Source: a virus
Strand: one strand, 5' to 3'
Length of the DNA: 56,723 bases
Virus record (IMG/VR): IMGVR_UViG_3300010392_000751
Span: 1 to 56,723 of that record
In this document: positions 1 through 56,723 of the stretch, in pieces
Layout: every line of letters starts with the position of its first letter
Position numbering within the stretch: position 1 is the first letter of the stretch
The notes under the pieces: model-generated
What the model was told of the DNA's origin: nothing
The model's input: only the letters and a program-made list of their open reading frames with translations
Databases searched by the model: none
Made by a program: the position numbers and the translations under genes

Positions 1-127
1 ACGACGATCACATCAACTACTTCTTCGCCCTGGGTCGCGCTGGTGGCCAGTCGATGATCGGCGGCACTAACCCTGCTGACGGCATCACGCTGCAGGGCAA
101 CGTCCCGAATTCAGGCGCCGGCCGCAT
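1..127. repeat. Direct terminal repeat, left copy
   Basis: Bases 1-127 are identical to 56597-56723. The repeat lies inside one tail-fibre reading frame, which stays open across the junction. An exact 127-base overlap is what a k-mer assembler with k=127 leaves on a circular contig, so I read it as an assembly overlap of a circular map and not as a biological terminal repeat. The unique genome would then be 56,596 bp. Confidence 0.95.
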
Positions 128-1706
128 CAACATCAACACTGGTGTTGTGCTTGGCCCGTACTCGAGCTCGACGGCGGTGTACGGATTCGATTACGACCCG
201 GTCGAGACATTCACTGGCGCCTTTATTGGCGGTGGCCTGAACTTCTCAGGCACACACACATTCAGCGCCGGCACGTTTATCTACGAATCATTCCGTGGAT
301 CACCGAGCATCACGACAGCGGTCAATCCCGGCTTTGCGGCGTACACGGTGCTGCAGGCACTTCCGCAGCTCATCGCTGGCTCAGGAGCAGGACACAACCC
401 GCTCAATCCGCTGGTGGTCAACTGCGCACCGACTGTAGTCAACGGCTTCGCCGGCACTCGCACGGTGGCAACCAGCGGGGTCATCAATGGCTCGCCACAA
501 CTGAGAACGACCGTGAACGGTGCAACGATGAACTGCACCAACATGACCGGCTTTATCTGGGCGCCGAAGTATTCGACGGCCGCTGGCAGCACAGTCAACT
601 TCGGCACAGTCCGGGGCATCCACGGCCAGAACATCCTGCCGGGACTGTTCCAGCCCGGAAATGGCGCGGAGATAATGACGCGCTATGCGCTGGTTGACTG
701 CGACGACATCACGTTCGGCGGTGTGACAGAGCGAGCAGTCGTCCGATCGAGTATGTCTGCCGGCACAGGCAAATACTTCCTGCTCAATAACTCCAACGCG
801 CTGTCCGATTTCCAAGGATCGTGGATCCATTTCGACGATGGTTTCGGTGTCCAGTTTGGTGACACGCCTGTCAGCATCCTGCACTACTGGGACGACACGC
901 AGGCAGCATTGCGCTGGAACAACGCATTCGGCGCTGGCGGTGAGTCGCTTTACCTGCGGCCATCGGCCACGGACACATGGACATTCCAGCAGCACAACGG
1001 CGGGGCTGCAGACATCGGCCTCGGCTTCAACGTCAACGCGGTATCGTTTGGCGTCATTGACCCTGTGCCCAACAGTAACAACTGGTTCGTCATGTTCTCC
1101 GGCCCGAACCAGCGCGAGGTTTTTCTCAACGGCGAATACTCAGATGTGCTGTGGACCGCTGGCGGCAGCATCAACGTCGCCGGCCACACGGTCTCTGACC
1201 TGCAAGCCTTCAAAATCAATAGTCCTTCGATCCTCCTGAACGGCGGCACGATCGACGACATCAGCAATTTGTTTGTCCAAGCAATGCCGTCCTTCGGAGC
1301 CACTCGCACTCAGGCGCTCCGCGTCCTGGGCCGCTCGAGGCTCGACGGCCACATCAATCAGGGATCTCAGGCGCCGGCATCACTGGGCGTCAATACAAAC
1401 AACTGGCAGCTCGCTGCGAACAACGGCCAGCGAGGCGTGGTCAGGATGACGAGCTCGGCCGCGGTCAACATCACAGGCATCGACGCCAGCTTTGGCTTCG
1501 CTCAGGCAGGCGACGAGATCATGCTGCTGAACATCGGCACATTCCCGATCACGCTGACGCATCAGGATGTCCTGAGTCTGGTCGGCAATCGCTTCACATC
1601 TCCGACCGGCGTAGGATTCGTTGTCGGACCCAACGAGACCGCGTACCTGTGGCTCGACGATGTTGGGGCTGGCGGCTGGTACATCACAGGAGGCACTGGT
1701 GCGTAG
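1..1706 (+). CDS. Tail fibre protein, C-terminal part (continues from 55966 across the junction)
   Basis: The frame is open from the left edge (first full codon at 3) to the TAG at 1704-1706. Joined to the part starting at 55966 it makes a protein of about 778 residues. The sequence is rich in Gly, Asn, Thr and short beta-strand patterns typical of trimeric phage fibres, with no recognisable enzyme motif. The first residues of this part belong to a GLTGLADDDHINYFFALGRA stretch, a kind of segment common in phage fibre and appendage proteins. The role in receptor binding is inferred from composition and position. The next gene starts inside the last codons behind a perfect AGGAGG. Confidence 0.85.
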   Translation, partial: DDHINYFFALGRAGGQSMIGGTNPADGITLQGNVPNSGAGRININTGVVLGPYSSSTAVYGFDYDPVETFTGAFIGGGLNFSGTHTFSAGTFIYESFRGSPSITTAVNPGFAAYTVLQALPQLIAGSGAGHNPLNPLVVNCAPTVVNGFAGTRTVATSGVINGSPQLRTTVNGATMNCTNMTGFIWAPKYSTAAGSTVNFGTVRGIHGQNILPGLFQPGNGAEIMTRYALVDCDDITFGGVTERAVVRSSMSAGTGKYFLLNNSNALSDFQGSWIHFDDGFGVQFGDTPVSILHYWDDTQAALRWNNAFGAGGESLYLRPSATDTWTFQQHNGGAADIGLGFNVNAVSFGVIDPVPNSNNWFVMFSGPNQREVFLNGEYSDVLWTAGGSINVAGHTVSDLQAFKINSPSILLNGGTIDDISNLFVQAMPSFGATRTQALRVLGRSRLDGHINQGSQAPASLGVNTNNWQLAANNGQRGVVRMTSSAAVNITGIDASFGFAQAGDEIMLLNIGTFPITLTHQDVLSLVGNRFTSPTGVGFVVGPNETAYLWLDDVGAGGWYITGGTGA

Positions 1707-2025
1707 ATTCGACACAGTTTTCAGGAACATCAAGGTATTTCAGCCTGTTGCGGTGGACTTCCCGAACGTCAACTCGAACTCGACTGTGTCCGGTGACATC
1801 ACGACCGTCACCACTTTCCCGTTCGGCACGGCGCTGATCGCTTGGGGCTTCCTCGAGGATGCCGGCGTCATTCAGGACATGCAGATCCAGTTCATTTTTA
1901 TCGACGCCAACACACTCCGGTTCACTCTTGAGAACCCGACAGGTGGGGCCATCGACGCCGGCTCCCTTGATATGTGGTTCGTGACCGGCGAACTTAACCC
2001 TGACATAGATGACACACCGATATGA
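1699..2025 (+). CDS. Small structural-region protein, unknown
   Basis: This is a 108-residue protein. I chose the GTG at 1699 because AGGAGG sits at 1688-1693, five bases upstream. The start overlaps the stop of the tail fibre gene and the stop overlaps the ATG of the next gene, so it belongs to a tightly coupled late operon. The protein is beta-rich, with alternating hydrophobic residues (FPFGTALIAWGF, MQIQFIFIDA), and has no signal peptide or Cys. I do not recognise a family. A small tail-associated or fibre-assembly protein is possible from context only. Confidence 0.7.
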   Translation: MRRFDTVFRNIKVFQPVAVDFPNVNSNSTVSGDITTVTTFPFGTALIAWGFLEDAGVIQDMQIQFIFIDANTLRFTLENPTGGAIDAGSLDMWFVTGELNPDIDDTPI

Positions 2026-2507
2026 GCACTAACGCAGACGCATGGAAAGCTGGCATCGACGCCATCATTGCCGACAACGCCCTCAACAAGGGCGGCATGG
2101 CTGACGCAATTCGCACCGTGGCCACGCTCAGCAGCAACGCTGAGGTCACAGACTGGATTGACGAAATTGCGATTGGATGGGAGACCATCGGCATCATCAA
2201 CAATCCGACCTACCCGAGCCTGCGGGGCGAGATCATCAACGAGGGCGCTACCGTGGCTCAAGCTCAGTTCGAGTCGCTGCAAACGCTGGTCAACGCGCTG
2301 CCCTCGACGCTGATAATTAACGCGGATCTCAGGAAACAAGATCTCCGGTCTGAGCGCGATCAGGTCGACGCCAACATCGTCACGTTGGTCGATCTCAAGG
2401 ATGGCCAGAATCGTCAGGTCAAGGAGGCGATCAACCTCGGCATTAACCATCTGCGCCAGTACAAGGAGCAGGTCCGCGACGAGCTCAAGGGGCTAGGCGA
2501 TGTCTAA
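2022..2507 (+). CDS. Unknown helical protein in tail region
   Basis: This is a 161-residue acidic protein that starts at an ATGA overlap with the preceding gene. The C-terminal half (about residues 85-155) is strongly helical with heptad-like spacing and many charged residues, suggesting a coiled coil. The N-terminal half contains a short WIDEIAIGWETIG segment. No family was recognised. Its place between the fibre and minor tail-region genes suggests a structural or chaperone role, which is inference. Confidence 0.7.
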   Translation: MSTNADAWKAGIDAIIADNALNKGGMADAIRTVATLSSNAEVTDWIDEIAIGWETIGIINNPTYPSLRGEIINEGATVAQAQFESLQTLVNALPSTLIINADLRKQDLRSERDQVDANIVTLVDLKDGQNRQVKEAINLGINHLRQYKEQVRDELKGLGDV

Positions 2508-2922
2508 GGCCGTCCCGATCACAGCGTACTGGGAGAGCGCCCCCGGCGTTCCTCTGACTGCACCCGGTAACGTACCGACCATCAGGATCCGTCGCCTCGA
2601 TACTCTGGCGCTCGAGGTCACGGATGCGGCGATGACCGAGGTCGGTGACGGCCTGTTTCTTTTCAGCTTTGCGCCGGCAGTCGACGGCATCGAGTACTCT
2701 GCGCGCGCAGACGGCGACCCGACAGCCGCGGCCCAGGTCCCGGCGCAGTCCAGATTCCAAGCAGGTCAGGTCGACAACAAACTGGCAGAGACTCATGTCA
2801 GATTTGACCTCGATCCGAATGAGCAGCAGACCTACGCAGACGATGGCTCGGTCATTGGCAACGGCGAGTTCACGCTGACCAAGGTGCCGGGAGCAGGGAC
2901 GTTTGATGTCGTCCGGTCGTGA
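2500..2922 (+). CDS. Unknown beta-rich protein in tail region
   Basis: This is a 140-residue protein whose ATG lies just inside the end of the preceding gene (8-base overlap). Alternating hydrophobic and polar residues (IRIRRLDTLALEV, FLFSFAPAVDGIEY) suggest an immunoglobulin-like or jelly-roll beta fold of the sort used in fibre attachment domains. There is no signal peptide and no catalytic motif. The function is not known; context says virion component or fibre accessory. Confidence 0.7.
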   Translation: MSKAVPITAYWESAPGVPLTAPGNVPTIRIRRLDTLALEVTDAAMTEVGDGLFLFSFAPAVDGIEYSARADGDPTAAAQVPAQSRFQAGQVDNKLAETHVRFDLDPNEQQTYADDGSVIGNGEFTLTKVPGAGTFDVVRS

Positions 2923-3143
2923 ACGTATCTCTACACACTCTCGGGTGGACTGACCCCTCAGCACTACTGCCCGAGAATGGTTGCCAGATCTTCTACATGG
3001 GCTGGCTACCTGTCATCGCTGATGACGCTCTGCACCCGCCCGGTTCGCCTCAGGCACTCAACCGGCGTATTCTCCGCGATGACGACGAGATCGTATTCGC
3101 GACAATAGTGGCCTTCATGGAGATCAGGGACCGATGGCACTGA
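2919..3143 (+). CDS. Small unknown protein
   Basis: This is a 74-residue product with a GTG start at 2919, overlapping the previous TGA. The sequence is mixed and acidic toward the C terminus, with a hydrophobic central stretch (CQIFYMGWLPVIADD) too short and interrupted to be a sure membrane segment. It overlaps the start of the giant gene at 3134 by 10 bases, so translation is probably coupled. No family was recognised. Confidence 0.6.
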   Translation: MNVSLHTLGWTDPSALLPENGCQIFYMGWLPVIADDALHPPGSPQALNRRILRDDDEIVFATIVAFMEIRDRWH

Positions 3144-6100
3144 AGGATTGCATCAAGAAGCTCAACAAGGTCGTGAGTAAGGCCGACCGAGAGCTGCTCC
3201 AGACATGGATCGACCAAGGCCTGACCGACGATCAGGTCCTCCAGCGGTACGAGCTCCACATCGACAAGACGCTGGTCGACATCACGAAACGCGCGCAGGA
3301 CAAGGGCGCCACAGTTTCACTCGAGCGAGATGTGCTCGGGGATGTCCGTTCATTTGGCGAGGCCAGACTCAGAAAAACGCAGGCCAGACTGGCAGAAGTG
3401 CGCGCTGCTCACATGGAGCTGAACCAGCAGTACGGCGAGATCGCATGGACCGAGGGCACCGTCAAGCACTGGGAGGCCGGTGGTGGATCCATCGACATCT
3501 ACGACGATGGCGCTCTGGCGGTGCGACTCCGGCAAATGCTGTTCGTCCACAAGCAGGCATTCAAGACCGATGGCATTGGCCAGTTCGCCGGCAACCTGAA
3601 GGGCAGAACTGCCAACGAGCTGTTCGATAATTTTCGGGAGATGCAGGCCCAGGGCGACGAGATCCGCGTCGAGATGTATGAGCTGTTCCTCGAGGAGGTC
3701 GAGCTCGTCAATCAGATCGAGGACATTCAGGGCGGCGCCAGCGGTGTGCTGGATGAGAGCGGCCAGTACCGTATTGGCCCGACCAAGCCTGAGCCAGTCA
3801 AGGAGCTCGAGGGCGTCTACGCGAGCACCGCTCCGTGGAAACTGAAAACCGGCAAGGATGCTGAGGGAGATCTCTACATCAGCCGGCACGGCGCGGCTGC
3901 AGGCACCCCGCACAAGACACGGCAGGGCCCGAATGACTTTGCCATCTCGTTCGATCAGCAGGTCCTCCTGCCTGACTATGCTTTCTATCTGCTGCAGTAC
4001 CTCCAGCCACAGATCGCAGCTCGAGCTCACGGCACAGCACAGCAGGCCGTCACCAAGCGCGACATCGAGGACGTCATGGTCAATCACTTCCGCAATCAAG
4101 TGCGGGAGGACTCTGGCGACGTCTACCTGACTGGCGAGGTCTCGCAGGAGAATCGTGTCGAGGAGAACGTGGCCAACTACAAGGCGATCGTGCGCGTCGA
4201 GGAAGAGGGCACGATCAGGACTGGCATCACCAAGGTCACATCGGCAGCCGACGCTGCGCATGTCCTGGCCGAGATCCGACGCAACGCCAGCGAGGGATTC
4301 TGGGCTCTCGTTCTGGACAAGGACGACAATGTCGTCGGCGTCGTGGAACATGGCCGTGGAACAATCGACGGAACGAGTGTGTATCCATCGACGTATGCCG
4401 GCGCAGTCCTGACCATCCCCGGAGCGGCGAAGGTCTGGATGGCACACAACCATCCGAGCGGGATCATCACGCCATCGGATGCTGACCGCCGAATCACCAA
4501 TCGCCTCAGTGAGCTGATGGATGGATCCGGTGTCGAAGTGCAGGGCCATGTCCTGATGGGCGCCTCGCAGTCTGAGTTAACGCTGATGAACAGGCAGGGC
4601 AACGTGCATCAGTCGAACGTGCCGATCACGCCTGCAGCTCGCAACAAGCAGGTCAAGGTATTCACGCGCAAGCTCCGCGGCAAGCAGACAGGCGAGACCA
4701 TCAGATCCCCGGCAGACACCGAGGCTGTCCTGCAGCGCATGGGCAATCCCGAGGGCATCCTGCTGCTGAACAACCGCCACATGATTCTCGGCTTCATGGC
4801 CATGACTCCTGCTGAGATGGAACAGCTCAAGCACACTGGCGGCAGCGGCCGACTGCTCAGGGCGTTCGCTGAAATGAATGCGGCGGCCTTCATCGTGTCA
4901 ACCAAGGACGAGCAGCTCAACGCAGCCAACAACATGAGCGGCTTTGCCTCAGCCGGCGACGTCAGGATGCTGGACGCGCTCTACAGGCGTGGCGGCTCTA
5001 CCGTTAGCTTGGCCAGTCAGGGTCAGGTCGGTACGCCATCGACGTTCTACCAGCAGTCGCAGATCGGATTCACTTCCGGCCTGCTGACTGGCGCCCAGAC
5101 CATGCCGCAAAAGAAGGGCACGGCAGAGCAGATGCTCAACCTGCTCAAGAAGCAGCCCGGTGTGACCAAGGCCGAGATGGAGTGGCTGGATCTCGAGGAA
5201 TGGATGCTGGCCAAGGGCAAGGTGACTCAGCAGGAGATCATCGACTACGTCCGCGCCAATGGCATCATCGTCGAGGAGGCTCAACACAGGGGCCAACAGG
5301 CCTACGCTGGCCAGTCACTACCGGGTGCCCAGGGTGAGCCTCGAGACATTTTCCTCAAGATGCCGGAGATCCCTGAGGACTCGCTGATCTATTCGTTCGA
5401 GTTCCGGCAGGACGGCATCGCGGAGAATGTACTCAGTGATGCGCAGGCCGACGACCTGCTGGACTATGCGGCCAACGAGCCGCAGATGCAGGGCGCCGAT
5501 GTCGGTCGGGAATACGATGCGGACGGTCAGGTCAAACTGACGGCAGAGAACGTCACCGAGACCCAGTACGACCTGCTTGTCGCTGAGGCTACAAACCTCG
5601 GCCTGCAGATCATTGACGAGCAGACCACTGATTTCAAAGCCGTCGATCAACGGCAGCAGCAGCTCATGGACAAGGCTCCGGGGCTCGCGGAAAACTATCC
5701 ATTCAGCCACTTCCAGTACAAGAACATCCTCGCGTGGATGCGCACCACTGAGCGCATAGGCCCGAACGGCGAGCGGATCCTGATGGTCGAGGAGATCCAA
5801 AGCGACTGGCACCAGAAGGGCATGAAGTATGGATACCGCAAGGCGATCAGGCCTGTGCCTGAGAGGGGCGACTTCACCGTCGACCAGAATGAGTTTGGCT
5901 GGTTCGCCAGAGAGCTCGACGGCAGCGTCATGCAGTTCGGCAATCAAGAGCTCATTGATGCTGGCGGTGAAGTAGTCAGGATCCCGTTGGAGGATGCTGC
6001 CACGCCTGAGCTGGCTGCGGTCGGTCTCAGAACGGAAATGAAGATCCGGCACAAGGAGGCGGTCGAGCGGCAGCCATCCAAGGTTCCTGAGGGGCCATTC

Positions 6101-9100
6101 AAGGGTCGCGGCTGGCCGAAGCTGGCCATGAAACGGATCATCAGGCTCGCTGCTGAGGAGGGCTACGATCAGGTCGCGCTAATCACTGGCGATCAAGCGA
6201 ACGTCAGAAACAGTGTCGCCACCTACGTCGAGACCCTGACCTACGATCCGACGACCGAGACCCTGTTCGCCATGGGCAGGCCGGGGATTGGAGACCGGAC
6301 AGTCACACTGTCAGAGAGCGCGTTCGATACTGCCATGGAGCCTGAGGTCGCGCAGCGGCTTCGCAATGAGATCCAGTCTGTTAAGGACTTCTACGATGTC
6401 ATCCTCGACGAGGAGACCGGACTGTACGAGATCTATGACGGCAACGCCGAGATCTTCAGGGACAGCTCCGGGGAGATCGTGCAGGAGGATACACGCGATG
6501 CGGCCGAGGCGAAGCTGTGGCTGGAGCTCAACTACATGGACATGCTGCCGACGCTCACAGGCGACGAGCTCGGCGCGGTAGGCGAGGGCTTCGCACGGTT
6601 CAAGAATTTCTACGATCGTGAAGTCATCAACGTGACCAACGAGTCCGTCAAAAAGCTGGACAAGACTGCCAAGATGCGGCCCAACGGTCAGGAGATCTTC
6701 CTCGAGGAGGGTGCGCCGTTCACGCATGATCTCCGGCGAGCGACTGGCCTGAGATCTCAGTCTGGCGTCGGCTGGTATGTGGTCGACTACCAGGGCCGCA
6801 CGACTAACGGCCCGTTCGAGGACGAGTCGATGGCTCGGGGCGTGGCTGGCCAAAAGAACGACAACGTGGAATCAGTCCATGTGCTCGACATCACCGATCA
6901 GATGCGCGCTGCTGCCCTCGAGGGCCAGACGCTACACCAGAACAAGAAGGGCGCGATCTCATTCGATCAGGCTCGCCGGGGCATCATCAAGCTGACCGAG
7001 GCTCGGGACCTGTCGACCTTCCTGCATGAGTCCGGTCATCTGTACCTCGAGATCATGCGACATCTGGCCGAGGACAACGCTACACCGCAGGCGGTGAAGG
7101 ACGACTACGCGAAGATCCTCGAGTTTCTGGGTGTGAAGGCTGGCGAGGAGATCACGCGCGAGCACCATGAGATGTGGGCCCGGTCATTCGAGAAGTACCT
7201 GCAGGAGGGCAACGCTCCGAGCGTAGCTCTGCAGTCTGCATTCAACGCCTTCCGGCGCTGGCTGACTGAGATCTGGAAGCGCATGAAGAGTGACTCGCCT
7301 GACGGCATCATCCTGACCGAGGAGATCCGTGACGTCATGGGCCGGATCCTCGCCAGCGATGAGCAGATTGCTGTGGCCAATCAGCGGCAGGAGTTCACCG
7401 CGATCTTCCAGACCGCTGAGCAGATGGGTGTGTCGCAACGGGTGTTCGACGTCTACAAGCAGAACATCCTGAAAGCCAACAACGACGCCATCGAGAAGGA
7501 AACGATCAGGCTGATGGAGGCGGCTGGCCGCGAGTCTCGAGTGTGGTGGCGCGATGAGCGGGAGAAAGTCAGGGCCCAGGTTGAAGCCGAGCACCACGCG
7601 ATGCGCGTTTATCAGGCGTTCTTCCTGCTGGCCAAGGGCACCAAGCCAGACGGCAGCCCGACTGAGTTCGCGCCTTTCAAGATCGACAAGGAATCCCTGC
7701 TCGAGCTGTTGCAGGGATCCAAGGAATCGCTCGCTCGCCTGCCGAAGCCGTGGGTCTACTCGGTCAAGGATGGCGTGGATGTCGACGTCGCTGCTCGAGC
7801 ACTGGGCTACGCCGCTGGCACCGATCTGGTCAAGGCTCTCATGGAGATGCCGAACATGAAGGACTCGATCACGGTCGAGACCAAGGCGCGCATGGATGTC
7901 CTGTTCCCAGATCCCCTGCTGGATGGCTCCGTGTCCGAGAATGCCATCAGGGCGGTCCACAACGAGCGCAGAGTGGCGATCCTTGCTGCGGAGATGCGTG
8001 AGCTCAGGCGCCTGATGAAAGAGGACAGGGCGATCGTCAGTGCGACTAAGCAGGACATCAAGACGCAGGCGACGGCAGCGAGGCTGGCCAACAAGGGCAC
8101 CCTGCCCAAGCGCGAGGAGCTCGCGCTCATCAAGGCTGGCGCCCGAGCAATGATCGGCAAGATGCGGGTCATGGATGTGCAGCCGCATGTCTACCTCGCA
8201 GCAGAGCGCCGTGCTGGCCGACTCGCATTTGAGGCGGCAGCTCGGGGCGACTTCGAGAAGGCCTACAACTTCAAGCGGCAGCAGGTCATCAACCATGAGA
8301 TGTACCGGGCAGCACAGAAGGCCAAGGACAACGCGGTCAAGACGCGGAACTATCTGGGCAAATTCAACAAGCCCAGGGTGCAGCAGCGCCTCGGTAAGCT
8401 CGGCGTCATCGAGCCGATCCTCGCGATCCTCGAGGGAGTCGATCTTGCCAAGAAATCGCTCAAGCAAATAGAGATCGACCGCGCCCTGAAGGGCCTCGTC
8501 GATGCTGTGGAGTCTGGCCAGATGGTCGTCACTCCCGGCACCCTCGAAAAGATCATGGATCCGAACATCAACTGGCAGGAGCTCACGATCGAGGAGCTCG
8601 AGGGCCTCAAGGACATCATCAAGCAGCTCGAGTTTCAGGCGAAAAAGAAACTGGAGATGCCGGTCAATGGCGAGATGATCGACATGGAAGCGGCAGCGCA
8701 GGAGCTCACTGAGCAGATCCTCGAAGTCAACGAAGTAGTCGACATCGGCATCGGTGAGAAAACACCGAAGCAGCGCCGCGGCAAGCAGGTCAGAAGTGGA
8801 CTGAGTCACTGGCTCAGCCCGAGTGTCATGGCCAACATCCTCGACGCCTCGGGGTGGGGTGCAGTCAACCGCCTGATGGTTATTCCGATACGCCGCGCCA
8901 TCGTGGAGAGATTGATCCCGATGCAGCAGAAGGCGATCACGGACATGCACGAAATCTACCGTGAGTACTACAACAACAAGGAGCTCCGGCAGATAGCCAA
9001 AAAGGGATTCGCTGAGATCAATGGCGAAACGCTATCGCATAGCGATGTGCTCTCGATCGCCCTGAACATGGGCAACGAGGGCAACAAGCAGGCGCTATTC

Positions 9101-10762
9101 AATGGCATTAGGATCGACGGCAAGATTGCCTACCCTGAGGACGAGGTCATGGCCGCACTGGCCAAGCTGACCGCTCGGGACTGGGCGTTCGTGCAGGCAA
9201 CGTGGGACTATCTCAACACGTACTGGCCTGCTCTGGCTGAGACACAGCGCGAGCGCCGTGGCATCGCACCGGAGAAGGTCGACAGCACACCATTCACGGT
9301 GGAGACATCTGACGGTGAGACCGTCACCATGCAGGGCGGCTACTACCCGCTGAAGTACAACTACGAGCACAGCGAGCGGCATGAGGAGGCCGTGTTCGAG
9401 GATCACTTCTCCAGCATGGGCAACGGCGTCTACGTCAGCGCCAACACTCGAGCAGGCGCCACGCACAACCGCGTCAAGAATCACGGCATGGTCGTGAACC
9501 TGGGCCTGCACATCATCGACCGACACCTGAAGGAAATCACTCGCGACATCGCCATCGGCAACGAGGTCAACTTTGTCAAGAACCTGATTAACGACAAGAA
9601 TTTCCGCAACGCCATGAAAACCACTGGCAACAGCGAGACACTCAGGGAGCTCAATCTCTGGCTGACCGACTCCGCTGTCGGAGAGCTGCCGGCGAACAGC
9701 GAGATGGAACGATGGATGGCATGGGCTCGGGTTGGCTTCACCAAGAGCAAGCTGGCCTATAACGTCTACACCGCTGCGCTGCAGCTCACTGGTTTCGCTC
9801 AGTCAATGGCGGTCATCGGTGGCGAGGCCATGGCCATGGGCATCGGCATGATTATGAAGGGCCCGATCAAGGCGTGGAAACATGCGTTCGAGGCCTCACA
9901 CTTCCTGCGGATCCGGTACGACAAGAAGCATCTGGCGTTCGACAAGGACGTCCACGACGCTGCCGGGATCCTCAAGGAGTACGGCCAAGGCCTGCCGACG
10001 ATCCAGCGCGAGGCATGGGAGGCATTCGGTCGCTCGATGTTCTGGCCGATTGCAAAGATGCAGCAGCTCGTCGACCTGACAACGTGGTATGCCGGCTATT
10101 GGAAAGGCCGCAACCGAATGGGCCAAACTGATGCTGAGGCTATCCTCTACGCCGACTCGCAGGTCGAGCTCGCGCAGACGTCTGGCTTCTTCTCTGATCG
10201 CTCCGGTGTCGAGCGCGGCACACTGTCCGCAACGACTCGGCAAAACCAGTTCATCAGGCTGTGGACTACGCTGCTCTCCTACATGGCTCGCAAGGGCAAC
10301 ATCGCCTACATGAAAAAGAGGGAGCTCCAGCGTGACATGAGCGTGACCAATGCGATCCGGTTCTCGATCGACATGCTGCTGCTGTTCACCATTGAGGGCA
10401 TGGCATCGGCCGCGCTCTACGGTCGCTGGCCTGAGGATGACCCGGAGCCCGAAGAGATCCTGCTGTTCGCATTCAAAGAGAGCGCGCTGTCGATCATGGC
10501 TGGCATCCCGTTTGTGCGGGAGATCCCAGGAGCCCAGTACGGCGCCGGCAACACACCGATCGGCGGCCTGACCAACGACCTGTTCAAGCTATATGTCCAG
10601 TCGATGCAGGGCGAGATCGACCCGGCCTTCCGCAAGGCCTTCGTAAATTCATTTGGTACGATGTTCCATCTGCCGGCGAGTCAGACCAACAGACTGCTCG
10701 AGGCGCTTCTGGATGAGGACGATCCAGAGATTCTGGAATATCTCACAGGGACGAGAGACTAA
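3134..10762 (+). CDS. Giant polyvalent internal virion protein with JAMM and HExxH domains
   Basis: This 2542-residue protein is the largest in the genome. A RadC/JAB-like domain at about residues 360-490 carries the JAMM motif AHNHPSG followed by PSDAD (H438, H440, D451 visible). A segment at about 860-1020 (EIQSDWHQKG near 887, then a PEGPFKGRGWPKLA patch) looks like one of the 'large polyvalent protein' domains found in phage-encoded giants. HESGH at 1298-1302 fits a zincin metallopeptidase, HExxH. The remainder is long, charged and helical, with hydrophobic patches near 2215-2250 and 2412-2425. Polyvalent proteins of this type are known or thought to be packaged and ejected with the DNA to counter host defences and modify the envelope. 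That role is inferred here from architecture and from the structural neighbourhood. Confidence 0.85.
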   Translation: MALKDCIKKLNKVVSKADRELLQTWIDQGLTDDQVLQRYELHIDKTLVDITKRAQDKGATVSLERDVLGDVRSFGEARLRKTQARLAEVRAAHMELNQQYGEIAWTEGTVKHWEAGGGSIDIYDDGALAVRLRQMLFVHKQAFKTDGIGQFAGNLKGRTANELFDNFREMQAQGDEIRVEMYELFLEEVELVNQIEDIQGGASGVLDESGQYRIGPTKPEPVKELEGVYASTAPWKLKTGKDAEGDLYISRHGAAAGTPHKTRQGPNDFAISFDQQVLLPDYAFYLLQYLQPQIAARAHGTAQQAVTKRDIEDVMVNHFRNQVREDSGDVYLTGEVSQENRVEENVANYKAIVRVEEEGTIRTGITKVTSAADAAHVLAEIRRNASEGFWALVLDKDDNVVGVVEHGRGTIDGTSVYPSTYAGAVLTIPGAAKVWMAHNHPSGIITPSDADRRITNRLSELMDGSGVEVQGHVLMGASQSELTLMNRQGNVHQSNVPITPAARNKQVKVFTRKLRGKQTGETIRSPADTEAVLQRMGNPEGILLLNNRHMILGFMAMTPAEMEQLKHTGGSGRLLRAFAEMNAAAFIVSTKDEQLNAANNMSGFASAGDVRMLDALYRRGGSTVSLASQGQVGTPSTFYQQSQIGFTSGLLTGAQTMPQKKGTAEQMLNLLKKQPGVTKAEMEWLDLEEWMLAKGKVTQQEIIDYVRANGIIVEEAQHRGQQAYAGQSLPGAQGEPRDIFLKMPEIPEDSLIYSFEFRQDGIAENVLSDAQADDLLDYAANEPQMQGADVGREYDADGQVKLTAENVTETQYDLLVAEATNLGLQIIDEQTTDFKAVDQRQQQLMDKAPGLAENYPFSHFQYKNILAWMRTTERIGPNGERILMVEEIQSDWHQKGMKYGYRKAIRPVPERGDFTVDQNEFGWFARELDGSVMQFGNQELIDAGGEVVRIPLEDAATPELAAVGLRTEMKIRHKEAVERQPSKVPEGPFKGRGWPKLAMKRIIRLAAEEGYDQVALITGDQANVRNSVATYVETLTYDPTTETLFAMGRPGIGDRTVTLSESAFDTAMEPEVAQRLRNEIQSVKDFYDVILDEETGLYEIYDGNAEIFRDSSGEIVQEDTRDAAEAKLWLELNYMDMLPTLTGDELGAVGEGFARFKNFYDREVINVTNESVKKLDKTAKMRPNGQEIFLEEGAPFTHDLRRATGLRSQSGVGWYVVDYQGRTTNGPFEDESMARGVAGQKNDNVESVHVLDITDQMRAAALEGQTLHQNKKGAISFDQARRGIIKLTEARDLSTFLHESGHLYLEIMRHLAEDNATPQAVKDDYAKILEFLGVKAGEEITREHHEMWARSFEKYLQEGNAPSVALQSAFNAFRRWLTEIWKRMKSDSPDGIILTEEIRDVMGRILASDEQIAVANQRQEFTAIFQTAEQMGVSQRVFDVYKQNILKANNDAIEKETIRLMEAAGRESRVWWRDEREKVRAQVEAEHHAMRVYQAFFLLAKGTKPDGSPTEFAPFKIDKESLLELLQGSKESLARLPKPWVYSVKDGVDVDVAARALGYAAGTDLVKALMEMPNMKDSITVETKARMDVLFPDPLLDGSVSENAIRAVHNERRVAILAAEMRELRRLMKEDRAIVSATKQDIKTQATAARLANKGTLPKREELALIKAGARAMIGKMRVMDVQPHVYLAAERRAGRLAFEAAARGDFEKAYNFKRQQVINHEMYRAAQKAKDNAVKTRNYLGKFNKPRVQQRLGKLGVIEPILAILEGVDLAKKSLKQIEIDRALKGLVDAVESGQMVVTPGTLEKIMDPNINWQELTIEELEGLKDIIKQLEFQAKKKLEMPVNGEMIDMEAAAQELTEQILEVNEVVDIGIGEKTPKQRRGKQVRSGLSHWLSPSVMANILDASGWGAVNRLMVIPIRRAIVERLIPMQQKAITDMHEIYREYYNNKELRQIAKKGFAEINGETLSHSDVLSIALNMGNEGNKQALFNGIRIDGKIAYPEDEVMAALAKLTARDWAFVQATWDYLNTYWPALAETQRERRGIAPEKVDSTPFTVETSDGETVTMQGGYYPLKYNYEHSERHEEAVFEDHFSSMGNGVYVSANTRAGATHNRVKNHGMVVNLGLHIIDRHLKEITRDIAIGNEVNFVKNLINDKNFRNAMKTTGNSETLRELNLWLTDSAVGELPANSEMERWMAWARVGFTKSKLAYNVYTAALQLTGFAQSMAVIGGEAMAMGIGMIMKGPIKAWKHAFEASHFLRIRYDKKHLAFDKDVHDAAGILKEYGQGLPTIQREAWEAFGRSMFWPIAKMQQLVDLTTWYAGYWKGRNRMGQTDAEAILYADSQVELAQTSGFFSDRSGVERGTLSATTRQNQFIRLWTTLLSYMARKGNIAYMKKRELQRDMSVTNAIRFSIDMLLLFTIEGMASAALYGRWPEDDPEPEEILLFAFKESALSIMAGIPFVREIPGAQYGAGNTPIGGLTNDLFKLYVQSMQGEIDPAFRKAFVNSFGTMFHLPASQTNRLLEALLDEDDPEILEYLTGTRD

Positions 10763-13700
10763 TGGCAATCAGCAACTCGACTGACAGGTTCAACGGGGTG
10801 GTGGCCAGCTTGGCCATCAAGGTTCGATGCGTAGTCGGCATCGAGAGCAACGTGCCGGCGCTCACTGGGATCTCGAATCCGTATGAGGGCGTGTTCGTCG
10901 TCGACGGCGATCGTGTCCTGCTGACCGCGCAGACCGATCCGGTCGAGAACGGCATCTGGTGTGTCAATGCCTCAGGCATCTGGGCCCGAGCTGCTGACTG
11001 GGATGGCAGTCGCGACGTCGAGAAGGGTTCGACGGTCTGGGCTGGAGTCGCGGCCGGATCCGACAAGCTGTGGCAAGTGCAGACTGCCGGCGTCATCCAG
11101 CCTGGGGTTACGTCCGTGTCGATCACGGAGCTCTTCGATCCTGACACCGCGGCTGTCTCAGATCTGCAGGCCGTAACGTCAGCAGGCAACACGACCGATC
11201 AGGAGATCCAGATAAACCGGGCGGCGGCTCACGTTGCGGCCATGACGGTCAGCAACTCAGGCCGCATCGTACTCGAGAACACGGCAGGCGATGGCGACAT
11301 GAACATCGGCTCGCCGGCATCGAACGCTGGCCAGATCTCGCTCAATGGCACGATGAATCTGTTTCAGATCACTGGTGTCGACGAGGAGTTTCGGATCATC
11401 GGCGGTGGCGGCATCACCCTGCAGGAGCGCAACACTCAGATCGCTCCGCAGATCGCAGGCTTCGGCTACATCTGGCTCAAGGATGACGCTCCGAATGTCC
11501 TGATGTTTACGGACGATGCCGGCACTGACTTTGTGCTGAGCTCGGGTGCAATCCTGCCGGTCCCAACGCCGACCGGCGCCACCATGTACGTGAGCGGTGG
11601 AGCGTGGATCGCCAACGACCGGGTGCAGATGAATTTCACCGACCTGCGGGTGTACGAGGCAACGATCACCGACTACGTCTACCTGACGCACTCCGGGCTG
11701 ACGGCGCACATTGGCCTGAGCGACTCAGGTCACAACCTCGTCATCGAGAACGACACGCTGATCCGGCAGGGCTCGTCCTTCGGCATCGTGGATACGCTGC
11801 TCAGCTCTGGCATCTCCACGGTGGCTACTGCCGGTCAGGTCGATGTGACTCCGATCGGCGCCACGGCCCTGGATGTGACTGGCTTCACCACGCAGCTCCA
11901 TCAGGCCGTGACCAGCCATGAGTTCCGCATCGGCGGCAACAATGCGCTGACGATTCAGGACAACATCACTCGGGTCAACACCGACTCGGGTGGCTTCCTC
12001 GAGGTCCGCGACGACATCGGCAGCAACACGCGCATGGCGATGACCACTGATGGTCTCAACTTCATCGCTGCGGCAACAGTTGGCGGGGATCCTGACCGCT
12101 ACCTGTTCCAGCCGGTCTCCGGGGGCGAGGGTCTGGCCCTTATGATCGCTGAGCGCAACCTCGCTCGAGCTGACATCGCTGGCTACGGCCAGCTCTTTGT
12201 CAGAGATGACGCGCCATGCGTGTTGGTATTCAGGGATGACATCGGCGGCGAGACCGTGGTCGGCACCGTCACTGAGGTCAACGACCTGAGTGCTGCTGTT
12301 ACGTGGGTCAACGTGCCGGATGCCAACATCACGCAGTCCAGCGTCACGCAACATGAGGGCGCGATCAACCACGATGCGCTGCTCAACTTCGCAGCGAATG
12401 AGCATTTCACGCAAGCTGCCATCTCGATCCCTGCATCTCAGATCTCAGACTTCGACACCGAGGTCTCGAACAACGCCTCAGTGGTGGCCAACACCGCCAA
12501 GGTCTCAAACGTATCGACTGCCCTGAGCGTAGGCACGGTCGGAGTCAACACAGTCGCGATCACTTCTGATGGTGGAGCCGACGATGTGACCCTGCCGGCC
12601 GCAACCGTAGCGGCAGCAGGAATGCTGACCACGGCGAAGTGGGGCGAGATCGTAGCCAACACCGCCAAGGTGACTAACGCCAATCACACTGGGCAGGTCA
12701 CTGGCTCCGCTGCGCTGTCCCTGGCTGTCTCCGCGATCACGGCTCAGCCTGCGAGCGGCGCGGTCATCGGCACCGACACCATGATTATCAATGACGGCGG
12801 TGTCCTGTCCGAGGTCTCGATCACGCAGCTCTCTGCCTTCTTCGGTACTGGCTCCGGCATCACGCAGCTCACTGGCGACGTCACGGCTGGCCCCGGCTCT
12901 GGCTCTCAGGTTGCAACGATCGCAGCCAGCGTCGTGACTAACTCGATGCTCGCAGACATGGCAGCGGACACAGTCAAGGTTCGCATTGGCAGCACTGGTA
13001 CTCCGCAGGATTTGGCGGTTGGCGCTAATACTGTAGTCGGAGACTTTGGGGCTGGCTTATCAGCTCAACAGGTGCAGACAGGGCAGATCAATAACCTCGC
13101 GGTCAGCTATGCCAAGATGCAGAACGTCACGACAGGCGATCGTCTGCTTGGCCGTCAGTCTGGTGGCGCCGGCAATGTGCAGGAGATTACCCTCGGCACT
13201 AACCTGAGCCTGACCGGCACGACCTTGAATGCGGCTGGCGGTGGCGGTGGCATCGGCGGCTCGATCACTGACAATCAGGTCGCTGTCGGTGCGACGATTG
13301 CCGACGACATCGAGGGCAGCACAAACCTGACGTTTGGCGCAGCAGCAGCCGGGGTGCTCGAGGTTACAAGCACCGGCTCAGGCGCGCTCCGGGTACACGG
13401 CACGACCTATCAGGTCCGCGCTTACGACAACAACAGCTCAGGCGATGTCGACGACTTCATGTTCATGCACCAAGAGAACGGCGTCGGCTTCCTCGGCATG
13501 TGGGATGAGACCGCAGGCCCGACCGTCTACGGCATGGTCAACATGGACATCGCTGACCAGATCACTCGGGTCGGTAACTCAGCCGGCATCGTGATGAATG
13601 GCGATGTCGCGATGAACCTGTTTGATACGACCTACGCCGACCTGCACGGCCCTCAGTTTGGCACCCTGGCTGGTGGCGACATCCAGATGTTCTGGACCGC

Positions 13701-14508
13701 GGCCTCTGGCGGGTCCATGGAGGTCACGGCTGCCGCTGCAGATCAGGACTTCAATTTCAGGGACGGCCTGCACCTGAGGCTGTGGGATTCTGGCGATACT
13801 GACGTTGTAGATCTGCACCACGATGGCAATGACCTCGTCGTCACCGGCACGGCCACGGCCACATGGGAATTCCGAGATCTCCATGTGCAGGTCAGCGATG
13901 CAGTCAACCTGCAATTCGGCACCGGCAACGATGCCCGGATGTACTATGACGGCGTCGACGATCTGTTCCTCGACATGAACGATGGCAACGACTTCTCGAT
14001 CCGCGGCGGCGCTGCTAACGACCTGATGATTAAATGCTTCGAGGATGCAGGCGTCGTCCTCTACTACAACGGCACCAGCGCAGTCGGGACACAAGAACTT
14101 GCCGCTACTGGCGTGACCTCGATGTTGAATATCAAGGATCACGATGGAAACCAGCACGATGTCGGGTTCAACAATCTACGTGTGCGGAACGACAATCAAT
14201 CCGACACGCTTGGAGCAGAGCATTGCGGCTCGGCGGTATTTACGGACAACTCAACATCCTACACTTTGACGTTGGGATCGAATGTTGATCTGGACTTCCC
14301 GGTACACGGCATGACCACGGTCATCAACGCCTTCACATCTGGCAACTGGACGATCACCGAGGGTGCCAGCACCACGCTCTACTACCTCGACGGATCGACT
14401 CGAGTCGACACGGCTGGCGGTTGCACGGTCGGCCCTGGTGGTGTCGCTAACATCTGGCGCGAGTCCGCGACGGTCTACTACATCTGGGGCACAGGAATCA
14501 CGCCATAA
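10762..14508 (+). CDS. Large tail fibre / adhesin
   Basis: This is a 1248-residue, Gly/Thr/Asp-rich beta protein. Residues about 45-110 (GDRVLLTAQTDPVENGIW and onwards) match the N-terminal part of the protein at 48888-50054, so the two share a base-attachment domain. An internal repeat pairs GFGYIWLKDDAPNVLMFTDD near residue 233 with GYGQLFVRDDAPCVLVFRDD near 473. The distal part carries fibre-like repeats and ends in a compact beta domain. There is no intramolecular chaperone signature or enzyme motif that I can name. The start overlaps the TAA of the giant gene (TAATG), and the stop overlaps the next ATG. Confidence 0.85.
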   Translation: MAISNSTDRFNGVVASLAIKVRCVVGIESNVPALTGISNPYEGVFVVDGDRVLLTAQTDPVENGIWCVNASGIWARAADWDGSRDVEKGSTVWAGVAAGSDKLWQVQTAGVIQPGVTSVSITELFDPDTAAVSDLQAVTSAGNTTDQEIQINRAAAHVAAMTVSNSGRIVLENTAGDGDMNIGSPASNAGQISLNGTMNLFQITGVDEEFRIIGGGGITLQERNTQIAPQIAGFGYIWLKDDAPNVLMFTDDAGTDFVLSSGAILPVPTPTGATMYVSGGAWIANDRVQMNFTDLRVYEATITDYVYLTHSGLTAHIGLSDSGHNLVIENDTLIRQGSSFGIVDTLLSSGISTVATAGQVDVTPIGATALDVTGFTTQLHQAVTSHEFRIGGNNALTIQDNITRVNTDSGGFLEVRDDIGSNTRMAMTTDGLNFIAAATVGGDPDRYLFQPVSGGEGLALMIAERNLARADIAGYGQLFVRDDAPCVLVFRDDIGGETVVGTVTEVNDLSAAVTWVNVPDANITQSSVTQHEGAINHDALLNFAANEHFTQAAISIPASQISDFDTEVSNNASVVANTAKVSNVSTALSVGTVGVNTVAITSDGGADDVTLPAATVAAAGMLTTAKWGEIVANTAKVTNANHTGQVTGSAALSLAVSAITAQPASGAVIGTDTMIINDGGVLSEVSITQLSAFFGTGSGITQLTGDVTAGPGSGSQVATIAASVVTNSMLADMAADTVKVRIGSTGTPQDLAVGANTVVGDFGAGLSAQQVQTGQINNLAVSYAKMQNVTTGDRLLGRQSGGAGNVQEITLGTNLSLTGTTLNAAGGGGGIGGSITDNQVAVGATIADDIEGSTNLTFGAAAAGVLEVTSTGSGALRVHGTTYQVRAYDNNSSGDVDDFMFMHQENGVGFLGMWDETAGPTVYGMVNMDIADQITRVGNSAGIVMNGDVAMNLFDTTYADLHGPQFGTLAGGDIQMFWTAASGGSMEVTAAAADQDFNFRDGLHLRLWDSGDTDVVDLHHDGNDLVVTGTATATWEFRDLHVQVSDAVNLQFGTGNDARMYYDGVDDLFLDMNDGNDFSIRGGAANDLMIKCFEDAGVVLYYNGTSAVGTQELAATGVTSMLNIKDHDGNQHDVGFNNLRVRNDNQSDTLGAEHCGSAVFTDNSTSYTLTLGSNVDLDFPVHGMTTVINAFTSGNWTITEGASTTLYYLDGSTRVDTAGGCTVGPGGVANIWRESATVYYIWGTGITP

Positions 14509-15284
14509 TGAGCGCAATCATCCTGCCGCGAAGCTGGTTCGACATGGTCACGCCGAGCGAGGCCGAGATGCGCAATTTCCTGCGCGAGTACATCGGCCCG
14601 GATCACTGGCGCGTCCACCAGATGCGCTGGCGGGAGCTCTTCCATCGCAACGCCGGCATCCTGATCGCAGAGAATCGGATCCCGAAGCTGCGCAAGTTCC
14701 AGCGCGGGTCAGTCGGCATCACCGTTGTTGCAAACGCCGCACAGCAGGGCGCAGGCGGCGGCACCGAGCCTGCCCTCCTCGACATCGTGCAGTCGGAAAC
14801 TCAGGTGGCACCGGAGAGCGCGCGCATCCAGATCGCCTACGATGTTGACGGCACGATTGAGTATTACTTTGGCACGACTGTCGGCCTCGTTGTCTGGGCT
14901 CAGCTCACGACGCAGTCGGATGACGCCAACAATCACGACGCGCACTGGTGGCCAGACGAGCCTGAGACCGACATCGGTGACGACTACGACATCCGGTATC
15001 TCAACGAAGTGGAGGGCGGTGCTGGCGGCACGTTTTTCTATTTTCGTGACACGGTCGGCCCGACCAATCGAGTCTCTGGAACGTGGTATCTACTCTCGAC
15101 TGTGTCAGACGATCACGCTGATGCTTCGGCCAATGGCTGTATCAACTGCCTTAGAACCAATGGCACGGCCAAGACACCGAGCACCGGCAACGCTGATCTC
15201 GATGTCGATATTGAGATCCGCGCCACTGGATCAGGCTCAGCCCTCGCCTCGCACAACCTGGATCTCGATGTCGAAGGCACATGA
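14508..15284 (+). CDS. Unknown protein following tail fibre
   Basis: This is a 258-residue protein starting within the stop of the large fibre gene (TAATG). Residues 1-60 are mixed alpha with many Arg and Trp. The remainder is beta-rich with acidic, Asn- and Gly-rich loops, like a virion surface or fibre-tip protein. There is no signal peptide. It overlaps the next gene by 4 bases. No family was recognised. A fibre-associated or tail-accessory role is inferred from coupling to the fibre gene. Confidence 0.7.
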   Translation: MSAIILPRSWFDMVTPSEAEMRNFLREYIGPDHWRVHQMRWRELFHRNAGILIAENRIPKLRKFQRGSVGITVVANAAQQGAGGGTEPALLDIVQSETQVAPESARIQIAYDVDGTIEYYFGTTVGLVVWAQLTTQSDDANNHDAHWWPDEPETDIGDDYDIRYLNEVEGGAGGTFFYFRDTVGPTNRVSGTWYLLSTVSDDHADASANGCINCLRTNGTAKTPSTGNADLDVDIEIRATGSGSALASHNLDLDVEGT

Positions 15285-15904
15285 TTACGATGCCGCCATA
15301 CCTGCCGGAGATTGACGTCTACCCGATGCTGCCTCCGCTGGATCGCTGGATCTTCTCGAAGCTGTCGCTCTACAACGCGCTGCTGCAACCCATCTGGCCG
15401 GTTGGGACCTGGGTGCCTGCCGGCGACTACTGCCTGCGTCCTGTCGTCAACATTGGTGGCATGGCTGGCGGTGGCTTCAAGAAGATCTCGCTCACCGAAG
15501 AGCGCAACATCCTGCACAAGCCCTACGGCTACTGCCTGACACCATGGACTGACGAGCTCCGGCACTGGCGCCTGTACCTCGAGGACGAGTGCATCGAAGT
15601 CCAGCGCACAGTCAGGATCGAGGGCGACTTCGAGATCATGGAGCAGAACGGAGAGCGCCGGGAGTTGCCTCAGATCTTGCGCGGGATCTCCAGATACATG
15701 CTGGTCGAGTCGCTTGGTGATACGATCATCGACGTTTCGCCAAGGCACATGAACGAGGAGATGAATGATCTGGTGGTCGCTGACTACCGAGAGTTCGTCC
15801 CAGACTACGAGCCACCAGACTACGCCTGCTACGGCTTCCGGCCCTACATGCGACGACTCCAGCGCGACGGCTGGACTTATCTCGAGGAAGTAGAAAATGA
15901 TTGA
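15281..15904 (+). CDS. Unknown accessory protein, intact copy of a paralogous pair
   Basis: This 207-residue protein is paralogous to the frameshifted gene that follows. Shared blocks are LDRWIFSKL versus DERWILNKL, AGDYCLRPVVN versus EGDYIVRPIMN, GISRYMLVESLGDTIIDVSPRHM versus GVSKHLLIEWIGSDIIEVSPRHM, and a Trp/Tyr-rich C terminus. The two conserved Gly/Asp-rich and SPRHM blocks suggest one common fold. There is no signal peptide or membrane segment, and I do not recognise the family. Position between fibre genes and lysis genes suggests a virion-surface or host-interaction role. Confidence 0.75.
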   Translation: MITMPPYLPEIDVYPMLPPLDRWIFSKLSLYNALLQPIWPVGTWVPAGDYCLRPVVNIGGMAGGGFKKISLTEERNILHKPYGYCLTPWTDELRHWRLYLEDECIEVQRTVRIEGDFEIMEQNGERRELPQILRGISRYMLVESLGDTIIDVSPRHMNEEMNDLVVADYREFVPDYEPPDYACYGFRPYMRRLQRDGWTYLEEVEND

Positions 15905-16495
15905 CCTACCACTGGACATCGAGGAGCGCGCAGCGTTCCCACTACTGGCCGCGGACGAGAGGTGGATCCTCAACAAGCTGGAGGTCACGCAACGCCTCGG
16001 CTATCGCTGCGGACCTTGCGGCACACCTGTCACGGTCGAGGGCGACTACATCGTCAGGCCGATAATGAACAGCGCCGGCATGGGCCACGGTGGATTCCTC
16101 AAGCACAACTTCTCGGCGCCGACCAACGAGCAGCCGCCATTCGCGCCGGATATTTCTGGACTGAGTACTTTGACGACACGGTCAACAAGCACGGCTGGAC
16201 TGCCTACACCGATGACCTGCCTGTCGATGAGTGGTCTGGCCAGCGGGTCGGCCGGGACATGGGTGGCGACTGGCGCAACAGCGGGTTCGAGGGACCTGCC
16301 GTGCCGGCGTTCCTGTTGGGGGTCTCGAAGCATCTGCTGATCGAGTGGATCGGCAGCGACATCATCGAGGTATCGCCTCGGCACATGAGCTACCAAGACG
16401 GCCGCGTCCCGGTGGAGATGAGGGCCTATCAGGTCTCGCCACCATGGGGGCACGACGACGATCGCTGGTTCTACTGGAGGCAAAGAGCACTATGA
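15897..16495 (+). pseudogene. Frameshifted second copy of the preceding gene
   Basis: The first frame starts with ATG at 15897 and matches the upstream paralogue to about 16147. Homology then resumes in the frame one base back, from about GYFWTEYFDD at 16148, and runs to the TGA at 16493-16495. Restoring one base near 16140-16150 would give a protein of about 199 residues that aligns along its length with the 207-residue neighbour. There is no heptanucleotide slippery sequence there, so a real one-base deletion or a sequence error is more likely than programmed frameshifting. Without correction the first frame runs into unrelated Ser/Thr-rich sequence and stops at 16340. Confidence 0.7.
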
Positions 16496-16947
16496 GATTT
16501 TCACACGGACACGCCTACGACTTGGCGCAACGATTCACTGGCATCAAGGAGGTCGGTGGCAACGTCGACAATCCTCAGATCATGGCCATGCTCAAGCTCG
16601 ACAACGAGTGGCCAAGCGAGGACGAGGTGCCATGGTGCTCAGCGTTTGCGAACTACATCTGCTGGCTCGCTCGCCTGCCGAGGTCCAAGGATCTCCGCGC
16701 GCGATCGTGGCTGAACATTGGCATCGGGATCCAGCTCGATCAGGCTGAGCCCGGAGACATCGTCATCATCAAGCGAGGCAAGGGTGAGCAGCCGGGGCCC
16801 GAGAACACTACGGCCCAGGGTCATGTCGGATTTTACTCAGGCATCACCGGAGATCTCATCGAGATCCTCGGCGGCAACCAGTCTGACACCGTGAAGATTT
16901 CGCGGTATCCTCGCTCGCGATTACTGGGAGTACGAAGGCTCACGTAA
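16492..16947 (+). CDS. Endolysin, NlpC/P60- or CHAP-like peptidoglycan hydrolase (TIGR02594-like)
   Basis: This 151-residue enzyme is predicted to cut peptide bonds of host peptidoglycan at lysis. The catalytic pattern is visible: Cys49 in PWCSAFANY, His111 in GHVGFYSG and a polar residue (Asn129) in GGNQSD. This matches the short TIGR02594-type cysteine peptidases often used as endolysins. There is no signal peptide or cell-wall-binding domain, so export would need the holin. I set the start at the ATGA overlap with the previous stop. A holin-like gene and two spanin genes follow directly, giving a complete lysis cassette. Confidence 0.85.
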   Translation: MRFSHGHAYDLAQRFTGIKEVGGNVDNPQIMAMLKLDNEWPSEDEVPWCSAFANYICWLARLPRSKDLRARSWLNIGIGIQLDQAEPGDIVIIKRGKGEQPGPENTTAQGHVGFYSGITGDLIEILGGNQSDTVKISRYPRSRLLGVRRLT

Positions 16948-16963
16948 CAGCAAGGAGGCTGAT

Positions 16964-17143
16964 ATGAATAAGCCGTCAAGCACCATCACCGCCGCGACGA
17001 TCGCCGGCATGGGTGCGGCCGTTGTCTGGGAGATGGTCGCAACATTCACCGAGGTTTCACCTACTGCTGGCCTGATCGCAGGATCTACTGCGCTGGCATC
17101 TGCAGCGGTTGGCTACTTCAAGAAGGAAAGGGTCATCCGGTGA
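16964..17143 (+). CDS. Probable holin
   Basis: This is a 59-residue protein behind AAGGAGG at 16952-16958. It has two hydrophobic segments, about residues 9-28 (ATIAGMGAAVVWEMVATF) and 34-51 (GLIAGSTALASAAVGYF), separated by a short polar loop, and a basic tail (KKERVIR). A small two-segment protein between endolysin and spanins is the usual layout for a class II holin, which would permeabilise the inner membrane and release the endolysin. The assignment rests on topology and context, since holins share little sequence. The stop overlaps the GTG of the next gene. Confidence 0.7.
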   Translation: MNKPSSTITAATIAGMGAAVVWEMVATFTEVSPTAGLIAGSTALASAAVGYFKKERVIR

Positions 17144-17448
17144 AAAAGTGGATCATCGGTCTCGGTACAGTCCTGCTCGGCATGGCCATCTTCATCCTTG
17201 GCCGTGACGGCAGGGCTCTCAAGAAAACAGAGCACGATCGCGACCAGCTCCTCGGCACCAAGATCAAGAAGGAGCAGGACAAGGCTGAGGCTCTGAACAA
17301 AAAAGCCGAGAAGCAGAAGGCCGGTGCTAAACTCGCTGCCGATGCCACGGTGGCCAAGCTGGAGAAGATCAGTGCGAAGGACACTCCTATGGATGACCTG
17401 CTCAGTGCTTTTGAGTCTGAGCGGGTGCGCCAGTCAAAGCCCGGTTGA
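17140..17448 (+). CDS. i-spanin (Rz-like)
   Basis: This is a 102-residue protein with a GTG start overlapping the holin stop. A single N-terminal membrane segment (WIIGLGTVLLGMAIFILG) is followed by a long, highly charged, helical periplasmic domain of the type that forms Rz coiled coils. Together with the lipoprotein encoded in a second frame from 17342 it forms a spanin pair, which fuses inner and outer membranes at the last step of lysis of Gram-negative hosts. The overlap of its 3' end with the o-spanin start is the classical Rz/Rz1 arrangement. Confidence 0.8.
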   Translation: MKKWIIGLGTVLLGMAIFILGRDGRALKKTEHDRDQLLGTKIKKEQDKAEALNKKAEKQKAGAKLAADATVAKLEKISAKDTPMDDLLSAFESERVRQSKPG

Positions 17449-17806
17449 TATACCCGACTGGGATCTGACGCCTGCAACTGTCGAGATCCAGCAGCCGCTC
17501 AGGCTGCCTGAGATCCCCTCTCCCGCGTCCACCACTGAGGACAGCGTGACATTCACCCGCGAGCAGTTCGCTGCGCTGGTGCAGTACACGATCGTCGCAG
17601 GAGGCAATCAGACGATCGCGCAGGAGAACGCTGCAGCCCTCGAGGGACTGAGCCGTGCCTACAATCATTTGATCGAGGCCGGATCCATGCAGCATCAGTT
17701 CACGCAGATCCGAGAAGAGCAGCTCGCTCGAGAGCGGAGAGCACATGAGATGGACAACTGGTTTTACAGGGGCCTGATCGCCCTCGGGATATTGGTGAGC
17801 CTATGA
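17342..17806 (+). CDS. o-spanin-like lipoprotein (Rz1-like) with unusual C-terminal membrane segment
   Basis: The frame starts inside the i-spanin gene. The ATG at 17342 gives MPRWPSWRRSVRRTLLWM, a basic n-region, then a hydrophobic core and the lipobox LSLSGCAS. An alternative start is the ATG at 17393. The mature part begins with a Pro-rich stretch (PDIPDWDLTP-like, RLPEIPSPAS), typical of Rz1. It differs from Rz1 in being long (about 125 mature residues), with a helical C-terminal domain and a last segment NWFYRGLIALGILVSL that looks like a membrane helix. The end overlaps the next ATG. The o-spanin call is solid, but the role of the extra domain is not known. Confidence 0.7.
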   Translation: MPRWPSWRRSVRRTLLWMTCSVLLSLSGCASQSPVDIPDWDLTPATVEIQQPLRLPEIPSPASTTEDSVTFTREQFAALVQYTIVAGGNQTIAQENAAALEGLSRAYNHLIEAGSMQHQFTQIREEQLARERRAHEMDNWFYRGLIALGILVSL

Positions 17807-18558
17807 GAATCGAGAAGAGAATAAGTCTGGCCCTGGCTGGCCTGCTGATACTGAGCATGGTGGTCATGTTCGCGCAGCGCGCCGAGGCAACTGACCGGGG
17901 CGACCGGCAGGACGTCGACGTCGATGTGGATGTGACCACTGGCGGGACCAACGTGGATGTCGGTGGCAGCACCCTGAACGGTGGCGACATGATCGGTGGC
18001 GACACCAACGTCAGCACTGGCGGCAACAAGACGTTCGCCTTCGCCTATGGCATGGGTGACGTCGACATCAACGAGGGCCAGAACTGCTACGGATCTGAAC
18101 AGTGGGGCACGGTCATCGTTGGCCGGCAGACCATGGAGCTCAATGCGTGGTGCGCTGCCCTGTTCTACGAGCTCAACGGAAAGCATGAGCGAGCTGCAGC
18201 CCTGCGCTGCACGATCAAGGACATCAGGAACACGCATCCGTACAACGGTGACGAGATGGCCTGCATCAGGGGTGAGACTCTCAGGCCTGACGAGCCCATG
18301 GTCACTGGCGAAGCGCCGGCCGAGGTCCCAGTCGAGGACTACATCGAGGAGCAGATCCAGATGGCAGTCAACGATGAGATCCAGTCCAGCCATGAGCAAG
18401 TCGAGTATCGAATCGCGCAGCAGCAGAACTTGATAGACTCAGTGCAGCAGGAAAACCGGCAGCTCAAGGCCGAGATCGCCTCGGTCAACACGCTGGCCGG
18501 CGACTACATTGCATCCAAGCAACGGGCGCAGGCGATACTCAATGAGGAAGAGGAATGA
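17803..18558 (+). CDS. Secreted protein of unknown function in lysis region
   Basis: This is a 251-residue protein with a clear signal peptide (MRIEKRISLALAGLLILSMV, probable cleavage after AEA near residue 29). The mature N terminus is an Asp/Val and Gly/Asn-rich repeat-like tract (DVDVDVTTGGTNVDVGG). A central part with four Cys (near residues 100, 115, 132 and 151) could form disulphides in the periplasm. The C-terminal part, about residues 180-250, is a coiled coil (EEQIQMAVNDEIQSSHEQVE). No family was recognised. It could act in envelope disruption, superinfection exclusion or lysis control. These are guesses from location and export signal. Confidence 0.7.
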   Translation: MRIEKRISLALAGLLILSMVVMFAQRAEATDRGDRQDVDVDVDVTTGGTNVDVGGSTLNGGDMIGGDTNVSTGGNKTFAFAYGMGDVDINEGQNCYGSEQWGTVIVGRQTMELNAWCAALFYELNGKHERAAALRCTIKDIRNTHPYNGDEMACIRGETLRPDEPMVTGEAPAEVPVEDYIEEQIQMAVNDEIQSSHEQVEYRIAQQQNLIDSVQQENRQLKAEIASVNTLAGDYIASKQRAQAILNEEEE

Positions 18559-18845
18559 TGGATAAGAAAACATTGATTGCCACGGCCTCAGCTACAGTCG
18601 TGACGCTCGTCGTCACTATGCTGGTCGGCTATGTTGCAGGCGTATTCGAGCGCGGATCTGACGCGCTCACCGAGGACCAGATCGAAAAGGTCCTCGAGCG
18701 GGTGCTGGTCACGGATGCAGGCAAGACCTACGCGGCCACGCTGTCCGAAGTGAACGGCACTCTCATCTCGATCGACACCAAGGTCGGCATCATCCAGGGC
18801 GACGTCGACAAACTCGAGCGCGCACTCCGCGAGCTCAGCAATTAA
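18555..18845 (+). CDS. Small membrane-anchored coiled-coil protein
   Basis: This is a 96-residue protein (ATG at 18555 or 18558) with an N-terminal membrane helix (ATASATVVTLVVTMLVGYVA) and a C-terminal helical segment (TKVGIIQGDVDKLERALREL). It overlaps the preceding gene by 4 bases and ends the rightward late block; a terminator hairpin follows. The topology resembles accessory holin-like, antiholin or second i-spanin-like proteins, but nothing decides between these. Confidence 0.65.
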   Translation: MMDKKTLIATASATVVTLVVTMLVGYVAGVFERGSDALTEDQIEKVLERVLVTDAGKTYAATLSEVNGTLISIDTKVGIIQGDVDKLERALRELSN

Positions 18846-18877
18846 AAAAGGGCGCCGGAACTTACGTTCGGCACCCT
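18844..18877 (-). terminator. Intrinsic terminator for the leftward recombination operon
   Basis: On the minus strand a hairpin with arms AGGGTGCCGAAC (18877-18866) and GTTCCGGCGCCCT (18861-18849), with a small bulge and one G-U pair, is followed at once by TTTTTT. On the plus strand there is no T tract after the hairpin, so the signal is directional. It stops leftward transcripts just before they run into the lysis genes. Confidence 0.8.
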
Positions 18878-18942
18878 GATCCCTGAGTTGAGTACGGTCG
18901 GGCTCCGCATTTCCCAAAGACCGCGAGGACTCTCGGAAGATC

Positions 18943-19059
18943 TCACATCATAGTGAGGTTACGCAGCCACCACAATATCAGCGCAGCCAAGCCGGCGCCG
19001 CCAATCAGCAGCGCCAGCAGGATCCACGGCAGCGCACGATTACCCACGCGGGGCCTCAT
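18943..19059 (-). CDS. Small single-span membrane protein
   Basis: This is a 38-residue protein with a hydrophobic segment LPWILLALLIGGAGLAALIL and Arg on the N side. The ATG at 19059 overlaps the end of the upstream Lar-like gene; a GTG at about 19050 is the alternative start. It is the last gene before the leftward terminator. A longer frame upstream exists but overlaps the Lar-like gene fully. No function can be assigned. Confidence 0.5.
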   Translation of the reverse strand: MRPRVGNRALPWILLALLIGGAGLAALILWWLRNLTMM

Positions 19060-19375
19060 TCCATGCCTTCGCGGCAGCCTTAGCAACGAGCTCTTGCTCC
19101 TGCGTCCGTGGCACAAGGAAGTCGACTCCCCACACACCACACATCGAGCAGCTCGCGCGGCCTACCTTCGATCCCTGCGGGACGTCGAGCAGGAGGTTGG
19201 TCTCGCCGCCAGCGCAGGGGCACGGAGCCATCTTGATCTGCTGAACTGCTGGTGGCTGCTCAATGATCGCTTGCTTGACTGCCTCGGCTACTGCGGCTGG
19301 TGCTGGCTCTGCATCCGGCGCGGCTTGCTCAGCCGGTGTCTGCACTTGCCCGTTTTCTCCGTTGTTTTCACTCAC
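19040..19375 (-). CDS. Lar-like (restriction alleviation) zinc protein
   Basis: This is a 111-residue protein. I chose the GTG at 19375 because AAGGAG precedes it by a good distance; an upstream TTG at 19411 would start inside the palindrome. Residues 1-45 are a low-complexity Ala/Pro/Glu/Gln linker. The C-terminal 60 residues have the pattern APCPCAGG ... ASCSMCGVWG ... AAAKAWNEA, the Cys pairs and WN ending of Lar family proteins. In Rac and lambdoid phages Lar modulates type I restriction-modification. The homology is short, so a generic zinc-ribbon role cannot be excluded. Confidence 0.6.
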   Translation of the reverse strand: MSENNGENGQVQTPAEQAAPDAEPAPAAVAEAVKQAIIEQPPAVQQIKMAPCPCAGGETNLLLDVPQGSKVGRASCSMCGVWGVDFLVPRTQEQELVAKAAAKAWNEAPRG

Positions 19376-19397
19376 ATTTTTCTCCTTAGGTGTAATG

Positions 19398-19413
19398 TGG
19401 ACAATGTCCAAAA
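19398..19413. promoter_or_regulatory. Shared palindromic site, copy 1
   Basis: TGGACAATGTCCAAAA lies between the stop of the YqaJ gene and the start of the Lar-like gene. TGGACAATGTCCA is an odd palindrome centred on A19404. The same 16 bases occur at 35760-35775. Two exact copies in short intergenic gaps suggest a protein-binding site, perhaps an operator. A short transcript hairpin is the alternative. Confidence 0.5.
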
Positions 19414-20115
19414 TTATTTCAGGCCGGCCATCTCATAGCACTCGGCCATGAATTTCAAGCACCGGATTTCCATGGCGTCGATAAACTTCTGGTCTCTGGC
19501 CACGGCTACCCGGTGGATCTTCTGGGTCATGCCGCCCTCGAGGTTGTCACCGATGTAGAAGTTCACGTACCACCAGCGGTGCCATCCGGTCAGCCACATA
19601 TTGCCCTGGATCTGGTGACGATCGCAGGCCGGGACTGCCAGCTTCATGCCCTTGTAACGCTCGGCCTGATCTCTGGCCGCCTTGTAGTTCTTGAACATCG
19701 CGCGGCATTTGATCTCGCCGCCCTCGTCGTACTCGCTCTCTGGCGCTGGATTGCTGCCACCGGGTTTGAGTTCGATCTCCGGCTCTGCGATGTGCAGCAT
19801 GTCAGGGCTGGCGCCGAGCCAGTCGTACTGCTTCGAGATCAGGAATACATTGTGCTCGACGTCGACCTCGTACTTCCACTCGTAGCCGGCGATGGCCTTG
19901 GGCTCGTTCTCCCTGCCATGTCTGGCCCACTCGGGAGACTCCTCGACGTTGGTGTTGCCGAGCAGCTCGAGGACCTTCTCGCGCCGGTACTTCTGGTAGC
20001 GTTTGGTGTCTGGCTTGGCCATGACATCCCCGAGCCTCGAGGCGGTGACGCGCGACCGGCGTAGAGCCAGCCACTCGTCACTACCCTGCTCGACCTTGAC
20101 GATCCGGCAGTCCAC
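19414..20115 (-). CDS. YqaJ-family exonuclease (lambda Exo-like)
   Basis: This 233-residue protein is predicted to resect double-stranded DNA 5' to 3' for phage recombination. The PD-(D/E)xK core is visible: GRENEP near residue 67, GASPD with D105, E134-I-K136, and HQIQGNMWLTG at 167-177. All are in the spacing of YqaJ/lambda Exo nucleases. The start is a GTG right after the end of the ERF annealase gene, with which it would work as a two-component recombination system. The leftward operon also contains the coiled-coil protein upstream. Length and motifs fit the family well. Confidence 0.9.
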   Translation of the reverse strand: MDCRIVKVEQGSDEWLALRRSRVTASRLGDVMAKPDTKRYQKYRREKVLELLGNTNVEESPEWARHGRENEPKAIAGYEWKYEVDVEHNVFLISKQYDWLGASPDMLHIAEPEIELKPGGSNPAPESEYDEGGEIKCRAMFKNYKAARDQAERYKGMKLAVPACDRHQIQGNMWLTGWHRWWYVNFYIGDNLEGGMTQKIHRVAVARDQKFIDAMEIRCLKFMAECYEMAGLK

Positions 20116-20871
20116 CTACTTTTTCTCGGCGGCTGGCTTCGCGTCCTTCTTCGGCGCCGGCTTATCGGCGGCCTTCTTCTCGCGCTTGGCCTGATTCTCC
20201 AGCAGCGTCTTGGCCTGCTCGAACAGGTCCGCGGGGATGTCCTTCACTGAGGTCAGCTCGAACACCTTGGCCAGCATCCTCTCGACGACCTGATCGGCAG
20301 ACTTCTTGAACAGGTTGTCGGCCAGCACCAGCAGCTCGTCGACCTGCGTCTTGGAGATCCGCTCGTACTCGTCTGGATCTGCCGTCGCCATGTTGGCGTC
20401 GTCATCCTCCTGCGAGATCCCGACCATGGCGCACAGCATGTAGCGCCGGAGGTAGGTCATGCAGGACCCGAGGGCCTGCGGTCCACCTTTGTCGGGGTGC
20501 ATCGAGTAGTGGCTGTCGATCCATTGGCCAGAACTGTGGCCGAGGATCGTCTGCATGTTGACGGCGCCAGACTCTCCGACCGAGGGGATCTGGATGATCG
20601 CCAGCTCGTTCTCGGACAGTGGTCCGCGGCAGGCTTCCCAACAGGCATCGAGATCCGCGTACTTGAAGTTGAAATGCGTGTTCTCTTTGTCCGCGATGGC
20701 CGCCTTGATCTGACCCTGGGCGATGGCGAGCGCAGCGAACAGCTTGTCGCGCTGCGGCTCGGGCGGGTGGGCCTGCGCAACAGCGGCGCCGATGAGATCC
20801 GTCAGGACCTCCTGACTCATGTGGCAGGTCATTGGTGGGTTCACTTCGTAGGGTGCTTGCTCTTCCGACAT
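20116..20871 (-). CDS. ERF-family single-strand annealing protein
   Basis: This 251-residue recombinase is predicted to bind single-stranded DNA and anneal complementary strands made by the YqaJ exonuclease. The ERF core is seen as NFKYADLDACWEACRGPL (about residues 68-85), a SGQWIDSHY segment, and QALGSCMTYLRRYMLCAMVG followed by EDDD. The Lys/Ala/Pro-rich C-terminal tail is low complexity. I prefer the ATG at 20871, not the GTG at 20874, because the CGCGAGGA element then has the same distance to the start as in five other leftward genes. The ATG shares a base with the upstream TGA. Confidence 0.9.
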   Translation of the reverse strand: MSEEQAPYEVNPPMTCHMSQEVLTDLIGAAVAQAHPPEPQRDKLFAALAIAQGQIKAAIADKENTHFNFKYADLDACWEACRGPLSENELAIIQIPSVGESGAVNMQTILGHSSGQWIDSHYSMHPDKGGPQALGSCMTYLRRYMLCAMVGISQEDDDANMATADPDEYERISKTQVDELLVLADNLFKKSADQVVERMLAKVFELTSVKDIPADLFEQAKTLLENQAKREKKAADKPAPKKDAKPAAEKK

Positions 20872-21887
20872 CACAGTTCCTCGCGTTTGGTTTCGATGTA
20901 GCTCTTGACCTGCAGCAGACTCGACACGGCGTTCAACAGGATGTCGTTGCCGGCGTCGGACTGCAGGGTGGGTTTCACGTTGACCAGATGGTCGATGGCA
21001 TTGCAGAACAGGGTCAGCTTCTCCTTGTCCGGTGCCTGAATGGCGGCGAGCGCAGCGGCCTGATCGTCGGCCTCCTTCTGTGCCTTCTCGGCTGCGTCGG
21101 CGTCGATCTTCTCCTGAGCGATGCGCTGCTCTTCGGCCTGATCGTCGAGTTCCTTCTGGCGAGCGTCGTCCTTCTCCTTCTGCTCAGCAGCAGCGGCGTC
21201 GTCGATGACCTTCTGGGCTGCGTCCTTCTCAGCCTGCTCTTCCTCCCGCTTGGCCAGCTTCTCGCGGAGCTCTTTGTTCTCGGCCTCGGTCTGCTCCTGC
21301 TTGGCGACCTCCTCGAGGCGCGTCGACTCGTTCATAATCGCGATGCGCAGCTTGGACTCGGCCACTTCTTTGGCGTTCTCCGCATCCTCGGTGTGCTCTG
21401 CGTAGAAATCGGGATCCACTTTCAGCCCGAGCAGAGTGTCCAGCCTCTCGTTGAGCTGCTCGAACGTCAGGTCGTGGCGATCGAGAGCGAAGGCTTGGAT
21501 CTGTTCGATGCCCTCCATGATCTTGTCCTGTCGCTGCTGCTCCTCGCGAGCTGCGGCATTCTTGATCTCGTCGAGCTGCTCGGTGATGGGGTCCTCGATC
21601 TCAGCGATGAGCCCGAGCAAGCGATTCTTCTCAGCATCGCAGCGCCGGCCGTAGGCCAGAGCGTCAGCCTTGGCTTCCTTGTGCGCCTCGCCCAGGGTGG
21701 TCCGCATCTTGGTCAGGGTTTTCTTCGCCTTCTTGGCGTGGTCCAGATCCTTGTAGGCATCGACCGCACCGAGATCCTCTTTGATCTCAGCGATGGCCGC
21801 GTCGTTCACATTGAAAGTGATGACACGGTTTTCGAGATTCTCCTGCTCGTCGTCCACAGGAGTAGATTCTTGATTTTCGGTATCCAT
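20871..21887 (-). CDS. Coiled-coil protein of the recombination module (DUF1351-like)
   Basis: This is a 338-residue acidic protein. Residues 20-120 have the pattern of the phage DUF1351 group (NRVITFNVNDAAIAEIKEDL, then a K/R-rich helix with an EDPITEQLDEIKNA segment). Residues about 165-285 form a long Glu/Lys/Ala/Gln coiled coil. A compact C-terminal domain (LTLFCNAIDHL ... SLLQVKSYIETK) follows. Such proteins often precede ERF/RecT-type recombinases, and their biochemical role is not settled. It is the first gene of the leftward operon and carries a CGCGAGGA element before its ATG. Confidence 0.75.
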   Translation of the reverse strand: MDTENQESTPVDDEQENLENRVITFNVNDAAIAEIKEDLGAVDAYKDLDHAKKAKKTLTKMRTTLGEAHKEAKADALAYGRRCDAEKNRLLGLIAEIEDPITEQLDEIKNAAAREEQQRQDKIMEGIEQIQAFALDRHDLTFEQLNERLDTLLGLKVDPDFYAEHTEDAENAKEVAESKLRIAIMNESTRLEEVAKQEQTEAENKELREKLAKREEEQAEKDAAQKVIDDAAAAEQKEKDDARQKELDDQAEEQRIAQEKIDADAAEKAQKEADDQAAALAAIQAPDKEKLTLFCNAIDHLVNVKPTLQSDAGNDILLNAVSSLLQVKSYIETKREEL

Positions 21888-21909
21888 TTTTTATCCTCGC
21901 GTATTCTGA

Positions 21910-21939
21910 TTGACTTGTCATTACAAGTGTCATTACTAT
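21910..21939 (+). promoter_or_regulatory. Promoter with overlapping inverted repeat in the divergent early region
   Basis: TTGACT (21910-21915) and TACTAT (21934-21939) with an 18-base spacer fit a sigma70 promoter. Transcription would begin about 7 bases on, at or near the ATG at 21947. Inside the spacer is an inverted repeat ACTTGT-CATT-ACAAGT (21913-21928), well placed for a repressor. No Shine-Dalgarno precedes 21947, consistent with a leaderless message. The gene encodes a ribbon-helix-helix protein, so self-regulation is plausible. Confidence 0.6.
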
Positions 21940-21946
21940 AGGGCCC

Positions 21947-22099
21947 ATGGAGACTAAAGACAAGCCCTTTCAGATGCGCCTGACGCCGCGAGAATCCAAC
22001 GCCCTGGAGGCGCTCGCGAAACGGCAGGGAATTTCCAAAACCGAGTACCTGCGCCGCTATCTGCAGCGCCAAGCCAAAAAAGCGAGGATTCCAATATGA
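21947..22099 (+). CDS. Ribbon-helix-helix DNA-binding regulator (Arc/CopG-like)
   Basis: This 50-residue protein has a beta segment PFQMRLTPRE followed by helices SNALEALAKRQG and SKTEYLRRYLQRQA, the ribbon-helix-helix layout of Arc/MetJ/CopG repressors. It is very basic. It is the first gene of the rightward early block. Its ATG is only seven bases from a -10-like TACTAT, and the sequence between is GGGCCC with no ribosome-binding site. It probably represses its own promoter and that of the divergent recombination operon, which is inference. The stop overlaps the next ATG. Confidence 0.75.
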   Translation: METKDKPFQMRLTPRESNALEALAKRQGISKTEYLRRYLQRQAKKARIPI

Positions 22100-22374
22100 G
22101 TGAAGTAGCAACAGCGGTCGCAAGCCGCGAAACCCGCATGACCATAGCTCTCAACACGATTGCAGAGCTGGCCCAAGATCTCGACAACGTCAATAGCCGC
22201 CTGAGCTCCATCAAGGGCCGGCTGCTTGGCCAGTTCGACGACATCCCCACGCCGATCAATGCCGAGGTCGAGCCTGACCGCTCGGTCATCGACAATCTGG
22301 ACTACCGCCTGAGGATGCTCAGCGAGCAGATCATTCAGGCCAAGAGCCACATCGCCGCACTGGAGGAGCTATGA
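22096..22374 (+). CDS. Small coiled-coil protein, early region
   Basis: This is a 92-residue acidic protein, overlapping both neighbours by 4 bases. Two helical stretches (about 15-50 and 65-90) show heptad spacing (LNTIAELAQDLDNVNSRLSS; DYRLRMLSEQIIQAKSHIA), separated by a Pro-rich loop. It probably dimerises. The function is unknown, and no enzymatic motif is visible. Confidence 0.65.
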   Translation: MSEVATAVASRETRMTIALNTIAELAQDLDNVNSRLSSIKGRLLGQFDDIPTPINAEVEPDRSVIDNLDYRLRMLSEQIIQAKSHIAALEEL

Positions 22375-22571
22375 AGCTGCTCAAGAAGATCCGCGACTTC
22401 CTGCAGGGCGAACCTGCGCCTGAGGTCGTGGCCGACACGGCCATGGAGATCCCCGAGCACAAGGCAGATCCACGTACCTTGCTGCCCAAGGATCACATCG
22501 ACTACCTCGAGCCCGAGAACATCACCGAAACGGCACACCGCCTGCGGGTCCCGCCGCCGAGCAAGCTATGA
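22371..22571 (+). CDS. Small unknown protein, early region
   Basis: This is a 66-residue protein coupled by 4-base overlaps to both neighbours. A basic N-terminal helix (MKLLKKIRDFLQGE) is followed by acidic, Pro-rich sequence without regular structure. It has no recognisable family. Confidence 0.6.
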   Translation: MKLLKKIRDFLQGEPAPEVVADTAMEIPEHKADPRTLLPKDHIDYLEPENITETAHRLRVPPPSKL

Positions 22572-22888
22572 GCGATCCCATGGAACAATTCGATCCGATC
22601 GTGCAGATGCAGCTCGCTGAGTTCCAGAAGCACATCCTCGGGGCTACCTGCTCGGACCTCGTCATCATCATCACGGAGAAGGGTGGCGTGGCTCAGTGTG
22701 CTACCGGCTCCAACAAGATGAGCGAGGCTGATGGCAAGGGCAACGCTGCCGCTCTGATTGCGCAGGTTGCTGCCGCCATGATCGACGATGGCAGCGCCGG
22801 CCAGATGGAGCTGGTCCTCAAGGACAAGCGCAGCGGCCAGATGTACCCGGCCGGCAAGAACATGGACGCCATAGTGGTGAAGGTATGA
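22568..22888 (+). CDS. Small unknown protein, early region
   Basis: This is a 106-residue protein with a mixed alpha/beta pattern: a strand-like SDLVIIITEKGGVAQCATG, then an Ala-rich helix (NAAALIAQVAAAMIDDG) and a final strand pair. It overlaps both neighbouring genes by 4 bases. The fold hints at a small ligand- or protein-binding domain. No family was recognised. Confidence 0.65.
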   Translation: MSDPMEQFDPIVQMQLAEFQKHILGATCSDLVIIITEKGGVAQCATGSNKMSEADGKGNAAALIAQVAAAMIDDGSAGQMELVLKDKRSGQMYPAGKNMDAIVVKV

Positions 22889-23094
22889 GTGCCGACTTCG
22901 AGGTTGCTGCGACTGGTGCGCAAAAGAAGTTCACCGAGACTGAGCTCGAGAACGCGCATCTCAAGGAACTGCTCCGCGTGGCCAAGTGCCCGAACGCGCA
23001 TTGCGTCGACGGTGTCTGTCAGGAGGGGTTTGCTGATGACTACGAGGTCTTTCAGTGCCAGTTTTGTGCAGACCGGGAGCTGATGCTGAAGTGA
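22885..23094 (+). CDS. Small zinc-binding-like protein
   Basis: This is a 69-residue protein with an N-terminal helix and four Cys in the pattern CPNAHCVDGVC ... CQFC. A Cys4 or Cys3His zinc knuckle is likely. It overlaps the preceding gene by 4 bases. Small phage zinc proteins of this kind often bind RNA polymerase, nucleic acid or host enzymes; the partner here is unknown. Confidence 0.65.
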   Translation: MSADFEVAATGAQKKFTETELENAHLKELLRVAKCPNAHCVDGVCQEGFADDYEVFQCQFCADRELMLK

Positions 23095-23408
23095 CCGAGC
23101 TCGCCTACGCCTCAGCCTGGATCGCCGCGCTCGTACTGAGCTGGCACCCTGTTGGTGCGGTCGCGTGGATGTGTTTGACGATAGCCCCGTTCTGCTTTAG
23201 TGTCAGAACGAATGAGGCCCCTACTCCGACACGGATCAGGGGCCTCGAATCTGGTCGGTTTGGACGCCGTGGAACCAGACGCCAAGATCTTACCACAAGA
23301 TCTTGTGCCTTCCACCCTTCCAACACACCAGATCGGTGTGGCATACGCAAACTGACCGAAATCTCAGGGCCGAAAAATCTCGGGGAGGACCTACGGGCCG
23401 TCCAATGA
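23091..23408 (+). CDS. Doubtful reading frame with hydrophobic N terminus
   Basis: A GTG at 23091 overlapping the previous TGA opens a 105-residue frame. Its first 38 residues are hydrophobic (WIAALVLSWHPVGAVAWMCL) and could be a membrane hairpin. The rest is Arg/Thr-rich and coincides with a run of hairpins and a promoter-like sequence (23175-23306), which look more like an RNA or control element than coding sequence. If translated, the membrane part would be the meaningful one. Confidence 0.3.
   Translation: MTELAYASAWIAALVLSWHPVGAVAWMCLTIAPFCFSVRTNEAPTPTRIRGLESGRFGRRGTRRQDLTTRSCAFHPSNTPDRCGIRKLTEISGPKNLGEDLRAVQ
23175..23203 (+). promoter_or_regulatory. Promoter-like sequence before a hairpin chain
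   Basis: TTGACG (23175-23180) and TAGTGT (23198-23203) are separated by 17 bases. The -35 is good and the -10 is weak (TA and the last T conserved). The expected start, about 23210, coincides with the first base of a hairpin at 23214. Confidence 0.35.
23214..23306 (+). ncRNA. Candidate structured RNA with three successive hairpins
   Basis: Three inverted repeats follow one another: GAGGCCCCT/AGGGGCCTC (23214-23222 with 23238-23246), TCTGGT/ACCAGA (23250-23255 with 23274-23279), and CAAGATCTT/AAGATCTTG (about 23282-23305). A further CCTGCT-TCCG-AGCAGG hairpin and a GGCC-AAA-GGCC lie at about 23458-23481, before the next gene. No tRNA cloverleaf was found and no T tract follows. It could be a regulatory RNA or a long structured leader for the downstream genes. 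Confidence 0.35.
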
Positions 23409-23492
23409 TCCGAGTGGCCATTAGGCGCAACGGGCAGACAAAGGCGAGCTGAGTAACCTGCTTCCGAGCAGGCCAAAGGCCCGGAGAAATGC

Positions 23493-23666
23493 GTGAATGA
23501 TTCAGAACGACAGGTCGAAAGGATGCGGATTCGCGCCAAGTTATCGGACGCGGATCGCGAATTTTTGGATGCGATCAAGGAGCTCTTTCCGGGCTCTCGA
23601 ATGGTCGGCATCCGTTTTTCCGATGGCGAAAGCATCGGCAACATGAAGGAGAGCGACGATGGGTGA
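23493..23666 (+). CDS. Small unknown protein
   Basis: This is a 57-residue protein. The GTG at 23493 is preceded by GGAG at a good distance (23482-23485). The sequence is mostly helical and charged (QVERMRIRAKLSDADREFLD) with a short strand-like RMVGIRFSDG. The end overlaps the next ATG by 8 bases. No family was recognised. Confidence 0.55.
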   Translation: MNDSERQVERMRIRAKLSDADREFLDAIKELFPGSRMVGIRFSDGESIGNMKESDDG

Positions 23667-23907
23667 GGAACTGATTTGCCACTTTGGCAAACATGAAGGC
23701 GAGCGTATGGGAGAGATCCCGACCGGGTATCTGCGGTGGGCGGTCAAGACAATTGATCCGATGCCGCTGCCCAAGTACCAGAAGAACGAGGACGGCACTC
23801 AGAAAACTGTCGAGGAGGTCACTGAGATGAAGCGCGCCATGAGCGAGTTTCTCAAGGCGGCCGAGGTTGAAATTGGAAAGAGAGAGGACGATGGCGAAGA
23901 AGGTTAA
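23659..23907 (+). CDS. DUF3820-like small protein
   Basis: This is an 82-residue protein. The core HFGKHEGERMGEIPTGYLRWAVKTI (about residues 8-32) has the pattern of the DUF3820 group, Phe-Gly-Lys-x-x-Gly then Pro-x-x-Tyr-Leu-x-Trp. Members are widespread in phages and bacteria, often near DNA-processing genes, and have no settled function. The tail is an acidic helix. Confidence 0.65.
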   Translation: MGEELICHFGKHEGERMGEIPTGYLRWAVKTIDPMPLPKYQKNEDGTQKTVEEVTEMKRAMSEFLKAAEVEIGKREDDGEEG

Positions 23908-24196
23908 GGCGAAAAGGCTGTCATTTCGGCAGCGACTCCGCAACGACGCCGCGGAGCAATTGGGCGAGATCAAACGGAAGTTCGAGGAGGTCACTGAGTC
24001 AGAGCTGGTGGCCGCTGACACTGGCATCAGCAAGTACGACATTTTCAGGCTGCTGTCCGGTGGAATGACCAAGACTCTCGAGGAGAAGTTAATCACCGAG
24101 CTGGCCAACGAGAAGGAAGCCGCGCTCGAGCAGATCTACAACAGCCAGATGGATCTGATACCGGAGAGCACTGATGCCGACGAAAAAGAAGCATAA
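23891..24196 (+). CDS. Small basic/acidic helical protein
   Basis: This is a 101-residue protein from the ATG at 23891, overlapping its neighbours at both ends (17 and 23 bases). A Lys-rich N terminus (AKKVKAKRLSFRQRLRNDAA) leads into a helical region. The central VAADTGISKYDIFRLLSGGM could be a helix-turn-helix-like unit (A-x-x-x-G-I-S-x-x-x-I-x-x-x-L). A small DNA-binding regulator is therefore possible. No family is certain. Confidence 0.55.
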   Translation: MAKKVKAKRLSFRQRLRNDAAEQLGEIKRKFEEVTESELVAADTGISKYDIFRLLSGGMTKTLEEKLITELANEKEAALEQIYNSQMDLIPESTDADEKEA

Positions 24197-24896
24197 GGTC
24201 ATCGAGCTGGCGACGGATAATATCCTCGCCTCGGCCGCGACCCAGGTCCGCAAGAAACTCGACAAGGACACGATCGACGAGTACACGACGCAGATGCAGA
24301 ACGGCGCGCAGTTCCCGGCGCTGGTGGTGTTCGCGGAGAAGGACTCCGATCGCTACATCTTGGCCGATGGGTTTCACAGGCATCACGCCTACATCAACGC
24401 CGAGATCCCGAAGTGCAAGGTCGAGGTCCATGAGGGCGGCCTGCATGAGGCTCTGCTCTGGGCCCTGCAGGCGAACGACGAGCACGGCCTGAGGCGCACC
24501 AATGCCGACAAGCGCAACGCTGTCGAGATTGCGCTCAAGGATCCCGAGATCTCCACGCAGCACCCGACCATGATCGCTGACATCTGTCGCGTGAATGAGC
24601 GCACGGTGCGCAGGATCCGCGACGACATGGATCTGAACAAGCCCAAGTCGAAAAAGAAAAACAAGAAGGGCAAGGGCGAGGACCCGACGCCTGAGGACGA
24701 GCGGCCGACTCGGCCGGCGCCTACTCAGAACGAGGTCGACAGAGATCAGATCCGCGAGTACGTCGCCGGGTTCAAGGCCTTTCCATACGGCGGTGAGGAT
24801 TGCACCAAGCTGGACCTGAGCAAGGACGACACAGCAGATCTCGAGTACGTGGCAGCGTGGTGTAGCCATGCCGTGCTCGTCCTGAGGAAACAGTGA
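24174..24896 (+). CDS. ParB-like nuclease-domain protein
   Basis: This is a 240-residue protein. Residues 1-95 form a ParB/sulfiredoxin-like domain with the motif ADGFHRHHA (residues 64-72), matching the DGxHR box of ParB N-terminal domains. About residues 105-150 (TNADKRNAVEIAL ... MIADICRVNERTVRRIRDD) look like a helix-turn-helix. A Lys-rich linker (KSKKKNKKGKGED) and an acidic C-terminal domain follow. Phage ParB-like proteins may bind specific DNA sites or hydrolyse CTP/ATP. No ParA partner is seen, so partition is unlikely. A regulatory or DNA-processing role in early replication is inferred. Confidence 0.75.
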   Translation: MPTKKKHKVIELATDNILASAATQVRKKLDKDTIDEYTTQMQNGAQFPALVVFAEKDSDRYILADGFHRHHAYINAEIPKCKVEVHEGGLHEALLWALQANDEHGLRRTNADKRNAVEIALKDPEISTQHPTMIADICRVNERTVRRIRDDMDLNKPKSKKKNKKGKGEDPTPEDERPTRPAPTQNEVDRDQIREYVAGFKAFPYGGEDCTKLDLSKDDTADLEYVAAWCSHAVLVLRKQ

Positions 24897-25198
24897 ACGT
24901 CCGATACTGCTCAGTGTGCAGCAGCTCGTTCGACGTCGACGAGGAGGGATGCGAGGGCCTGATCGGCCTCGTTCCCTTCGCGTTCTGCGCTACCTGTCGC
25001 GTCGGGATCTGGGAGTGGGCTCAGATCTCATTTGATCTGGTGCCGAATCCTGAGGAGCAGCCGGCGCCACGGCCGGCGCCCTACGGATACTGCCCGGTGT
25101 GCGGTGCTGTCGGTGTCAGCCGTGAGCGTCGTCCGAATGGTGACGACAAGTGCGCCAACGGCCACACCTATCCATCCCTGAAAGCGGAGCCGCGGTGA
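24893..25198 (+). CDS. Double zinc-ribbon protein
   Basis: This is a 101-residue protein with a GTG start overlapping the previous TGA. There are two Cys clusters: YCSVCSSSF ... FCATCR in the first half and YCPVCGAVG ... DKCANGH in the second. Each fits a zinc ribbon. A Pro-rich linker (EEQPAPRPAPYG) joins them. The gene overlaps the helicase start, so the two are probably translationally coupled, and the protein may load or assist the helicase. That link is inference. Confidence 0.6.
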   Translation: MNVRYCSVCSSSFDVDEEGCEGLIGLVPFAFCATCRVGIWEWAQISFDLVPNPEEQPAPRPAPYGYCPVCGAVGVSRERRPNGDDKCANGHTYPSLKAEPR

Positions 25199-26766
25199 AA
25201 CTAACGCCGCGACAGTACCAGGACGACGATGTCAACTACGCCATGCACCACGGCAGGGACGACCGCGTCATCCATTGCAGTCCCACTGGCTCCGGCAAGA
25301 CCATCATCCAAGCCCTGATTGCTCAGCGTGAAATGGCCCGAGGCGACTCGACCGCCATCCTCACGCCACGCAACGAGATCTTTACGCAGACCGCCAACTG
25401 GTGCGGTGACATCTCGGGATACGAGAACGTGTCAATCCTCAGGGCCAAACGACCGGGCGAGCGATGGGACCCGGTAAAACCGATTCATGTTGTGAGCTGG
25501 CCGACGCTGATCGCGCGAGCTCGCCGTTCAAATTTCTGGTTTCCAGATGTCAGGCGGGTGCTGGTCGACGAGTGTCACTTGTCGATGGCCCCGAAGATTC
25601 TGGAGATCCTCGAGCATTACGCGCCCAAGGCCCGGATAGATGGATACACAGCCACGCCGGCACGACAGACCGGAAAGGGTCTCGGGCGCTTTTTCACTGA
25701 GATCAAGCATGTCACCAGCGTCAGGCGCCTGATTACTGATGGATGGCTGGCGCCCTGCGAGTATTGGGGCGGCGCCACGCCGGATCTGACAGGCATCAAG
25801 GTCTCGCGCGGTGACTACCAGAACGCGCCACTCTCTGCTGCCTGCGTCACGCTGGTCGGGGATGTCGTCGATAACTGGCTCAGGCTGGCCTCAGATCGCC
25901 ATACAATCGTGTTCGCTGTCGACATCGCCCATTGCGAGGCCCTGCACGATCGGTTCCGCGAGCTCGGTGTGCGCAGCGCCAGCCTGCATGTCAAGAAAAC
26001 GCCAGAGCAGCGCGCGGAGATCGTCGAGCAGTTCAAGGCCGGCCAGATTCAGGTCCTCGTCAACGTGTCGATCGCCAGCTACGGATTCGATGCGCCGAGT
26101 GTGAACTGCGTCGTCATCGCTCGGCCGACCAAGTCCATCGTCCTGCATCTGCAGATGATCGGGCGAGGTATGCGGCCAGCCGTCACAGATCTGGGCGACG
26201 TCATCAAGGACCCGCAGCACCCTGGGTTCAAGACTTGCATGATCCTCGACCACGCCGGCAACGTGACCTCGATGGGTATGGCCGACGATCTATTCCGCTG
26301 GCGCCTCGATGAGGGCAAGAAGGCCTGCGAGAACTGGACCAAGGACCCGCAATCAGGCGAGCACGAAAAGCGCGAGCAGGTCTGCGAGGACTGCAGCCAC
26401 ATCTTCTCCGGCATGAGGATCTGCCCCAAGTGTGGATGGGAGGTCCCGCTCTCGAAGCGCGATGTCTCGGTGCAGGAGGGCGACCTCGTCCGCATCGGCA
26501 AGAACATGGTGAAGGCCCTGCCTGAGGGTTGGGTCAGCCATGAGCAGTTCTACGCCATGCTCAGGCATCACTCGAATTCCAACGGCGAGTCACAGAATTG
26601 GGCTCGCAATCAGTTCAAGAAAAAATCGCTGTGCTGGCCTGATCCTACGTGGGACACGCAGCCGACCATCACTCCCGACAAACGGGTCCGCAACTTCATC
26701 CAGTCGAGGAAATATGCCTACGGAGCAATGCAACGAAAGCTGCGAGCACAAGGCAAGATCCGATAG
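25195..26766 (+). CDS. Superfamily 2 DNA helicase (DECH box) with zinc-finger insert
   Basis: This is a 523-residue ATP-dependent helicase. SPTGSGKT at residues 29-36 is motif I, DECH at 125-128 motif II and TAT at 152-154 motif III. QMIGRGMRP in the second RecA-like domain is motif VI. After the helicase core comes a zinc finger (CEDCSHIFSGMRICPKCGW, about residues 400-420) and a C-terminal domain. I start at the GTG overlapping the zinc-ribbon stop. Phages without their own polymerase often carry such a helicase to open the origin or drive recombination-dependent replication. Its likely partners are the annealase and nucleases nearby. Confidence 0.85.
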   Translation: MKLTPRQYQDDDVNYAMHHGRDDRVIHCSPTGSGKTIIQALIAQREMARGDSTAILTPRNEIFTQTANWCGDISGYENVSILRAKRPGERWDPVKPIHVVSWPTLIARARRSNFWFPDVRRVLVDECHLSMAPKILEILEHYAPKARIDGYTATPARQTGKGLGRFFTEIKHVTSVRRLITDGWLAPCEYWGGATPDLTGIKVSRGDYQNAPLSAACVTLVGDVVDNWLRLASDRHTIVFAVDIAHCEALHDRFRELGVRSASLHVKKTPEQRAEIVEQFKAGQIQVLVNVSIASYGFDAPSVNCVVIARPTKSIVLHLQMIGRGMRPAVTDLGDVIKDPQHPGFKTCMILDHAGNVTSMGMADDLFRWRLDEGKKACENWTKDPQSGEHEKREQVCEDCSHIFSGMRICPKCGWEVPLSKRDVSVQEGDLVRIGKNMVKALPEGWVSHEQFYAMLRHHSNSNGESQNWARNQFKKKSLCWPDPTWDTQPTITPDKRVRNFIQSRKYAYGAMQRKLRAQGKIR

Positions 26767-27061
26767 AAGGATCGCCCTGCTGGCTGACCGTCTGGCCATC
26801 GCGCTCGTCATCTTGAAGTCCCGACACGGCGCCGACTGGCTGCCGTGGTTTAGCGAGGCGTGTTGGGATGCCGAGGACTCCCTGGGTGACGAGGTTCGAG
26901 AGTGGACCGACTACAAGGCCGCCAAGGACATCGTCCGATTATTCATCAAGCGAGAGGAAAAACGATATGAACAGAGCCGAAAGGAGAGCGCACAACGCGA
27001 GGCTCAAGAGACTGCCCAAGGATCTGACATGGGTGGACGAGGAGGAGTGGCCGAAGAGTAG
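26714..27061 (+). CDS. Small unknown protein overlapping helicase end
   Basis: This is a 115-residue protein in a frame that starts inside the helicase gene. GAGGA at 26707-26711 precedes the ATG at 26714. The N-terminal part holds two Cys; then comes an amphipathic helical region (LLADRLAIALVILKSRHGADWLPWFS) and a long charged Glu/Arg/Gln tail. It overlaps the next gene by 95 bases, which lowers confidence. No family was recognised. Confidence 0.5.
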   Translation: MPTEQCNESCEHKARSDRRIALLADRLAIALVILKSRHGADWLPWFSEACWDAEDSLGDEVREWTDYKAAKDIVRLFIKREEKRYEQSRKESAQREAQETAQGSDMGGRGGVAEE

Positions 27062-27368
27062 CGACGAGCGCGTCGTCCGCATTGCCGTCTGGAGATCTCG
27101 CAAGTATCTGGCGCAGGTTTTCGAGGAGCCGAATCACATGCTCCGCATCTCGGTCAGCAGGTCCAGCGTCCGCGGCGATGGCCGATGGGACGAGGATCTG
27201 ACATGGGACGAGCTGCAGCGCATCAAGCAGGAGATCGGGTTCGGTCCAGCGTGGGCCATGGAGATCTATCCGGCTGCCGGCCGCGTCGTCGACGTCGCCA
27301 ACATGCGCCATCTCTGGGTGCTGCCTGAGGGTGTCGAGCCGACATTCGGGTGGAATCTCAGTGGATAG
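26967..27368 (+). CDS. Conserved phage protein (DUF7694-like)
   Basis: This is a 133-residue protein with the ATG at 26967 behind GAGAGGA. The C-terminal two thirds contain the recurring phage pattern VWRSRKYLAQVFEEPN ... RISVSR ... WDELQRIKQEIGFG ... VANMRHLWVLPEG, seen in many early phage regions. The N terminus is basic. No catalytic motif stands out. Members sit near replication genes, as here, but their function is not known to me. Confidence 0.65.
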   Translation: MNRAERRAHNARLKRLPKDLTWVDEEEWPKSSDERVVRIAVWRSRKYLAQVFEEPNHMLRISVSRSSVRGDGRWDEDLTWDELQRIKQEIGFGPAWAMEIYPAAGRVVDVANMRHLWVLPEGVEPTFGWNLSG

Positions 27369-27425
27369 CGGTGCCGTCCACGGTGGCTCTAGGCCGCTGG
27401 TTCCAAGTGCAGGATTGACTACACC

Positions 27426-27905
27426 GTGGCGCAGCTTGCCGCCGTACCTTCCGTGGACGACATCCTGATGAAAAAAAAATCGAAGCGATGGACGCAAGAA
27501 GATCTCGACGGCATGGGCCGGTTCCCGAGCGGCAAGAAAAAGGGCAAGGGCCGATACGGCAACGTCAATAAGATCGAGCACAACGGCATCAAGTTCGACA
27601 GCAAGCGGGAATTCCTGCGCTACATGGATCTGCGAATCCTCGAGCGCGCCGGCCAGATCTCAGATCTGAAAGTGCATCCCAAGTTTCCGATCGTCATTGG
27701 CGGCATCGAGATCCGCATTTACTCGAAGCGGTATCACGCCAACGGGCGCCTGATGTATTACGAGGCCGACTTCTCGTACTGGGACGCCGAGGCCAAGAAG
27801 CTGGTCGTCGAGGACGTCAAGATGCAGAGCGGGTTTCGCACGGAGGTTTACAAAATCAAAAAGGCCCTGATGAGGGCCATGGGCTACATCATCGAGGAGT
27901 ATTGA
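27426..27905 (+). CDS. DUF1064-family nuclease-like protein
   Basis: This is a 159-residue protein (GTG at 27426; a later ATG at 27468 is possible). The DUF1064 pattern is visible: FDSKREFLRYMDLRILERAG, then KFPI, then YEADFSYWD and VVEDVKM. The last two supply D and ExK-like residues of a PD-(D/E)xK nuclease fold, although Asp replaces the usual residue before Val-Lys. Members are often found among phage replication/recombination genes and may act as Holliday-junction or flap nucleases. A Lys-rich N terminus (KKKSKRW) suits DNA binding. Confidence 0.75.
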   Translation: MAQLAAVPSVDDILMKKKSKRWTQEDLDGMGRFPSGKKKGKGRYGNVNKIEHNGIKFDSKREFLRYMDLRILERAGQISDLKVHPKFPIVIGGIEIRIYSKRYHANGRLMYYEADFSYWDAEAKKLVVEDVKMQSGFRTEVYKIKKALMRAMGYIIEEY

Positions 27906-27906
27906 G

Positions 27907-28083
27907 ATGGGACACCAGTACGTGAACGGGAAAAGCAGGGCGGCGCACAAGCCGCACAACATGAAGGGCGAGGACATCACTGAGCTCTTCGTCAGAGTCG
28001 GATGGATTGGACAGCGCCGGCATCGGCTACCGCAGCTCAAGGCGGTGCCATTCTTCGACAAGGGGAGAGGGCCATGCGTCTGA
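27907..28083 (+). CDS. Small basic protein
   Basis: This is a 58-residue protein starting directly after the DUF1064 stop, with GAG at the expected distance. It is basic (many Lys, Arg, His), with FVRVGWIGQRRHRLPQLKAV in the middle. It overlaps the next start by 10 bases. No family was recognised. Confidence 0.5.
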   Translation: MGHQYVNGKSRAAHKPHNMKGEDITELFVRVGWIGQRRHRLPQLKAVPFFDKGRGPCV

Positions 28084-28352
28084 TTCACAAGTTCCCTGCC
28101 GTGGTCGGCACGACTGCCCAGATCAAGGTCACGCGCGATGCCAAGATCGTCCACTTCGCGGCCCAGGGTCAGGAGCTCTGCATCTGGGTCGAGTTCGATC
28201 CGAGCCGCGAGGAGGAATTCCTGAACTACCGGATCTTTGCGACCGGCGAGCCAATCCAGCCGCCTGCCGAGCTGGAGGTCGGACACCGGGCGAGCTGCCT
28301 GATGATGGATGGCACCTACGTCTGGCACCTGTACGAGGTCATGCCGCGATGA
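28074..28352 (+). CDS. DUF7352-like small phage protein
   Basis: This is a 92-residue beta-rich protein with the ATG at 28074. The pattern IHKFPAVVGTTAQIKV ... KIVHFAAQGQELCIWVEFDP ... RIFATGEPI matches a small phage family with conserved ITL-like strands and a C-terminal FATG box. Function is unknown. It overlaps the next gene by 4 bases. Confidence 0.6.
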   Translation: MRLIHKFPAVVGTTAQIKVTRDAKIVHFAAQGQELCIWVEFDPSREEEFLNYRIFATGEPIQPPAELEVGHRASCLMMDGTYVWHLYEVMPR

Positions 28353-28510
28353 ACGACGAGGAGCTCGACGAGCATCTGGCCGAGCATCTGGACATGCAGC
28401 AGGTCGACCGATCGGTGAGCGTCGAGCAGCGGATCGCCAAGCTGATGCGGGAGGCCTACTGGCTTGGCCACGCTGAGGGCCACGAAGCTGGATGGCGCGA
28501 TGGTCGGTAA
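28349..28510 (+). CDS. Small acidic helical protein
   Basis: This is a 53-residue acidic protein (ATGA overlap), mostly helical: DEELDEHLAEHL, then IAKLMREAYWLGHAEGHEAG. It overlaps the Ref-like nuclease gene by 11 bases. Function is unknown; an interaction partner of the nuclease is conceivable only from coupling. Confidence 0.5.
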   Translation: MNDEELDEHLAEHLDMQQVDRSVSVEQRIAKLMREAYWLGHAEGHEAGWRDGR

Positions 28511-28973
28511 AACTCCGCGCATTCTCAAGGACGAGCGAGCTCGCCTGCAGACAATCAAGATCTTTTGCGGGTGCCTGCCCTGCCTGCTGATGGGGCACAT
28601 GGATCGCTGGACTACGATCGAGCATGTCACCGAGAACGGGCGCCGGGTCGGCGTCAAGTCCGACGAGCACAAGAACACGATCGGGCTCTGTATGTGGCAT
28701 CACTTCGGGGTTTGCGACCCTGGGCTGCAGCGCGCCGGCATGGCCTCGGAACTGGGTCCCGCATTGGCACATGGGCGATGGCCCTTCGAGGATCACTTCG
28801 GAGATGAGGTCAAGATCCTGATACCAGTGCAGAATTTTCTGATTGCTCAGTTTGACCGCAGCCCTTGGCCTGAGCACAATATCAATCGAAGGGCCGCAAG
28901 GCGTACTCGAAAATTATGGATAGAACTGAATGCAGAACAATCACCGTCTACCGTCCGATCCTCGTCGCTCTGA
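28500..28973 (+). CDS. Ref-like HNH nuclease (RecA-dependent nuclease family)
   Basis: This is a 157-residue protein from the ATG at 28500. The family pattern is visible: CGCLPC (residues 23-28), IEHVTENGR (about 40-48), DEHKNTIGLCMWHH (55-68). This supplies Cys pairs and His residues of an HNH-type site, as in P1 Ref and the DUF968 phage nucleases. P1 Ref cuts DNA within RecA displacement loops. Here it may process recombination intermediates together with the YqaJ/ERF system. The C-terminal 30 residues are basic. It overlaps the next frame by 58 bases. Confidence 0.75.
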   Translation: MVGKTPRILKDERARLQTIKIFCGCLPCLLMGHMDRWTTIEHVTENGRRVGVKSDEHKNTIGLCMWHHFGVCDPGLQRAGMASELGPALAHGRWPFEDHFGDEVKILIPVQNFLIAQFDRSPWPEHNINRRAARRTRKLWIELNAEQSPSTVRSSSL

Positions 28974-29098
28974 ATCCAGAGTGGCCGAAGCATCAGATGG
29001 TATGCGGAGAGATTTTCAGAATCCGGTCTCCGCTGGAGGAGCCGGAGCGTCTGGGGGATAAAGGATGGGAGCCGATAAGTTACGCGGACGCGGCGTAG
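28916..29098 (+). CDS. Small unknown protein
   Basis: This is a 60-residue frame that begins inside the nuclease gene and ends inside the next gene. The ribosome-binding site is weak. The product has a Trp/Pro-rich middle and an acidic tail (EEPERLGDKGWEPISYADAA). No family was recognised. Overlap at both ends makes it less certain. Confidence 0.4.
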   Translation: MDRTECRTITVYRPILVALNPEWPKHQMVCGEIFRIRSPLEEPERLGDKGWEPISYADAA

Positions 29099-29418
29099 CC
29101 GCTGCGATACCGTTACCGAGAGATCTGCCTCAGGTCGACGCCTACATCCAGTGGCGCGTTGAGAATCAGGAGGAGGTTGCCCGGTTCCTCGAGGACTTCA
29201 TGGTGCGGATCAAGCCGATCCCCGGCGACCAGCTCTTGATCCAAGGTGCATTCACCGGGATGGATATTCAGGTCAGCCCCGGCGACGTCCTTGTCCTGAA
29301 CAACGGCCAGCTCGGCGTCGTCAGAATCCCAGAGTCCGCGAAGTTCCGCGAGTCCGATGATCCTGACGACTTCAAGAAGGGCACGGCCGGCCACTTTGAT
29401 CCGAAGGCCCTAAACTGA
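29065..29418 (+). CDS. Unknown protein, last gene of the rightward early block
   Basis: This is a 117-residue protein with GGGGGA upstream of the ATG. The central part (VENQEEVARFLEDF, then KPIPGDQLLIQGAFTGMDIQVSPGDVLVLNNGQLGVVRI) alternates one helix with several strands around Gly-Asp turns, a small beta-barrel-like pattern. No family was recognised with confidence. It meets the leftward block tail to tail; the two reading frames overlap by 9 bases, and no terminator hairpin is evident. Confidence 0.6.
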   Translation: MGADKLRGRGVAAAIPLPRDLPQVDAYIQWRVENQEEVARFLEDFMVRIKPIPGDQLLIQGAFTGMDIQVSPGDVLVLNNGQLGVVRIPESAKFRESDDPDDFKKGTAGHFDPKALN

Positions 29419-29607
29419 CAGGACCAGACACTCGATCGCAAACTGCACGGTGTACGGAAACGGGTTCCGACCGCTCAGCCAGTTGCGGATCGACTTGTCA
29501 GTCACTCCCAGAATCTTGGCCAGGGCCGGCTGACTCAAACCAGTAGATCCGATCAGCTCGGCCAGATACTCCGGCCGAGGATCGTAGGTGCTCGCGTCTG
29601 GTTTCAT
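29410..29607 (-). CDS. Small helix-turn-helix regulator (XRE/Cro-like)
   Basis: This is a 65-residue protein from the ATG at 29607 (overlapping the upstream stop by 4 bases). Residues about 14-45, ELIGSTGLSQPALAKILGVT followed by KSIRNWLSGRNPFP, form a Cro/C1-type helix-turn-helix. There is no oligomerisation domain. It is the last gene of the leftward accessory block and could control early or late promoters. Confidence 0.75.
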   Translation of the reverse strand: MKPDASTYDPRPEYLAELIGSTGLSQPALAKILGVTDKSIRNWLSGRNPFPYTVQFAIECLVLSV

Positions 29608-29798
29608 AGCGAGTGGTCCCTGCGGTGCTGGCGCCGCGCCATGTTCTGCAGCACTGGCAGCGGCAGGCATCGCCACTCCTCGCACAGTGCATCCATCAGA
29701 TCTTGCTTGGCGTTGTGCCGCGTGTCGGCGTAGTCCGAGTCGGGTGGCCATAGGGCCTCGATGGTCTCGATCGCTTGGTCTCGTTCTTTGTCACTCAT
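29604..29798 (-). CDS. Small unknown protein
   Basis: This is a 64-residue protein, acidic at the N side and basic at the C side, coupled by 4-base overlaps to both neighbours. Helical segments (ERDQAIETIEALWPPDSDYA, KQDLMDALCEEW) carry one Cys. No family was recognised. Confidence 0.55.
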   Translation of the reverse strand: MSDKERDQAIETIEALWPPDSDYADTRHNAKQDLMDALCEEWRCLPLPVLQNMARRQHRRDHSL

Positions 29799-29983
29799 GT
29801 CTCTGACTCCTGCAGTAGTTGATCCCAGTCGGCCTCGGAGATGCCGGTCACGTTACTGACCAGCCTCCAGATCTTGCCGTATGTCATGCCGTACTCGAAG
29901 CGCAGGGTCTCTGCGATCTTGCCGCAGATCCCCGCATCTTCGTTCTTGACCGCATCGCGGATAATGTTGGCGGTCACTTTCAT
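29795..29983 (-). CDS. Small helical protein with helix-turn-helix-like segment
   Basis: This is a 62-residue protein with 4-base overlaps on both sides. ANIIRDAVKNEDAGICGKIA and YGMTYGKIWRLVSNVTGISE alternate helices and turns, and the second could be a DNA-binding helix pair. No family was recognised. Confidence 0.55.
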   Translation of the reverse strand: MKVTANIIRDAVKNEDAGICGKIAETLRFEYGMTYGKIWRLVSNVTGISEADWDQLLQESET

Positions 29984-30219
29984 GTCCAGCCCTCCGGCGC
30001 AGATCCCTCGATCCAGCGAACTGGGTAGCCGCCCAGATCCTCGCGGTACGGATGCACGTTGAAGTACCGGCCGTCGACCTCGAACCAGTCGTTGACGATG
30101 TCGTAGAGCGGCGATGGCTTGCCGTCTGGATTCGGTGTGCGGATCTGCACCGGCTTGTCGTCGGTGATGATCCTGCCGGCGCGATAGCCGGGAACTGCAG
30201 TTTTGTCATAGGTGCTCAT
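29980..30219 (-). CDS. Small unknown protein
   Basis: This is a 79-residue protein with GAGGAGA before its ATG at 30219, overlapping the previous gene's stop. It is beta-rich, with Tyr, Pro and Gly, and the central YDIVNDWFEVDGRYFNVHPY alternates strand and turn. No signal peptide is present and no family was recognised. Confidence 0.6.
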   Translation of the reverse strand: MSTYDKTAVPGYRAGRIITDDKPVQIRTPNPDGKPSPLYDIVNDWFEVDGRYFNVHPYREDLGGYPVRWIEGSAPEGWT

Positions 30220-30650
30220 CAGATGTCTCCTCGGTTGGTTGGTGGCTTGGCGGCCTCGTCGCTCGGGCAGCTCACGGTGAACTCGAAGTCCTCGAGGACC
30301 TTCACCGGCTCGCTCTCATGGAATGCGTCGAGGGCCTCGTCGTCGGTCACGGTCCAGTAGATGTAGCGGCCTTCGACGTTGCCGTCCTGATGGTGGATGC
30401 GCTCGCTGATCGGCTTGGCCGTCACCACTCGCAGGCGCCTGCCGGCGATGTGCTCGTCGATGGACTTGTCGGCCGCCGTCCTGAATGACTCAGCCAGCCA
30501 GACGAGCTCGTCGGCCAGACCGTGCAGCTCGATGCTGTCGAGCGGTCCATTGAAGAACCTGCCGAATCGCTCGCGCTGAGATTCCAGCCGGCCCTTGAGA
30601 AACTCGAGCCGGTCGGGGTGACATGGTGCGCTGTAGGTATCGTTGCTCAT
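30219..30650 (-). CDS. Unknown protein, accessory block
   Basis: This is a 143-residue acidic protein from the ATG at 30650. An N-terminal helical half (DRLEFLKGRLESQRERFGRF, then LADELVWLAESFRTAAD) is followed by a beta-rich half (GRRLRVVTAKPISERI ... RYIYWTVTDDEALDAF). It overlaps both neighbours by 1-4 bases. A short upstream extension of the frame is less likely because MSNDTYS follows GAGG at normal distance. No family was recognised. Confidence 0.65.
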   Translation of the reverse strand: MSNDTYSAPCHPDRLEFLKGRLESQRERFGRFFNGPLDSIELHGLADELVWLAESFRTAADKSIDEHIAGRRLRVVTAKPISERIHHQDGNVEGRYIYWTVTDDEALDAFHESEPVKVLEDFEFTVSCPSDEAAKPPTNRGDI

Positions 30651-31123
30651 GCTTTTGCCTCTTTCAGTTTGTTCCAAAGTGAGTCGACGGCCTTGTGCGA
30701 TTCCGGCGAGCTGTCGCTGTCCTCGGCGTAGGTCATCAGGATTGTGCTCAACAGTGCGACCTCGTCGCGGTCGAGCAGATGATCGCGGGTGCGGTGCAGG
30801 CATTCACAGACGGCCCACTCCTCATGCGCTTGGTCGAGTCGCTCAGCAGCCTCGTCGAGCAGCTCGCCCAGATCGTGCAGCCGGCCATCCTCGTCGGTCA
30901 GGTTCACGCCGTCATCGACAAAGTCAGATCGGCCGCACTCTCGGAGTACGCCAGAGAAGTGCTTGGTGTCACCTCCCATGGCAGCGTCGAGCGCGCTGGT
31001 CTCTGTGCCCTTGACGGCCACGCGGTATGGCACCCAGTCAGGCACCTCGCCGTTGAGATCCTGCGTGTACTCCTCGATGCACTCGAGGCTCGCGCCCTTG
31101 ATCGTGTGTAGTTTCGTTTTCAT
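30647..31123 (-). CDS. Unknown protein, accessory block
   Basis: This is a 158-residue acidic protein. The ATG at 31123 is preceded by CGCGAGGA at the distance found in other leftward genes. A beta-like N-terminal part (LHTIKGASLECIEEYTQD, VPDWVPYRVAVKGTE) is followed by acidic helices with two Cys (EEWAVCECLHRTRDHLLDRD). No family was recognised. The 100-base gap upstream contains two inverted repeats described separately. Confidence 0.65.
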   Translation of the reverse strand: MKTKLHTIKGASLECIEEYTQDLNGEVPDWVPYRVAVKGTETSALDAAMGGDTKHFSGVLRECGRSDFVDDGVNLTDEDGRLHDLGELLDEAAERLDQAHEEWAVCECLHRTRDHLLDRDEVALLSTILMTYAEDSDSSPESHKAVDSLWNKLKEAKA

Positions 31124-31146
31124 AACTATTTCCTCGCGGTTGTTTG

Positions 31147-31179
31147 GGTCCCGCATTGGACCCTTGGGAATGATTCCCT
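31147..31179. promoter_or_regulatory. Two adjacent inverted repeats in a leftward operon gap
   Basis: GGGTCC-CGCATT-GGACCC (31147-31164) is followed after two bases by the odd palindrome GGGAATGATTCCC (31167-31179). They lie between two leftward genes, just upstream of the CGCGAGGA element of the gene starting at 31123. An operator, an RNA hairpin controlling translation, or an mRNA-processing site are all possible. Confidence 0.4.
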
Positions 31180-31224
31180 CCGAGAGCACTGACCCAGGGT
31201 GGCGGCCCAGTGCGCTCGAAGCGG

Positions 31225-31383
31225 TCACTCGCAGCTATAGTGATTCGGGACCTCCTCGCAGATCCATGCCGAGTAGGCGATCCAGTTCAAAGTCAGACCG
31301 ATGACCAAGATGGCCACCAGTCCGGTGATGCAGCCGGCGATCTGCCAGCGGATCTTGCGTTGCTTGCGCTGTCGGTAGTTCAT
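31225..31383 (-). CDS. Small single-span membrane protein
   Basis: This is a 52-residue protein: a basic N terminus (NYRQRKQRKIRWQ), one membrane helix (IAGCITGLVAILVIGLTLNW) and a short Cys-containing outside tail (ICEEVPNHYSCE). The ATG overlaps the methyltransferase stop. Basic residues on the N side predict an inside-facing N terminus. It may modify the host membrane or block superinfection; the sequence does not decide. Confidence 0.65.
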   Translation of the reverse strand: MNYRQRKQRKIRWQIAGCITGLVAILVIGLTLNWIAYSAWICEEVPNHYSCE

Positions 31384-32360
31384 GCGAACATCTCCAGTTG
31401 AATGACCTCGGCCTTCGCCCTGAGGCTGGCCTTGATCCCGCCCCAAGTGTCGGCCATGGCGTTGGCGATGCCGGCGTAGGTCTTGCCGCGCTTGTGGCCA
31501 CGATCGGAGCAGGGCCCCATCGAGTCGGCGCCGCACGGAGACTGGTTGCCCCATCGCTTGACCATCTTGCCCTTGTACTCGATGACCCGCGGCTCGATGA
31601 AGTCGGCCGGATCTGGCACCAGCTCCTCGAGGCCGTCGAGCCAGAGCCCTGTCGTCTTGCTGACGTCATGCCCGAACTGGTACGGATGGATCTCCTGATC
31701 GGCTTTGCGGATCGCGGTGCCGATGCGTCCTCGAGGATTCTCGAGTGCGGATCTCGTCACCTTGGCGCCGAACAGATCTCGGACAAACTCCAGAGCCTCG
31801 TCGCTCTTGGCAGCTCGGCCCGGATGCTTGGCCGCATGTTTCGGCAGGCATCTCCAGAGCTGAGCTGAGGTCAGGTAGGTGCATGGCGGGAAGCTGACCA
31901 TCATGTCGTAGCCGTCATCCATGATCTCGCGGACATCACCGACATGGTGCTTGCCCGGTGAGGCGGTCTCTAGGATGTCGCAGGAGGTCGCGTCGTGGCC
32001 TCGAGCGGTGAAGGCATCTCTCAGGGTGCCAGACCACTCACAGGCGACGAGGATGCGGCTCAGGGCGAATCCAGCGGCCTTGCTCCGTGTCCATGCGTCC
32101 TCGATCTCGTCCGCAAAGTCGGACCAGCTCCAGTCGTTCCCGGTGAAGTCCTGCAGGCCAGACCACTGACGATTGATCGCCTCGGCCATCAGATCGTTGG
32201 CGTCGGTGTAGTCGTGGACATGGTCAACAGCAGGGTCGGTCTCCGCGGCGTTGCGATCTCGGATCGCTTGCAGCTCAGCCTCGGAGTGTGCCGCTCGAAC
32301 GACCGCGGAAAAGTCCGCGGCCAGACGAGTGACATCGAGCCGATGTAGGCGCTCGATCAT
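31380..32360 (-). CDS. DNA cytosine methyltransferase-like protein with extra N-terminal domain
   Basis: This is a 326-residue protein. From about residue 102 it follows the phage cytosine-methyltransferase-like pattern: ILVACEWSGTLRDAFTARGH (SAM-binding strand and loop), SCDIL, then SFPPCTYLT with the catalytic-type Pro-Pro-Cys at 158-160, ENPRGRIG, and a C-terminal GNQSPCG ... RGKTYAGIANAMADTW region. The first 100 residues are a separate acidic domain (DLMAEAINRQWSGLQ, WSWSDFADEIEDAW) not usual for this group. Likely it modifies phage DNA against restriction or prepares a modified base. Substrate and modification cannot be read from sequence. Confidence 0.8.
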   Translation of the reverse strand: MIERLHRLDVTRLAADFSAVVRAAHSEAELQAIRDRNAAETDPAVDHVHDYTDANDLMAEAINRQWSGLQDFTGNDWSWSDFADEIEDAWTRSKAAGFALSRILVACEWSGTLRDAFTARGHDATSCDILETASPGKHHVGDVREIMDDGYDMMVSFPPCTYLTSAQLWRCLPKHAAKHPGRAAKSDEALEFVRDLFGAKVTRSALENPRGRIGTAIRKADQEIHPYQFGHDVSKTTGLWLDGLEELVPDPADFIEPRVIEYKGKMVKRWGNQSPCGADSMGPCSDRGHKRGKTYAGIANAMADTWGGIKASLRAKAEVIQLEMFA

Positions 32361-32725
32361 GCTACGTGCTCGCCCTGCGTGTTGGCAGGATCGAAGAACT
32401 CAGCGACGGCCTGCTTCAGGTCGGCCTGATAGTTCGACATGGCACGGTAGCCCTGCTCCTCGAGGCTGCGCTCAGTGAACGCGCCGCCAAGGTCCCGAAG
32501 GCAAGCCGTGACGTTCATCAGCTTGGCCTCGATGCTTCCTCGGCTGCGGTCCTTGAGAGGTGCCTCAGGGTTCTGGATCGAGCCGTCCAAGCGGACGCCT
32601 CGGACTGCTCTGACCATCTGCGCCTTGTTGTACTCGGCGCCGGTCAGGACGTACTCGGACATGAGCCAGTACAGGCCGATGACGGCCGTGTTCTCAGCGG
32701 GTGTCCATTTTGGTTGTCGTGTCAT
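32357..32725 (-). CDS. Homologue of an N-terminal domain found before DUF3883/HNH proteins
   Basis: This is a 122-residue protein with CGCGAGGA upstream of the ATG. WTPAENTAVIGLYWLMSEYVLTGAEYNKAQ ... RSRGSIEAKLMNVTACLRDLG ... GYRAMSNYQADLKQAV follows a domain pattern that I recall from the N terminus of larger bacterial proteins with DUF3883 or nuclease domains, where it probably recognises a partner. Here it stands alone. It overlaps the methyltransferase start by 4 bases, suggesting joint expression in a DNA-modification or anti-defence role, which is inference. Confidence 0.55.
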   Translation of the reverse strand: MTRQPKWTPAENTAVIGLYWLMSEYVLTGAEYNKAQMVRAVRGVRLDGSIQNPEAPLKDRSRGSIEAKLMNVTACLRDLGGAFTERSLEEQGYRAMSNYQADLKQAVAEFFDPANTQGEHVA

Positions 32726-32795
32726 TTTCTAGTCCTCGCGTTCGATGGCAAAATTACCACCAGTGAGCACCCCGCAGGATGCTCTAGCTGGCAAC

Positions 32796-33347
32796 TCAGC
32801 AGATCTCCGTGGCACATGCCTCGCAGACGTTGTGGCCGTGGACCAAGTACTCAGCGTCGGCAGGACACATGAAGCACTTTGGCGTGGCCTTGGTCTCCTC
32901 GGCCGGCACCAGCAGCTCGATGGCGATGTCCTGCCCTGCCCAGTCCTCGTAGATGTCGTAGTCCATCCAGTCGCCCTTCTGGGCCTGCATGTACTCCCCG
33001 AAGTTCTCGTAGATGTCGAAGCCTCCGGCCAGATGGATCGCGGCCAGACGGTGTCCTCCTCGAGCCTCAGGCTGTGGACTGTAGTGCTTGGCCCAGTTCT
33101 GGGCGTGGGCCTTCAGGTAGCCGACTGTCAGCTCCTTGGCGCTGATGTAGTCAGGGCCTCCGAGATCGTCGTTGCGCTCGCCAGTCTCGTCGAGAGCGAT
33201 GATCTCCACGCCTCGGCCTACGATGTGGCAGCGAGCGTGACAGTGCTTCTCGGCCTCGGCCTTGACTCTGGTGCAGTCAGCCCGGTAGGCCTTGATGGCA
33301 GCCGATACGCTGGCTGGTGAGCGGTCGATCGTTTTGAACTGTTCCAT
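32796..33347 (-). CDS. Unknown protein with C-terminal zinc cluster
   Basis: This is a 183-residue acidic protein. The ATG at 33347 follows CGCGAGGA. The N-terminal part is helical with CHARCH near residue 36. The central part is acidic and Trp/Tyr-rich (GDWMDYDIYEDWAGQD). The C-terminal 35 residues carry CFMC ... CEAC ... C, a zinc-ribbon-like cluster. No family was recognised. It is separated by 70 bases from the next gene. Confidence 0.65.
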   Translation of the reverse strand: MEQFKTIDRSPASVSAAIKAYRADCTRVKAEAEKHCHARCHIVGRGVEIIALDETGERNDDLGGPDYISAKELTVGYLKAHAQNWAKHYSPQPEARGGHRLAAIHLAGGFDIYENFGEYMQAQKGDWMDYDIYEDWAGQDIAIELLVPAEETKATPKCFMCPADAEYLVHGHNVCEACATEIC

Positions 33348-33369
33348 GGTGTTTCCTCGCGGTTGTGGT

Positions 33370-34371
33370 CTAACAGGTTCTCAGGTCCGCAGCGTTGCCG
33401 CCTTTGGCCTTGAGTCGATTGGCCTGCGCCAGACACCAGTCAGGGTCAGCGATGACCTTGCCGTTGCTGTCGCAGACGTTGTTCATCCGTGCCCAGTGGT
33501 TCCAAGCGAACGACCGGCCTAGCCCGACTGTTGTCGAGGTCGACGGCCAGCGTTTGCCTGACCCGATCAGCTCCATGAAGCCGGCGCCCATTTCGATCTC
33601 ATCGAAGCGGGTGTGATGTCCGGTCATGGCGATGACCTCGAGCTCAAGGGCCTTCTCGAAGAGCTCAGGGTGAGCGCCTGCCAGCCACCACAATTCCCAC
33701 TTCTGGGATGCGGGGCAAAAGTAGCAGGCGCTCTTGATCGGTACGGGTAGTCCCTCGTCGAGGATTAACGCGATGCACTCCTCCCGAGCCATACCGATTT
33801 GCTGCAGCGGATAGCGATACTCGAAGCAAGCATCGCTCTCCTTGAGTTTCTTGGATCTGCGGAGATCTGCCGGCCCTGCATCGTAGCCGATCAGCTTGAC
33901 TGGTTTGACGCCGCGATCCTGGGCCCCAAGCCATACGGGGTGCGGGTCTCGAGCGTTTGGCCCGGACTTGCATCCCTTGAGAAATTGGTCCTGCGGTCCC
34001 TGCTTCCATTTGATGCTGCAGCTCTTCATTCCGAAGGCCAGCGATGGCAGAGTCTCGTTGCTTGTGCAGTTCCCGGTGAGGTCATCGTAGCCGGTCTCAG
34101 GCTTGGTTAGCTTCGTGCAGACTGTGACCTCAGGGAAGCCGACCGATCGGCACCACTCGCTCATGGTCTCGACCATGGCGTAGGTCTCAGGCTTCTCAGC
34201 TCCGACATCGGCAAACGTGATTAGGTCCGGCGTTATGCCCTGCCGGTGAAGGGCGATCAGCATGGCCGTCGAGTCGACGCCAGCTCCGTAACAGACCACG
34301 ATCGGAGAGCCCTCAGGGAGCTCGATCCGACCGGGTCGTGATACGGGGAAAAGGTCAATCTGTCGGCGCAT
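33370..34371 (-). CDS. PP-loop ATPase, PAPS-reductase/alpha-hydrolase-like
   Basis: This is a 333-residue protein. YGAGVDSTAML (residues 28-38) is a PP-loop that binds ATP and adenylates a substrate. LITFADVGAEKPETY follows as in PAPS reductase-like enzymes. A second half contains CTSNETLPSLAFGMKSCSIKWK and CYFCPASQKWE, Cys clusters that might hold an iron-sulphur or zinc site. Related PP-loop enzymes include DndC and QueC types, which modify DNA or tRNA by sulphuration or deazapurine synthesis. The single gene, without other Dnd or Que genes, does not identify the product. It neighbours a methyltransferase-like gene, which favours DNA modification or anti-restriction. Confidence 0.8.
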   Translation of the reverse strand: MRRQIDLFPVSRPGRIELPEGSPIVVCYGAGVDSTAMLIALHRQGITPDLITFADVGAEKPETYAMVETMSEWCRSVGFPEVTVCTKLTKPETGYDDLTGNCTSNETLPSLAFGMKSCSIKWKQGPQDQFLKGCKSGPNARDPHPVWLGAQDRGVKPVKLIGYDAGPADLRRSKKLKESDACFEYRYPLQQIGMAREECIALILDEGLPVPIKSACYFCPASQKWELWWLAGAHPELFEKALELEVIAMTGHHTRFDEIEMGAGFMELIGSGKRWPSTSTTVGLGRSFAWNHWARMNNVCDSNGKVIADPDWCLAQANRLKAKGGNAADLRTC

Positions 34372-34895
34372 CAGAACAGCTCCAGATTGTCTTGCTTCTT
34401 GTACTTGCGGAATGAGCGCCAGTCGCTTGAGCCCTTCGGCAGCTTGCGAGCCTTCGGTGCTGGCTGCGGTGCTGGTGCATTGGCATTGCGGGTCACTTCG
34501 TAGACTGCTGCGATCCGATGCCGGCGACCTTGCGACCAGTCAATGACGTTGCCATCGACCAGTGCTGCTACGTGGCCTCGGACCAAAATGCAGAATGAGC
34601 CGGAGCGGAATGCCCGGTCACGTTCAGCGGTAATCATGGTCTTGGCCCGGTACTCGCTGCGGTCCATTTTGCGCATCGTGAATCCGAGCGCCTCGGCAGC
34701 CTTGGGGCCTTCGATGAACCAGTGACAGCCCTTCCGATTCTTGCGGCCCTGCTTCTTGAGCTGAGCGTGGCAAGTGTCGTAGTCCAGACCTGTCGAGGCA
34801 GTCAGAGCACGTACTGTGCAGTCGTTGGTTTCGCCGTGAGCCTCGGACTTCAGAGACATGGCATCCCAGAGCTGCTTGCTGTTGGTATCCATCAT
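34371..34895 (-). CDS. Unknown basic protein (possible cysteine-peptidase-like fold)
   Basis: This is a 174-residue protein with ATG at 34895 (second Met at 34892) behind GGAGGG. The N-terminal half has ETNDCTVRALTASTGLDYDTCHAQLKKQG and later SGSFCILVRGHVAALVDGNVIDW. A Cys followed by a helix, then a Gly-His-strand pattern and N-x-x-D, resembles C39/papain-like or toxin-immunity-type peptidase folds common in phages. The C-terminal tail is basic (PKARKLPKGSSDWRSFRKYK). The assignment is tentative. It overlaps neighbours at both ends. Confidence 0.6.
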   Translation of the reverse strand: MMDTNSKQLWDAMSLKSEAHGETNDCTVRALTASTGLDYDTCHAQLKKQGRKNRKGCHWFIEGPKAAEALGFTMRKMDRSEYRAKTMITAERDRAFRSGSFCILVRGHVAALVDGNVIDWSQGRRHRIAAVYEVTRNANAPAPQPAPKARKLPKGSSDWRSFRKYKKQDNLELF

Positions 34896-34984
34896 GCTGC
34901 AGCCCTCCAGATGTGGAGAGCCTGCTTGACGATTAAGACGACCAGCCATCCGAGACCGCCGATCAGTGTGATTGCTTCGTTCAT
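34892..34984 (-). CDS. Tiny membrane protein, first gene of the accessory block
   Basis: This is a 30-residue protein, MNEAITLIGGLGWLVVLIVK then a short basic/aromatic tail. It is essentially one membrane helix. CGCGAGGA (34992-34999 on the plus strand as TCCTCGCG) sits at the right distance, and the stop overlaps the next ATG. The strong ribosome-binding element and coupling argue that it is real despite its size. Function is unknown; it may also serve as a translated leader. Confidence 0.6.
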   Translation of the reverse strand: MNEAITLIGGLGWLVVLIVKQALHIWRAAA

Positions 34985-35198
34985 GTTGTAGTCCTCGCGT
35001 TTGTCGTTGTGGCTAACCGCTCCCGGTTGGCCGAAGGCCACCTTGCCCGGAAATCCTTTCCGCTGTCAACCCCTCGAGGCAAAAAGAGTTAAGATCGGCG
35101 CACCTACTAGCCTTCGGAGAGCGACCTTGCAGGCAACATCACCAAAGACCGTAAAGGATGCGCAGGTTTCTACTGCTGCTCCGAGAAGGTCAGGAGCC
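34985..35198. promoter_or_regulatory. Divergent control region between accessory and late blocks
   Basis: The accessory block starts leftward at 34984 and the terminase genes go rightward. On the minus strand a TTGACA lies near 35053-35058 but no good -10 follows at the usual distance. Hairpins AACCG-CTCC-CGGTT and GGCC-GAA-GGCC (about 35010-35040) and the inverted repeat GGAAA-TCC-TTTCC near 35044-35056 are present. On the plus strand TAAGAT near 35091 is a possible -10. No promoter is certain. Confidence 0.45.
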
Positions 35199-35735
35199 GT
35201 GACGATCTTCACTCCCGCTCTGTTCACCAGCATTTGCGACCGCATCAGTCAGGGCGAGTCCCTGAGGAGTGTTTGCCGGGACCCGGAAATGCCGCACAAG
35301 TCAACAGTGCTGCGATGGCTTCGGGAAAAGCCTGAGCTGAGAGACCAGTATTGCGCAGCGCGCGACGACCTGATGGAGTACTGGGCCTCGGACATCCTCG
35401 AGATTGCCGACGATGGCACGATGGACACCATGCCGGGGCTCAACAAGTACGGCGACGAGGTCATGGTGGCCAACCATGCGAACGTCCAGCGGGACAAGCT
35501 GCGCATCCATGCTCGCCAGTGGCTCCTCGGCAAACTGAAGCCCAAGGTCTACGGCGATCGGGTCGAGCTCGAGCATTCCGGCGAGGTCCTTCACACTGTA
35601 GACATCACCACGCTGTCGGCCCGAGAGAAGATGCGGCGCCTCGCTCTGTTCATGCTGGAGGACCGGGCGGCCGGCGAAGTCATAGACGGTGAATCGACTG
35701 TAATGACAGACAAGCCCGACGCTGCAAGTGACTGA
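35127..35735 (+). CDS. Terminase small subunit
   Basis: This protein is predicted to recognise phage DNA for packaging. The frame is open from 35001. Possible starts are a TTG at 35127 with GGAG at normal distance (202 residues) or a GTG at 35199 (178 residues). The core is typical of the small terminase group: TPALFTSICDRISQGESLRS ... MPHKSTVLRWLREKPELRDQ (an N-terminal helix-turn-helix), then ASDILEIADDG, and VQRDKLRIHARQWLLGKLKPKVYGDR. The large subunit follows four genes later, and several short genes lie between. Confidence 0.8.
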   Translation: MQATSPKTVKDAQVSTAAPRRSGAVTIFTPALFTSICDRISQGESLRSVCRDPEMPHKSTVLRWLREKPELRDQYCAARDDLMEYWASDILEIADDGTMDTMPGLNKYGDEVMVANHANVQRDKLRIHARQWLLGKLKPKVYGDRVELEHSGEVLHTVDITTLSAREKMRRLALFMLEDRAAGEVIDGESTVMTDKPDAASD

Positions 35736-35759
35736 TCTGCCGGCCGTTAATCGTCAATT

Positions 35760-35775
35760 TGGACAATGTCCAAAA
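35760..35775. promoter_or_regulatory. Shared palindromic site, copy 2
   Basis: TGGACAATGTCCAAAA, identical to 19398-19413, lies 25 bases after the small terminase stop. Here the palindrome is longer, TTTGGACAATGTCCAAA (35758-35774), a perfect 17-base odd palindrome centred on A35766. The gap 35736-35891 also contains a G-run, a TTATAT, a short GGGC-CTCA-GCCC hairpin followed by TTTTT, and an A tract. No convincing promoter was found. Confidence 0.5.
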
Positions 35776-35891
35776 CATTGCGACGATCGCAAGGGGGGGT
35801 GGCCTTATATCGAGGCGGGGCCCGGTGGCGCGGAATCAGCCGTGGACTTTAGGGCCTCAGCCCACAGTTTTTCCAAAAAAAAATTCAGTTG

Positions 35892-36086
35892 ATGGCTATG
35901 CGTCCCATATCTAGCTACAGGCGGTTGAATCGCATTCCCGCGGAAGGATGGAAGGCCCGATGGCATCGCCTCACCGGCCGGGAGCCCGAAGGCTTTTGTG
36001 CCAAACGAATTGAGCCCGATCGCTTGGAAGCGGTTGCAGAATTGGCTGGATGCCCGAAAAAAAATCGAGGAGATGGAGATGATTGA
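35892..36086 (+). CDS. Small basic protein between terminase genes
   Basis: This is a 64-residue protein rich in Arg, Ala and Glu (MRPISSYRRLNRIPAEGWKA ... GREPEGFCAKRIE). The ATG at 35892 has no good ribosome-binding site, and a second ATG at 35898 is possible. Its stop overlaps the next start (ATGATTGA). No family was recognised. Confidence 0.45.
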   Translation: MAMRPISSYRRLNRIPAEGWKARWHRLTGREPEGFCAKRIEPDRLEAVAELAGCPKKNRGDGDD

Positions 36087-36267
36087 GTGGATCCTGGTTG
36101 TGTGGTTGGTTTCGTGCCCGGTGGATGGGGTGTGTTCTTTGGCGCCGGCATTTGAGGTCGGCACGTATCGCCAGCTTGAAAGGTGCGAGGCGTCCCGCGA
36201 CACCGTGAAAACGGGTCGCAGCGATGTCGGATTTATTGCCCGGTGTATTGAGCGGGACAAGCAATGA
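36079..36267 (+). CDS. Small exported or membrane-anchored protein
   Basis: This is a 62-residue protein. I start at 36079, where GAGGAGA precedes the ATG; a longer frame from 35998 exists. The N terminus MIEWILVVWLVSCPVDG is hydrophobic with a Cys, possibly a signal peptide or short anchor. The rest is polar with three more Cys. It overlaps the next ATG by 4 bases. No family was recognised. Confidence 0.5.
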   Translation: MIEWILVVWLVSCPVDGVCSLAPAFEVGTYRQLERCEASRDTVKTGRSDVGFIARCIERDKQ

Positions 36268-36692
36268 GCCGGAAAAAGTTGAGCCTGCCGGCCAGAAGCG
36301 GTGCTGATGTGGTGGATGACTGGCCGCCGAACATCGAGGACATCCGGGCGGTGTTGCCGGTAACGGATCGGAATATCTTTGCTTACGGGCACACCATCTA
36401 CAATCCGGGCGGTGGTCGATTGCCGCTGGAGCTGATCGCGCATGAGGAGGTCCATTTTCAGCAGCAGGCCGAAGAGGGCCCGGTGAAGTGGTGGGCCAAG
36501 TTTTTAGCGGACCCAAAATTTCGGCTCGATCAGGAGATCCCGGCGCACCGTGTCGAGCATCGCGTGTTCTGCAAGTACAATCGGGATCGCAACGAGCAGG
36601 CGCAGCATTTGAGGCGACTGGGTCAGCGTCTTGCTGCGCCGATGTATGGTAGTTTGCTGACCGTGAATCAAGCGATGAAGGCAATCCGATGA
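36264..36692 (+). CDS. HExxH protein (zinc-metallopeptidase-like)
   Basis: This is a 142-residue protein. ELIAHEEVHFQQQ (H60-E61-x-x-H64) is an HExxH zinc motif followed by a charged helix. YGHTIYNPGGG lies just before it, as an active-site-leading strand would. About 25 residues on, DQEIPAHRVEHRVFCKYN could give a third ligand. The 97-residue protein at 50848-51141 has the same layout (FRHEMEHVYQVKRDGW ... YELEARDRE). These small domains resemble minimal gluzincin-like folds seen next to phage structural genes. The substrate is unknown and a purely structural role is possible. Confidence 0.65.
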   Translation: MSRKKLSLPARSGADVVDDWPPNIEDIRAVLPVTDRNIFAYGHTIYNPGGGRLPLELIAHEEVHFQQQAEEGPVKWWAKFLADPKFRLDQEIPAHRVEHRVFCKYNRDRNEQAQHLRRLGQRLAAPMYGSLLTVNQAMKAIR

Positions 36693-38335
36693 CGGCAGAA
36701 TCCGCTTTAATCAACGAGCTGGTCACAAAATACGACGCTTTGCCGCCTGAAAAGCAGGCCGAGATGGATGCGCTGGTGAAGGAGCGATCTGAGGGCCGGC
36801 TGTGGATGCCCACGCCAGGGCCGCAGTATGACGCGGTCAATTGTCAGGCTGATGTGCTGCTCTACGGTGGCTCGGGAGGATCCGGCAAAACCGACCTGAT
36901 TCTCGGGCTGGCCTTCACCGAGCACCAGAAAACGCTCATCATCCGAAAACATTACACCGATCTGACCGGCTTGACCGATCGCGCCAAGGAGATCAACGGC
37001 GGCGATAAGGGTTACAACGGATCCAAGCCACGACTGACCACAGCGGACGGTCGCATCATAGATTTTGGTGGTATCGCAAAACCGGGCGACGAGGATCACT
37101 GGCAGGGCCGCGCGCATGATCTTCTGGCGATTGACGAGGTGGTGCAGAATCGTGAGGCCGCGATTCGCTTTCTCATGGGTTGGGTGCGCTCAGCAGACGA
37201 GGGCCAGCGATGTCGCGTCATTCTGGCCTCGAATCCTCCGACCACATCAGCAGGCGACTGGATCATCCCGATGTTTGCGCCGTGGCTGGATAATCGCTAC
37301 GAGCGTCCCGCTGAGCCCGGTGAGCTCAGATGGGTGGTGACGCTGGTCGATGATTCGGGAAAATCTTTCGACTACTGGGTCGAGGGCCCGGATGTCAGAA
37401 TTCCATCAGGGAGAAACCACGATGACGGATCGCCTCGATACCTCAAGCCCGAGTCACGAACATTTATCCCAGGACGACTGGACGATAATCCGTTCCTTGC
37501 TGACGATGGCAAATACGCTGCCAAACTGGACGCACTCCAAGAGCCTTTGCGATCAGCTATCCGCGACGGCAATTTCATGGCTGCTCGACAAGACGAGCCC
37601 GATCAGCTTGTCCCTACCGATTGGGTCATTGCTGCGCAAAATCGCTGGCAGGCCGACTATTTCGGATCGCCTCCGCTTAATGTGCCTATGTGCGCTATCG
37701 GTGTTGATGGGGCGTCAAAACGCGACGAAGCGGTCCTCGCTCCTCGATACGATGGCTTCTACCCTGCTGTCATAGCGACACCGGGCAACGAGACTCCGCA
37801 CGGCCGCGATCTGGCCGCTCTGGTGCTGAAACATCGCAAGCACTCCGCGATCCCGGTGATTGACTGCGGCGAGCGCACTGGCGCCGAGGCGTATGCGCAT
37901 CTCGAGGAAAATGGCGTCGACTGTATGCGTCACGTTGGCATGGATAAATCGAACGCCAGAACCAAGACCAAGCAGCTCAAATTCTTCAACAAGCGCGCCG
38001 AGGTCTACTGGAAATTCATGGAGGCGCTGGACCCGGAGCAGGACGGTGGATCCCCGATCGCGCTGCCTGACGATCCTATGCTGAAAGCGGATCTCACCAT
38101 CCTGACATGGGAGCTGACGCCGAACGGCATCAAGGTGATGAGCAAAAAAGACGCGGTCGCGATACTGGGCCGCTCCCCCGATCGCGGCGATGCCGTGGTG
38201 CAGGCGTGGAGCTCTGGTCCTCGAGCGGTCACGCATCTGCATGAGTGGCGAAAAGATCAGCTTGCGGGTACGATGCTCGGCAACGTCAATCGACGGCCGT
38301 CTGTCAATCTGGGACCAAGGAGAAGGAACCGATGA
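36689..38335 (+). CDS. Terminase large subunit
   Basis: This 548-residue DNA-packaging motor has an ATPase domain with Walker A GGSGGSGKT (residues 60-68), Walker B LLAIDE (145-150) and the coupling motif ASNPP (180-184). The C-terminal RNase H-like nuclease domain shows IGVDGASKRDE with D340, then VIDCGERTG with D392, and the closing GRSPDRGDAVVQAW. The start overlaps the HExxH gene. It works with the portal encoded two genes downstream to fill the head. Length and motifs fit the family. Confidence 0.95.
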   Translation: MTAESALINELVTKYDALPPEKQAEMDALVKERSEGRLWMPTPGPQYDAVNCQADVLLYGGSGGSGKTDLILGLAFTEHQKTLIIRKHYTDLTGLTDRAKEINGGDKGYNGSKPRLTTADGRIIDFGGIAKPGDEDHWQGRAHDLLAIDEVVQNREAAIRFLMGWVRSADEGQRCRVILASNPPTTSAGDWIIPMFAPWLDNRYERPAEPGELRWVVTLVDDSGKSFDYWVEGPDVRIPSGRNHDDGSPRYLKPESRTFIPGRLDDNPFLADDGKYAAKLDALQEPLRSAIRDGNFMAARQDEPDQLVPTDWVIAAQNRWQADYFGSPPLNVPMCAIGVDGASKRDEAVLAPRYDGFYPAVIATPGNETPHGRDLAALVLKHRKHSAIPVIDCGERTGAEAYAHLEENGVDCMRHVGMDKSNARTKTKQLKFFNKRAEVYWKFMEALDPEQDGGSPIALPDDPMLKADLTILTWELTPNGIKVMSKKDAVAILGRSPDRGDAVVQAWSSGPRAVTHLHEWRKDQLAGTMLGNVNRRPSVNLGPRRRNR

Positions 38336-38574
38336 GTGGATTGAAAAACACCAGCAAGCGAATTATGAATGCGTCTGTTGGCAGGGGCTACATGACCAAC
38401 GAGGAACGGCGCCAAAAGAAAAAAGGCAAGATCAAAAAGGCCAAGGATAAAATGTTCCAATCCGCAGCACTCCCAGACGAGGAAGAGATCCGGCTGGTTG
38501 AGCGCAGGAAAGCGGCCAAGCGCCGCGGCTCCCGCGCCCAGACAGTGTTGACAGATCTCGATACCCTGGGCTGA
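38332..38574 (+). CDS. Small basic protein after TerL
   Basis: This is an 80-residue protein, extremely Lys/Arg-rich (RRQKKKGKIKKAKDKMFQSA, RKAAKRRGSRAQ), with AAGGAG upstream of the ATG at 38332. It overlaps TerL by 4 bases and the next gene by one base. Several similar small basic proteins lie between the head genes. They may be head-interior, DNA-condensing or ejected proteins. Confidence 0.6.
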   Translation: MSGLKNTSKRIMNASVGRGYMTNEERRQKKKGKIKKAKDKMFQSAALPDEEEIRLVERRKAAKRRGSRAQTVLTDLDTLG

Positions 38575-38720
38575 TGGGCGCGCTCGAGACCACGGTCGGC
38601 GGTGTTGGCTACAGCCATTACCGTGAGAACAAAAAGCGCAAGGCCAAGAAGCTAACCAAAGAACAACGCAAGGGCCAAGAAATCATCAGCGCCCTGACTC
38701 CCAAGAAGAAAGCAGCATGA
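38574..38720 (+). CDS. Tiny basic protein before portal
   Basis: This is a 48-residue protein with a Gly/Tyr-containing start (MGALETTVGGVGYSHYREN) and a Lys-rich tail (KKRKAKKLTKEQRKGQE, ALTPKKKAA). The ATG overlaps the previous stop and its stop overlaps the portal ATG. Context suggests a minor head protein. Confidence 0.55.
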   Translation: MGALETTVGGVGYSHYRENKKRKAKKLTKEQRKGQEIISALTPKKKAA

Positions 38721-40366
38721 AGCCAAGAGATCTCATAATCCGCGGCTCGCAGCTCTACAACGATCGCAAGGCCATGACGACGCTCTGGCAGGAGATCGCT
38801 GAGAACTTCTATCCGCAACGAGCGGACTTTACTCTGACGCGCTACATCGGGGAGGAGTTCGCGGAGCACCTGTATTCGAGTTATCCGATCATCGTGCATC
38901 GCGAGCTCTCTACCTCGTTGGCCTCGATGCTCAGGCCGCGCGCAAAAGACTGGTTCGAGATCTCGGTCGACGCGGTCGAGGATCTGACTCACGAAGGCAA
39001 GGCGTGGCTCGAGTGGGCCACCAAGCGCCAGCGGTGGGCGATGTACGATCGCAATGCGCAGATGGTCCGCGCCACTACCGAGGGCGATGCGGATTTCGCC
39101 GCCTTCGGCCAGTGCTGCATCTCACAAGAGATCAACTGGAACATGCAAAACCCGCACCTGTTGTATCGGTGCTGGCATCTTCGCGATGTCGCATGGGCTG
39201 AGAACGAGACCGGCGCGATCGGTGAGATCTACGTGAAGTGGAAGCCGACCGTGAAGCAGCTCGTCCAGATGTTCGGGCAGGACGCTTTGCACCAGAACGT
39301 CGCCCGGTGGGCCAACGATCTGCAGAATCTCCAGAAAATCGACTGCATGAGGTTGGTCGTATCGACCGACATCTATCAGGGCCAAGAAGGTCAGGGCGAG
39401 TCTTTCCCATGGATGATCGTGTATCTGGACACGCTCAACAATCACATCATGTCGGAGCACCCGGCTACCAATCGCGGTTTCACCCTTCCGCGGTGGCAGA
39501 CCGTGTCGGGCTCCCAATATGCGTATAGCCCTGCCACTGTCGCAGGACTTCCCGACGCGCGTTTGCTACAGGCCATGAGCCTGACTCTGCTCGAGGCCGG
39601 CGAGATGTCTGTCAGACCGCCGATGATCGCGACTCAGGACGCAGTCCGATCCGACATCGCGCTGTTTGCTGGCGGCATCACCTGGGCCGACCATGAGTAC
39701 GATGAGCGCAAGGGCGATGTGCTGCGGCCGATCAATCAGGATCGCCGCGGGTTGCCGATGGGCTACGATTCTCGGGATTCGCAGATGGGCCTGATTGCCG
39801 ATGCGTTTTTCATCAACAAACTTACATTGCCGCCCCCTGAGGGCGACATGACCGCCTTCGAGGTGGGTCAGCGCGTAGAAGAGTACGTCAGGGCAGCCCT
39901 ACCACTATTCGAGCCGATGGAGCATGAATACAACGGCCAACTTTGCGAGGATACCTTTGATCTTCTACTGCGCGCTGGCACCTTCGGATCCGTCCAAGAC
40001 ATGCCGCGCGAGCTGCAGGGCCGCGAGATCCACTTCAAATTCGTGAGCCCGTTGCACGACGCGATCGAACGCAAGCAGACCGCCGTGTTCATGGAGACCC
40101 GCGAGCTGCTGGCCTCTGCGATGGAACTGGATCCAAGCGCCGCCTACAACGTCGATCTCACTGGTACGCTGCGCGATGCCCTCGAGGGTGTCGGGTTGCC
40201 GACCAAGAACATGGTGCCGCTCGAGGAGGTCAATCGTCAGGTTGCCGAAGCACAAGAGATGGCCGCCATGCAGCAGGAAGCCGAGCTCGCCCGTACTGGC
40301 GCCGAAGCCGCCCGAGACATGGGTCAGGCCGAGGCCAATATGGCGCAGGCCGCTAATGCCGCATGA
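38717..40366 (+). CDS. Portal (head-to-tail connector) protein
   Basis: This 549-residue protein is predicted to form the dodecameric ring through which DNA enters and leaves. The N terminus RDLIIRGSQLYNDRKAMTTLWQEIAENFYPQ is the form seen in podovirus portals of the BPP-1/Bcep22 type. The middle has mixed alpha/beta segments, and the C terminus ends in Ala/Gln/Glu helices (about residues 500-549) that would make the barrel or crown. It lies directly after TerL and two small genes, followed by the Bbp19-like protein and scaffold. Confidence 0.85.
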   Translation: MKPRDLIIRGSQLYNDRKAMTTLWQEIAENFYPQRADFTLTRYIGEEFAEHLYSSYPIIVHRELSTSLASMLRPRAKDWFEISVDAVEDLTHEGKAWLEWATKRQRWAMYDRNAQMVRATTEGDADFAAFGQCCISQEINWNMQNPHLLYRCWHLRDVAWAENETGAIGEIYVKWKPTVKQLVQMFGQDALHQNVARWANDLQNLQKIDCMRLVVSTDIYQGQEGQGESFPWMIVYLDTLNNHIMSEHPATNRGFTLPRWQTVSGSQYAYSPATVAGLPDARLLQAMSLTLLEAGEMSVRPPMIATQDAVRSDIALFAGGITWADHEYDERKGDVLRPINQDRRGLPMGYDSRDSQMGLIADAFFINKLTLPPPEGDMTAFEVGQRVEEYVRAALPLFEPMEHEYNGQLCEDTFDLLLRAGTFGSVQDMPRELQGREIHFKFVSPLHDAIERKQTAVFMETRELLASAMELDPSAAYNVDLTGTLRDALEGVGLPTKNMVPLEEVNRQVAEAQEMAAMQQEAELARTGAEAARDMGQAEANMAQAANAA

Positions 40367-40686
40367 CCGAGCAGAAGGACAGAGTCGAGGAGTGTTTGCC
40401 GCATGAGAATCCGATTGAGAGACCGGATTACACGGAGTTCGAGGCCCAAGCTATCCGGGCCCTGTTCGACGGCAACGCATCGGAGCGGCAGCAAAAAGCT
40501 ATACTGCCGTACATCATCCGGGCTGCTGGCACTCACGACCTGAGCTACCGGCCCGGAGATCCACACGCCACGGCGTTTGCAGAAGGCAAGAGATTCGTAG
40601 GAACCACTTTGGTATGGATGCTAAAGTCGGCCCCAACAAGGACAGACCCCGACAAAATAGCAGCGAGAGAGATTGAAGATGGCTGA
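40363..40686 (+). CDS. Bbp19-like protein
   Basis: This is a 107-residue protein starting at an ATGA overlap with the portal. The pattern FEAQAIRALFDGNASERQQKAILPYIIRAAG, then SYRPGDPHATAFAEGKRFVGTTL, matches the small phage family named after Bordetella phage BPP-1 Bbp19, found next to portal genes. Its role is not established. It supports the BPP-1-like affiliation of the head module. Confidence 0.7.
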   Translation: MTEQKDRVEECLPHENPIERPDYTEFEAQAIRALFDGNASERQQKAILPYIIRAAGTHDLSYRPGDPHATAFAEGKRFVGTTLVWMLKSAPTRTDPDKIAAREIEDG

Positions 40687-41626
40687 AACAGACCCGATCA
40701 CAAATCCGATTACCGATCCCGGTGAGCCTGACTGGTTCAAAGACATGGTCACTGACGACACGCCACCTGAGCGCGTCGAGTTCCTCAAGAGTTTCGATAC
40801 CCAGGAGGCGCTATTCGAGTCGGCCCAGACCGCTCAGAATGCCAACTGGCGTGACGCCTTTGCCGGCGATGACGAAAAATTCAAGAGCCAGCTCGAGCGA
40901 TACAACACGCCTGCAGATCTGGGCAACGCCTTTCGCGAGCAACGCGCCACGATCTCTGGTGGCAATCTCAAGACTGGACTGGCCGAAGGCGCGACCGAGG
41001 ACGACATCAAGGCCTATCGCGAGACCAACGGCATCCCGCTGGAGTCCGATGGCTACCTCGAGAACCTGCCCGAGGGGCTGGTCCTGGGCGAGGATGACAA
41101 GGAGATCTTTGCGGACTTCGCTGGCGCGATGCACGAAATGAACGTCGAGCCGGCCGTCATGCACAAGGTCATCGACTGGTACAACGGCTTTGCTGAGGAC
41201 CAGCAGGACACGCTGGCAGAGATCGACCATAGCCACCATCAGGAAACCGAGGATGCGCTCCGCACCGAATGGGGCACTGACTACCGGGCCAACATCAATC
41301 TGGTTGGCAGCCTGATCGAGTCCACCTTTGGCGAAGAGAACGCCAATGCTCTGCTGAACGCTCGCGATGCTGAAGGCCGCGCGATTATGAACATTCCCGG
41401 CGTCCTCGAGGGCCTCGCGAATCTGTCACGCAAGATCAACCCGGTGGCGCAACTGGCGCCGAAATCCGGCCGCACTCCCGATCAGACGCTCGAAGATGAG
41501 ATTGGTGAAATCGAGAAGTACATGAAGGAAGATCGGGCCAAGTACAACAAGGACGAGAAGGCTCAGGCCAGACTGCGGGAGCTCTACCAGATCCGCATTG
41601 ACCATGAGGCTCGCAAAACAGCGTAA
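40679..41626 (+). CDS. Capsid scaffolding protein
   Basis: This is a 315-residue acidic protein between the portal and capsid genes. It is mainly helical with a flexible, acidic N terminus (DPITNPITDPGEPDWFKDMV) and a charged helical C terminus (LEDEIGEIEKYMKEDRAKYN ... LRELYQIRIDH) of the sort that binds coat protein. Podovirus scaffolds have this length and composition. It would guide procapsid assembly and be lost on maturation. Confidence 0.75.
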   Translation: MAETDPITNPITDPGEPDWFKDMVTDDTPPERVEFLKSFDTQEALFESAQTAQNANWRDAFAGDDEKFKSQLERYNTPADLGNAFREQRATISGGNLKTGLAEGATEDDIKAYRETNGIPLESDGYLENLPEGLVLGEDDKEIFADFAGAMHEMNVEPAVMHKVIDWYNGFAEDQQDTLAEIDHSHHQETEDALRTEWGTDYRANINLVGSLIESTFGEENANALLNARDAEGRAIMNIPGVLEGLANLSRKINPVAQLAPKSGRTPDQTLEDEIGEIEKYMKEDRAKYNKDEKAQARLRELYQIRIDHEARKTA

Positions 41627-41635
41627 GGAAACGCC

Positions 41636-41740
41636 ATGTCTATGCCACTTCAGCCAGATGAAGTAATCAACACCGGCATCGAGCCCGGTGACACAACCGC
41701 CGAGGCTACGCAGCCCGGTGACAACATCGACGCGGTGTAG
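41636..41740 (+). CDS. Tiny acidic protein
   Basis: This is a 34-residue protein with a short GIEPGDTTAEATQPGDNIDA repeat (two PGD units). AAGGAA lies at the right distance from the ATG. It is acidic, unlike its basic neighbours. A minor head or tail-fibre-like capsid peptide is possible; no family was recognised. Confidence 0.45.
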   Translation: MSMPLQPDEVINTGIEPGDTTAEATQPGDNIDAV

Positions 41741-41742
41741 TC

Positions 41743-41931
41743 GTGGGTAGCAAAAAGAAAAAAGCCAAGGGCCCCAAGGGTGCGGCAGCTTGGATCGCTG
41801 AAAGAGAAGGTCGCGGCCTGTCGACGGTCATGGATGACGTCAAGAAAACGGTCGCACAACGGACTAAGCGGACCTCCGGCAAACTTCACAGGGTTAGGTC
41901 GCCGGTCCAAGACGAGACAAGGAGCTACTGA
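41743..41931 (+). CDS. Small basic protein in head region
   Basis: This is a 62-residue protein with a GTG start. It is Lys-rich at the N terminus (GSKKKKAKGPKGAAAWIAE) and basic again at the end. It overlaps the next ATG by one base. It is one of a series of small basic proteins between scaffold and capsid. Function is unknown. Confidence 0.55.
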   Translation: MGSKKKKAKGPKGAAAWIAEREGRGLSTVMDDVKKTVAQRTKRTSGKLHRVRSPVQDETRSY

Positions 41932-42137
41932 TGGGCGCAATCAAGAAAATGTTTAACAAGATCCGCGGCAAAAAGACGCGCCCCGGTGGCGAGGAGCGAA
42001 TGGGATCGCAGTACATTACCGGCATCGCTCCGGGCGACAGGGGCTCGAATACTGGCGGTGGCGGCGGTGGCCGCAATCGACGTCCTGGCCGACGCAATGC
42101 TGACACGCCACTTGGTCCCGGCCGGCAGAGAATGTAA
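41931..42137 (+). CDS. Small basic Gly/Arg-rich protein in head region
   Basis: This is a 68-residue protein with a Lys/Arg-rich N terminus (AIKKMFNKIRGKKTRPGG), a Gly-rich linker (NTGGGGGGRNRRPGRRN) and a short tail. A disordered nucleic-acid-binding protein is likely. It overlaps both neighbours by one base. Confidence 0.55.
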   Translation: MGAIKKMFNKIRGKKTRPGGEERMGSQYITGIAPGDRGSNTGGGGGGRNRRPGRRNADTPLGPGRQRM

Positions 42138-42301
42138 TGGCTGAGACTGCTCCGGTGACGAGCTACGCTGGCGCCAAGAAAAAGCGCCATCCAGCCAGCT
42201 ATCGGAAACCGCCAGCCAAGACGGTGTTCAAGAAAAAGAAGGCCACCACTGGTGGCACGAAGCACTCAGGCTCGATCAACACCAGCTCAGGAGGAGCGTG
42301 A
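42137..42301 (+). CDS. Small basic protein in head region
   Basis: This is a 54-residue Lys/Ser/Thr-rich protein (AGAKKKRHPASYRKPPAKT, then FKKKKATTGGTKHSGS). It is probably unstructured. Starts and stops overlap the adjacent genes by one base (TAATG and TGATG). Function is unknown. Confidence 0.55.
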   Translation: MAETAPVTSYAGAKKKRHPASYRKPPAKTVFKKKKATTGGTKHSGSINTSSGGA

Positions 42302-42534
42302 TGGGTAAGCTCGGAGATATGTTCAAGGGCAGCCAGAAAGTCAACATTGGCAACCCGCTCGCGATGCGGTGGGGTTGGGGCCAGTATGACGCTAATCGGC
42401 CGAGTCCATTTGCAGCCCTGAACAAGCAGTCACGCAAGAAGATGACGGCACAGCAAAGGACCGATTACCTCGCCAGAGAGGAGTCCAAGGGCGAGGGTCA
42501 CGTTCGCACACCGTTGACATCTCGCTACTCGTAG
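42301..42534 (+). CDS. Small unknown protein before capsid
   Basis: This is a 77-residue basic protein starting at 42301 behind AGGAG. Aromatic and Asn-rich segments (NPLAMRWGWGQYDANRPS) are followed by a basic helix (KQSRKKMTAQQRTDYLAREE). Its last codons contain the -35 box of the capsid promoter. No family was recognised. Confidence 0.55.
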   Translation: MGKLGDMFKGSQKVNIGNPLAMRWGWGQYDANRPSPFAALNKQSRKKMTAQQRTDYLAREESKGEGHVRTPLTSRYS

Positions 42535-42543
42535 GACTATATT
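42514..42543 (+). promoter_or_regulatory. Sigma70 promoter for the capsid gene
   Basis: A perfect TTGACA at 42514-42519 and TATATT at 42538-42543 (five of six) are separated by 18 bases. The start would be near 42550. It lies at the 3' end of the preceding gene and drives the major capsid protein, which must be made in large amounts. Confidence 0.75.
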
Positions 42544-42549
42544 CAGCCC

Positions 42550-42705
42550 CACGACATTAGTCAGACACCCCGCTTGCGGCCCTGACGCTCTCCGGCTCCT
42601 GATGCCGACCTTTGCGGCCCCGCTCTGGACACCCCGCAAACCAGCTAATCAGGCTACCCCGACCAGTCGATAGATGGAACTATTCACTTATCTGGGAGAA
42701 GCCAA
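42550..42705 (+). promoter_or_regulatory. Long untranslated leader of the capsid gene
   Basis: About 155 bases lie between the promoter and the capsid ATG. They are C-rich, with four CCCCG motifs (two inside ACACCCCGC), and contain small inverted repeats, for example CGGC-TCCTGAT-GCCG and CTGG/CCAG. GGGAG precedes the ATG by 8 bases. No open frame of note and no tRNA were found. It may fold to stabilise the message or control capsid translation. Confidence 0.45.
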
Positions 42706-43554
42706 ATGGCTGAAACAGCGTTTCAAATTCAATACCGGCAGGAATTCATCGCCGCGTTTGAGCAGCACCAGTCGCTCCTTCGGGAGAGCACGACCACGGA
42801 AGCTGTCATCAAAGGCAATCAGGCGACGTTTCTCGTAGCTGGTTCTGGCGGCGCGACCGCCAAGACACGCGGCGTGAATGGGTTGATCCCCGCTCGCGGC
42901 GACGATCTCCAGCAGCCTGTTGCTACGCTGGTCGAATGGCATGATTTGGTCCGCAAGACGGATTTCAATATCTTCGCATCGCAGGGCAACCAGCGCGCGA
43001 TCATGCAAATGACCTGCATGGCAGTCATCAATCGCAAGATTGACCAGGACATCATTGGCGAGCTGGCCACTGGCACGATCAACACTGGCGCAGCAGCCGC
43101 TCCGACGCTGAACCTCTGCCTCGAGGCTAAGACTCGCCTCGGTCAGGCCGATGTTCCGTATGACGGCCGCATCACCATGCTGGTCACGCCGAACTTTGAA
43201 GGCGTCATGCTCACGCTGGCATCCTTCACATCTCGCGACTTCACGCAAAACGGCCCGATCGACAATGTGCCGCAGGCGTGGCGCGACCGTCAACAGACGT
43301 ACAAGTGGCTCGGAATGAACTGGATCGTGCATCCAGATCTGCCGGGTAACGCGACGGCTGACGGTGACTGTTTCGCGTACCACCAGAATGCTATCGGCCA
43401 TGCGTACAACGCCGATAACATGGAGGCGCGCGCGGGGTATGACGAGGAGCAGGACTATTCGTGGTCTCGCTGCTCGATCTACATGGGCTCACAACTGCTG
43501 CAGAACAGTGGCGTCGTCGTCGTGAACGTAATCGACAACACGCTAATTGTCTAA
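42706..43554 (+). CDS. Major capsid protein
   Basis: This is a 282-residue protein. Its place after the scaffold, its own strong promoter, and the terminator after the following small gene mark it as the highly expressed coat protein. The sequence alternates alpha and beta with an early acidic/Gln helix (YRQEFIAAFEQHQSLLRES) and the DADG-type loops of HK97-fold coats of BPP-1-like podoviruses. No delta-domain or cleavage site is evident, since a separate scaffold exists. Confidence 0.8.
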   Translation: MAETAFQIQYRQEFIAAFEQHQSLLRESTTTEAVIKGNQATFLVAGSGGATAKTRGVNGLIPARGDDLQQPVATLVEWHDLVRKTDFNIFASQGNQRAIMQMTCMAVINRKIDQDIIGELATGTINTGAAAAPTLNLCLEAKTRLGQADVPYDGRITMLVTPNFEGVMLTLASFTSRDFTQNGPIDNVPQAWRDRQQTYKWLGMNWIVHPDLPGNATADGDCFAYHQNAIGHAYNADNMEARAGYDEEQDYSWSRCSIYMGSQLLQNSGVVVVNVIDNTLIV

Positions 43555-43572
43555 GGCTGAGGAGAATCGGAA

Positions 43573-43851
43573 ATGGCATATCTTTCAGCTAGTCTGAACA
43601 TCTGCATCCCTCGGATGGGCGAGGGCGAAGGCGGCGCGAATGCTGGTGAGGGTGCTGCCCTCTTCATGTATCGCTCCGACGATGCGTTTGCAGCGGTGGA
43701 AGTGGCCGGCTATATCGACGACGGTGCCGACAAGGGCATGAGAGTCGGTGATGTCGTGATTGTCGTGGACAACGGTGCTGCCGTTACCCTCGGCGTCGTG
43801 ACCGTAGTCGACATTTCAACCAACCCTGCCGGCGACGTAACGCTTACCTGA
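43573..43851 (+). CDS. Capsid decoration or head-associated protein
   Basis: This is a 92-residue Gly/Ala/Val/Asp-rich beta protein (MGEGEGGANAGEGAALFMYR, then VGDVVIVVDNGAAVTLGVV). GAGGAG precedes the ATG. Small beta proteins directly after the coat gene commonly bind the capsid surface. It is cotranscribed with the capsid gene and ends before a strong terminator. Confidence 0.65.
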   Translation: MAYLSASLNICIPRMGEGEGGANAGEGAALFMYRSDDAFAAVEVAGYIDDGADKGMRVGDVVIVVDNGAAVTLGVVTVVDISTNPAGDVTLT

Positions 43852-43886
43852 TTTGACGTAGGTCAGATCAGAGCGCGACAATGCGA

Positions 43887-43916
43887 GGGCGAGCTCATCC
43901 GGGCTCGCCCTTTCTT
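43887..43916 (+). terminator. Intrinsic terminator after capsid operon
   Basis: A perfect 8-base stem GGGCGAGC (43887-43894) with GCTCGCCC (43903-43910) and an 8-base loop is followed by TTTCTT. The structure separates the abundant capsid transcript from the tail genes. Confidence 0.9.
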
Positions 43917-43933
43917 GTCACGGAGCATTGAAA

Positions 43934-44422
43934 ATGTCTGAAGCAGCAACAGCAGAACAACTACCCGAGCAGGACGCGGATCAGCCTGAGGCCGTTACCG
44001 CGAAGCCTATCAGCGAGGGCCGTATGGGCCTCGAGGTCGAGAAATCAAACCGCTGGCGCGTCGATGCCCCGATGGGCACCACTCCCGAGGATTGCATGGA
44101 CGAGAGTTTCTGGCAGCACGTTGCCATGAAGCTGCGAGTCGGTGACGAGATCGTCGTAATGCCAGACAACATGGCGTGGAAACTGATCCTGCACGTAGTT
44201 GGTGCCGGCCGTCTTTACGCGCATGTGGCGAAGCAGGAGCTCTACGAGCTGGCACCACTGGAGCAGGCCATCAAGCTGCCCTCGATCTACGAGGTCAAGT
44301 TTCAGGGTACGCATCACAAGTGGGCCGTCATCAGAAGCGGCGAGCCTCTCAAGGACGGTTTCGAGACAGAAGGACTTGCTCGGCGGTACGCGCAGAATCA
44401 CGAAGCTGCCGTACAACGATAG
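43934..44422 (+). CDS. Unknown protein between capsid and tail adaptor
   Basis: This is a 162-residue protein from the ATG at 43934 with GGAG upstream. The N-terminal 35 residues are acidic and low complexity. The remainder is a mixed alpha/beta domain (LRVGDEIVVMPDNMAWKLIL, VVGAGRLYAHVAKQ, KLPSIYEVKFQGTHHKWAVI). Genes in this place in podoviruses code for head-completion or tail-joining proteins, but I do not recognise the family. Confidence 0.65.
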   Translation: MSEAATAEQLPEQDADQPEAVTAKPISEGRMGLEVEKSNRWRVDAPMGTTPEDCMDESFWQHVAMKLRVGDEIVVMPDNMAWKLILHVVGAGRLYAHVAKQELYELAPLEQAIKLPSIYEVKFQGTHHKWAVIRSGEPLKDGFETEGLARRYAQNHEAAVQR

Positions 44423-44473
44423 CCGATCAAGGAATGAACATTTGCGCAGGGATGCGCAGGCCTGGAGTAAACG

Positions 44474-45118
44474 ATGACTGACAAGCTCTCTCTCTACAAC
44501 GGCGCTCTGACCATCCTTGGTGAGCGAAAACTCGCGACCGATACCGAGAATCGCGAGCCTCGCTACAAGCTCGATGACATCTGGGACAACGACCTGATTA
44601 AACGGGTGCTCCAGATGGGCCAGTGGCAGTTCGCACAACGCACCGTGCAGCTCGATTCGAGCCCCTCGGTGACGCCATCATTCGGCTACATCTATGCCTT
44701 TGACAGTCCGGTGGACCATCTCAGGACGATGGCCGTCTGCTACGACGAGTATTTCCAGATCCCGATTACCCGCTACTCCCGAGAGGGATCGTGGTGGTTC
44801 TCAGACGCAGATCCGCTCTACGTGAAATACGTGTCGGACGATGTCCAGTTCGGCGCGGATCTCTCGCTCTGGCCGATGAATTTCACCGAGATGGTCGAGC
44901 ACTACATGGCCATGAAAGTGGCGCCACGCCTGACCGGCCTCGACTATGATTCCAACGAGCTCGGCCGCTGGTACAAGCAATGGCTCGCTGAGGCGAAGTC
45001 TACCGACGCGATGGAAGAGCCGGCCAAGTTCCCTCCCAAGGGTGGATGGGCTCGCTCTCGTCAGGGCTTCCGCAATGCGGATTTCGACGGTGGCTCTCGC
45101 AATCAGTTGATCGGGTAA
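44474..45118 (+). CDS. Tail tubular protein A-like adaptor (T7 gp11-like)
   Basis: This is a 214-residue protein. LSLYNGALTILGERKLATDT at the start, then WPMNFTEMVEHYMAMKVAPRL and YKQWLAEAKSTDAMEE, are the typical pattern of gp11-type head-tail adaptors that bind the portal ring. Its gene precedes the long tail protein gene as in other podoviruses. Length fits the family (about 190-220). Confidence 0.85.
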   Translation: MTDKLSLYNGALTILGERKLATDTENREPRYKLDDIWDNDLIKRVLQMGQWQFAQRTVQLDSSPSVTPSFGYIYAFDSPVDHLRTMAVCYDEYFQIPITRYSREGSWWFSDADPLYVKYVSDDVQFGADLSLWPMNFTEMVEHYMAMKVAPRLTGLDYDSNELGRWYKQWLAEAKSTDAMEEPAKFPPKGGWARSRQGFRNADFDGGSRNQLIG

Positions 45119-45121
45119 GCC

Positions 45122-47950
45122 ATGGCCACTGGCGAAAAGACACTCCTCGCCTTCAATCGAGGCGTCATCTCCAAGCGCGGTCTGGCCAGACAGGACCTCG
45201 ATCGCATGGCCATGTCGGCCGAGATCCAGACCAACTTTATGCCGCGGGTACTGGGCTCGATGATGCTCAGACCGGGCTGGAAGTTCATCGACCTGATGCT
45301 GGAGGATCTCCAGCTCGTCAGGCAAATGCCGTTCATCTTCGGCGCAGACGATACTGCGCTGCTCGAATTCGGCGCCGGCAGCCTCATGCAGATCCGCAAC
45401 GACGATGTGCTCCTCGAGCGCCCCGCGGTTGGCGCATCCGTAACCGATGGCGGCTTCAACTCTGCCCTGGATCTGCCCGGTCTCTACACTTGGAAGGATG
45501 ACTCGGATCCGACCGCGACGGCTGAATCCGGTCCACTTGCTACGGTGCCCAACGATCTCAACCTCGACGGCACTGGTGATGCTTACGCCAAGGCCACGCA
45601 GCGCGTGGAAGTCATTGGCGGCGAAGAGCTGATCGAACATGCGCTCGGCATCACAGTCACCAAGGGCCCGGTACGCCTCCGTGTTGGCACATCGCTCAAC
45701 GATGACAACCTGATCGGAGAGACTTTGCTCGGCAAGGGCTCGCACAATCTGGCTTTCGTGCCGAATGCTGGCGACTTCTACATCGAGCTGGCCAACGATC
45801 GCAACTACAACGCTCTGGTCTCTGGCTGCGGTGTTGCCAGTGCTGGTCCGGTGCAGTTCTCGACTGGCTGGTCGAGCGAGCAGCAAGTCGCTGACGTCCG
45901 GTGGGCGCAGTCCGGTGACGTCATCTATGCCCTGTCGCGCAACCTGAACATGAAAAAGATCGAGCGCCGTGGCCACATTGACGGCTCGTTCAATGTCGTT
46001 CGCAATTCGTGGTCTATCGTGGAGTACGCTCCCGAGGACGGCCCGTTCCAGACGCTCAACACATCGGCCACCACGATCACCTCGAGCGCCATCGAGGGCG
46101 ACGTCATCCTCACGGCCAGCGAGCCTATATTCGAGCAGACGATGGGTGCTTCCATTTTCGGTGCTGGCATATTGGTTCGAGCTACCTCCCAGGGTCAGGT
46201 CGTCACGGAGGTAGTCGGCGCTGCCGATGAGTTCTCCCCGGCGATCCGCGTGACTGGATCAGGCGAGGCCAGACGCTTCGGCATCATCATCGAGAACATC
46301 CCGCCCGGATCTGGCACGGTCACGGTGCAGTTCTCCATCGGCTCGGACTCTGGCCCATGGAATGACCTGACGCCGCAGTACACGACCAACACCAACACGA
46401 CCTACCTCGATGAGCAGGACGGCCAGATCATCTACTACCGGATCGGCGTGAAGGCTGGCGATTTCACTTCCGGCCCGATCAACTGCACCCTGAGCTACAC
46501 CGGGGGCTCACGCACCGGCATCGCCCGGATGGACGGCTACATCAGCGAGACTCAGATCAACGCTCATGTGCTCGAGCCGTTCGGCTCCTTGCTGCCGACA
46601 AAGGACTGGGAGCTCGGTGAGTGGTCACTGGCCACTGGCTATCCGTCCAGCGTCGACATCCATGAGAATCGGCTCTGGTTCGCCGGCAACGATCGCATCT
46701 ACGGATCCGTGTCTGACAATTACGAATCGTTCGACGACGAGACCGAGGGCGACTCTGGCCCGATCAATCGCAACATCGGATCAGGCCCGATCCGCGTCAT
46801 CCAGTGGATGAAGTCCTTTGGCCGTTTGCTGTTGGGAACATCCGAGAATGCGGCCGACATGGACGCAGCCCGGATCGACGGCAATCATCCCCTGGGTGTG
46901 CGCTCGAGCTCGTTCGACGAGGCCCTGACACCGACCAACTTCAACATCAAGACGATCTCCAGCAAGGGCGTGTTCGTCGATCGGACGCTGCAGCGCCTCT
47001 ACGAGCTCAGCTACTCCGCTGACAACGCGGACTACATGAGCATCGACCTGTCGATCTTCGCGCCAGACTACAACGTCGCCGGCATCCGGCAGATCGCGGT
47101 GCAGATGAAGCCTGACGTCCGAGTCCATTGTGTGCGCCTCGATGGCACGGTCGGAGTGCTGGTCTACGACCGGCTCGAGAATGTCATCTGCTGGACCGAG
47201 GTCTCGTTCGCTGGTGACAATCAGGTCTCTGGAAATAACTGGTGCGTCGAGGATGTCGCCGTACTTCCGGGCACGGTCGAGGATCAGGTCTACTACACCT
47301 GCAAGGGCTTCAACTCCGACACTGGAGAGGAGCGATACCTGCTCAAGTGGTCAATGGAGAACGAGGCCATCGGTGGCCTGAACAACTACCTCTCCGACTG
47401 TTGGGGCCAGTACGATGGCGCACCGATCTCGCTCATCACCGGCCTCGAGCATCTGGCTGGCCTGACTGTTTCGGTCTGGGCTGATGGCGCGGATCAGGGT
47501 GTCGCAGTCGTGAGCCAGTTCGGCACACCGGGCGAGCTGGATCTGTCGATCTTCGCTGACGCTCCGTTCTCGAATGTCGTCTACGGACTGCCGTACACGG
47601 CGCAGTTCAAGAGCGCCAAGCTCGGCGCCCTCGATGGCATCGGGATGCTCGAGCGCAAGAAAGTCAATCAGATTGGCTTCATTGCTGAGAACCTGCACTA
47701 CCAAGGGCTGCAGTATGGCCCGGACTTCGACCTGCTCTACGACATGCCGCTGGTTGAGCAAGGCCAAGTCACCGCAGATGATTTCATCTGGGAGGACTAC
47801 CATGAGGACAATTTCTCATTCGGCGGCGAATGGATACCGGATTCAAGAATATGCCTGCAAGCAGCGTCACCGCGACCTGCGACGATCCTGGCTACGGTAG
47901 CGGAGTTCGAGTCGGTCGAGAAGAGAAGCAACCAGAAACGACGCCGCTGA
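45122..47950 (+). CDS. Long tail/nozzle protein
   Basis: This is a 942-residue protein. The N terminus LLAFNRGVISKRGLARQDLD, then NFMPRVLGSMMLRPGWKFID, has the pattern of podovirus tail-hub or stabilisation proteins found after gp11-like genes. The rest is a large beta-rich body. In function it corresponds to T7 gp12 (tail nozzle), though the sequence is not gp12-like throughout. It overlaps the 5' end of the acetyltransferase-like gene by about 100 bases. Confidence 0.75.
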   Translation: MATGEKTLLAFNRGVISKRGLARQDLDRMAMSAEIQTNFMPRVLGSMMLRPGWKFIDLMLEDLQLVRQMPFIFGADDTALLEFGAGSLMQIRNDDVLLERPAVGASVTDGGFNSALDLPGLYTWKDDSDPTATAESGPLATVPNDLNLDGTGDAYAKATQRVEVIGGEELIEHALGITVTKGPVRLRVGTSLNDDNLIGETLLGKGSHNLAFVPNAGDFYIELANDRNYNALVSGCGVASAGPVQFSTGWSSEQQVADVRWAQSGDVIYALSRNLNMKKIERRGHIDGSFNVVRNSWSIVEYAPEDGPFQTLNTSATTITSSAIEGDVILTASEPIFEQTMGASIFGAGILVRATSQGQVVTEVVGAADEFSPAIRVTGSGEARRFGIIIENIPPGSGTVTVQFSIGSDSGPWNDLTPQYTTNTNTTYLDEQDGQIIYYRIGVKAGDFTSGPINCTLSYTGGSRTGIARMDGYISETQINAHVLEPFGSLLPTKDWELGEWSLATGYPSSVDIHENRLWFAGNDRIYGSVSDNYESFDDETEGDSGPINRNIGSGPIRVIQWMKSFGRLLLGTSENAADMDAARIDGNHPLGVRSSSFDEALTPTNFNIKTISSKGVFVDRTLQRLYELSYSADNADYMSIDLSIFAPDYNVAGIRQIAVQMKPDVRVHCVRLDGTVGVLVYDRLENVICWTEVSFAGDNQVSGNNWCVEDVAVLPGTVEDQVYYTCKGFNSDTGEERYLLKWSMENEAIGGLNNYLSDCWGQYDGAPISLITGLEHLAGLTVSVWADGADQGVAVVSQFGTPGELDLSIFADAPFSNVVYGLPYTAQFKSAKLGALDGIGMLERKKVNQIGFIAENLHYQGLQYGPDFDLLYDMPLVEQGQVTADDFIWEDYHEDNFSFGGEWIPDSRICLQAASPRPATILATVAEFESVEKRSNQKRRR

Positions 47951-48306
47951 TCGAGTACAGGTTCGCGACAGCCGCGGACATCATTGAGTATTACGGCGAG
48001 CCGCATCGTGGCACGGTGAAGGCGTATGTCGTCACGATGGACGGCAAACCTGCCGGATTCATTGGCATTGTCCGCGAGGGCGGCATCGGCAAGTTCTTCA
48101 CCGAATACAAGCCTGAGTTGGAGCCCTACCTGAAATCCATTACCATCATGCGGGCGCTGGTCGCGGCGCTGGACTGGTGCCGAGCGTACCGGGGCCCAGT
48201 GATAGCAATAGCGACAACGGCGCAGAGCTGCATGACCATGACCCGATTGGGGTTCGTTCACCTTGAGGGCACTTACTACGGATGGTTCGATAAATGGCAC
48301 AAATAG
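47830..48306 (+). CDS. GNAT-like acetyltransferase-fold protein
   Basis: This is a 158-residue frame; the ATG at 47851 is an alternative start. IEYRFATAADIIEYYG, then AYVVTMDGKPAGFIGIVREG and CMTMTRLGFVHLEGTYYGWF, follow the GNAT outline: strand, helix, two strands around a Gly turn, final LGF strand. The classical Q/RxxGxG/A motif is not clear. Many podoviruses carry such a gene after the tail protein. Whether it acetylates anything is unknown. It overlaps the next gene by 13 bases. Confidence 0.65.
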   Translation: MDTGFKNMPASSVTATCDDPGYGSGVRVGREEKQPETTPLIEYRFATAADIIEYYGEPHRGTVKAYVVTMDGKPAGFIGIVREGGIGKFFTEYKPELEPYLKSITIMRALVAALDWCRAYRGPVIAIATTAQSCMTMTRLGFVHLEGTYYGWFDKWHK

Positions 48307-48884
48307 CAGTCGCAGCGGTAATGCTTGTCGCCGGAGCCTACAAGGGCTATCAGGCGAAAAAGCTCAAGGAAGAGGAAGCCAAGGGCTACCGTGAAGCAGC
48401 CGGCCGCCAGATGGCAATTACCTCCCGCGAGATGCAGGAAGAGATCCGCAACAAGGAACTGATGCACTCGCGCGCCATTGCTGTTGCTGGCCTGAGCGGC
48501 GCCGGCACCGATGGCCTGACCAAACTTCTCGGAGATCTGAACACCGAAGGCGAGTACCGCGTCATGTCGGTATTGTGGAACGGCCAGAACGAGGCCGAGG
48601 GTCTGCAGTATCGAGCTGAAGCGGCCGAGCGCGAGGGCAAGGCTGCCCAGACCGCTGGCATCATCGACGGCATCACATCGGCTGTGTCCGCTTACGTTGG
48701 CATGGGCGGTGGTGGTGGAGCTCCGAGCGGCGGTGGCGCAACTCTGAACACCGCACCGGGCACCATGTATTCGCCTGTTCCGGGCGCTGAGAATGTCGGC
48801 AAGCTGTGGACCGCACCGGGCTCGATTCCGAGTTCGGGCCTCTACTCGCCGGTCAAACCGCGACAACTCTGGCCAACGGGGTAA
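48294..48884 (+). CDS. Internal virion protein (gp14-like)
   Basis: This is a 196-residue protein with a short hydrophobic N terminus (IAVAAVMLVAGAYKGYQ), then a long Lys/Glu/Ala helical region, and a Gly-rich flexible C-terminal part (GMGGGGGAPSGGGATL). This is the layout of small ejection proteins such as T7 gp14, which form a pore in the outer membrane. Two large internal virion proteins follow downstream. Confidence 0.7.
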   Translation: MAQIAVAAVMLVAGAYKGYQAKKLKEEEAKGYREAAGRQMAITSREMQEEIRNKELMHSRAIAVAGLSGAGTDGLTKLLGDLNTEGEYRVMSVLWNGQNEAEGLQYRAEAAEREGKAAQTAGIIDGITSAVSAYVGMGGGGGAPSGGGATLNTAPGTMYSPVPGAENVGKLWTAPGSIPSSGLYSPVKPRQLWPTG

Positions 48885-48887
48885 GAC

Positions 48888-50054
48888 ATGGCTATCACAA
48901 ATTTCAGGGTAGCTGGATTCGTCCTCGGGCTTGGTATCAAGGCGCCAGTCCACACGGCCGCCATCATCAACATACCGAGCCCCAACGGCGTCGGTGGCAA
49001 TATCAACGGCTACATCGTCGAGGAGTATGATCGCGTCCTCCTGACGGCCCAGACCGATCCAATCGACAACGGCATCTACTCGGTGCGGCGCTCGGCATGG
49101 GTGCGCGACGGTGATGCTGACGGCAATCGCGATTTCGTCGGCGGCACCATCGTTCCAGTGTGGAATCAGGCACTCGCCAACATCCAGCTCTATCGCCTCG
49201 CTGGAGATCCTGACGCCAAGACGGTCGGCGTCGATGCGCTGACCTTCACGGTTTACTACGATCCGACCGCCTCCGGCGTCGAAGTCGACACCTTGGAGAG
49301 CGTCACAGCTCGCGGCAACACGACAGCCCAGGGCATGATCGGAACACTGGTCGACTGGGAAGTGCAGGGCGGCATCTCCATGCAGATCAAGGACGGCGGC
49401 ACTCTCGTTGTCGAGCACTCTGCAGGCGTCGAGAGCGTGACGGTCGACGTCAACGACACGATCACGGCTCCCAACAGGGCGGTTGCCTTCACGACCACGG
49501 CCAACGTCTTTGCCTACAACTTCGATGAGGCCGTGAACATCGACGGCCATCTATACATTGGCCAGCGCAGGCTTGCCGGCTACCGAATCGGTGACGCCGT
49601 CGAGAGCAGCATCAACTTCGATGGATCGCAAAACATCCGGTTCACGGCACTCGGAGACAACGAGTTCATTGGCGACATCGTGATGCTGTCTGGCAATGAC
49701 ATCGAGATGCGCGGCTACCGGATCGTCCAACTGCAGCACTCGATCATCACCAACTCGGTCACGATCGACGTCAATGCGACGTCCGCGTCCCGAATCGACA
49801 TCGAGGAGGCCAGCGCCAACTTCAACGTGGTACTGACTGCGCCGGCTGAGGGCAACGGCTACTACGTCGAGCTCAACATTGATTTCAGTCAGGGCTCGAC
49901 GCCATACCAGCCGATCTGGCCTGCCTCAGTTCTCTGGCCCGGTGGCACAGCGCCGACGCTGAGCGCGGCCAACAACGCGATCGACGTAGTTCACCTGTGG
50001 ACACGCGACGGAGGCACGACATGGCATGGCTCGTTCCTGCTGGACTTCTCCTAA
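48888..50054 (+). CDS. Tail fibre-like protein with shared attachment domain
   Basis: This is a 388-residue beta protein. Residues about 40-115 (YDRVLLTAQTDPIDNGIYSV and onwards) match the N-terminal part of the 1248-residue fibre at 10762, so both may dock to the same tail position. The C-terminal part is a beta-rich, Asn/Asp-containing body. The last 30 bases overlap the next gene. It could be a short fibre, an adaptor for the long one, or an alternative receptor-binding protein. Confidence 0.75.
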   Translation: MAITNFRVAGFVLGLGIKAPVHTAAIINIPSPNGVGGNINGYIVEEYDRVLLTAQTDPIDNGIYSVRRSAWVRDGDADGNRDFVGGTIVPVWNQALANIQLYRLAGDPDAKTVGVDALTFTVYYDPTASGVEVDTLESVTARGNTTAQGMIGTLVDWEVQGGISMQIKDGGTLVVEHSAGVESVTVDVNDTITAPNRAVAFTTTANVFAYNFDEAVNIDGHLYIGQRRLAGYRIGDAVESSINFDGSQNIRFTALGDNEFIGDIVMLSGNDIEMRGYRIVQLQHSIITNSVTIDVNATSASRIDIEEASANFNVVLTAPAEGNGYYVELNIDFSQGSTPYQPIWPASVLWPGGTAPTLSAANNAIDVVHLWTRDGGTTWHGSFLLDFS

Positions 50055-50848
50055 TGGGGCTGCTCGCCGGAGGTCTCTGGATGCCGGCAGGCGCTCCTGC
50101 AACGCCGCCTACTTGGGTCGATGTTGCTGGTGGCGATCTGTCGACCGTTCACGCCTACGGCAACACCAATTCGATCCCGCTCGCCACGCGCACGATTGAT
50201 CGCAGCGACTTCAATACGCCGGGTGCCGGCGACATCCTCGTCGCTGTGCATGTTTGTCCCGGCTACCTGGGCCAAAGCCTGCCATCGCTGCGTCAGGATG
50301 ATTTCGGCATTTGGGGCAACGTCATCGGATCCGTGTTTCACACGTTCACCGATACCTCGGAGCTGAGCGGTGGATTGTACGTGCGCGAGGCATCTGGCGA
50401 TGCGAACGATACCTGCAAGATTTTCAGCCCAGGCCCGTATCCATCGTTTACCCAGATCTGCCGCCTGTCAGGCAACCCGTTCACATTCCCCGGCACGATC
50501 ACCGCAGACAACGAGAACAGTGGCGTCAATCCAGATCCGGTTGGGGCGAACTGCGAGCGGGATATGTTTGGCGGCTTCAATGAGTGCATCGAGTTCTTTG
50601 CGTGTTGGAAGCGAGCAACGGCCGCCGAGTCTGCCATCGGTGAAATAGTCATGCCAGCGGGTATCACTCAGCTCGGAGAGGCCCACGGCATCGACAACGG
50701 ATTCGATCAGGGCATGGTGGCTGCGTGGGGTATGCACTACAGCTACGACTTTGCTGACCGCTTCAATGGAGGCGATGCCACTCAGGCGAATCCTAACTCG
50801 GCCTATGCCGCTGCCGTTGGCGCCCGATACAAGACGGACGACTCCTGA
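50021..50848 (+). CDS. Exported protein of unknown function in tail region
   Basis: This is a 275-residue protein. I start at 50021, where GGAGG precedes the ATG. The N terminus MAWLVPAGLLLMGLLAGGLW followed by PAGAPA is a good signal peptide. The mature part is beta-rich with several Cys (CPGYLG, DTCKIF, FTQICRL, NCERDMFGG, NECIEFFACWK) that could make disulphides. A signal peptide is unusual among tail genes, so the protein probably acts in the periplasm or on the cell surface. No family was recognised. Confidence 0.65.
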   Translation: MAWLVPAGLLLMGLLAGGLWMPAGAPATPPTWVDVAGGDLSTVHAYGNTNSIPLATRTIDRSDFNTPGAGDILVAVHVCPGYLGQSLPSLRQDDFGIWGNVIGSVFHTFTDTSELSGGLYVREASGDANDTCKIFSPGPYPSFTQICRLSGNPFTFPGTITADNENSGVNPDPVGANCERDMFGGFNECIEFFACWKRATAAESAIGEIVMPAGITQLGEAHGIDNGFDQGMVAAWGMHYSYDFADRFNGGDATQANPNSAYAAAVGARYKTDDS

Positions 50849-51141
50849 TGGAGCTCCGCGTCATCTACAACTCGCGACTGATCCGCAAGAAATACGCGGC
50901 ATGGGTGCTGTACCCGTTCATGCTCATTCGACATTCCAAAGAGGACTGCCCCGACCGTCTTTTTCGGCATGAGATGGAGCATGTGTATCAGGTCAAGCGT
51001 GACGGCTGGCTGGTGTTCTACGCGAAATACCTTTACTGGCTGGCCAGACATGGCTATATGAATCACCCTTACGAGCTGGAGGCGCGGGATCGAGAGAACG
51101 AGCCCCTGACCACCGTCGAGCGATATTTCAAGGACAGATAA
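50848..51141 (+). CDS. Small HExxH protein
   Basis: This is a 97-residue protein. RLFRHEMEHVYQVKRDG (H41-E42-x-x-H45) is an HExxH motif, followed by a hydrophobic-aromatic helix (WLVFYAKYLYWLARHGY) and YELEARDRENE, where Glu could be a third zinc ligand. It resembles minimal zinc-metallopeptidase domains found as single genes in phages and the protein at 36264. It overlaps its neighbours by one base. Activity is not shown. Confidence 0.65.
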   Translation: MELRVIYNSRLIRKKYAAWVLYPFMLIRHSKEDCPDRLFRHEMEHVYQVKRDGWLVFYAKYLYWLARHGYMNHPYELEARDRENEPLTTVERYFKDR

Positions 51142-53006
51142 TGGCGACACTCCCACAAGCAGCAGATTACGGCGCCCGAGTCCAGCTACGATCGAGCCGC
51201 GTCGACATTCCCGGTCAGGGCGAAATGGCTGTGGCCGATGCCCTCTCTCGAGCTGCCACCACGTTCACCAACATGGCGATCGAGCACAAGCAGAAGGATG
51301 ACGCGCTCAGCTACTCCAACGCCAAGAACGAGTACATGATCGCTGACATTCAGGAGCGCGAGAAACTCAAGGACGATCAGAATTTCGACACGCATGACGA
51401 GCGATACCGGACGGCGATGAAGGGCCACTACGAGCGCCTGTTCCCGACTGTCAGGTCACAGCGAGATCAGCACCTATTCGATGCCGAGGCTCGCCTGATG
51501 GACGAGCGCGGATCTGTTTCCGTTGGCGACAACGCTCGCACCAAGAGATACGACTGGAGCGTCAACCAGTTCACTGGCCATGCTGACGCGGCCCGGAAGA
51601 TTATCCTCACGGCCACTGATGCTCAGACCGCACAGAACGCGATGTTTGGCGTCCTCGAGGAGGCTACAGCTCTCCGCGATGCTGGTATCTTCACGCCGGA
51701 GCAGTACAAGGCTGTGCTGCAGGGATGGGTTCAGGAGTCATCGTTCGCCAGACTGGTGGCCATGAATCCGAAGGATCGCGAGATCGCTCTCGAGGCTTCA
51801 ATCACGCACCGCAAAACATCTGGCGAGCCGATCACGCAGGAGCAGATCGCTGAGGGACTGGGCACTGGATCCATCGCTGACTTCCTGCATCTGGACACGG
51901 CCGTCAAGATGCTCGAGGAAACTCAGCGAGCCAATGAGATCGACGAGGTCCTGGGTACTGCTCAAGGCATATTTGATGCGGCCCGAGGACGGTTCCCGAC
52001 CAACTCCGGCGCCATGATGGAAGAGATCCGGCGCCTGTCCAAAGAGCATGAGGATCCAAAGGTCAGGGAGGAGTCTGTGCGGCTTGGTCGCCAGTACCGC
52101 GATGAGGCTGTTGGCGTCGAGAACGACATGCGCGACAACATAATGACCTCGGCAACCACGCTGATAAGCAGCGGTGAGATGTCGTTCGCCTCGATCAACC
52201 CTGACGAGCTCTCGAAACTGCTGCCGCACCAACTCAGGGCGCTGCAGGATCATCAGTCTCTCGTCAACGAAAACAAGCAGTTCCCCGGCGAGACTCGATG
52301 GACTCTCGATCCTAAGGGCGGCATGTCTTACGCTGTATTCAGCAACATGACCGACGAGGAGAAGATGGCCGTCAATCTGGACACGGCCGAGTGGACCACT
52401 GTGCTCAAGCGCGACGTATGGCAGCATCTCAAGGACACGCAGGACGTCCTCAAGAGCCAGAAGCCATCGCAGCGCGCACTACCGGGCGGCCTGACCAATC
52501 CGCAGATGGTGACGTCTGCCCTGGTTCGCTCTGGAATGATTCCCCAGACCGGCCGTGACATCGAGGACTCGGAGGCCTACCAGCGACTCCTGTACGAGAT
52601 GGATCGTGCTACGCAGGCCGCACAAGAAGTGAAGGGCTCGGCGCTGACCAACAGCGAGCGCAATCAGATTCTCAGTGAAGTCCTGACACCGATGGCCTTC
52701 ACGGACGATTACTGGTCTGCCAACTGGGTCGCCGGCTGGCCAGACAAAGACGAGGAGGACATGGTCCCTATCGCTGCAATGTCATCGGCGCAGCTCAAGA
52801 CTGCTCGCCTGCCATGGGCTGCAGCAGCTACGGAGATCGCCAGTACGTCATCGACAGGCATCGGCACCACCTACCAGCAAGAGCTGGAGCTCGCGGCCAA
52901 ACGTCTTGGCATCAGCCCAGATCAGGACCACTACGAGCGCGCCTACTTCGCGCTGAAATACCGCCTCGGGGCTGCCGAGGTCACAAGGCGCCTGCAGGGT
53001 GAGTAG
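51141..53006 (+). CDS. Internal virion (ejection) protein
   Basis: This is a 621-residue, largely helical protein. The early part (GEMAVADALSRAATTFTNMA ... DALSYSNAKNEYMIAD) and the following Ala/Glu-rich helices with a GIFTPEQYKAVLQGWVQES segment are characteristic of podovirus internal core proteins. These are stored above the portal and ejected with the DNA to span the periplasm. It overlaps the next, larger internal virion protein by 8 bases. Confidence 0.7.
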   Translation: MATLPQAADYGARVQLRSSRVDIPGQGEMAVADALSRAATTFTNMAIEHKQKDDALSYSNAKNEYMIADIQEREKLKDDQNFDTHDERYRTAMKGHYERLFPTVRSQRDQHLFDAEARLMDERGSVSVGDNARTKRYDWSVNQFTGHADAARKIILTATDAQTAQNAMFGVLEEATALRDAGIFTPEQYKAVLQGWVQESSFARLVAMNPKDREIALEASITHRKTSGEPITQEQIAEGLGTGSIADFLHLDTAVKMLEETQRANEIDEVLGTAQGIFDAARGRFPTNSGAMMEEIRRLSKEHEDPKVREESVRLGRQYRDEAVGVENDMRDNIMTSATTLISSGEMSFASINPDELSKLLPHQLRALQDHQSLVNENKQFPGETRWTLDPKGGMSYAVFSNMTDEEKMAVNLDTAEWTTVLKRDVWQHLKDTQDVLKSQKPSQRALPGGLTNPQMVTSALVRSGMIPQTGRDIEDSEAYQRLLYEMDRATQAAQEVKGSALTNSERNQILSEVLTPMAFTDDYWSANWVAGWPDKDEEDMVPIAAMSSAQLKTARLPWAAAATEIASTSSTGIGTTYQQELELAAKRLGISPDQDHYERAYFALKYRLGAAEVTRRLQGE

Positions 53007-55593
53007 CTCGATACAAGACATTTACGATCGCATCGGCCGGTCACAAGAAGAGCAGCGACAGCAGCAACGGCTGGAGATTGGCAATCAGGTTGCGCCTGAC
53101 TACGATCGTGCGGCTCGCATCTTTGCCGTGGAGGCCAACACGCAGCTCCCATACGATGTCGTCGACGCAGATCTCGAGAACCTCGAGGACCAGATCAAGC
53201 GCAAGACGTTCGATGCTGCCAAGTACAAGGACGCCGTCAACGGCGCCCCAGTGTTCAACGAATTCGCTGCCGCGCATCCGTACCATACTGCGGTGCTGGA
53301 GCGTGACCGAGAGAACCTGACCCGCCTCGAGCGCGCCCTGAATCCGGTCTTTCTTGGATGGGATTCTGGGTGGGCGATGACCGAGGTTGCCGAAATTCGC
53401 AACAGGCAACTGATGAATTTCGAGAACCCCGACAACGAGAAGGACGCCGCTCGTCTTGCTGAGCTGCACAAGTTCACTGAGGCCGGCAACTTCGGCGCAC
53501 AAGGATTCCAGCGGTTCATGGTCGGAATGGGCCAACAGCTTCCAATCATGGCCACGATCACCATTGACACCCTTGACGAGATTGCCATTGGTGCCGTGTC
53601 AGGCACGGCCATTGGCGCAGGCGTCGGTGCAACCGCTGGCGGTGTTGGTGCTATTCCGGGTGCCATCACTGGCCTTGGTGTAGGCATTACCCGCGGCGCC
53701 CTGATCGGCGGCGTAACGTCAGCAGCGCGCCTCGAGCGTGGCCTTGCATACGACGAGCTGCTCGGCATGGGTCTGGACGAGGAGGAGGCTCGATGGGCTT
53801 CTCACCTTGTCGGCGCCGCAAACGGGGCCCTCGAGCTCACCGGCTTTGGAGCCGTGACCAAGCGGATCCCAGGCTACCGGGAACTTCAGAAAGATCTGAT
53901 CGGTGGCGTCATTGCCAGCACCCTGACCAAGCCTACGTTCCGACATGCCGCAGCTCGCGCAACCCTGATGTACGGCGAAGGAGTGGCGACTGAGCTGGCC
54001 ACTGAGGTCATGCAGGAGGCCACGCTGATGGCCGCTGGCGAGATCCTCAAAGCAAACGAGCGCGATCGTGGAAACATGGCCCCAGAGATGGCCAAGATGA
54101 CGAGCGGTGAGTTCTGGGACCGCGTCGGAGAGATTGCCTCGCATACGTTCTACGGCGTGGCGCTGATCGGTGCCGCTGGACCGGCCACCAATCTCTACAG
54201 TGACTCCAAGAGATCATGGCAGGCCAAGCAACTCGGTGCCGCGTGGGACGCCATGGGTGAGGCTGCCAGCAACTCTGAGACTCGCAAGAATGCGCCGTCG
54301 AAGTATCGCGAATTCGTCGAGAACCTCACTGGCAAGCACGGCAACATCCTGATCGAAGCACGGAGATTTATCGACTACTTCCAAGAGCAGGGCATGGATC
54401 CCGAGGAGGTCGCGATCAGCGTCGGTGTATCTGCCGAGGATCTCGGCGCTGCTGAGGTTGGCGGTCTGGACATCTCGCTCCCTGTTGGCCAGTACCTCGA
54501 GAAGATCGCGCCCAGTGAGCACCACAAGGCCCTGTCGCGGGATCTGAAGTCGCACTCTGACCAGATGAGCCACAACGAGGCCGAGGCCTTCGACAAGCAT
54601 CTGAAGCAGACGATGAAAACGATGCTCGAGGAGGCGGCCGTAGAGGATCCTACTGCTGCAGCCGAGGACGCCAAGGCCATCGAGATCTACAAGCAGGATC
54701 TCATCAAGGCTGGTATGTCGCCAGAAGCAGCCGAGCACAAGTCTCAGCTCGCGGTCGGCATCACCAACATGGCTCGCCGTGCCGGCAAGGATCCGATGAC
54801 GTTCTTCAACGAGCGATTCGGTGGCATCGTGGCGACGACCAATGCGCAGATGAGAGTGGAAAAGGAGGACTTCGACGTCTACGTGGATCCCTACCTTGAC
54901 CGCATCCGTGCCGGCGACATGCCGCAGCAGCGGGACATCTTCGGTCCATCGGTGGTCGATCGCATGAAGGCCCTGGGTGGACTGGCGCCTGACGCTGAGC
55001 TCGACGCTCGCGACATCAAGCTGCAGGTCCGTGGCCTGATAAAGGAAACAGGCGACACGCTCGACGGTGTCGCTGAGATCCTGCACGAAGAGGGCTATAT
55101 TCCATCTCGAGATCCGAACCTCGTTCTCGATGCGCTGGAGCGTGAGCTCGGCGGCGACCTCGTTTTCGGAAACCAGTTCAGCGTCAAGACAGATCAGCAG
55201 GAGCTCCTCGGCCAGCTCGAGCAGCTCGCGTCAATCCTCGATCAGTACGGCATCGACATCTCGGAGATGACCAATCCTGAGGTCAGAAAGGCCCTCGAGG
55301 AGGTCGAGAGTTTCTATCAGGCCGACGACGAGATCGAGACCAGTGAGCTCGAGGCGCTTACCAAGCTGGCCTTCGCCACAGCACAGCACGATCCATCCAT
55401 GCTTGCTAAGCTCGAGCTGACCCTGCCTCGGATTGCTCCGATTCAGGACTTTGGCGACGTTAAATTCACTGACGAGTACACTCTGCCAGATGGCCGAAAG
55501 GTCACGCGGACACGCGCTGCCAACAAGGAATTCGAGAAGGCCAAGAAGCGCAAGAACGTGCTCGAAAAATTGAAGGAGTGCCTCGGTGGGTGA
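52999..55593 (+). CDS. Large internal virion protein with hydrophobic Gly-rich segment
   Basis: This is an 864-residue protein with a GTG start. About residues 190-245 form a Gly/Ala/Val/Ile-rich stretch (AVSGTAIGAGVGATAGGVGA, then IPGAITGLGVGITRGAL), long enough to cross a membrane two or three times. The remainder is helical and charged, with a C-terminal KKRKNVLEKLKECLGG tail. It is the type of ejection protein that forms part of the transmembrane channel, like T7 gp15/gp16 or P22-type proteins. No lysozyme motif was seen. Confidence 0.7.
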   Translation: MSSSIQDIYDRIGRSQEEQRQQQRLEIGNQVAPDYDRAARIFAVEANTQLPYDVVDADLENLEDQIKRKTFDAAKYKDAVNGAPVFNEFAAAHPYHTAVLERDRENLTRLERALNPVFLGWDSGWAMTEVAEIRNRQLMNFENPDNEKDAARLAELHKFTEAGNFGAQGFQRFMVGMGQQLPIMATITIDTLDEIAIGAVSGTAIGAGVGATAGGVGAIPGAITGLGVGITRGALIGGVTSAARLERGLAYDELLGMGLDEEEARWASHLVGAANGALELTGFGAVTKRIPGYRELQKDLIGGVIASTLTKPTFRHAAARATLMYGEGVATELATEVMQEATLMAAGEILKANERDRGNMAPEMAKMTSGEFWDRVGEIASHTFYGVALIGAAGPATNLYSDSKRSWQAKQLGAAWDAMGEAASNSETRKNAPSKYREFVENLTGKHGNILIEARRFIDYFQEQGMDPEEVAISVGVSAEDLGAAEVGGLDISLPVGQYLEKIAPSEHHKALSRDLKSHSDQMSHNEAEAFDKHLKQTMKTMLEEAAVEDPTAAAEDAKAIEIYKQDLIKAGMSPEAAEHKSQLAVGITNMARRAGKDPMTFFNERFGGIVATTNAQMRVEKEDFDVYVDPYLDRIRAGDMPQQRDIFGPSVVDRMKALGGLAPDAELDARDIKLQVRGLIKETGDTLDGVAEILHEEGYIPSRDPNLVLDALERELGGDLVFGNQFSVKTDQQELLGQLEQLASILDQYGIDISEMTNPEVRKALEEVESFYQADDEIETSELEALTKLAFATAQHDPSMLAKLELTLPRIAPIQDFGDVKFTDEYTLPDGRKVTRTRAANKEFEKAKKRKNVLEKLKECLGG

Positions 55594-55966
55594 GATCACA
55601 GCAGCAGAACTGCGAGAATTTAAGGAGGAGGGCGATGAGCTCGAGATCCATGATAGTGGTCGACGAAGCATCGAAGGCCTCTCCGAGCTGGTGGCAGAAA
55701 TTAGATCCCTTGTTGAGGCGCAACGGGCGAACGCTGGAGCAGACATGCTCCGCTCAGAAACCCAAGCACAGCTCATTACGGCCGTGCAAAAGCTGGCATC
55801 CCGAGCTCCCGGTGGAGGAATGAACCAGAAGGTCCTCGAGGATCTGGTAGTGCAGCTTGGCCAGCGCCCTGAGCGCGAGCCGAATCCTGTGTATGTGTTC
55901 GACATTGATCGCAACCAGACTACAGGGCTGATCTCCAAGATTACTGCCACGCCGCAGGCCAGCTAA
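55586..55966 (+). CDS. Small protein before the tail fibre
   Basis: This is a 126-residue protein with a GTG start overlapping the previous gene by 8 bases. Acidic helices (TAAELREFKEEGDELEIHDS, AQLITAVQKLASRAPGGGMN) are followed by a strand-rich end. It overlaps the fibre ATG (TAATG). A fibre assembly chaperone or small tail protein is plausible from location only. Confidence 0.65.
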   Translation: MGEITAAELREFKEEGDELEIHDSGRRSIEGLSELVAEIRSLVEAQRANAGADMLRSETQAQLITAVQKLASRAPGGGMNQKVLEDLVVQLGQRPEREPNPVYVFDIDRNQTTGLISKITATPQAS

Positions 55967-56723
55967 TGACTGCCGGCACTCACCTGACGCCGACTGGACT
56001 GGTCCCTGGTTGGATCGAGTTCATTCCGCAGCCTGCTAATCCGGGCGCCGTACCAGCCAACACGCTCTATCAGGATGACGGCTCGAACTACGACGCCGGC
56101 ACTCTGGTCTGGGATGGCAGCCCCTCGGTATTCGCGGCCAACTTCTCGATCGGAAATCCCGGCCTCGAGCAGGGCGGCATTCTTGTGCAGGGCGTCAACT
56201 TCGACGCTGTCACCAAGATCAACCAGCTCGGCGGCCCGAATCAGGGAATGCTGATAATGCACCGGCACTCGGACACGTTTGCCAGCAACATCGCATTCGC
56301 CAGATCTCGAGGAGAGACCTCGGCTCACGTAGCGGTCCAAGCAGGGGATGTGCTGTCGCAGCAGTCGCATCTCGGCTGGTCAGGTACGCACTACGACATC
56401 GCGGCCTTCATCAACGTCATCGTGCCTGCTGGTGGTACGGTCAGCCCGACATCGCTGCCCGGTCAGATGGATTTCTACACCACGCCTGACCTGAGCGACA
56501 CGGCGCTGCTCGCCATGAGCATCAACGAGGATCAGTCGGTGACGTTTGCCAATGGCGCGATCGGCGTAGATCACGGTGGCCTGACAGGGCTGGCCGACGA
56601 CGATCACATCAACTACTTCTTCGCCCTGGGTCGCGCTGGTGGCCAGTCGATGATCGGCGGCACTAACCCTGCTGACGGCATCACGCTGCAGGGCAACGTC
56701 CCGAATTCAGGCGCCGGCCGCAT
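55966..56723 (+). CDS. Tail fibre protein, N-terminal part (continues at position 1)
   Basis: The ATG at 55966 overlaps the previous stop (TAATG). The frame is open to the end and continues at position 1 through 1706, giving about 778 residues in the circular genome. The N-terminal part includes LTPTGLVPGWIEFIPQPANP, then beta-rich segments, and DHGGLTGLADDDHINYFF, a type of segment common in phage fibre proteins. It is a probable receptor-binding or appendage protein. Confidence 0.85.
   Translation, partial: MTAGTHLTPTGLVPGWIEFIPQPANPGAVPANTLYQDDGSNYDAGTLVWDGSPSVFAANFSIGNPGLEQGGILVQGVNFDAVTKINQLGGPNQGMLIMHRHSDTFASNIAFARSRGETSAHVAVQAGDVLSQQSHLGWSGTHYDIAAFINVIVPAGGTVSPTSLPGQMDFYTTPDLSDTALLAMSINEDQSVTFANGAIGVDHGGLTGLADDDHINYFFALGRAGGQSMIGGTNPADGITLQGNVPNSGAGR
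56597..56723. repeat. Direct terminal repeat, right copy
   Basis: This is the exact duplicate of bases 1-127, marking the closing point of the circular map. Confidence 0.95.

Follow-up and report, generated by a model that had tools for sequence, protein, structure and literature searches.

Introduction

Small basic proteins have been placed inside the virion in a few phages. In T7, twelve copies of gp6.7 are bound to the portal barrel and six C-terminal loops of gp7.3 (residues 84-98) are anchored to the nozzle, with the positively charged N-terminus of gp7.3 encircling the DNA end (PMC11784390). The internal proteins of T4 are small, basic and poorly conserved, with unlike bodies, and about 360 copies of each enter the head by way of a common 10-residue targeting peptide (PMC9026906). 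For Peru-2, a preprint describes a small virion protein of low abundance, encoded at the gene position that b1 (see below) occupies in the virus studied here (PMC13320782). Our search of the literature for comparable small basic head proteins in podoviruses found nothing beyond T7, Peru-2 and T4.

The window, by which we mean the whole stretch of DNA that was analysed, is a 56.7-kb virus record with a G+C content of 59.7%, and the phage is a T7-type podovirus. At the DNA level, no relatives were found among named phages. Its capsid family and head gene order are those of the podoviruses with a PF19821 (Phage_capsid_2) capsid protein, among them Pelagibacter phage EXVC031P Hodr; in Hodr, however, the space between the scaffold-like gene and the capsid gene holds a single 191-aa gene and nothing comparable to the basic cluster. 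The reading that we favour for the small basic proteins of the window, with a probability of about one half, is that they are head-internal tether or cargo proteins in which a terminal peptide would dock while the basic body meets DNA, b1 in a T7-like and b3-b6 in a T4-like manner.

Small basic genes among the head genes

The head module and the small genes within it are laid out as follows.

35001-35735, terminase small subunit (phrog_1482)
36689-38335, TerL
38332..38574, plus strand, b1: 80 aa, pI 10.6, between TerL and portal
38574..38720, plus strand, b2: 48 aa, pI 10.3, Lys 21%, filling the slot between b1 and portal
38717-40366, portal (PF12236)
40673-41626, scaffold, acidic, net charge -32 (phrog_3742)
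41637..41741, plus strand, acidic QPGD-repeat ORF: 34 aa, pI ~4.1, family FAM2
41743..41931, plus strand, b3: 62 aa, GTG start, pI 10.8, MGxKKKxKGPKGAAAY... with a ...RSY tail
41931..42137, plus strand, b4: 68 aa, pI 11.9, Arg/Gly-rich, TPLGPGRQRM tail
42137..42301, plus strand, b5: 54 aa, pI 10.7, Lys-rich, MAETAPVTSY N-terminus and C-terminal TGGTKH module
42301..42534, plus strand, b6: 77 aa, pI 10.3, TPLTSRYS tail
42535-42705, plus strand, conserved structured RNA element between b6 and the capsid gene
42706-43554, major capsid protein (PF19821, phrog_3437)
44474 and 45122, tail tubes A and B
48294, internal virion protein (phrog_418)

The preliminary description had listed six tiny basic ORFs, tightly overlapping and lying among the head genes; we recovered all six at the same coordinates, with pI values of 10.3-11.9 and linked by ATGA, TGATG or TAATG start-stop overlaps. 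Shine-Dalgarno sites precede several of the starts. The acidic 34-aa ORF that begins the second basic group was absent from that list, and between the portal gene and this group there are only g107 and the gene for the acidic scaffold. The shell, portal and scaffold proteins are acidic, whereas the bodies of the b-proteins are basic.

Like gp6.7 and gp7.3 of T7, b1 and the putative b2 are small basic proteins encoded upstream of the portal, and the T7 proteins, which are basic, mostly unresolved chains, are also similar in size (88-99 aa). Comparison with gp6.7 and gp7.3 by hhalign nevertheless gave no match above 25% probability, and in T7 the scaffold (gene 9) and capsid (gene 10) are not separated by genes of this sort. 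The likeness to IPI-IPIII of T4 is of another sort: the b-proteins are small, basic and poorly conserved, and their divergent bodies carry a common short terminal peptide. The T4 tags, however, are N-terminal capsid targeting sequences and are removed by the prohead protease gp21, whereas the main tag here is C-terminal with no protease evident; only b5 has an N-terminal, capsid-like tag. No sequence homology of b3-b6 to the T4 internal proteins was detected with PHROG or Pfam. Judged by sequence, b1-b6 are thus not members of the T7 or T4 families, and what we claim is that they may work like them.

The small reading frames are under purifying selection

A high pI was discarded as evidence, being uninformative in a G+C-rich genome: 188 of the 312 window ORFs of 45-110 aa have a pI above 10, a point in favour of b1-b6 being spurious ORFs arising from G+C-rich sequence. 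Lysine content was used instead. Just five of the 312 combine at least 12% Lys with a pI above 10, and four of these five are b1, b2, b3 and b5.

Relatives were collected through the capsid protein, which gave 80 IMG/VR loci (62-100% identity), and two more scans with distant members brought the set to 118 non-redundant loci. Related capsid modules are also present in bacterial assemblies (L189-L194), namely two from Mesorhizobium (L191 and L194), Rhodospirillales and Acidithiobacillales MAGs, an Asaia MAG and a Serratia assembly contig; these modules hint at alphaproteobacterial hosts.

Conservation of the reading frames in relatives had been named in the preliminary description as a test, and across the 118 loci it held for b1 and b3-b6, which supports them as real, translated genes. 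Pooled over relatives, pN/pS in the called frame was 0.44 for b1, 0.43 for b3, 0.49 for b4, 0.41 for b5 with its related proteins and 0.55 for b6, against 0.94-1.41 in the two shifted frames; the values are rough, with non-independent pairs and synonymous sites near saturation, but the contrast between frames is clear. Distinct orthologues numbered 14 for b3, 37 for b4 and 13 for b6. The acidic FAM2 peptides behaved likewise (0.38 versus 1.51 and 1.09 in the shifted frames). ORFs of four further families from distant relatives were discarded: FAM7 and FAM10 had in-frame pN/pS above 1, and FAM5 and FAM11 were unsupported. The frames of b1, b3, b4, b5 and b6 are under purifying selection in relatives. 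This frame-specific selection, together with lysine richness, Shine-Dalgarno sites and exact start-stop overlaps, refutes the spurious-ORF explanation for these five, which we regard as genuine late morphogenesis genes. The status of b2 is putative because the sole other locus found to carry it, L003, does not differ from the window anywhere in the set and does not count as an independent relative.

b1 is a core gene of the TerL-portal interval

A b1-type protein was present in all 55 loci having both TerL and portal (52 by pattern, and three distant ones with the same tail farther from the end), which makes b1 a core gene. What follows b1, by comparison, varies: the slot before the portal is usually empty, is filled by b2 in the window, and in L044, L050 and L059 holds an acidic protein of 113-114 aa.

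The tail of b1 (...RAQTVLTDLDTLG), in the form ...QTVLTDLDTLG, fits the pattern S/T-T-I/V/M-L-T-[GD] ending in LG or LLG. Although window b1 had no direct PHROG match, distant b1-type members matched phrog_831 at E ~1e-3, and a b1 profile matched phrog_831-like tails (Prob 86%, E 5e-6) over just 13 columns. The partners in the profile match come from HTVC010P, Vibrio phage MZH0603 and Pseudomonas phage UFJF_PfDIW6 and occupy the same gene position; bbp22 of BPP-1 has the position and, by eye, the tail of b1. These matches suggest that b1 is related to the small TerL-portal proteins of pelagiphages and, probably, to the phrog_831-like protein of BPP-1. T7, pelagiphages, BPP-1, UFJF_PfDIW6 and MZH0603 also encode a small protein immediately before the portal, and that part of the cluster is common, not unusual in podoviruses as had been supposed. 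The AlphaFold model of b1 has three loose helices (pLDDT 70, pTM 0.33) and is not plain disorder. No convincing match was found when the TerL-portal proteins were compared with solved structures.

b3-b6 form a variable group between the scaffold and capsid genes

The b3-b6-type group is missing from 43 of 94 scaffold-capsid intervals, and the others hold one to six such genes; the group is therefore dispensable in those 43 relatives. It matched no Pfam or PHROG family, and the b5 family was found only in this lineage. Where the capsid protein is 96-99% identical, b3-b6 are only 38-89% identical. Among 11 close relatives, the median identity to the window was 98% for capsid, 86% for portal and 80% for scaffold, and 57%, 52%, 81% and 41% for b3, b4, b5 and b6, respectively. 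This variable multi-gene basic cluster is the part of the locus that is unusual, and to that extent the original impression was borne out.

The gene after the capsid gene, g92, ranges from 37 to 96% identity among close relatives whose capsid proteins are 96-99% identical. The acidic QPGD peptide is fused to a further domain of ~150 residues at L014:6394-6930 and L017:3697-4245. Among IMG/VR contigs of this lineage of at least 50 kb, those with the group (53.5-58.1 kb, n=8) were longer than those without it (51.2-56.0 kb, n=9; Mann-Whitney p 6e-4), a comparison confounded by ancestry and contig completeness.

This distribution bears on two alternative functions. The first is that the proteins are assembly factors only, which attach to the acidic scaffold or to the capsid protein while the procapsid is built and are absent from the mature virion. 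Genes that are translationally coupled and lie between scaffold and capsid, next to a scaffold of net charge -32, would suit such a role; because 43 of 94 relatives have related scaffold and capsid genes but no basic group, we consider it quite unlikely. The second is that they are head cargo which is injected, as T4 IPI is, and serves mainly in the new host, for takeover or against defence systems. Fast turnover and the variation in gene content among close relatives would fit this explanation, as would the fact that the T4 internal proteins are likewise small, basic and poorly conserved (PMC9026906). The b-proteins, however, are low-complexity chains with no recognised effector domain and no match in phage family libraries, and b1, present throughout and evolving more slowly, does not resemble a gene in an arms race, which makes this explanation improbable as well.

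Unrelated bodies share terminal peptides

Despite their unrelated bodies, b1, b4 and b6 have in common a C-terminal [ST]-[PVI]-[LM]-[STG] tag. The tag occurs in the last 14 aa of 31/37 b4-type, 13/13 b6-type, 5/6 FAM9 and 29/49 b1-type proteins, the last figure rising to 46/49 with a looser pattern in the last 27 aa, as against a background of 79/8641 ORFs and near zero in shuffles. Within the window, eight of 505 ORFs carry it in their last 16 residues, three of them being b1, b4 and b6; the pattern was set after the sequences had been viewed, and the binomial value of 4e-5 is illustrative. The strict form is absent from b3 and b5 of the window, and the FAM2 acidic peptides lack the tag. A matching tail on the terminase small subunit was not conserved in relatives and was attributed to chance.

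The codons of the tag vary synonymously, and selection therefore acts on the protein. This variation also rules out the tag being a by-product of the Shine-Dalgarno site of the next gene, as does the fact that b6 has no adjoining downstream gene and that b1 tails lack such a site. Overlap of tail and Shine-Dalgarno site was seen only for the ...RSY ends of b3 and FAM9.

A second terminal peptide resembles the start of the capsid protein. The N-terminus of b5 (MAETAPVTSY) is like that of the capsid protein (MAETAFQIQY), and the likeness is seen across relatives: b5-type proteins start with MAETAP..xY, FAM8 with MAETSFQTHYR and the capsid protein, in most relatives, with MAETAFQIQYR. FAM8 and the capsid start have 25/33 nt in common, their synonymous codons differ and the DNA upstream is unrelated; profiles of the two N-termini matched with Prob 76% and E 2e-5. 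In the capsid protein as modelled by AlphaFold (pLDDT 79.5, with HK97-type matches in the PDB), this stretch forms the first helix, residues 2-20.

Such mimicry could mean that b3-b6 are staples of the capsid lattice, binding the shell from inside or outside at many sites and stabilising it, with no DNA contact, and that b5 imitates the N-terminal arm of the capsid protein. That the termini of b5 and FAM8 copy a conserved helix of the capsid protein favours this explanation, as does the adjacency of the b3-b6 genes to the capsid gene. Lattice binding alone, however, needs no strong positive charge, and the bodies are all strongly basic although the shell, portal and scaffold are acidic; moreover, the capsid protein is nearly invariant among close relatives while b3-b6 are highly variable. 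Known decoration proteins are mostly folded domains, which also counts against staples. We therefore regard this explanation as unlikely.

The terminal peptides also recur in new combinations. In L036, a b4-type protein begins with the N-terminus of b1 (69/81 nt identical), and a minidomain MPFKK...SPSGRKFTKKQV is joined variously to an MSETA head, a TGGTKH tail or a TPLSSRHA tail. Modules are exchanged between genes. The minidomain itself (MPFKKxGxxxYxSPSGRxFTKKQVxxYYATxGF, strongly basic and 35-60 aa long) turns up in a large number of unrelated phage contigs (L202-L269; for example L225:4804-4917, L228:5266-5424 and L258:6001-6156), at several sites beside portal or scaffold-like genes; it has no Pfam or PHROG family and no match among named phages.

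The preliminary description had also suggested that the small proteins are peptides cleaved during maturation. This part found no support: a scan of the head genes with Pfam and PHROG gave no convincing peptidase match, with no Pfam peptidase found and only a weak match (E 0.024) between the scaffold and a PHROG that is labelled protease. In the predicted structure, moreover, the capsid protein has no pro-domain and opens with its N-terminal helix.

A structured RNA element upstream of the capsid gene

Between b6 and the capsid gene lie strongly conserved, covarying hairpins with repeated GCCC / YAACC internal-loop strands. The structure comprises 22 pairs with 95% of cells paired and 44 double changes, compared with 12 in shuffles and 1-8 when the structure was slid by one to three columns. 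A covariance model (R1) matched 38/77 sources at E <1e-9 and 11 more weakly; throughout the lineage the matches immediately precede the capsid gene, and they fade in distant members. No match to Rfam was found.

Because this element adjoins the cluster, one could envision that the small proteins are Arg/Lys-rich RNA-binding peptides that act on it, for instance, and tune capsid synthesis. The element is also present in relatives without the basic group, such as L057 and L067; therefore, it belongs to the capsid gene and not to the small proteins, and we consider the RNA-binding explanation very improbable. The element is possibly a leader of the capsid gene.

Discussion

We return to the favoured explanation, that b1-b6 are tether or cargo proteins inside the head. 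Each would be a basic chain, short and largely without structure, whose conserved terminal peptide would dock on a component of the shell, portal or tail while the procapsid assembles; the Lys/Arg-rich body would then lie against the packaged DNA and leave with it or before it. The behaviour of T7 gp7.3 and gp6.7 and the logic of the T4 tags led us to this proposal. The product of b1, whose gene lies beside the portal, may be a conserved portal- or tail-proximal tether working like gp7.3 or gp6.7, and b3-b6 may be interchangeable head cargo like the T4 internal proteins, with variable basic bodies and common short tags. The preliminary suggestion of DNA-binding, packaged head proteins is plausible in view of gene position, charge, common terminal peptides and analogy. 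The docking partner, packaging, DNA contact and ejection are points that we infer, DNA contact from charge.

A more far-reaching version of the tether and cargo proposal is a modular code for loading cargo, in which a few docking peptides are recombined onto ever-changing basic bodies and minidomains, each phage having its own tethered set. The candidate docking peptides would be the [ST]-[PV]-[LM]-[SG] tail, the capsid-mimicking MAETA..xxxY head and the TGGTKH tail. We consider such a code doubtful.

Structural proteins of very small size frequently escape annotation, proteomics and cryo-EM. If the proposal is true, it would provide a role to test for many unannotated TerL-portal proteins. 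If the tags are docking signals, they would supply a testable rule for entry into the podovirus head and a means by which proteins could be loaded into phage particles, and they would represent a second instance of the T4 targeting-sequence logic, outside the T4-like phages.
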